Source of the DNA: Cylindrobasidium torrendii FP15055 ss-10
Lineage: Eukaryota > Basidiomycota > Agaricomycetes > Agaricales > Physalacriaceae
Length of the DNA stretch: 34,970 nucleotides
Reading direction: 5' to 3'
Assembly: GCA_000934385.1 (NCBI GenBank)
Contig: KN880678.1
Span: 1 to 34,970, forward strand
The notes beneath the pieces were generated by a model that was not told the origin of the DNA, searched no databases, and saw only the letters and a program-made list of their open reading frames with translations. This document shows positions 1 to 34,970 of this stretch, piece by piece. Each line of letters starts with the position of its first letter. The stretch's first letter is position 1. A program made the position numbers and the translations under genes.

Positions 1-564
1 ACCATTGTTTTGTACATGGAGGCACGCACACTGTGCTTGAAGATACAGAAAAAATATACGTGGCATTCTGATGGCATAATGAAGGTGGCATCAAGTTCTC
101 TAATGGTACGTACTTCTCCAGCGCGAGATATGGGCATAACTGCTCAATGATCGAGTTTGATCACATTTTTCTTCGTAATTCACAAAGCCCCCCAGGTTAG
201 CACACCATCCTCAAAGCTGATAGAACACTCATATATAGCACTAGATTCTATACTGAAATTCGTACGGTGTGGCAGGCTATCCCTCCTCGCAAATTCCAAC
301 TTTATTCACTCAGGGTACATTATTCACGTCAGGGGCAGTGATAGTAGTGTAGGGTCTTGCTGATCCACCCTGCCTATCGTGCGATCATGCCGTGTGTGCA
401 TTTCGGATGCTTTAACCCCATCGGCCTTCTCGGGATCTACGGCATTGTGGGGTTAATATCCGGAGTACTGCCCGATGCCAAATGCGCTTCCGCCGCGGAA
501 CCATGCGCGGCACAATTCGCCCCTGCTTGGCTTCTTACCATCATCGTCCCACCACTATTCCCGT
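1..564. other. Upstream intergenic DNA of the first gene
   Basis: No convincing coding exon is seen. A TATA-like run (TATATAG) lies at 232-238, about 330 bases ahead of the first gene's ATG. That distance would need a long leader or a 5' UTR intron, so its link to that gene is only a guess. Confidence 0.4.
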
Positions 565-1895
565 ATGCCCACACCTGGAGCTGCAGACCAGGACGTACTT
601 CACAAATTCCACGAAGAGCTACGAGATGAGAGCAAGCAAGTCGTTGTTGAGATGTTCCTCTGGACCTTGTATCTGGTTGTGGCTATCTACGCGCTTATAA
701 TCCAAGTGTACGCAATTTTCTTGCCTTGTTGGGCTTGCTTTTTATCCAACCATTGCAGAAAACGGAGTTCACGTTCCATCGCACACATGGTTCTCCTTGC
801 ATCTACAATACTATTATTCGTGATGTCCACGAGCCTATTATGTGCACGGACAGCTCTCTCTTATCTCAGAATGGAGTGGTACTTCTCCAAGCATCCGGAC
901 TGGTCACTTGAAGACAGATACACAAGATACTTCGAGTACAGCAAGACTTGGAGGACACCCATTCAGGTTGTGTGGACTATTCATGTACGCATTATCTCTC
1001 CCAGTTGTGTATGCCCATTTGAACGTATGCAAGGTCATCCTCGGCGATGGGATAGTCATCTGGAGGGCTTGGGTGGTTTGGAAGAACAATCGGGTGCAAC
1101 GATTGGTGTTTATACCCATGTCGTTCCTTCTGGTCTCTGTTGGTGAGTACACTCTTTTGTCGTTACTGTGGTGCCATAACCTCCCTCAGCTTTCTTGATA
1201 ATTGCAAATTTATGCAATGCAATATCGCATCCCATACCGGAAGACAGCCAATTATGCTTGTGGCGCGACGCGGTCCCGTGGGCGATATCACTAATCACGC
1301 ATGTGGTGTCGACAGTCTTCATCGCGGTCAGAGTTTGGTGCGTCACGGTCCTTGCGTGCTCCGGTGTCTGTCTGACAACACTTTAGGCAATGGCGATCCC
1401 TCGTCCAATCTGGAGACTCGAACCCAAGCAAGTCCAAAATCTGGAAAACCATGGCGCTGTTGGTCGAATCTGGGTGTGCCTATGTCCTTGTTTGGGTGAG
1501 CGAAATGTGTCTGCATCAAGTAAAAACTAAAGGATTTGCATAGGTGTTCGCCATTTTCGTGCAATTTGGGCCAGTTCTCTCCGGTGGCGGCGTCGAGTAC
1601 CTATACCGCAGCCTAGCGCCTCTTTCTGATCAGCTTACGGTGAGGTTTTCCCGTTCTGCCAGGCCTCGGACTCACACGAGAACAGGGTCTGTACCCCACT
1701 GTGATCATTGTATTGGTGAAGCTCAGGCTCTCGGTGGACGACAGGAGCGTAGCCAACTCTTCGCAGAGTGACTCTCGATACGAGCGAGCACCTCAGTTGA
1801 CTTCAATACGTTTCACGCCGCCGACTAGTACAAGTCCGCGGAGCGTGAGTTCTGACCATGAGTACGAGTTGAATATAATGGAATGCAAGCCGTGA
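565..1895 (+). CDS. Seven-helix integral membrane protein, agaricomycete family
   Basis: Uncharacterised serpentine membrane protein of a family expanded in Agaricomycetes; no substrate or ligand is known to me. Exons I join: 565-707, 759 to about 902 (or 878), 967-1142, 1190-1337, 1387-1495, 1544-1639 and 1686-1895. Apart from the second donor, introns are GT-AG, 46-51 nt, and keep phase. The product is about 341 residues (333 with the alternative donor). Hydrophobic segments include WTLYLVVAIYALIIQ, MVLLASTILLFVM, the CGLFMYALSLPVVYAHL region, IPMSFLLVSVAFLIIAN, PWAISLITHVVSTVFIAV, MALLVESGCAYVLVWVFAIF and GLYPTVIIVLV. Family-like motifs are the VIWRAWVVW loop, LLVESG, and YPTxIIVLVK in the last helix, followed by a polar cytoplasmic tail of about 55 residues. 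The start codon is the ATG just before the first helix. Only the second exon's donor is uncertain. I am confident of the family type and have no basis for a function. Confidence 0.8.
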
Positions 1896-2940
1896 ACGAT
1901 CTCGTCGAGCGACTCAACAGGAAGATCTGGCAACACCATTATCGCGCGACCTTGCGCTCTGAGCTAGATTTGCTCCTCGGGCTCGCAAGCCAGTGAATGT
2001 CCACTTCGCGCGGGTTCGACTGCCGTTAGGCATGGCAGGTGCTCTAGCCATGGATTGCGTCCTGCCACAAGACCGTTCAGACGTCCCAACTAAGCCCACC
2101 TTTCCCTTGTCGGCGTCTTCTTCTCAGCGCTCTGGACCGCTGTGAACCGCAGAGTTTGCAGGTAGTGCACTAGATTTGCACGTCCCGCGTTGGTGATGTG
2201 TAGTCGAGAACGCCGCTCGGCACACTGCGGGGTTGGCACACGCACGAGCGAGCTCTCAAGATGAGATTGACTGAGATGGGACCAGTGGGTATGGTTTATA
2301 AGAAGACGGTCTCGTCTTCGCTTGATCATTCCCCTACCCTTTGCCGTCCACTGTTCAAATCGTAAGCTCGTTGGTCCTCGACACGGTTGAGCTCTGTTGA
2401 GACGTGCCATAGTGAAATCATGATCTTGCCTACGTTCAAGTACATGCTCAAGCCTGTCCCCGCTCTCAAGAGTGCTAGCTCGGTCACCAACGCCCTGTCT
2501 TCGTGCCAAAAGGGTTTGCGCTCATGTCCCGAAGAGACAATAACAGCATCGACGTTATGTTCAGCGCAGTCACCCTCGACCGCTTTGATGTCAATGTCGC
2601 CAACCTCATTATCAAGTCCGTCGATCCAAGAACCGCCGCGTAAGTGTAACATCGCTCTGAGTGGAAGTTTGGAGGATAACCACTCGATAACTAGGCATAC
2701 AACAGTGAATATGTACCGCTAGTTGAGCGCGAGTGGCTTTGCGAGCACGCATCTATTTGACTCATCAAATTCGTAACTAAAGAACGTTCACAATAAACAA
2801 GGGACGCTTCCAACCCTGGGCTGCTTAAACAAAAGCGCTTTATTGTCCTTCGTTATGGCGCCTAAAGGACCGCTCAACCCCGATTGAGACAGATGTGGAC
2901 TGGTAGCAATGAGGCTACTTGTTATTGTGACCTTGAGAAG
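1896..2940. other. Intergenic DNA, possible decayed coding
   Basis: No intact gene. Short stretches read like worn protein-coding sequence on the plus strand. One open run near 1884-1995 begins MQAVNDLVERLNRKIW. Another near 2499-2643 contains DVMFSAVTLDRFDVNVANLI and ends at a TAA. I recognise neither and cannot join them in a phase-consistent way. They may be exons of a gene I cannot resolve, relics, or chance. Confidence 0.3.
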
Positions 2941-2942
2941 CG

Positions 2943-2950
2943 TATATAAG
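2943..2950 (+). promoter_or_regulatory. TATA box of the orphan gene at 3258
   Basis: A clean TATATAAG lies 308 bases upstream of the ATG at 3258. Transcription from about 2975 would give a leader of about 280 bases. That leader holds an upstream ORF (ATG at 3013, about 39 codons), or part of it may be removed as a 5' UTR intron. Confidence 0.5.
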
Positions 2951-3257
2951 AGGTGCATGGGGGATGGAACTCGATCAGCTTACCTTCCTAACCCATACCC
3001 ACCCGTACATCAATGGCAGACCCTCTATCAGAGATTTCGGTGTGTCCAAGTGTCTTTCCATCGAAGGGCACTGTAGACCAACGAGTGATTCACAGACTGC
3101 GAAGTCTACAACACCAACGACTGCAGAATTAGTCAGACCTACGCCGAAAGTGGCTACAACAAAGGCGACCAGAAACGTACAAGTCAGCACTTGATTTCGT
3201 ACAAGAAACGAGTGGCTGACCCTGAGACAGGTTCAGGTGCCCTCTCCTCCTCCCACC

Positions 3258-4190
3258 ATGGCAGTAGCGAGAACGCCTACCCCGACACCCGTCGACGAGC
3301 CTCCCTTGACACAATCATCGCGAAAACGTCAACGAGATGGCGATGACTTGGATGAAGTCGCCCCAGCGAAAGTCGTCAAGACTTCGCGCGCACCGCTTCC
3401 ACCCTTTGAGCGTCGCTGCGCCAGCGTACCACCCTCTTTCAAGTTCTGGCCCAGCGTGGAGCGCAAGGGATTAGGAAACGCCGAACCTCCCGCCTGGCGC
3501 CGCCCCAAGGCTCGTCGCCAAAGCGTATCAGCGCCACCAGAATTCAGCGTCCTCGGCAGTCAATACGACCCGGCCTACAAAGTGAACTTCTGGTTCATCG
3601 TCGCGCCCTACACCAAACGGATCTTCCGCGTGAACCAGACGACGACCCTCAAAGGGAGGAGAGACTTCAGTATCGAGGTCACACCAGAGGGTGTGCTGTT
3701 CGACAAATCTATGCAGGGACACCGTAGCAAGCGGCGTCGCCCAGCCGAGACTATCATGCCTGACAATTACAATGCGAAGCGGCCGTGGATGCCGTACTGG
3801 CCGCGCGGGGCGATTTTGCTGTCCGAGGAGGAGCATGAAGAGCAGGTGGCCCACCAGGCGTTCATCAAGGAGCAGCGAAGAAAGCATGCGAGCCGGAAGA
3901 TGACCATGCCGTACGCGTCCTTTTTCCACGAGAGGACAATGGCGCTTTCTCTGGGTGGTCCTGTGGATGAGGGTGATGCACATGTGCTGGGGTATCCGTG
4001 GCCTCCACCTACAGGCAAGGCGGCTTGGGAGGTGATTGTTGCAAAGTATGGGGCTGCATATGCCAATCCAGAGTTATTGAAGGAGGACGAAGGAGCCGTG
4101 TACCAGCCTGTGCTGCCAATGAAATCGAATGTTGGGCCACTGCCGATGCCAGAGATGATTCGACCCGACATGTGGGAGAAGGGCAAGTAA
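3258..4190 (+). CDS. Orphan basic protein, single exon, probably nuclear
   Basis: Uncharacterised protein of 310 residues with no domain I recognise. The ATG at 3258 sits in a textbook CCACCATGG context and opens a run of more than 900 bases without an intron, unusual in this window. The first 50 residues are low in complexity and rich in Pro and Thr, followed by a basic cluster SRKRQRDGDDLDE that resembles a nuclear localisation signal. The middle holds an aromatic core (YKVNFWFIVAPYTKRIFRVN, then GRRDFSIEVTPEGVLFD). A charged helix-prone stretch (EEEHEEQVAHQAFIKEQRRK) follows, and the C-terminal part is rich in Pro and Gly. There is no signal peptide or membrane segment. A TATA box is at 2943. 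Probably a fungal orphan gene; function unknown. Confidence 0.72.
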   Translation: MAVARTPTPTPVDEPPLTQSSRKRQRDGDDLDEVAPAKVVKTSRAPLPPFERRCASVPPSFKFWPSVERKGLGNAEPPAWRRPKARRQSVSAPPEFSVLGSQYDPAYKVNFWFIVAPYTKRIFRVNQTTTLKGRRDFSIEVTPEGVLFDKSMQGHRSKRRRPAETIMPDNYNAKRPWMPYWPRGAILLSEEEHEEQVAHQAFIKEQRRKHASRKMTMPYASFFHERTMALSLGGPVDEGDAHVLGYPWPPPTGKAAWEVIVAKYGAAYANPELLKEDEGAVYQPVLPMKSNVGPLPMPEMIRPDMWEKGK

Positions 4191-4831
4191 GAGTATGGGG
4201 GCGGGTTGTTCGGAAGAATCTGTTAATTATTTCTCATTTATTCAGTAGCGCGCATAGTATAGTAGATCAAGCAATAGTCTAATGGATACGGAAGGGGGGA
4301 TGTGCGTCCGAAAACTAAGAGTAGCGCTACGAAGATAAACGTTACTCAACTCTGTATGGACATTGACTGGCGCGCTCTGTGAATCCGTCAAGTGCCAAAA
4401 CGGCACCGTCAGGCAGAGGCACACCAGCGCATCAATCTTCCACGAACGTAACAGGACACTGCTTGGGAAAGAACAGCGACCTTGACTAGTCTGTGGGGTT
4501 TGTCGAACGGAATGAAGCAGCAGATGCGGCAGCGCGAGCGAAGCACGACATGAGGGACTTGATATGATTTGATTTGAAGACGATCCATTTTTCGAGGTGA
4601 CGGTGAAAAATGAGGTCGTTTTGCGGGGTTTATACCCGCATCAAAGTGTGATCGATCATCAATTGCGCCATCCTCGACCGCCCACTCATGAACGCCACGG
4701 TGCAGGTTTGCGATAGAAGCCCACCTGCCCTGGCCGCTTCATTCTATCATACCTTCGCGCTTTTGATGTGCTTGTCTCATTCTGTCAACAAGTGGCACTG
4801 CACTCAGCTGTGACACGCAGTGCACTGTCAC
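4191..4831. other. Intergenic DNA between orphan gene and tRNA
   Basis: Holds the 3' end of the upstream gene and the upstream region of the tRNA. No ORF worth reporting and no repeat recognised. Confidence 0.5.
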
Positions 4832-4923
4832 TCCGGTATGGTGTAACGGCTAACATTGCCGCCTTTCAGATTCCTTCTGGGATTAGCGCGCGGCAGCTCG
4901 GGGTTCGATTCCCCGTACCGGAA
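4832..4923 (+). tRNA. tRNA-Glu (anticodon UUC), with 20-nt intron
   Basis: The acceptor arms TCCGGTA (4832-4838) and TACCGGA (4916-4922) pair fully. The D-arm sequence TGGTGTAACGGCTA is typical of eukaryotic tRNA-Glu. The T arm is CGGGG-TTCGATT-CCCCG. The anticodon stem GCCGC (4858-4862) pairs with GCGGC (4890-4894). The loop starts C-T-TTC-A, with anticodon TTC at 4865-4867. An extra 20 bases (4869-4888) sit between positions 37 and 38, the standard place for a nuclear tRNA intron. It decodes GAA. A and B box promoters are internal. Confidence 0.93.
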
Positions 4924-5573
4924 TTCCTTTTTGCGCTCGCTCTCGAAAAGACGCTCAACGAGTTACGAGAGGTTGGGCAACAAGTCATGCACATAAAATG
5001 CGTGAGCCGCTTTCTACTATGACGATTCGCCTAGAGTCGAGATGCAGCAGAGTCTTGGGCCTTGGCCTCCGGGCCCTCCAGTGGGAGCCGGCTTTTAGAT
5101 TGCCATCGACGTCCTGCGGCCCACGGCCCATCGCCGAACGCACCGTGCTTTCGATCAACTTGAATTGCATCTTGCCAGTGACCATGATCATGTCCGACGC
5201 CCAGTATGGCAGACTCAATTCTATCTGCAATGTCCATCGGAGGGCCGATGGGAATTGGCACTGCAAGCTATCGAATGTGAGTTCAGTATCGCAGTGGAGT
5301 TGAGTCCCCTTGTATCTGCCCTGGGCCAGTGAAGGGAACTCGTCGGATGAGACGGAAACCAACCTGTTTTCGTGCGAAGTGCGAGGAATACATTTTGATG
5401 ATGGCATATAAGGATGCGTACCGAGATAGGTGTCTTCGCCACCTTTCTTTCCCTTCCTTATACCCTGTCGATTTCTAAAGCGCTAGACCGTCTGAAATCA
5501 CTTTTACTTGCTTCTGGAATGTCTTTGAGTTTGAGAGGTGCGTTGATCTTCCTCATCATGGTCTTCGTGTATA
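4924..5573. other. Intergenic DNA upstream of the RTA1-like gene
   Basis: A TATAAG at 5407-5412 lies about 160 bases ahead of the next ATG and may be its core promoter. An open minus-strand run of about 140 codons (4985-5407) has no recognisable domain, so I do not call it a gene. Confidence 0.4.
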
Positions 5574-6796
5574 ATGATGGTCGACCTTCTCGTAGAGCGC
5601 ATTGCGGTCCTGTTGACCACTGCAGTAGATGCCGCTGGAAGCCAAGTGCATCGAGGGAGCTTTTACAAGTATACACCGAACGAAGCTATATGCATCACAT
5701 TCCTTGTTCTTTTTTCTGTGGCTACCTGTGCGTCCAGGCTTCCGTTTACCTCTTATTTCTGTTTCTTTTTCTTTGCTAACGGCGCTACCGTGCAGTGTGC
5801 CATGCCGGTTTAGCAATACGGTACCGTGTATGGTGGATGCTCGGTACAGCAGTGATGTGCGGTATCCTGGAGATTCTTGGATGGGGCGCGCGCTTGTGGT
5901 CAAGTCACGAAGCGTGGAACGCCAAGCCATACGAGATGCAGTACGTCCGTCCCTCTTGCTCTTGCTCTCCTTTGTTACTTGATTGTCGACCTAGACGCCC
6001 CTCAGGTTGACATGCACCATTCTCGGTCCAACGCCCCTCCTTGCGGCCAACTTCTTAATCATGGAACAAGTCATTGTGCGTCTTGGAGAGGGCTATTGCC
6101 GCCTCCGGACGAAATGGTTCACTATCATCTTCCTGTCAAGCGATATCGCCTCTCTCATCGTGCAGGCTGTGGGTGGCGGCACGGCTGCAAAGGCTCTTGC
6201 GATGGGGAAAGATCCAGAGAACGGTGGTCATATTATGCTGGGCGGTATTGTCCTCCAAATGGGTGCGGTTTGATTTCGTGTTCACGGTGCGAGCGGATCC
6301 TGATAGAGTTTTATGCAGCAACCATTACGACTTATGCGATTGTAGCCTCTGAGTTTTTTGTGCGCTATGCAAGAGATAAACCTCTTTCTGGACGTCGCAA
6401 CATTCGTGGAAATTTGGCTAGGAGCCTCAAGCTTCAGAACCTAGGTCTTCTCTTTAGTACTGTCTGCATGTTCATTCGGTGAGCAAGCATCGCTAACTCG
6501 CGAATCTTTTTGACCCCTTTTCGAAAGCGCTGTTTACCGTACAATTGAGCTCGTTGATGGATGGACGGGACGAATCATCACAACAGAGGTGTACTTTAGT
6601 ATGCACGGAATACCCAATCCGAATTTATACAACTAATACTTCGACAGACGTGCTCGACGGGGCTATGATCACGCTGGCCATATTCACCTCTGTTTTCTTG
6701 CATCCTGGGATGTTGCTTCGTCCAGAGAACAAGGGTGTCATCATAGAAGATGTCGAGATGAGGTATGCGGCCAGTCCTAACTTTCATCTGGACTAG
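5574..6796 (+). CDS. RTA1-like membrane protein (lipid-translocating exporter family)
   Basis: Seven-helix plasma-membrane protein of the fungal RTA1/RSB1 family. Members move or bind sphingoid bases and other lipids and can confer resistance to toxic lipophiles; the substrate here is unknown. Exons: 5574-5727, 5796-5940, 6006-6262, 6307-6478, 6528-6598 and 6648-6796, giving 948 coding bases and 315 residues, a normal family length. Family motifs in order: YTPNEAICITFLVLFSVAT (helix 1), ILEILGWGARLWSS, ILGPTPLLAANFLI, FTIIFLSSDIASLIVQAVGG followed by the GGHIMLGGIVLQM helix, FRTIEL-type YRTIELVDGW, and VYFNVLDGAMITLAIF near the end. All introns are GT-AG. The start is the first in-frame ATG ahead of helix 1; the second Met (5577) is possible. 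The stop at 6796 is chosen by read-through; splicing at the nearby GTATGC would end the protein at almost the same place. Confidence 0.92.
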
Positions 6797-7541
6797 ACGG
6801 TTAACCTCGAACCATAGATAGATTGGACGCGCGAAGTAACCCACCATTCATTTCCTCCCATTTGTTGTATCGTGTTCACTTGAAGTCGTCGTATTACATA
6901 TTTTCAGATAGCATTTCGACTCCTCTGAGCTCCTCGTCCTCGTCCGCACAGAGAGAATAGAGCGCGAGCTGATCGGTGCCGTGCATAATGAAAGAAGAGT
7001 GACGGATCAAAGTCGTGATATTGCTGAGATGGCGGGACCAGGCGTTGTACGGGGCCACAGTGGCCTCTACCATCGCAAAAGCCCGACGTTTCCCGCCACA
7101 CCGGCGGGGTTCATTTGTTGAGAGGCGGCAGGTGTTTTGTCGGCGGCCCAAGGCCTTGGACACACTGCGTAATAAGTGATTTCGATGTGCCTGATATCCG
7201 TCGGACCGTCCATTCAAGTATAGCAAAGTCGAGCGACTCCCAAAGGAATGCAGATGCTTCGCGTTAGCCGTACGAAGCAATGTAACCATATTTTCGTGCT
7301 ATGAAATAGTAAGTTCATTTCTTCTGGATTTGTACAAAGAAAAGGCCGACAAAATAGCAAGAAAATGCCCGCCGCCTAGGCACAATCGGATCCGGGTTCT
7401 GGACCTGAACGAGCGTCACAAAAACATGTTGGTTGTTTGGGTTGATCATCTCGGTCCAGTTTCCTCCCACCACGTTCAGTCTGCTCTCGCCTCCTTCCCC
7501 TCTCCTTTTTCACTCTTTTGCGCATCCCCGTTCCCCTAGAC
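6797..7541. other. Intergenic DNA with a doubtful minus-strand ORF
   Basis: A minus-strand open run of 131 codons (6894-7289) ends in an acidic tail (CADEDEELRGVEMLSENM) and could be the last exon of an unrecognised gene. No upstream exon or domain supports it. The end of the stretch is the pyrimidine-rich promoter or leader of the gene at 7542. Confidence 0.35.
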
Positions 7542-9675
7542 ATGGCCTCAGAACTTGCCTACATCGACGCAGAGAAGGGGCACGCCGAGGAGGTGTATTA
7601 TTCCCAATTGCAACACAACAATTCGACCCGGACGCTTGTAGCGATACCAGAACACAAGCCTGTCCTTCTCCGCAGTGGCTCCAATGCAAGCACAGCGACA
7701 ATTGTTGCACCCCCGCCATCCAAGTACCTCAGCTTCGACGAGCTCTCTGCCATCAAGCGGTCCACCAAGACCCCTGCGCCTCTATGGGTCAAATTCCGCC
7801 TTTGGTTCAATGCATACAAGTGAGTAACGAGTCCATTCGACGATACATCATCATCTTGAATCTCGCAGACGCCTGTTCACGATCTGTTTCCTGTTCAACT
7901 TCATTGCACTGCTCTGTGCCGCCACTGGGCGTTGGACATACCCCCGAGAATATACCGGCGCATTCATCCTTGGCAACCTCCTCATTGGAGTCCTCGTCCG
8001 CACAGAACTGTTCGCCCGCATTCTGTATGCCGCTCTTGCCTCCCTTTTCGCCAAGGTGCGCCCCTCAGGAACATTCTCACCCCGCAGTCATCTCACCTCG
8101 TCTCATAGTGGTCGCCTCTCTGGTTTCGTCTCGGAATATCATCAACCTTGCAACATCTTGGCGGTGTCCACACTGGCTGTGCATCGTCCGCCGTGATGTG
8201 GCTCATCTTCAAGATGACCCTTGTCTTCAAAGAGTTCGATATGCACCAAGCCACTCTGGCGTTTGGTGTCCTCACGACGATGAGCGTTGGCGCTGCCATG
8301 ATCTTTGCACTCCCTTGGATCCGCAATCACCACCATAAGTGCGTCGTCGTTCACACCGTTGCACAGCTAACTGACACTGCCTCAGCGTCTTCGAACGGAA
8401 CCATCGCATGTTTGGCTGGTACGCATGCCCCTTTGTCGAGCTATTTTCTGCTCACACATTTTCATCAGGCTCGGTCTCCTCTTCAGTGCGTGGATTGGAT
8501 AGGTCGTCGTAAAAATACCCAGGCTTACCAATGGTTTCTTAGCATGGATCTTCGTCTTCCTTGGTGATAGCTGGGACAGCGAGACACGGCAGTTTTACCC
8601 CGGTCGTGCTGTACGCCAGCAGGACTTCTGGTTCTGCCTTTTGATGACCTGCCTGTGCGTATTAAGTGTATCATTATTGATGAAGACTGATGAATCGACA
8701 GCATCCTTGCGCCTTGGGTGACCGTTCGTTGCGTTCCCGTCGAGATCACTGTGGTATGAATATTCACAATCCCTCCTTGCCCATAGCTCAACCATGCCCA
8801 GCCTTCGTCCAAGGTTGCGATTATCAAGTTCGAACGCGGCATGCAGCAAGGCCTCCTTGCTCGCGTTTCCCATGGTCCCCTCTGGGAGTACCACGCATTG
8901 TATGCCCAGTATTTGCATTCCCTTCATTCCCGTTTAACACTTCGCTAGCGGAATCATCAGCGAGGGCGTCCATGCGAAGGAGCACTACCTCATTGCCGGT
9001 GTGCAGGGAGACGTGCGTTCTTCATCACACTCACCAGCCGATTGTGCAAGCTAACCGTAATCCCAGTTCACGCGCGGACTTGTCGATAACCCGCCAACCC
9101 ATCTCTGGACACGGGAGCTCAAGGTGTGTAATACCACTGTATGTTGAACGTATAGGAACTAATGCGAAGGGTTATAGGTTCCTGCAATTGGCAACACTTC
9201 CTCGCTGTACCGTCGAGGCATTCGCGTCTGTACTGGAACGGGTCTAGGCGCCGCACTTTCTACCTGCATCCAGGTAACCTACCCCACAACCCATGTCGCC
9301 TAAGTAGCCCTTGCTGACGCATATTCATTAGAACGATGGCTGGTATCTAGTGTGGATGGGCTCTGACCAGGAGAAGACCTTTGGACCCATCATCTCCGGC
9401 CTCATCGACAAGCACCTCGTACCCAAGAAGCGCGTCACACTGTGGGACTCCAAAGCGCGCGGATGCCGCCCAGATGCGGTCAGGCTCGTCAAGGATATCT
9501 ACGACGCGTGGGGAGCCGAGGTCGTTATGATCACCAGCAACGCAGGAGGAAATAAGGAGCTCATGGAGGGCCTTACCGCGTCGAAGATCCCGTGTTTCGT
9601 GCGTATTCTCATTCCTATTGTCATCTTCGATGTTGGCTAACCTTTTGTTCGCAGGGCACACTCTGGGATTTCTAA
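7542..9675 (+). CDS. TmpA-like membrane flavoprotein (NRPS12-like reductase domain)
   Basis: Integral membrane oxidoreductase-like protein related to Aspergillus nidulans TmpA, a putative membrane flavoprotein that influences asexual development. The same domain occurs at the C terminus of some NRPS-like proteins. Thirteen exons: 7542-7819, 7869-8055, 8109-8338, 8386-8418, 8469-8485, 8543-8654, 8702-8753, 8814-8899, 8949-9012, 9067-9123, 9178-9273, 9332-9598 and 9655-9675. They total 1500 coding bases (499 residues) with every phase consistent. The N-terminal 95 residues are cytoplasmic. Helices follow (FTICFLFNFIALLCAATG; GAFILGNLLIGVLV; MWLIFKMTLVF; TTMSVGAAMIFALPWI; LGLLFTWIFVFLGDSW; FWFCLLMTCLILAPWV). 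The reductase-like part has HGPLWEYHAFGIISEG, VQGDFTRGL, a CTGTGLGAALS nucleotide-binding-type loop, a degenerate GRPD-type motif in RGCRPDAVRL, and the family terminus GTLWDF. Enzymatic activity is inferred only from the fold. Confidence 0.9.
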
Positions 9676-10369
9676 ACACCCTTGTCATCACCCATTCCCC
9701 AATTCTCAGAGAAGGAAGGACTTCAGCATCGACTCACCAATCAGACCCACAAAAACCCAACTATCGCTACACAAACCGCACTCGTTCGACTCGGACTCGT
9801 CCATCAGTGATTTAGCCTCCAGCCACCACGGCTCACCGTCTTCCTTCTGCGACTTCTAACGAAACTGGCACGGCCTGGCCTGGCGCCCCCGCCTTCATGT
9901 AGGTTAACGAGAACAAGACTTGGTGTTGAACGCCCCGGCCGGTGGTCGTAATTATTTATTCAGCGTTCCCCCTCCCCCTCCCCTTGCGCGCTTCGGTCGC
10001 GCAAGTTCACTGTATCCCTCCGTTTTTTAATTTACTTACTGGGTATCTATGTGCTCGCAAGCGAGTGGGTTTTCCTCGCTTGGTCGAGGTGTTGATTTAT
10101 GTTTGTTGTATTTACCTACACACACGTATCGTGCATTGTATGTTCGAGCATATACAGTATCTATTTGAGATGGAATGTTATTGTAATGTTGACATGCGTC
10201 AAGCGGGGACTGTCTTGAGCAGCGATTCTTGCGAAAATGAACAGTCTGGAAGTGAAAGTAGCAAAGTCCGTCATCAAGTTGGGCAACTAGAACATCTTAT
10301 TCACACAAAACAAGCATTGAACACAAAGTAGCATTAGTAAACCAACCCTGCCACTCGTAAAGCAGCTAC
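9676..10369. other. Intergenic DNA downstream of the TmpA-like gene
   Basis: 3' flank of the preceding gene. Short open runs have no recognisable product. No repeat is seen before the start of the duplicated unit near 10370. Confidence 0.5.
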
Positions 10370-11860
10370 TACACTACGAGGACAACGGCCCTATGAATCA
10401 ATTAGCACACGTCAACTGGCGAGCAGCTTTTGAACGCGCGATTGGTCGACCGACGGCCTTAAGCCCGGAGCCCAACGTCAAGGCGAGCGCGAGGACAGCT
10501 CGGATGCCCTTCTCCGGGGTACGTACCTTGCAAGCCCCCAGACTCTGGAAATGGGTTAGCCATCGGGAAAGAAAGTGATTCGAGCGACATACCACCAACC
10601 CATAAGAGGTCCGCTACCTTCATCCATGCCCTTCAATAACAACAGAGCGAGCCGCGTGTCGTATCGAGTTATCGGTATCGAAGTCGTAGGTGCGAATGAA
10701 GAACGTCGTAATATACGCGCAATGTTGTATATTGCAAATGGGGGGATAAAACGCGAGTCGGGCTGGCAAGCATGTTCGGGCGTGCGGGGCTTACTGTACG
10801 AGAACTCGGGCCAATCGACGTGTACAAATCGAGCGCGGGGCGATGGTCTAGGTCTGAAATCGAAGGCACGGGAATCTGAGGTCGAAAGGACTATGTTGAG
10901 TACTCAAGCTGTCTTCGAGGGAGATTATCGCGTCGGCCTTAGTCAAACAGGGATCTTTGGAAGAGGCGGCGACGTCGGCCAGTTATTGGACTTGCGATCT
11001 CATGGTTCTTGATTCAATGTTCTCTCGTTGTTCTCAACCTTCAATGTGGCTTATCGGTGTGTCTTCAGGGCACGGACTGTAAGAAGAATCAGACTGCATA
11101 GAAAAGTCAGCCACGGATTCAACGGGGGCAAGACCACGCACCATGAGAGACCCAAATCAGAACAGCAATATCCGCGCGCGGAACGACAATCACAATGGCT
11201 TAGGATACTGAGGCGATGCTGAAATCCTAAAAATTGCTGCGGCCTCGAGGCAGATAGGTCTTCTGAGGTGCTTCCATGGGTTGCTCAGCGCTTAGTGGCA
11301 GTGGCTCGAATCGTGCTTCATGCTAACTGGATCTGACAATGATGGCCGCTCGGACACCGAATCTGAAGGGGTGGTCCTCAACGCCGATCTGAAACGGTAC
11401 TCCGTCGCTGATTCGGGGGTCGCGGGCGCGCAGTCGGGCTTAATCCTTAGGCGATACTGGAACTCGTGGCTGCCTCGAGGCGCGTCGTGTCGGACTCTTC
11501 TAACGCTCACACTTGCTCTCATGCTTACGCCGGGACAAGGTCGCCGGTGCAGAGACTTAGAAACCTAATGCAGGTCGGTCAGCGATGAGCAACATAGACG
11601 AGTCAACCACGCACCTTCACACAATCACGCCACACCCACACCGAGCGCTTGCGCGCTCCCCGACTGCAATTGAAGGTCAGACAAGAGGCAGGATTGAGGA
11701 CGGAGGAGGATCTACCTCGCTGCTTTCGAGCGCCGCGGACCTCTAACGAAAGAGGCGATGGTGGTCCGGAGGCAAGGATTGCAGCCGACGTGCCTTTATA
11801 TATATCCTGGCACGGGCACGTGATACGCCTTTGCCGTTTGATGGCCGTGCGCCACCGTTC
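10370..11860. repeat. Diverged tandem repeat unit, copy A
   Basis: First of two diverged direct copies. The best-conserved blocks are near 10427-10533 (matching about 12284-12390), 10655-10745 (matching 12527-12615) and 11620-11860 (matching 13678-13925). The offset between copies grows from 1858 to about 2058 bases, so copy B carries about 200 extra bases. On the minus strand a TATA-type run (11796-11806) lies just downstream of a CACGTG box (11817-11822), as if the unit were transcribed leftward. A minus-strand peptide run (IRAVLALALTLGSGLKA) is shared by both copies, but stops break any longer frame. No protein family recognised. Confidence 0.6.
11796..11822 (-). promoter_or_regulatory. 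Putative minus-strand promoter, repeat copy A
   Basis: Reading leftward, a palindromic CACGTG (bHLH-type box) is followed after about ten bases by a TATATATAAAG run. The homologous place in copy B keeps the TATA run and a one-base-changed box. No product can be assigned. Confidence 0.35.
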
Positions 11861-12229
11861 AATTGCTATTGTTCAGATTGTGGTGCTAACGCCACCTGGT
11901 AAGCGTGCGGCCTACTTCCCTACAGGCTATAGTGGAAAGCTTGACAGGGTGCTCTACATAGTATAGGAAAATCACCGCCTCTCTTTATGCAGCTGATATC
12001 GATAACCCGCAACTCGACTGACGAACGCAACGTAGCCCCGTACTCTACTGCATACTTGTTCGATTCGAGTTGCCCGGGCATAAGTAGATCGCAGAACACC
12101 AGCCTTGCTCTCATGATAGGACTAACGGTGTCTCACCAGCACCAGCTTGCGAAGTATCTTGGCTGACAGAACTATATACGATATCACGAAAAGATGTGGC
12201 ATTAATACACTACATACTTCTGACGAGCC
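11861..12229. other. Spacer between the two repeat units
   Basis: About 370 bases between copies A and B with no gene and no clear similarity to either copy. Confidence 0.4.
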
Positions 12230-13925
12230 CGCTACTGTATGTGGCCCTGTGGGATATTTTCAGCAAACATCAAGTAGCGAGCAATTTTTGAACGCGCGAT
12301 TAGTTGGTCAATGGCCTTAAGCCCGGAGCCCAACGTCAAGGCGAGCGCGAGGACAGCTCGGATGTCCCTCTCCGGGATACGTACCTTGAGTAGTCCCCGA
12401 CTCAACGGACAGACTAACAGCGGATCAGCCAGTCGACAACGGATGAGTGAGCCAAGGAACGTACCGACAACCCAAAGGAGACAGACAGGCGCCTTCTACC
12501 ATACCCTCCAGCATAACGAACGAAACCGTACGTCGTATCGAGCTATGGTTATCGGTATGGAAGCGCTAGGTGCGAGGATGCGTAGTATGCATGGGTCGTA
12601 TATTCCAAATGGACGATAGAATGCGAGCAGTTCGAAGCATGGGAGGGACTTGGATTTGGACGGGGCCAGTGGCCAGGCGGACAAGCAAACTTGAACATGT
12701 CTGACGGTAGAATCCGACTAAACTGACATTTGAGGCCACCGGCAAGGGAAAGTCGGGCACATTGACGTTGAACAGGTATCTGATGTGTCGATGGTTCCAG
12801 ACTCAGGGCGATTGCAGCTCAAGAGGTCGTGCGTGGCCACCAGAAAACGGAGATTATTCATGAACAGGTTGAGTGCTCACGTTCAGACATGGTAGATGCT
12901 GATCGTCGTTGGAGAGCATGGCGGTTTGCGCGCAAGGGATAGATGGCCTTAAGCCGAAGGCTTGTTGCTTGGCGGTGGTGCCGATGCAGAGGTGCGTCTC
13001 ATTCGGCCGGGGAATCGGAGGACTGACTTGTTAAGGCGGATGGGATGCTGATGTTTGACGCTCAAGTTCGGCTTAGAACTGCCTTGCAGTCTGTGGTCCC
13101 TGGTGGTAACGTTCGAAATGAGGTGGCGACCGAACTGTGCATGGGAGTCAATTAAACGCCGGCCAGGGAGACAAGTACGCACTGATAAAGCCCGTAGAAT
13201 CTCGTTGATCCGATGACTTGTGTGCGTGGCTCCGTCTGACTCAGGCTAAGTCTTGCACGTGTAGTGACATCCGGGCTCCGAATTGCGGAACAGGAATTCG
13301 AAAGGGACCTTCGAGATATGATGGGACCGATGCGGATCTAGACGCTGAAAAGGAAAGACTCAGGACGCTCTGAGGACGCTGGGCAAGTGTCGGCAATGTC
13401 GCGGCTGACAGAGGCGTTTAGCTCGAATACGTCGATATCGATGTCTCAGTGCCGATGTCGTTGGACAAGGTTCATATCTGGAGCGGCATGTCGGGGCAAA
13501 CTCTGAGGCTATGCTGATGCCTCGTGGCGCGGCGCGTAGACTGTGGGACTCTTCGGGGGCTCAGACTTGCGCTCACCCTTACGTCGTCGTTGGTGTCCTC
13601 ATTTTGCAAGACCGGAGGGCTTAGTCTGAGGCGGGGTCAGCAACTATGGCATGGGCTACAGGAACTGCGCACGTTCACACAATCACACCACACCCACACC
13701 GAGCGCTTGCGCGCTCCCCGACTATGGCGATGGGAAGTCAGATAACATCTAGGACGATGGCGAGAGAAATATATACCTCGCTGCTTGTGAGCGGCACGGA
13801 CCTCTGGTGGCAGAGGCGATGGTGGTCCAGAGACAAGGAGTCACTGCAGCCGGGCGTGCCTTATATATGCCGGCGTGAGCATGTGATATGCCGATGCCGT
13901 TTGATGGCCGGGCGCCACTCAGAGT
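12230..13925. repeat. Diverged tandem repeat unit, copy B
   Basis: Second copy, same orientation as the copy at 10370-11860. The conserved block near 13689-13730 (cacacccacaccgagcgctt and following) is almost identical to copy A. The minus-strand TATA-type run is at 13861-13869, and the CACGTG box of copy A is CATGTG here (13880-13885). The block at 12296-12390 keeps the same minus-strand peptide run as copy A (IRAVLALALTLGSGLKA). Many stops and indels lie between. It may be a decayed duplicated gene, a non-coding RNA locus or a transposon remnant; the sequence does not decide. Confidence 0.6.
13861..13885 (-). promoter_or_regulatory. Putative minus-strand promoter, repeat copy B
   Basis: Equivalent of the copy A site: CATATATAAGG on the minus strand, preceded by CACATG. 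Conservation of the TATA run in two otherwise worn copies is the only support. Confidence 0.3.
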
Positions 13926-14029
13926 CTCAGAACGCTTAACCATGGCCAATGCTTAATGTTGTATATACTTGGAAATGCGGGTATCTTTTTACTCTCTGAC
14001 TTTTGATTTCTTCTAATATTCCACTTCTT

Positions 14030-15128
14030 TCAAATTGGCACAATCAGGTTTCGCCTCAACTGCACAAAATCCGCGTCATCCAAATGCACCCAGGTCTTGA
14101 GATAGGCCTCTACGCCTCCATATTTCTCCTTCAGCATGTCGAGTAGCGCGCGCATTGTTGTAGGCCTTGTAGAAATCAGTGTCGGCAAGGATTGACCTGC
14201 TCTGGGAATACACACCGTGAGCTCCCCATATTCATGGTACCTTCCATGTTACTGGAGTAAGCTGGAATTTTGCTGAAACGGGCAATGAGCATATGCAAGA
14301 CTGGTGCCAATCCATCGGTAGTAAGAGCGTAGTCTTTGATGATATCCTCTTCAGATACGCCGAGGACCTATGAAATTTGCGTTAACTTTGGCTGGTAAAG
14401 AACATGCTCTACAGAATACTTGCCAGAAGAATAAGCATAGAAAATACCCCGGTACGGTCCTTGCCAGCTAGACAGTGACGGTCAACACTCGTGAACAAAA
14501 CTTGCAAGTTAGCGGTAATTACCAGTGCAGTGGACAAGACAGGGTTCCTCAGGCTTGTCGATGATATGTCTGAAGATCCTCTCATACGAGGGCGCCCCAA
14601 CCGTAAGGATTTCTTCGTATATCTTCATGAAAGTCTGCCGCCGCGTCAATCACAATCATTCCAATCAACGGGAGAGGAAGTGCTATCTCACCTCAGTTTC
14701 GGTGGTCTTGAAACCTTGAAGCCTGGTAAGGTATATCAAAGGTCAATTCCCTGACTATGCAGACGGTCTCAAGCAATGACCTACCTTTCTGCCAGACTCA
14801 CAGGATCGAACCCCTTGAGACTCGTCGGCACCGCCTCGAAAACCACACCATCGACTTCCGGCGTCGCACCCTCGAGTTGCTTCACCTCCGCCGGCGCGCG
14901 CATATCGAAGACCCTCTTCACACCAAGTGCACGCAACTCCTCCTTCCCCTCTTGAGTGATATGCGTGAGTTCGCCTGACCGGAAGATCGCATTGGTTTTT
15001 GTGATAGTCCCAGGTTGTTTGGTGGCATACCCACCAAGCTGTCGAATGTTGATAACCCCAGAGACATGCACAAATGGCGGCGCGTCGAGTATGGATGAGC
15101 TTGGGGATGCTGATGCGGGGTCGAACAT
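14030..15128 (-). CDS. Tyrosine phosphatase, IphP/Y_phosphatase3 family
   Basis: Cysteine-based protein tyrosine (or dual-specificity/lipid) phosphatase; the substrate is unknown. Exons in transcript order: 15128-14785, 14722-14692, 14634-14523, 14467-14424, 14367-14216 and 14165-14030. They total 819 coding bases (272 residues) with all phases consistent. The N-terminal part has the family signature INIRQLGGY followed by AIFRSGELTHIT and VFDMRAPAEV. The catalytic P-loop is HCTAGKDRTG, split by an intron after HCT; its Cys is the nucleophile and its Arg binds phosphate. The C-terminal helices contain VLGVSEEDIIKDYALTTDG and the YGGVEAYLKTW motif usual for this family. The fourth intron uses a GC donor (GCAAGT) instead of GT; a GT choice breaks the frame. 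It is convergent with nothing obvious downstream. Cytosolic by absence of a signal or membrane segment. Confidence 0.92.
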
Positions 15129-15386
15129 GGTGGTAAGACTCAGAGTGCCAGCGCGCGGAGAATGCGGATGGATGCATTATCCAGCGCCGGCGGGGCCCTG
15201 GCGCTTGGGACCAGTGGACTTACTCCGACTATCTTTGCAATCCAACGCGAATGTTTAATACATAATCCTTATTTGTTCGCCGAGGCAAGAAATACTAGAA
15301 ATACAAAGACGATAAATAGTAAGTACAGTCGTGATACATGATTGTTTTGTTTTAGAGGGTGATTTTGGGACTGCGAGACGGATCCT

Positions 15387-15761
15387 TTACTCTTGCTGAA
15401 CAGGTGCAACAGTCGATTGGGAATACCGCCTCGGGCGCTTCAGGATGAAGACATGGATGCCAGCATACGCGAAACACACCGGTCCAAGCAGGCTGAACGC
15501 TACGACGATGCTGAGCATAGCAAAGACATGGCGAACGCCCGTCACCGTAGTGATGACCTCGGACGCAGGCGCAATCACGAGTACAGTGGTCGTTGTTGAA
15601 CGCTCGGACGACGCTCGTTCGGCAGTATGAGACCAACGCGACGACCTCGAGGATTCCGCTCGTTCACGCTGCGCCTCGACGTCAGCCCGGCGTATGCACA
15701 CAAGCCCTGAGCTACGCACAATCCTCTCCCTCAAACTCTGTCGCGGCATGTGACCCTCCAT
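15387..15761 (-). CDS. Possible small single-helix membrane protein
   Basis: Open frame of 124 codons starting MEGHMPRQSLRERIV. It is Arg- and Ser-rich, followed by one strong hydrophobic segment (FAMLSIVVAFSLLGPVCFAY) and a short basic tail ending STVAPVQQE. The frame is open further upstream to about 16319, but that part has no protein-like character. This could therefore be a small gene or the last exon of one whose start I cannot see. No family recognised. Confidence 0.4.
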   Translation of the reverse strand: MEGHMPRQSLRERIVRSSGLVCIRRADVEAQRERAESSRSSRWSHTAERASSERSTTTTVLVIAPASEVITTVTGVRHVFAMLSIVVAFSLLGPVCFAYAGIHVFILKRPRRYSQSTVAPVQQE

Positions 15762-16269
15762 TTTGCAGTCGTGAGTGGTGGTGGAAGTGGTAGAATGCGA
15801 GGCCTGGGTGGGCTCAGTTCGTATCTCGACGGTCGCAGCAATATATCGGAGCACACACCATGGATTGCTGGGGTAGGGAGTGGGGGCGAAGGGCGCAGAC
15901 GCATCGCTGGAGGGTCTTATAACACACTGGGCCCTCTCTTTGTTACTCTTGCACCCGGCCCTTGTGCCATGCGGTGTTCGAATCGCGCCTGACAAAAAGT
16001 CGTGAGAGTCATGTACTGTGAGACAATTCAGCATGCAAGCTCCCAACTTTGGAACAAAGGAAGCTTGTGCATGTAGGGTCGCAACATGGAACAAAGGAAG
16101 GACAGGCAACATCGTTCGCTTCGACGACAGCCCGAGAACGTCGTACCTCCAACGTTGAATGTGATAAGGTGAAGGATGCCACTGGATCGCAGGGCGCTTC
16201 TTGTAGAAGGTGCCATGATAATACATTTTGTCATTCCATACCGCGACGCTGTCTACACATCGTCTGTGT
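15762..16269. other. Intergenic DNA upstream of the small ORF
   Basis: No convincing gene. The direct repeat ACATGGAACAAAGGAAG-like (near 16050 and 16085) is a short local duplication, probably without function. Confidence 0.35.
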
Positions 16270-17681
16270 TCATAACTCGCCGACCTTCTTGACTTTAATC
16301 GGGAGCTTAATCCTCTCATTTCGTCTCCAGAACTCTACCAGCGTCTCCGCGGTTCCCCTTGGATCATCCTCGTGAAGGAGATGTCCGACCGAGGGGATAA
16401 CAATTAGTTGGAACTTGCCCTGCATCTGTCCAATCATTAGTTCCTTGTCTAGACGGTCGGTTCCGGCAAGGACAAGCAGCCGCGCCGTCCGACAGATAAG
16501 AAAGTTTGCCGAGAGACCCTCAAACCAACCTAGCGGTAGGTTAGCCTTGAGCCAGATATGTGTGACGGTTAGAAACACATACTCCGCCAGAACGGCGCTG
16601 TTAGACGCAAGGGTGTTCTCCAAACGTAAGCCGGGACGAGGGGTGAGGTGGAGTCCGAAGGCTTGATGATATTGGGAACCGAGACGCGCGCGGAGAGTGG
16701 GTTACGGATAGCCTTGGTGTTGAGGTGCCATTCGATGGCTTCCTCTGGGCTGTCGAAGCCGTCTGGCCGAGCGTTGAGGATACTGTTCATGTGAGGTAAA
16801 GCATCCAGCGCAGATCCTGTAAGACGGTTGGTGAATTAATGGCATGCGAGATGAAGTTGTCCCGCACCTTCGACAATGTCCAGTACAGCAACACCGGCGA
16901 CATGGAATTTAGATTCCAAGATCAACGGACATGCTCGAACGACTACAGAGCCGCCCATACTATGTCCTACAAGCTTGGATGTGTCAAATTTAGGCCGTCT
17001 GGGCATGCAAACTGACGCACAATGAGAACTGGCGCGGTCGCGGGATCTTTGAAGAAGGTCTTGACTAACGCAGCGAAATCTTGAACAAGGCTGACTTCCG
17101 AGAGGTCGCTGTCATCGTGTGATTCCATAGCAGTGGTACGCCCTGCATATAGGATTCCGGTCAATGCACGCCCTGAGAATTGGATTGGCACGCACCATGC
17201 CTTCTTGCGTCGACGGACAGTACCCCACATTCTCCTTTAGTCATTGTGACAATTTCCTGGGCCATGCAGGCGAAGCTGAGCCCGGAATACCCCGCGCCAT
17301 GGTGGCATACCATGACAGCACCGTCCGCCGTCTTCGGGGGAGTGTAGTACACGCGAAAGTCCAGGCCGCGTTCGGGCACTTCAACCATGAGCGCCTGTTC
17401 GAAGTATGTTGCGGCTGAAATAGGCGTGTATTCTGGATTTGGGGCCTTTTTTGTCCTGGTTTTCGGGGTCAGACGCGGCCTGTGAGCAGCATCGTTGAGC
17501 TATGAAGCTGCTATCACAAAGTGATCATCGCGACGAACATCGCTGGAGGGCCAAGTCCTTGGCCGGGAAGCGCGCCGAGACCGTCTGTCTCTTCTTCCTC
17601 TTCGTCACCATCGTCTCCAGGTAGGGTAGCAGGTAGTTTGGCCAGGCGCGCATTCATCGCGTTGCGGTATAGATCAGACAT
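16270..17681 (-). CDS. PPE1: Protein phosphatase methylesterase 1
   Basis: Alpha/beta hydrolase that removes the methyl ester from the C-terminal leucine of the PP2A catalytic subunit, opposing the LCMT1-type methyltransferase. Exons in transcript order: 17681-17518, 17479-17196, 17142-17021, 16973-16868, 16816-16583 and 16529-16270. They total 1170 coding bases (389 residues), the usual family size. An acidic N-terminal stretch (DDGDEEEEE) and LPGQGLGPP precede the fold. Motifs: FEQALMVEVPERGLDFRVYY, oxyanion-side CHHGAGYSGLSF, nucleophile elbow GHSMGGSV (catalytic Ser), PLRLTAPFWRSWFEGLSANF, LLVLAGTDRLDKELMIGQMQ (acid region), and PSVGHLLHEDDP (catalytic His). These match PPME1 and exclude a generic lipase. 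Expected in cytosol and nucleus. The gene name follows yeast PPE1 (PPME1 in animals). Confidence 0.95.
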
Positions 17682-18916
17682 GGCGGTCACAAGTCGAGAT
17701 ACGCGTCGATCGATCGACCAGTCGAGTGGCATAGAAAGAAACAAAATATGCGCAGAGACGCTTCAAAGTAGCGATATTTCATATACGCAAACTTCTGTGC
17801 TTCATGCTCGAGTAGGATCGGTCCTTTCCCAATTCCCAGTGACATAGAAATGCAACACCGAGGTGAGAACAGGGTGGGACTTGTCACATTTTGGGACTGT
17901 AATGACTTGCCCATGCTAAACCCTCAATTAAGGTTATTGCTTCTGTGCGCGAGTACACACACTTGTACGTGAGCAGGCGCTTCTTCCGCACCACCTGATA
18001 AAGTCATCCGACCGACGTCTTGACTATCGAAGTTATTCGTGCAGCTGCATGCGGCATACTCAAGGATCAACTTGATACCACGGGAGAGAGGTGATACAGG
18101 TTTTAAGCCTGTATACAACTCGCAGAAGCCTTCTTTACGATGTGATTAAAATCCCACAAGACCGTAATGACCGACCGACGCCGCCAAACTGGCACGGTGG
18201 GCGCACGTAGTAACATTATAGTAGTACATAAAGCTGGCCGTGTAACTCTGGAACGCGGTTCGCATGATTCCAGACTGCGAGCTTGAGCCAACGAGTGTCT
18301 CTAATCGGTCTCTAAGTGAAGTTGTTGAGTTTGAGCCGCGTGCTGTTGAAACACGACCGGCGCTAAACCATTTATAGTAAACATTGTCGAGCACTGGGAG
18401 CCTTGTAATCTTGACCAACCCGGGGTTGCTACCTTTGCGCATAGTCTACGAAGCAGGTCATGAGCCCCAGCTGCTCTTTTTGCGAGCGTACTGTATCCAC
18501 ACCAGTGCTCGCAGTCCTTGTTGGGAGCAGATTCAAGCCCACGATAATTTCTAACCTGTCCGTAGGTTGCATGTACAAGGACGGTAGGAGGTGCTCCTCG
18601 CTGCCAATCACAATACCTTTCGTAAGGACCATCAAGCTTTCAAGTACCAGCAAATGGCATCTTGACAATCCCGGTACTAATGTCGCACGTTGGTTGGTGC
18701 ATACTTATCAGCACAAACAATACTAATGTCGGCGGACTATTGTCGCTTTCGCCATGCCTATCGCTGGAGATACCTCGACACTCCTGGCGCCATCCAAGGA
18801 AGACGCAATCGTATACAAAGACTCTTATGAATACATGGGTAAATAAATAACAAGAAAGGGAAAGCGTCCGACCATGTTGAACTCCGACTGGCCTAATCGT
18901 CGCCAATGTCAACATT
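17682..18916. other. Intergenic DNA between PPME1 and cyclophilin genes
   Basis: Two minus-strand open runs (17687-17914 and 18146-18442, about 75 and 98 codons) have no recognisable domain or splice partner. Both genes flanking the stretch are on the minus strand, so it holds the promoter of PPME1 and the 3' flank of the cyclophilin gene. Confidence 0.4.
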
Positions 18917-19728
18917 TTAAACTCTCACCACACCGGAGGACACGATGGTCGCGCGGGCGCTTGGCTCGCCCGACGGGCTGCCCAATGCCTCGATTTGCTT
19001 CACGACCTCCATCCCTTCAACGACCTCTCCGAAAACAACATGCCGACCGTCCAGCTTTTTACCAAAACAGAGATGTCAGCAATGATACTAGTGATTGACT
19101 GAGAGCGCACCCAGGGTGTTTTAACCGTAGTGATGAAGAATTGAGAGCCATTCAAGTTAGGCCCGGCATTCGCCATCGAGAGCAGGCCAGGCTTCGTGTG
19201 CTTTCGCTTGAAGTTCTCATCTGGAACGCAGTGTCATGAGATACCGACACGGAATAAAAGAGCGCTGTGTAGATGGGAGGTAGATAGAGGACGTACCGCG
19301 AAACTTGTCGCCGTAGATAGAATGTCCGCCTGTGCCATTATGTGCGGTGAAGTCGCCAGTTTGGATCATGAACTGAGGTTAGAGATATCAGCGCGCGAGC
19401 ATGGGGGCAAATACGACCGGGCCGTACCCCTGGGATAACACGGTGGAAGTGGCAGCCCGTGTATCCGAAGCCGTGTTGCATGGTTGCCAGTTCTCGGAAG
19501 TTGCGCGACGTATGGGGACATATGGAGTCGTATAGCGCGAATACCACTGTTCCTACTGGCGATCCGTTGATAGTAATGTCGAACTAGAGTACAGGTAAGT
19601 ACTGTATGGTCGACAACAACAATCCTATAAGCCCTGACATACATAGACATTAGGGCGAATACTATAGTGGAATTGTGAGTGGCGGGTTAAGAGATAGCAA
19701 GGTGGTCATTGTTGACTCACGATGCCAT
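18917..19728 (-). CDS. Cyclophilin-type peptidyl-prolyl cis-trans isomerase
   Basis: Catalyses prolyl cis-trans isomerisation and is the cyclosporin A target class. Exons in transcript order: 19728-19721, 19661-19643, 19583-19428, 19372-19297, 19220-19111 and 19054-18917. They total 507 coding bases (168 residues), the length of a single-domain cyclophilin A. The first two exons are only 8 and 19 nt and encode MASIRPNVY, which joins perfectly to [18 protein letters not shown]. Active-site motifs: [15 protein letters not shown] (catalytic Arg, Phe and Gln), [29 protein letters not shown], and [16 protein letters not shown] (Trp of the cyclosporin pocket). No signal peptide, so cytosolic or nuclear. 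The protein ends [11 protein letters not shown]. Confidence 0.95.
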
Positions 19729-22700
19729 GTTTAACCTAGTCCAAACGAGAATGGGGGCAAGTGGACAGGGAGGGGTGACCGCTGGGGAGTTTGAAAGTCC
19801 CTCACCTGCTAGGTGAGCCCTTTTATACTTTCCCGGACTCTGAGCGCGCGACCTGATCAAAACACGGCCCTGAGAATACGGTGACTACCTATCCCCATTC
19901 GTAGACTATCTTGGCCGTTTCCCTCACGGGACTCGGCATAATCCGACTGGCATCGGCGCTGGCCGACTCCGCCCTCACCACCGACTCCGCTCGGCGCTGC
20001 CCTCTGCGCCTCCGGCCGCACGCCGCCATCCCAGCGGGCCCGACAGAAATTATCATCTGAGTCTGTCGATGCCCACAATTACCCAATTGGCCTTGAACGG
20101 GACTGTGTCAAGACATAGGGTAGCTTGTCAGTGGCCCCTGGCTGGACCCCATTCACTTTGGCGACAGCACGCCCATGTTATCATCGTACCCGACCCTTGT
20201 CCTGCGCCGCAAGATGTTGGAATGGATAGGATTTGCACGGGGAGGCTCTCCCAAGGGTCGGCAACCACTGCATTGTTCGATTCAGATGTTTAAATTTCGG
20301 CAGGTCCCGCCCGCGCGTGGAGAACTGCATTCCTGTATGACAGATTGTACAGATCTCTCCCTCCGTTTCCATGTCGCATCTTCGAAAATTATGCGTTATC
20401 CCCACCTCAAGTAATACCCGTCCGAATCCGAAGGCTTTTTTTCTATCGATAACTCACCTTGGACTCGAAGAAGGTTCCCATTCCCGGGCCCTGCGCGCAC
20501 AAAAATTCATTATGCACATCCCACGCTTGCGACGGACTCCAACCAAGGGGGCGGTGTTATTCAATTTCGTCTCAAGGGACCCAGGTTGTGGGAGGAGGCG
20601 TGCAACTCGGGATCCGCCGGCTGCATGGGCGACCTGAAAAATACGCATACATATCTCAGGGATATCGAGTGGTTCAACTTCGCCACACAGGCATCCGCAC
20701 GATTCCGAGATGTCAGAAGTGCAATCGCTTCCTATGTTCTATCTCTCATCATCCAACGCCCATAATATTCTATTCGGACTGGGTTACGAATCCGGAGTAA
20801 CGTCCTCGAGCTTGAGGAACTACGTGCAAAGTGTCGACGTGTTGACAGTGGCCTAATACTTTATCGTAGGTTCCTTTTCATGTCGCTTGGGACCATAGAT
20901 CACGAGTGCAGACTGCAGGTGCTGGGAAATGAGTCATTCTCCCATCGCACGGACTTCATCTGCGACGTGCTGAATTATTGTACGTACTCAAACGAGTCCA
21001 GGGAACATCTGTTTTGATTGAGTCTACGGATTCATAGTCACCGAACCTACTCGGCAGCACACATTGTGCTTTGTCATACAAACCTCGAGGTAAAGATGTA
21101 CGATTGAACTATCGGTTTCTTCGCCTTTGTATTGGTCATGCTCACGTCTGGACCATCTCTTTGGTGAATATTACGCGTAGCCTTGCTATCAGCGCGGATG
21201 TTCTGCCGCATCAGCTACCACCCTAACACTCGAGTTTGTGCCGTTATAAGTGGCGGCATTTACATCAAACACCACTCAGTAAAAACTCGAAGGGTCGAAG
21301 TAAACTACGTGTTGCATACATTCCATGGATTCTAGGGTGCTGAGACGTCAATGAACCTCGCAAACGACCGACAAGCTAATAGACACTGTTTGAGAAGGAA
21401 TCCGCTCCCATCCGTTTGTATAAGTTGCTGCTTTGCACGTAATGCTACTATCGCTAAATATCATTGACTTCGCTCACTTTTCCTACTGGTACACTCATAT
21501 TATCTTAACCGACCTTGAAGCGAAATCCGACTGGTTGGAATACAGCATACAGCATCGTATTCATTAATATACAAGCGGTCGGCGAAATGGCCTAGACGGG
21601 CCCCGGAGGCACAATTGTCCCCACGAACCACGTTTTCCTTTCTGCGCTGCTCGGAGCTTTTTAAAGCCCGTTGCCCGAGAATCGTAATCTATGAGCTCTG
21701 CGGAGCAGTCACTGGGCACTGCTGGCGAACGGAGCAAATCTTGCATGCGTAGAACACACAAGGAAACCGCTGCCGATAAATTGGGGTGGTGGTGACTTAT
21801 GAAGAAAGGACTGAGGAGCAACGGGCGTGTGTTGGGGTTCATCGAAGAAGAACAGGCGCGCGATTATGAGCATTAGCCAAGAGGGTGGTTAAGAAATGTA
21901 TTTGACGGAAGCTAGTTTCTTAGGTCGATTCATATGTGAATGAGATGCAGTATCATTGTGTGGATAGGGTTGTTGTGCCACTGGGAAGGCAACGCGGCGC
22001 CATTGTACTACCCCTCGTTTTATCTTTTGGTGGGCGGATTTGTTCACATGCATTAGCGGCCGCAAGACTTCGACGTATTCTCGTGTCAATAGTCACAGTA
22101 CGCTTAGGTTCGGGACTGTGTTGCAGACGGTCACTGGCATGGGATGTGAGCTCACGATCTCAATTCTTGGGGTGGCGAAGAGGAGTTCATGGGCACTCCA
22201 CGAAGTATGATATTATGTGCGCCTGTTTTGCGATGTACCATATGACTACCTTGGGGCCTCCTACAACGCATGAGGAAGGTAATGAATGTCGAGCACACTT
22301 GTTCTGATGTTTGATGATGAAGTAGGCAATGGTTGCACGAGACAATTCACAAGATTGAGTCTGTGCGCCCGAAGCCGAAAACTCTAATGACATGTTTATA
22401 GCCAAGCATAAGGGACTCAACTTGCTCTTTCCGGATTCTGCGATTGTAACACACCAACCTTCCTACGCTGATTTTAACGAGGGTGAAATGCCAGTAGAAT
22501 CATGAATTGTCTCTTATTCTATGGGAAGCAAAGCCTAGCGAGTTATCCCTTCTCCCTGAGTCAGGAAAGTAGGTGAACGGAAATTGTTAGAGCTGAATCG
22601 GTCGCTGGTACCAGTAAGGCCAAGCGGCAAACGTCCGGAGAGTCACAAAGGCGCCAAATTTTCAGCGTGGACTTTTCAGAAGGTGTCCCAACATTTTTGG

Positions 22701-23046
22701 ATGCTCTTAAAAGTAGTCATCTCGGTGTGAAGAACGACGAAAGAGATCAAGTTCACGGTGATCGAGGAATGTGGCGCCCCCTTCTCCGGGCCTCGGTCCA
22801 ACAGATTAGGAACGCACTAGCACGCCTGTCTTGCCTCCGACCTTCATTTCCGGGCACATTATGGCCTCCAACATCGAGCTCAGAGGCACTGCCGACCGGA
22901 TTTACGGCTGTGGAGTGCTGCGCTGCCAGCGGCACGTTACCTTCCTACCATCACGACGGGATCAACTCGCCGCTTAATCTTTCCCTCTCACCACCTCGGA
23001 CGTCGTTGAACGACTCGCGGGACGACCCAGAATCTTTCGCTGGACG
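19729..23046. other. Long gene-free stretch
   Basis: About 3.3 kb in which I find no exon set with a recognisable domain, no RNA gene and no inverted repeat. The longest open run (22667-23128, plus, 153 codons) overlaps the start of the next gene in another frame and looks like chance. The segment just before 23047 must contain that gene's promoter and leader. Confidence 0.4.
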
Positions 23047-24871
23047 ATGGCTGTGGAAATGGCACAATACGAACTTCCCAGACACCGCAACCCCAGTCAC
23101 GACCAAACATGGGCCACACCGATTATAGGCCTCAATTCACATCCATATCCACCTGGCAGCGTCCCTGCATCAAATTCTGCTGTGTTCAACGATAGGAATG
23201 TCTCGAGGACGCCGAGTCCAACGCCCAGCGAGCAGAAAGAATTGGGATCGGGTGCCATTGATTGGAAGTCCATGGCAAGCTGGCGGTTTTGGCTACGGAG
23301 GGAATGGCTTTGTGCGTATCATTTATGCTTGATTCTGTTTTTCTGACGTTGCCAAGGGTATTATGTGGCATTTGTGCTCATTATGGTCATTACTGCACTT
23401 GTTACTCTGTACCACAAGCAGATTGTAGAATGGCTCACCCCCGTAACTGAATGGATGCACGAGTGCGTTGACCTTTCCCACATCATTCTATTGTCTCACT
23501 GGCTGTAGGCTGTCCTGGGGCTGGGTCATTCCAATTCTTGTTCTATTTGTGATATCGTTCCCCCCTCTCTTCGGTCACGAAATCGTCGCCGTCCTTTGTG
23601 GACTGGTCTGGGGACTCTGGATTGGGTTCGGTATTGTCTGTGCAGGTACCTTCATTGGCGAAGTTGGCAATTTCTAGTGCGTATTCCATATGCCCTCTGG
23701 TCGTAATTAACAATATCGCAGCGCTTTCAAGTACTGCTGCCGTGCTCGCGGCGAAAAGCTTGAGCGTACAAACATAAGCTATGCCTGTCTAGCGAGGGTC
23801 GTCCGCGATGGAGGTTTCCGAATAGCCCTTATCGCTCGTTTGAGCGCTATTCCTGGTCACTTCACCACCGCTGTCTTCTCAACTTGTGGCATGGGCATCT
23901 TTGTCTTCTCCATAGCTGCCATTCTCTCTATGCCGAAGCAATTCATCACTGTCTACCTCGGCGTTATTCTACACCAGTCATCATCTGGCACGCAGGATAC
24001 CAAGTCGCGCATCATTTCCGATGTTGTTATTGCGGTCACCTTTATCATTACTATCGCTGCGATGTGGTACATCTACCGCCAGATGAACAAAGTCAAGCCC
24101 GACATCATCTATGCGCGGCGCAAGGCCAGACAGGCGAAAATGGCCCGCGCGGCAGACGGCACATCACCGTACTCGTTCACTCCCGACTCGCAAACGTCGG
24201 AGATAAACCTCATCACTCCTCGTCCTCAGTATTCCTTCACTCCCAAGGGTACATCCACAGGCTCATCGCCAGTGTCTACGCCATATGCGCCTTACAAACC
24301 TACGCGCGCAAATAGCTACGGTTACAGCAAATCCGAGGACGCGATGTCCTCTTCAGATCACTCAACGACTGAGATGATCCCTGAATCGAGGGAGAGCGTG
24401 GATGTGACCTGGGACTCAGGACGACCAGAACCTTATGCACCGCCAGGGATCCCACCATCCTACGGGGCCCATCCATACGCGACCGCGGCACCGGTTCCCG
24501 TAACACCTACTACGCCTCGCGCCCCACCTACAGTCCCTTCACTTGAACAAACACCCTATGCTCGACGTGGACCGTCCCACCCAGCACTGCGAACCGGCTC
24601 GCATTCCCCATCAGGTCCTACTGCCGCGGAGGCTTACGCCGCATCATATACCTCGTCCCCTCAGATGTCCTATTCTACCTCTTCGCCTGCAACAATACCG
24701 TCGACGCCAACAAGATATGCACCGCCGGTGGGCACTCCAGGGATGTACAATCCCGACGCGCCAGATGACCCCAGAACGCCGCGTGCGCGCACTGGGTTCC
24801 ATGAAGTCGAACCGACGATGCAGTCGTATCACACGGCAGTGGAGTCTCAACCACCGCCGAGGTACTTCTAG
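23047..24871 (+). CDS. Tvp38/TMEM64-type (DedA, SNARE-associated) membrane protein
   Basis: Golgi/late-secretory membrane protein of the VTT (DedA) superfamily; relatives act in vesicle traffic or lipid scrambling. Exons: 23047-23311, 23357-23462, 23509-23676 and 23722-24871. They total 1689 coding bases (562 residues). Residues about 1-85 are a polar cytoplasmic N terminus. A helix (YYVAFVLIMVITALVTLY) follows, then the core: WVIPILVLFVISFPPLFGHE with GLVWGLWIGFGIVCAGTFIG, and VVRDGGFRIALIARLSAIPG (the conserved G-F-R-A-R-x-P signature). Then FSTCGMGIFVFSIAAILSMP and a last helix DVVIAVTFIITIAAMWYIY. The C-terminal 240 residues are disordered, rich in Pro, Ser, Thr and Tyr. The start could also be the Met at 23059. 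The stop codon TAG (24869-24871) is split by a transposon insertion: TA belongs to the target duplication and G is the first base of the element. Confidence 0.9.
24866..24870. repeat. Left target-site duplication, TTCTA
   Basis: TTCTA directly precedes the left inverted repeat and recurs directly after the right one (28867-28871). Because the next base on both sides is G, the shared run is TTCTAG. A 6-bp duplication with one base less of inverted repeat on the left is an alternative reading. Confidence 0.85.
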
Positions 24872-24902
24872 TGGTGGTGGGCACCGCCAGCCAAGTGATC
24901 GG
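24871..24902 (+). repeat. Left terminal inverted repeat (32 bp)
   Basis: Begins GTGGTGGTGGGCACC and ends AAGTGATCGG. Every base pairs with the reverse complement of 28835-28866. The homology stops abruptly after CGG. Confidence 0.95.
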
Positions 24903-25005
24903 CCATCAACCCCGGTCCGCTTGGCAGAGCGGGAAGCACTTTTGGCGCCGATGGATTTATGGGTCCTGGGCGACTCGAATCACTTAGCTCAAAGTGTACA
25001 GTCTT

Positions 25006-25011
25006 AATAAA
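25006..25011 (+). terminator. AATAAA polyadenylation-type signal inside the transposon
   Basis: AATAAA lies about 135 bases after the stop codon of the Tvp38/DedA-like gene and upstream of the transposase-like gene. Placed here it could end host-gene transcripts within transposon DNA. The assignment rests only on motif and position. Confidence 0.4.
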
Positions 25012-25061
25012 ATGATTTATCAAATATTCTCTTGCCTTCGAAATTTCGATAAATAATCTAT

Positions 25062-25077
25062 ACCTCGTGCTCGAGGT
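25062..25077. repeat. Short palindrome in the transposon 5' region
   Basis: ACCTCG-TGCT-CGAGGT forms a 6-bp stem with a 4-base loop, in the non-coding part between the left inverted repeat and the transposase-like gene. Role unknown. Confidence 0.5.
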
Positions 25078-25534
25078 GTATGCCCTACAGCAACTAATTC
25101 CGAAGCAAGGAGCAAGGACTATGAAAAATAAAGTAGAGGCAAGAAAATTTTCTTTGAGCATATAGGCACATATTTTGTCGATAAGGATGCTGATTCTGGG
25201 CGAGGTCAACTCACAAAAACTTAGCTTAGTGTCTAGTGGCTACATATTGGAGGTTTAACAGGTACAGAACTACCATTTTTTGGTGTTGAGCTTCGCATAT
25301 GCGCTACAAGTATGTTTGAATAATGACTCCAAGATATACAGGCTATAGCGAAGCTGTAATCACAATGTGAAGGGTGCCACCCAACTCGATCATGAATTGA
25401 TCTGCTTCTTACTTCCCGCCGCCGCGACAGCTTGTGCGTATTCTAACGAACTGACTCTCCTCTGCTGTTTTCCACTATCGTTTTCTTCTCTCTTCTCTCC
25501 CCTTGGCTGTTGTTTCTCTATGCTATAGCCCAGC

Positions 25535-28500
25535 ATGGCACGCTCAAAGGCTCAGAGGGCACAAACACGCAAGATTGCGTCTCATGGAGTCGAAATGAAG
25601 ACTTGCAAAATCCAAACGTCCTCTCGCTCTCTCGCTTCCGTCTCTTCCTCGCTGGCAGTGTCTCCTGCTACAAGGACTACTCGGTCTGGTCAACATCCTC
25701 AAATGGCACGCATATATCAGCTCGAAAAGGAAGCGCTGAATCTGGCTGACGATGTCTCGAAACTCACTGAAAAATGCTTGTCTCTCGAACTCCAGCTCGA
25801 ATCCGCTCATAAAACTACACATTCATCTGGTTCTAGCGCTAGTAAATGGTACTCTGAGGTCAGAAGTCTTCGAAAACGCATGAAGACATCCGAGTGCACC
25901 ATTGAAACGACCGCTCGACAAGCCGCACACGACGCCGAACGCATAAGCGACCTTGAGAGAAGTAACCTCGCGCTTCAAGGTGAAGTACAGCGGCTCCATG
26001 GGACAATATCCGACCGGAATCTCCGCCTACAACATGCTCATAAACAGCTCACTCTGGCGCGTTCTGAATCTCGAAAGCTGTGCCGCAAGAATCTTCGTAT
26101 CTCCCGTGCTCGTAGCATCGCTCGTCTCGAGGCCCGGGACGCATCAGCGAAGCGCACCTGGAAACTGATGGAGAAAGGTGTCTACACCACTGGTACTCGA
26201 GCGCTTGTACGCGAACTGAGGAGCTGTGGATGTAGCCGGGCAAATATTGGGAGGGCCATCGCTGCCTGTGGAAGAGCTGCGCAGCTGACGCTGGTAGGAA
26301 ATGTGAGTCGACGGACAGCTACGAGGTCGATTAAGGAGGGCGGGATTGCCGCAAAGGTGCAGATTGGATATGAAGTTTCTCGTGTCCATGGTATGTGGCC
26401 TTCAAATACCTGCATTGTTTCCTGACCTCAGCCATATTAGCTGTAAGCGGGAGCGGTGATTCGACATCCCACAAGAGTGTCGACTACGGTGCAGAACACA
26501 TTACGCTCCTTGCCCCAAATTACAAGGATCCTTCTCAGCCCGACATTCCAAAGACACGCGTGCTCGATATCTCCTCAAACCCGGGACACCGAGCTGAGCA
26601 TCAACGGGACAAGTTCGAGCAGCACATTGGCGAAATTGGATCGCTGCTGGCCAACTGCCCATTTGCGAAGCGCTATGGCATCGTCTTCACCGTCACCTCG
26701 TTTCTCAAAGTACTCAAAGGCTGGAACAGCGACCATGCGCCCGACCAGAAGAAACTTGTTCGCTTGGTCATCGGTTGGAAGGGCACCGCGCTCAGAATTG
26801 AAATGGGATACGATGAGTTGATCGAGTTGGACACTGGGGAGGCGCAGAAGCTTCTTGACAACGTTCGTGATGTATGTGAGGTGTCCGCGGGTGGGAAAGA
26901 GAAATGGAAGGCTCTTCCGGACGAGGAGCGCAATACAATCCGGAAGGCGTCGATGGACGCGTTGGCTTTGCGCCTTGGAGAGGAGAGGTACCAGGCACTG
27001 TCCAGCGAGGACAAACGTGATATGGATCTCTTCTTTTGGGCTGGATGCAGTATGCACAAGGAGCTGAATTCAGTTGTCGGTGGTGCCGCAGAGATGTCGA
27101 AGCATTGGGATGAGTTTGACCTGACACCGCCGGTCCTCCTTGCCAACAAGGACAACGATGCAGCAATCGAGTTCGCACGAGCATCTGGAGAGAGCTCCGA
27201 AGCTAGCAGGCGCGCTGAAAAGGAGTCAAGTAAGTCAAACCTTGGCCAATCTAATTCTTCTCTGCTAATACATGTGTAGAGCGCGGTGCAGGCAAGTTTA
27301 TCCAGCTTGCGGGAAGCTACTTTCGAAACAAGGATGACAAGAAAGGTGCGCACGATGACCATCGTGACTTCTTCTATGTACATGTTGGGGAGAATACACA
27401 GTTCCCCGACATCGCCAACTCGCGGTATCACACAATCTGCCTAGGTTGCGTTCGCGTATTCAAGTTCCTGGACCAGTATCGTCTCTTCATGGCCCAACAA
27501 CGCGACCGCAAGGGTGCCGCAAACTTCAGTCACATGGAGCAGAATGTGAACAAGTCTCTCTACGATACACCTACTATCGAAGAGGCTGTGTGCTATGGCA
27601 TGTACTACATGCTCATCACTGGCTCGTATGCTATCGCAATGCGTGGTGGTGGTACTAGCAACGCACTCAATATGCTCGAACAGGGACCATTCCACGAGAA
27701 TGTGCTCAATCACGTTCGCCGCCTCATCACGAATCCGCTCTGTATTTTCGGATACGGAACCGAGTCGTCTGACGAGCTCTTTGAATCATCCGTCTTTCTC
27801 GCGGGGGAAAAGGTACACGGGTGGCTCGATGTTGACTTTGTCGATGCCGTTCTCGCCAAGCATCGGTTGGGCGATCTCCCCAACCTTATTCCTCTTCTGA
27901 CACGCTTTCTAATTGGGACTCTCCAAAAGTGGATCGAGTTCACAGAGGAGTTTAGACCTGGGGGTGCTATTGCGACCGCTACTGCCGCGGAAAGGCAGTC
28001 TGTCCACATTCCCACTGCCAACGATGCGAACGAGGGCTTGTTGGGGTGCATGCGGCGGACCTTACGAGCCAGCAGTGTCACCATTGGCCAGTTCTGTCTC
28101 CAGGCCATGTACACTTACAACGGCACACAGGATTTCATGGATGCACTCTTTACCGAGGAGGACCACCGCTGGTTGCTCAAGACATGTCGCGAGATTGATC
28201 GTAGCGGGGAGGAGAAGCGACGACGCGAGGGGCTTGTTGAATACGGGAGGATGAAGGCGGTGGAGCATCGCAAGAAGCTGGCAGCCAGGGCAGATGCTAT
28301 GGCGGAGAAGGCACGGATTGTCAAGGAGACGGAGCTGTGCTTGGACCGCACCGAAGTGGACAAGATGACGAAGGACCAGCTTCAGAAGCAAATCAACGTA
28401 TGGCGGACCATTTTCGACGATGTCGCGAAGGCAGGCGCAATCAAGAACCGTCCGGAGAGGCTTTGTGAGGTTGTGAGGTGCATGGAGCGGTATCTCGACG

Positions 28501-28586
28501 ATATGGACACTGCAGCCACTGGGAGCGGTGAAAAGGACACGAACAATGGCTCTTTGGATGACGATATGGATGCTGATGACGAGTGA
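25535..28586 (+). CDS. Uncharacterised transposase-like protein of the TIR element
   Basis: Exons 25535-26390, 26441-27229 and 27280-28586, with two 50-nt GT-AG introns. They total 2952 coding bases (983 residues). The region at about residues 57-215 is a long coiled coil rich in Leu, Glu and Arg (for example LEKEALNLADDVSKLTEKCL). Residues about 220-285 are basic with a helix-turn-helix look (CSRANIGRAIAACGRAA, then VSRRTATRSIKEGGIAAKVQ). The core starts at VSGSGDSTSHKSVDY (D292) and continues with FFWAGCSMHKELNSVVGG (C488, H491), PPVLLANKDNDAAIEF (D523), HMEQNVNKSLYDTPTIEEA, NALNMLEQGPFHENV and IPTANDANEGLLGCMRR (D797, E800). A basic coiled C terminus ends in an acidic tail (LDDDMDADDE). 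I recall similar hypothetical proteins in many agaricomycete genomes. The position between perfect inverted repeats is the main evidence that this is the transposase. D292/D523/E800 as a DDE triad is inference. It lacks the Cys cluster I associate with KDZ transposases. Confidence 0.82.
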
Positions 28587-28834
28587 TGTATGTATACTGC
28601 GAGCGTTTCGATACTAATGCTTCCCATTGTAATTGCTTACCCTACCAAGATTGTAATATTGCTATAACTTGCTGTATATTTTTTTCTCAATTTTTTCCTT
28701 TGTTCATATGATAAAACATTGTAATTCGACCGTTTTGCACTCCAAGGTTTTTCTGTCGACGGTACAAGCAGTGCTTAACGCAGGCTGAGCGCGACTGTGC
28801 CGAAATTTCCCACGTGGTTGATGACTAACCCGGA
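28587..28834. other. 3' non-coding part of the transposon
   Basis: T-rich run (28680-28700) after the stop, likely the 3' UTR of the transposase-like gene. GC-richer subterminal DNA precedes the right inverted repeat. Confidence 0.5.
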
Positions 28835-28866
28835 CCGATCACTTGGCTGGCGGTGCCCACCACCAC
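28835..28866 (-). repeat. Right terminal inverted repeat (32 bp)
   Basis: CCGATCACTTGGCTGGCGGT...CACCAC, an exact reverse complement of 24871-24902. Confidence 0.95.
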
Positions 28867-28871
28867 TTCTA
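28867..28871. repeat. Right target-site duplication, TTCTA
   Basis: Directly follows the right inverted repeat and matches 24866-24870. With the next base G it also spells the old TTC-TAG end of the Tvp38/DedA-like gene, so it is the original 3' flank. Confidence 0.85.
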
Positions 28872-29486
28872 GACGCTAGATAAGTATTGTATGTCCCCGT
28901 ATTTTTCATGCTGTACATACGATACCCACTACCTCCATGATTTGATCACAGCGCTCTCACCCTCTCTTGTTCCCACTCCTCCTCCTCCTGGAATTCATCT
29001 ATACGTGCGGCTGTTGTCAGTTGCGGCGCTCTACATTGGTATATAGTTCTCTCTGTTTGGACACTGCTTGTGCCATCTCTTTCCGTTGTAGTCTGGACTA
29101 TTGTATATTTTGCGCAATAAATGGAACTGGACGTACCCTTCATGTGCAATTGCCTGGAATTGCCAGCCTTTTTGCTTGCGAGGGACTCGATAAGCTATTG
29201 ATTATGTGCATGGGCAAGCTGTTCCAGAGCTGTTCCTCGGAGAAGATACTAGTCGGCTTGCAAGCACAGGCTGCCATTATTTGATTATGACAGCTTTGGC
29301 AGAGCGAGCGTGGGTCACTTGCAGCTGCTACTAGCAACAGTCAGCGATCGATGAATGCATAGTGACTGTTCTTTAATCTCTAGGTGTCACTTGTCGCAAT
29401 CATTTCGGGGCATAACCTTAAGTGACATATCCTGTAAGTACAGATCATTTTCGATCATCGTCTCTCTTGAAGAAGACCTTCATGTC
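28872..29486. other. Displaced 3' flank of the Tvp38-like gene, then intergenic
   Basis: Starts with the sequence that would have been the 3' UTR of the gene at 23047-24871 before insertion, now about 4 kb away. The rest holds no gene I can support and leads into the first F-box-like gene. Confidence 0.5.
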
Positions 29487-30923
29487 ATGTCCCCCTCAAT
29501 TATCCAACCACCAGGGATTCCTCCGGAGCTTTTATCTTCTATCTTCAAACACGCATGTGACGACCGCTTGTACATTCACAACCTTGGCGACCTTCCATTC
29601 CAATGTACTATCGTGCAGGTGTGCCGACACTGGCGAGAAGTCGCCCTTGGAGACACTCGACTGTGGTCGAACATAACCATGAACATTGCTCACGCCAACG
29701 GTGATATTCCGAGATGGTGTAACGCATCTGTCATCCAACTGCTTGCCTTTGCAACCCAGCATGCCCGAGAATCACCACTGAACATGGTCCTGATCTTTGT
29801 GGATAGCACAGAAGAATCTAAAACAGGTGCAAGTCGTTTGTGCCCTCTCTTTCCGGCACTCCTGGCGACATTAGACCGTTGGCACCGACTGTGCGCTTTG
29901 TTGTTTGTCCAGAACACAAGCCAGCTTCCGATAGGCGAACTTTGCGCCAAGGCTGGGAATTTGGAGCGATTAGAGCTCAAAATCCATCAACTTCCGAGGC
30001 TCAAGGTGATTACAAAGGGCGGGCCATCTCTTCGCCACGTTGCATGCCAGTGGACGCCAGACCTTGTCCTTCCGTGGGGGCAACTGATAGAACTCATTCT
30101 CGAAGTGGAAGATTTGCCTTGTCTCGTGGATCTTGAGGCCTGCTGCAGCCTGGTATGGTTCTATCTGAGGCTGTCAAGATGGACCCGCGCAACGGCATCT
30201 GTCACCCGTATAGTCACCCTTCCGCTAGTAACCACGTTCAAGACCAACTCCCCAAGGATACTCGACATGTTTAACCTTCCTTCCGTCGTAACTCTCGGTT
30301 TAGAAGGCGCTGCTATCGCCCATGCGAGTACCGAGAACTTCGTTCACCGCTCTCGATGCTCGGTCAAAACACTTCTAGTCAAACATGTGTTCGACAAAGA
30401 CCTCGACCGTGTCATGACGGTTCTGCCATCCCTCACTTCTCAAATCAAGCATCTCGTCATCCACATCCGGCAAAGTCGCGTAGGCGCTACAGAACCTAGC
30501 GTAATGACTGTCCTCCGTAAACTCGCCGACCCCAGCGTTGCGACCCAGATGGAAACTTTGCGCATTAGGTCCAACTCCTTCGATGCTCCCATGGATGTAA
30601 ACAGCGTCCTTGCGTCCTTGTCCGACGTCGTTCGCGTGCGGCGGGAATGTAAGGACCCCCTGGAACGTGTTTTCCTCAAGATTTCTCGATGCGCACGGCT
30701 TTCTGAAGGCGACCCCACCAATTTGGAGATCCCACCAAAGCTCATCGAATGGAATGACGCGTGCAGGCCTATAGTTGGGATAGATGTTGAGGTTGAGCTC
30801 GGTAAACACCATGCAATCTGCTTGGGATTCTCTCTCACCGTGTCACAGCGAGGGGTGACAAGACTGTGTGGAGTGGTCTTCTACCAAATCCTCGGGGGAT
30901 GTCTATGCTACCTGCAGAGCTGA
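29487..30923 (+). CDS. F-box-like domain protein, paralogue 1
   Basis: 478-residue protein of the F-box-like families expanded in Agaricomycetes; such proteins are thought to act as substrate receptors in SCF ubiquitin ligases. The frame is open from 29355, but the ATG at 29487 (MSPSIIQPPGIPPELLSSIF) aligns with the start of the downstream paralogue and is preferred. The F-box is at residues about 8-60 (LLSSIFKHACDD ... IVQVCRHWREVALGDTRLW). The rest consists of degenerate leucine-rich, beta-helix-prone repeats (for example SLRHVACQWTPDLVLPWGQL) to the family end WNDACRPIVGIDVEVELG. After this, similarity to the paralogue continues through VFYQIL..CLCYLQS and stops at TGA, where the paralogue can be read further (in another frame) as FAECRASQVFVRPF. 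The C terminus therefore looks truncated, or an intron is missed. Confidence 0.8.
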   Translation: MSPSIIQPPGIPPELLSSIFKHACDDRLYIHNLGDLPFQCTIVQVCRHWREVALGDTRLWSNITMNIAHANGDIPRWCNASVIQLLAFATQHARESPLNMVLIFVDSTEESKTGASRLCPLFPALLATLDRWHRLCALLFVQNTSQLPIGELCAKAGNLERLELKIHQLPRLKVITKGGPSLRHVACQWTPDLVLPWGQLIELILEVEDLPCLVDLEACCSLVWFYLRLSRWTRATASVTRIVTLPLVTTFKTNSPRILDMFNLPSVVTLGLEGAAIAHASTENFVHRSRCSVKTLLVKHVFDKDLDRVMTVLPSLTSQIKHLVIHIRQSRVGATEPSVMTVLRKLADPSVATQMETLRIRSNSFDAPMDVNSVLASLSDVVRVRRECKDPLERVFLKISRCARLSEGDPTNLEIPPKLIEWNDACRPIVGIDVEVELGKHHAICLGFSLTVSQRGVTRLCGVVFYQILGGCLCYLQS

Positions 30924-31169
30924 GCAAAGCTCCGTGCGAGCCAAGCATTGCTCCATCGTTTAATTGGGGCGATTGAATTTGAATGCAATTTTTTTTGACT
31001 GTCTACCCGTACTCTGCTCCGTTGAAAGCTTATGGTCCTCCAGGGCGACATTGTTTTCTGGCTTGGTACTTGATACGACTCTTGCCACTGGTTGCCACTG
31101 AATGCGATAAGTATACGTCAGCATTTGATCGATCACCATTTCTTTCTCTTCTTAAGACGTTCATGTATC
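30924..31169. other. Spacer between F-box-like paralogues
   Basis: About 250 bases, the promoter and leader of the second paralogue. The segment just before each ATG is also similar between the two genes (cttcatgtcatg and gttcatgtatcatg), so the duplicated unit includes part of the leader. Confidence 0.5.
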
Positions 31170-32567
31170 ATGTCTCTCTCAATTGTCCACCCACCCGGAA
31201 TTCCCATTGCATTTCCTGCGGAGATCTTATCTTCTGTATTCGAGCATGCCTGCGATGATTCATTGTGCATCGACAACGACGGCGCGCTTCCCTTTCAATG
31301 TACTATCGTCCAGGTATGCCGTCTCTGGCGGGACATCGCATTCGGAGACACTCGGCTGTGGTCAAACATAACCATGTATATCACTTACTTCGACTGGGGC
31401 CATGATATTCCGGCACGGAGTATAGCATCTGCCATCCAGCTATTTGCCTTTGCGACCCAGCGCGCCCAAGAATTGCCACTCGACCTTCTGCTGAGACTCG
31501 ATGCCTCAGATAGAGACAGATTGCCTGATGCGGATCCTCCGGAGGCAGTCTTGAAGGCCCTGCTTGCGACATCAGCGCGTTGGCGCCAATTTTCGGCTTA
31601 CTTGGAGACACCTGAAGACACGATCCTTCTCCAAATGGGCCAAATTCTGGACAGAGCCGAGAATCTAGAGAAATTGGAAGTTTTTACTCTTCCGCTTCCA
31701 AAGCTAGGGATGGTCACAAAGTGCGGACCGTCTCTTCGCCACGTTGCGTGCCAGTGGGCCCCACACCTCGTCCTTCCATGGGGGCAACTGATACATTTAG
31801 AGCTCAAGTTCAAGATCGAAGTTCAAGATTTTCATCATATCTCGGATCTCGAAGCATGCCATGACCTGCGATGGCTAGATCTTGAGCTCGAGCTGTTAGA
31901 GACCGAGATAGCTGTACCCAATGTTGCCCGTGTGGTCACTCTTCCTTTGGTTTCCACATTCAAGACCAACTCCTCAGATGTAATCAACATGTTCAACCTT
32001 CCTGCTGTCGTGACCCTCGGTTTGCGAGCTGGCGCAGTCGCTCCTGCGAGTGTTGATAGCCTCATTCACCGTTCTCGATACATAGTCCGCACTCTCTTAA
32101 TGGATGAGGTGTATTACGAAGAGCTCGACCATCTCATGAAGGTCCTTCCGTGCCTCGCCTCTGAGATCAAACATCTCAAAATCGATATGCAACAGCACAG
32201 ATATCCCAAAAAAATCGGTATCATAACTCTCCTCAATCTGTTCGCCAACGTCGACATTGCCACGCGAATGGAATCACTGTGCATTGAATACTATTCTATG
32301 TGTATTCCTGTCGACTTAGACCACATCCTCGCGCGCTTGTGCGATGTCATTCACGGACGGTTATCCTGTGAGCAGCCTCTTCAACGTGTTTTCCTCAAGA
32401 TACATCTGCAAGGGGTGAGTTGGCGTCGTCGGCTTGAGGGCCTCATCACGGCATCAGATATTCCACCAAAACTAGTCGAATGGAATGATGCGTGTAGTCC
32501 TGTCGTCGGGATAGATATTGAAGCTATGCCAGGTGAGTGGCAGTATCCAGCATGCTCGGAGCTCTGA
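31170..32567 (+). CDS. F-box-like domain protein, paralogue 2
   Basis: 465-residue tandem paralogue of the protein at 29487-30923, with long identical stretches (CTIVQVCR, GDTRLWSNIT, GPSLRHVACQW, LVLPWGQLI, FKTNS). The start MSLSIVHPPGIPIAFPAEIL is chosen by alignment. The F-box is at residues about 12-65 and leucine-rich repeat-like sequence follows. As drawn, the gene ends at GEWQYPACSEL. After VEWNDACSPVVGIDIEAMPG, however, homology with paralogue 1 continues in another frame through FYQILEELSLYLQS, FAECRASQVFVRPF and IRCEGMDVWCMYALL to a TAA at 32754-32756. A short terminal intron (GTGAGT donor near 32532) or a frameshift is therefore likely, and the true end may be 32756. No membrane segment. 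Confidence 0.8.
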   Translation: MSLSIVHPPGIPIAFPAEILSSVFEHACDDSLCIDNDGALPFQCTIVQVCRLWRDIAFGDTRLWSNITMYITYFDWGHDIPARSIASAIQLFAFATQRAQELPLDLLLRLDASDRDRLPDADPPEAVLKALLATSARWRQFSAYLETPEDTILLQMGQILDRAENLEKLEVFTLPLPKLGMVTKCGPSLRHVACQWAPHLVLPWGQLIHLELKFKIEVQDFHHISDLEACHDLRWLDLELELLETEIAVPNVARVVTLPLVSTFKTNSSDVINMFNLPAVVTLGLRAGAVAPASVDSLIHRSRYIVRTLLMDEVYYEELDHLMKVLPCLASEIKHLKIDMQQHRYPKKIGIITLLNLFANVDIATRMESLCIEYYSMCIPVDLDHILARLCDVIHGRLSCEQPLQRVFLKIHLQGVSWRRRLEGLITASDIPPKLVEWNDACSPVVGIDIEAMPGEWQYPACSEL

Positions 32568-32886
32568 TTTCTCAACGCGTCATAGCGAGGGAGAGCGAAA
32601 GGACCTATAAGAACCTTTTACCAAATCCTCGAGGAGCTTTCACTCTACCTGCAGAGCTTCGCAGAGTGCCGGGCGAGCCAAGTCTTTGTCCGTCCTTTCA
32701 TTGGGGTGATTCGCTGTGAGGGTATGGATGTCTGGTGTATGTATGCTCTACTTTAAGATTCAAATTGCATTATTCGCCGTTCACCAGGTCTAATGTACGG
32801 ATGCAAGATATATACTATTTTACATCAACTATTTCATTCATAGGCATTAGGCACGGTCAAAGTGGGTGCGATTCTGGATATTTTAA

Positions 32887-32923
32887 AATAAATTTATAGT
32901 ATTTGAGATACTATAAATTTATT
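32887..32923. repeat. Perfect AT-rich hairpin
   Basis: 16-base arms (32887-32902 and 32908-32923), fully complementary around a TTGAG loop, inside the left part of the MITE-like element. Confidence 0.9.
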
Positions 32924-32939
32924 AGTATTTTTATTGGGG

Positions 32940-32967
32940 GCAGGATCAGCTCCAGAGCTGATCCTGC
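32940..32967. repeat. Perfect GC-richer hairpin
   Basis: 13-base arms GCAGGATCAGCTC and GAGCTGATCCTGC (32940-32952 and 32955-32967) around a CA loop, 16 bases after the AT-rich hairpin. A third weak AT palindrome follows near 32975-32990. Confidence 0.9.
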
Positions 32968-33429
32968 ACTAGTATTTTATATTAGTATAAATATTCGACA
33001 AGAGCTGTGCACAGCGCCTTCACGTGCCGCCGTTCCAGCGCCTTTCGTTCCCGCCATCAACCGATCCCGCATTCCCGCCCGGGACCCTGCAAAATGCCGC
33101 CCTGGCCGCCACAAAGGCTTGAAAAATTGGACGAAGGACGCGCTGTTGAGCTCGGCATATACTCCAGCTTTTTGGGCTACAGCGGCGCTGCTGTGGCTAT
33201 GTGGCATGAATCAGTGCCAGTGGCGGCGGATGCGAGCAGCGAAGTCGAAGGGGCTGCGTCCCCCAACACAGTGGATGGCAGGCTTTGAAAAATATACATG
33301 TAAAAAATCATGCTGTATAAACAAAAGGGTCGTTCAACCCCCATCACGATTCTGGGTACGATTCTGAATTAATCATAAACTCAGAATCGAACGCAGAATC
33401 GCGAGTAACATCCCCACTTTGACTGTACC

Positions 33430-34206
33430 TAATATACCTCCCCTTCCCACACATCTGCTGCCACCCACTGTTACCGACTTGTCACTCCAAAAGCCAGTCC
33501 GTATCGAGGACAAGCACAGTGCTTTCAACCTTTGCACACCATAACGCACTTGAGTCGGATACTTAGCGCACTGATCAAAATTGCGCGCCAGGTCAGTATA
33601 TATTCTACCAAATCCGAAATTTGATCACTCGGCATAACCCTCATTCGCACACGGCCCTTTCTTCAATGTCTCCCTCTCTGACAATGACGGTGACCGTGAG
33701 GACAGCTAGCTGCTACGGTAATGCAAAAGCCGCGGTGTCTAGAGGCAGAAAGTTGCAAGAATGTACCGTTTACTTCTTCACCGATTTGAAGCTCGAGGCT
33801 TGGCTCTCCTCGGGAATCGCGTACAGCGTCCTTCGTGCATACAAGCCGTTCCGACATGAAACTTTGCACAGTTGACATATAAAGTGTGTTGCCACAGTAT
33901 ATTCCCAGTATATGGCATATGCTCGACTACTGGATCAACAGGCGCACTGTGCGCAAGTGGAAGCGCTGGAGTGGGCAGTAGTACAGCTAGCAGAAGTACA
34001 TGTGGGGATGAATAATAAAATAATAATATTACGGCCTGATCCTAAAGAGAATCTGCCGGACGCAGCCGTCCACTGCCGAGGATCCTTCCCTACCAAGGGG
34101 TCGGGCCCGAACAGCTTTCGACAACGCCTCCTTCCAACCCAACCCCGCCCCGTCCCAGAACCTCTCCGAAAATCTTAATAATAGTTAAACATGTGTAGAA
34201 CCGCCA
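33430..34206. other. Intergenic DNA between the MITE and the LINE remnant
   Basis: No gene recognised. A short A/T repeat (aataataaaataataatatt, 34012-34032) could be the tail of an old retroposed copy. Open runs at 33621-33875 and 33912-34178 show no protein-like features. Confidence 0.4.
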
Positions 34207-34662
34207 CTAAGCCTCCCCTTCTCCATCGCTATCCGCATTGGCCGTTTCGGGCGCGATCTCCATCGGCAGAGCGCTCAAGCAGTCGAATACCTTGCCAGTG
34301 TGGTAGGCTAGGCGTCCTAGCTCCCGTAGCATACCCGGTGAACCCTCAAACAGGACGCAGCGCAGCACCCGCCGCGCTCTCCCGCGGACGTTCCAATCCA
34401 AATCAGGACGCACCTCCTCCATGAACGAGGAGAAGGCGACGCGGTACGGCACGAGCGCAGGGGCACTTGCGCACTCCAGCAGGACGTGCTCAACCGTCTC
34501 CAGTTGGCCACAACCGAGGCGGCAGACTTGGTGCTCGAGGGGAACCGCAGAGTCGGGGGAGATACACAAATCGTTAGCCTTGAGCAAACACAGTTGCAGA
34601 CGCCTACGAGTTGAACCTCCGAGCGCGTGGCGAAGCCGCGTGCAATCGTTTTTTGACAACAA
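34207..34662 (-). pseudogene. C-terminal fragment of a LINE-type reverse transcriptase
   Basis: A 151-codon minus-strand frame. The region CRLGCGQLETVEHVLLECAS has the C-x3-C...E-T-x2-H-x4-C pattern of the zinc-binding domain (zf-RVT) found after the reverse transcriptase domain in non-LTR retrotransposons. It ends with an acidic tail NADSDGEGEA and a stop. The frame starts at an arbitrary Met near 34662. I see no upstream polymerase motifs before the window edge, so the copy is 5'-truncated, as is usual for LINE insertions. Confidence 0.6.
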
Positions 34663-34970
34663 CTAGGTTCTTAAGTATACGTGCGTATGATTTGTGATTA
34701 TGACGACTCACGAGGAGGGTGCGCTGAGTGAACGATTTCTCTTTACGGTTTGTTCATGCCGCTCGTCGGCCACCCCCCATCGATCTGTTTCTCACCCGGT
34801 CGAAATGGACCACCCGAATTTATTTCTTACCTTCCTTATACGGCCGAAACTAAACGTGGCTTTCACGTGGACTTTTCTGAAGCTTGGCGCCCAAGCGTGA
34901 GCCTCGCGTGGCCTAGTTGACCGCGATCAGATGTTGTCGACTCCCGCCCCAACCAGTCGGCCAACCTTTA
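34663..34970. other. Right edge of the window
   Basis: No gene recognised and no continuation of the reverse transcriptase frame seen. Confidence 0.4.

What the first reader, a model, noticed from the sequence alone, without database searches (positions are those of the whole stretch)
24866..28871. Apparently intact, recently mobile TIR transposon with an unassigned transposase-like gene
Seen: 32-bp perfect terminal inverted repeats, TTCTA direct repeats just outside them, and a single 983-codon gene whose three exons join without a stop. Established knowledge: TA, 8-bp, 9-10-bp and 2-3-bp duplications mark Tc1/mariner, hAT, Mutator and PIF or CACTA types; none fits a 5-bp duplication with GTGG-starting ends. 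Transib also makes 5-bp duplications, but its ends start CAC. Inference: this is a family of cut-and-paste elements in Agaricomycetes that is not, or is poorly, described as mobile.
Basis: partly seen in the sequence, partly recalled or inferred. Interest (0 to 1): 0.88.

Follow-up and report, generated by a model that had tools for sequence, protein, structure and literature searches.

The report
Unnamed hAT-like mushroom jumping gene
A mushroom-forming fungus carries a complete, probably recently inserted DNA transposon whose enzyme belongs to an unnamed family that looks like known hAT transposases only in its predicted three-dimensional shape, which points to a group of mobile DNA that sequence-based annotation overlooks.

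The parts
24865..24871 (.). Left target-site duplication CTTCTAG in the favoured 7-bp register (core TTCTA 24866-24870; shared repeat reaches 24864)
24871..24902 (+). Left terminal inverted repeat, 32 bp in the 5-bp register (24872 onward, starting TGGTGG, in the 7-bp register)
25535..26390 (+). Transposase exon 1: N-terminal region (coiled coil inferred) and helical domain
   Evidence: only weak matches below cut-off to ATG16 and ADIP models; a similarly long N-terminus in relative P0002
26391..26440 (+). Intron 1, 50 nt, GT..AG
26441..27229 (+). Transposase exon 2: candidate catalytic D292 (codon 26458-26460) and D383 (26731-26733), CxxH C488 (27046-27048) and H491 (27055-27057)
   Evidence: residue roles inferred from the predicted fold and conservation
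27230..27279 (+). Intron 2, 50 nt, GT..AG
27280..28586 (+). Transposase exon 3: helical insertion and candidate catalytic E800 (codon 28032-28034, motif NDANEG), stop at 28584-28586
28835..28866 (-). Right terminal inverted repeat, 32/32 identical to the left one
28866..28872 (.). Right target-site duplication CTTCTAG in the 7-bp register (core TTCTA 28867-28871)

Best explanation
This is an autonomous cut-and-paste DNA transposon of about 4.0 kb. Its single gene encodes a DDE transposase with a hAT-like fold: an RNase H core (D292, D383, E800), a CxxH motif after beta-5, and a large all-helical insertion before the catalytic glutamate. By analogy with hAT (inferred, not shown), the transposase binds the ~32-bp TIRs, excises the element, probably through hairpinned flanking ends, and joins it to a staggered target cut, leaving a duplication of 5-8 bp, most likely 7. 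The family occurs in at least four orders of Agaricomycetes and is too diverged from hAT for the sequence profiles used here to detect, so it is best treated as a separate hAT-related lineage, possibly of superfamily rank. Shown: TIRs, direct repeats, open gene, second element, relatives, conserved motif residues. Predicted: the fold. Inferred: catalysis, hairpin chemistry, current mobility.
Confidence: 0.82

Rival explanations
1. It is simply a diverged member of the hAT superfamily (hAT5/hAT7-like), not a separate group.
For: Best fold match is Hermes and the only significant viral match is a hAT protein. hAT5, hAT6 and hAT7 with 5-, 6- and 7-bp TSDs exist, hAT7 in rust fungi. C-x-x-H followed by L-N resembles RCFAHTLNL of the own-genome hAT.
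Against: No profile similarity to 13 fungal hAT proteins, which are one clade only; no hAT dimerisation domain in any of 21 members; [quoted passage not shown] a fold score about 10 Z units below the fungal hAT yardstick.
Confidence: 0.4
2. It is a diverged KDZ (Kyakuja/Dileera/Zisupton) element, common in Agaricomycetes; Kyakuja makes 7-bp duplications.
For: Kyakuja TSD of 7 bp (PMC12730594 section 3.2); 36 KDZ match rows in this genome.
Against: The Pfam KDZ model finds 36 rows in the genome, none on this contig. hhalign with 6 own-genome KDZ pieces: probability 0.1-0.2%. Kyakuja is reported without TIRs, whereas TIRs here are long and perfect. Limits: the pieces hold only part of the KDZ domain, and no KDZ fold was predicted.
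Confidence: 0.07
3. The inverted and direct repeats are a chance or assembly product around a host gene of unknown function.
For: The exact TIR and gene were found once.
Against: Chance expectation of the TIR is ~3e-11; the paralogue has the same anatomy with unrelated ends and another duplication; a predicted DDE core.
Confidence: 0.01
4. It is a member of another superfamily with a C/DxxH motif (MuDR, P, Kolobok, Dada).
For: The C/DxxH motif is shared by hAT, Kolobok, P, MuDR, Dada and IS256 (PMC3706591, passages); ISCth4 (called IS256-family from recall) is a weaker Foldseek match, E 0.02.
Against: No match above cut-off of any of 21 members to a Pfam family. Dada lacks TIRs. Kolobok TTAA and MuDR 9-10 bp duplications (recalled) do not fit. 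The helical insertion aligns on Hermes (inferred from the aligned length).
Confidence: 0.07

Closest known systems
hAT superfamily (Hermes structure; fungal hAT P0022 clade)
   Same: Predicted RNase H fold with beta-1, beta-2, beta-3, alpha, beta-4, beta-5 followed by CxxH, large all-helical insertion and a glutamate-bearing helix; TIR ends; duplication length within the 5-8 bp described for hAT subgroups.
   Different: No detectable profile similarity; no Dimer_Tnp_hAT domain; extra ~100-residue helical segment between beta-4 and beta-5; ends TGG/GTGG rather than the CAGGG type (recalled).
KDZ (Kyakuja, Dileera, Zisupton)
   Same: Abundant in the same genome and class; Kyakuja duplications 7 bp.
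   Different: Long perfect TIRs here, none reported for Kyakuja; no KDZ profile match.
Transib
   Same: 5-bp duplication if that register is right.
   Different: Ends do not start CAC (rule recalled); no Pfam or PDB sequence match.
Dada
   Same: 6-7 bp duplication and a C/DxxH-type motif.
   Different: Dada has no TIRs and inserts in small RNA genes; this element has perfect TIRs and sits at the stop codon of a protein gene.

Membership tests
Cut-and-paste DDE transposon with TIRs (class II) | Terminal inverted repeats bounded by target-site duplications | tested here: met
   Both full elements in the genome
Cut-and-paste DDE transposon with TIRs (class II) | Transposase with RNase H fold and conserved D, D, E | tested here: met
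   Predicted fold only and conservation 16/16, 18/19, 19/20 of covering rows
Cut-and-paste DDE transposon with TIRs (class II) | Excision and reintegration | not testable with these tools
   No second strain, no empty site, no experiment
hAT superfamily | RNase H core with CxxH and helical insertion before the last E | tested here: met
   (predicted structure)
hAT superfamily | hAT C-terminal dimerisation domain (Pfam PF05699) | tested here: not met
   PF05699 is not among the matches of any of 21 members at E <= 1; fungal hAT P0022 matches at 4.7e-21
hAT superfamily | Sequence or profile similarity to hAT transposases | tested here: not met
   hhalign E 0.59 against 13 fungal hAT proteins, one clade only; positive controls: split family and element 2 both 100%
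hAT superfamily | 8-bp target-site duplication (5, 6 and 7 in subgroups) | tested here: inconclusive
   5 to 8 bp readable in element 1, 5 to 7 in element 2
KDZ | KDZ transposase domain (Pfam PF18758) | tested here: not met
   36 rows in the genome, none on contig C248 or C317; not among the matches of 21 members; hhalign 0.1-0.2%
Plavaka | Plavaka domain (Pfam PF18759) and 2-3 bp TSD | tested here: not met
   45 rows, none on C248 or C317; hhalign at most 0.1%; TSD here at least 5 bp
Transib | 5-bp TSD with CAC-starting ends | tested here: not met
   Ends GTGG or TGG in element 1, ATGG or TGGG in element 2; the CAC rule is recalled
Transib | Transib/RAG1-type transposase fold | tested here: inconclusive
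   No such chain in the rows listed; absence there does not exclude it
Dada | No TIRs; insertion in small RNA genes | tested here: not met
   Perfect TIRs; insertion at the stop codon of a VTT-domain gene; no RNA-family search was run

The most novel reading that the evidence does not exclude
These elements form an undescribed superfamily of eukaryotic DNA transposons, sister to hAT. The transposase has a doubly interrupted RNase H fold (a helical insertion between beta-4 and beta-5 as well as the hAT-type one), duplications are 7 bp and ends TGG..CCA. The group is spread through Agaricomycetes and hidden from current profile libraries.
Probability: 0.42. Interest if true: 0.7.

Novelty: new variant of a known kind. 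Interest (0 to 1): 0.6.

Why it matters
Eukaryotic DNA transposons are sorted into about two dozen superfamilies (24 in Repbase, per PMC12730594, passage), largely by sequence. A lineage with intact ends and genes but no profile match shows that annotation leaves its genes as 'hypothetical proteins', and that structure prediction can connect such genes to known transposases. The extra insertion gives a natural variant for asking how the RNase H core tolerates insertions and how duplication length is set. Copies with perfect ends are candidates for mushroom gene tools.

Tried and rejected
Chance repeats were rejected on expectation and on the second element. KDZ, Plavaka and hAT membership by sequence were rejected by profile and profile-profile tests. 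Dada and Transib were set aside on ends and TIRs. IS481EU and IS3EU (passages of PMC10045372, and PMC12730594) make mostly 4/15-bp and 6-bp duplications with TGT and TA ends; not pursued.

Led nowhere: relatives in viral contigs (63 pattern hits, none confirmed) and in bacterial/archaeal contigs (32, none); PDB by sequence (0 matches at E <= 10); NCBIfam with 4 family members and the fungal hAT (no relevant match); more copies by TIR: the 18-bp end pattern at <= 2 mismatches gives 7 places against 5 for the reversed control pattern, and only this element's two ends are exact; the one place with 1 mismatch (C246, fetched as L018) matches the 32-bp TIR at no more than 22 of 32 positions in either strand of the 5-kb stretch. 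The DNA-end searches used the left ends only. A third, weak relative at C12:244257-244841 (hmmsearch E 7e-20) runs off the contig end, so its ends cannot be seen. P-element, RAG/Transib and MuDR structures do not appear among listed fold matches; this does not exclude them. No KDZ fold was predicted, so the fold yardstick is one-sided (hAT only), and that model is itself of modest quality (pLDDT 68.6). hAT against KDZ and Plavaka is equally blank in hhalign, so that test cannot show kinship between superfamilies.

Paper searches for a prior description: (listings only). Seen further: PMC12730594 abstract, passages and sections 3.1.2 and 3.2; passages of PMC3706591, PMC4455052, PMC10045372. No description of this family was seen; the library holds only open-licence PMC papers and Repbase was not searchable.

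Full report
Observation. The window is a whole 34,970-bp contig (C248 of the held genome) of Cylindrobasidium torrendii FP15055 ss-10: the public protein P0001 is CYLTODRAFT_381837 on a contig of that length; the species is in Agaricales, Agaricomycetes. At 24871-24902 and 28835-28866 lie inverted repeats that agree at 32 of 32 positions (33 nt). Between them one gene reads through three exons with two 50-nt GT..AG introns to 983 codons. The database protein starts at residue 212 of that reading. The longer start is plausible because relative P0002 (947 aa) has a comparably long N-terminal region.

Duplication length. The repeat outside the TIRs is not just TTCTA: ACTTCTAG occurs at both edges. 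With perfect TIRs two registers are possible, 5 bp (TTCTA, ends GTGG) and 7 bp (CTTCTAG, ends TGGTGG). In the second element the same ambiguity returns: 5 bp (TTATG, ends ATGG) or 7 bp (TTTATGA, ends TGGG), and 8 bp fails. My estimate, not a tool result: with uniform flanks a true 5-bp TSD needs four lucky bases to look like 7 in both elements (1/256), whereas a true 7-bp TSD needs two (1/16), so 7 is favoured about 16 to 1, and it gives both elements the same TGG ends. Two elements are too few to close this.

Second element. A protein search of the genome finds this gene and one diverged paralogue at C317:9987-12745, 26-35% identical in four pieces. It is bounded by 54-nt inverted repeats, 52/54 identical, 4.37 kb from end to end. 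Its product matches the family profile with 474 bits over nearly the whole length and keeps every candidate catalytic residue. An in-frame TGA lies upstream of the conserved part, so that copy is either damaged or starts later. Element 1, with identical TIRs and an open frame, looks younger. Searches with each element's left-end DNA found only the element itself, and the TIR pattern has no other exact place; the tool's counts are lower bounds. A third, partial relative sits at a contig end.

Family. Two protein searches returned 21 distinct family members including the query's own (19, 2 new; only 7,991 and 7,995 candidates were scored, so these are lower bounds). Of the 20 others, 14 carry an organism name: six Mycena species (M. 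crocata twice), Artomyces pyxidatus (twice), Suillus weaverae, Auriscalpium vulgare, Ganoderma adspersum, Galerina marginata and Coniophora puteana, all 'hypothetical protein'. One species of each of the seven genera was looked up: Agaricales, Russulales, Boletales and Polyporales, all Agaricomycetes. None of the 21 matches any Pfam family above its cut-off; the best sub-threshold match is an unrelated oxidase model at E 0.034. The full 983-aa reading also gives ATG16 at E 0.0025, 18.4 bits against a cut-off of 33.7, over its N-terminus. Nothing in PDB matches by sequence.

Sequence-level membership. hhalign of the family profile gives probability 0.1% against 13 fungal hAT proteins, 0.1-0.2% against 6 own-genome KDZ pieces and at most 0.1% against 6 Plavaka proteins, while the positive controls (element 2; the family split 4 against 17) give 100%. 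hAT against KDZ and Plavaka is equally blank, so this test does not see between-superfamily kinship; it shows only that the family is not an ordinary member. The own genome holds 36 KDZ, 45 Plavaka and 9 hAT match rows, none on C248 or C317.

Mechanism. Best reading: DDE cut-and-paste with a hAT-like transposase, TIR-bound, duplicating most likely 7 bp. Hairpin formation on the flank is inferred from hAT alone. The insertion point is the stop codon of a VTT-domain gene (PF09335, E 3.3e-11): CTTCTAG includes TAG at 24869-24871, so the reading frame is the same with or without the insert and only the sequence after the stop changes.

Known or new. The C/DxxH motif groups hAT, Kolobok, P, MuDR, Dada and IS256 (PMC3706591, passages). 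I therefore file it as a new variant of a known kind: a DDE cut-and-paste transposon with a hAT-like fold, possibly of superfamily rank. No description was found in eight paper searches of open PMC papers; Repbase was not available.

Noticed in passing
window 23840-24871: The element is inserted exactly at the stop codon of a VTT-domain (TVP38/TMEM64-type, name recalled) membrane protein gene; the duplicated CTTCTAG carries the stop, so the frame is preserved and only the sequence after the stop is replaced.
   Followed up: partly
window 29355-30923 and 31092-32567: Two adjacent long ORFs downstream: the first has an F-box-like domain (2.8e-6), the second matches the same model just under its cut-off (22.1 against 24.3 bits).
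   Followed up: no
L017:1845-6214 (C317:8844-13213): Second full-length element of the family with 54-nt TIRs; an in-frame TGA at L017:2979-2981 lies upstream of its conserved part.
   Followed up: yes
L075 (C12:244257-244841, minus strand): Fragment of a third, more diverged member at a contig end, with the variant motif TNNANEG.
   Followed up: partly
P0013 (Auriscalpium vulgare): The second conserved aspartate reads N in this relative (TNHAANQ against DHAxDQ), so that copy may be inactive.
   Followed up: no
own genome (G000): KDZ and Plavaka transposase matches are plentiful (36 and 45 rows) while hAT is sparse (9 rows).
   Followed up: no
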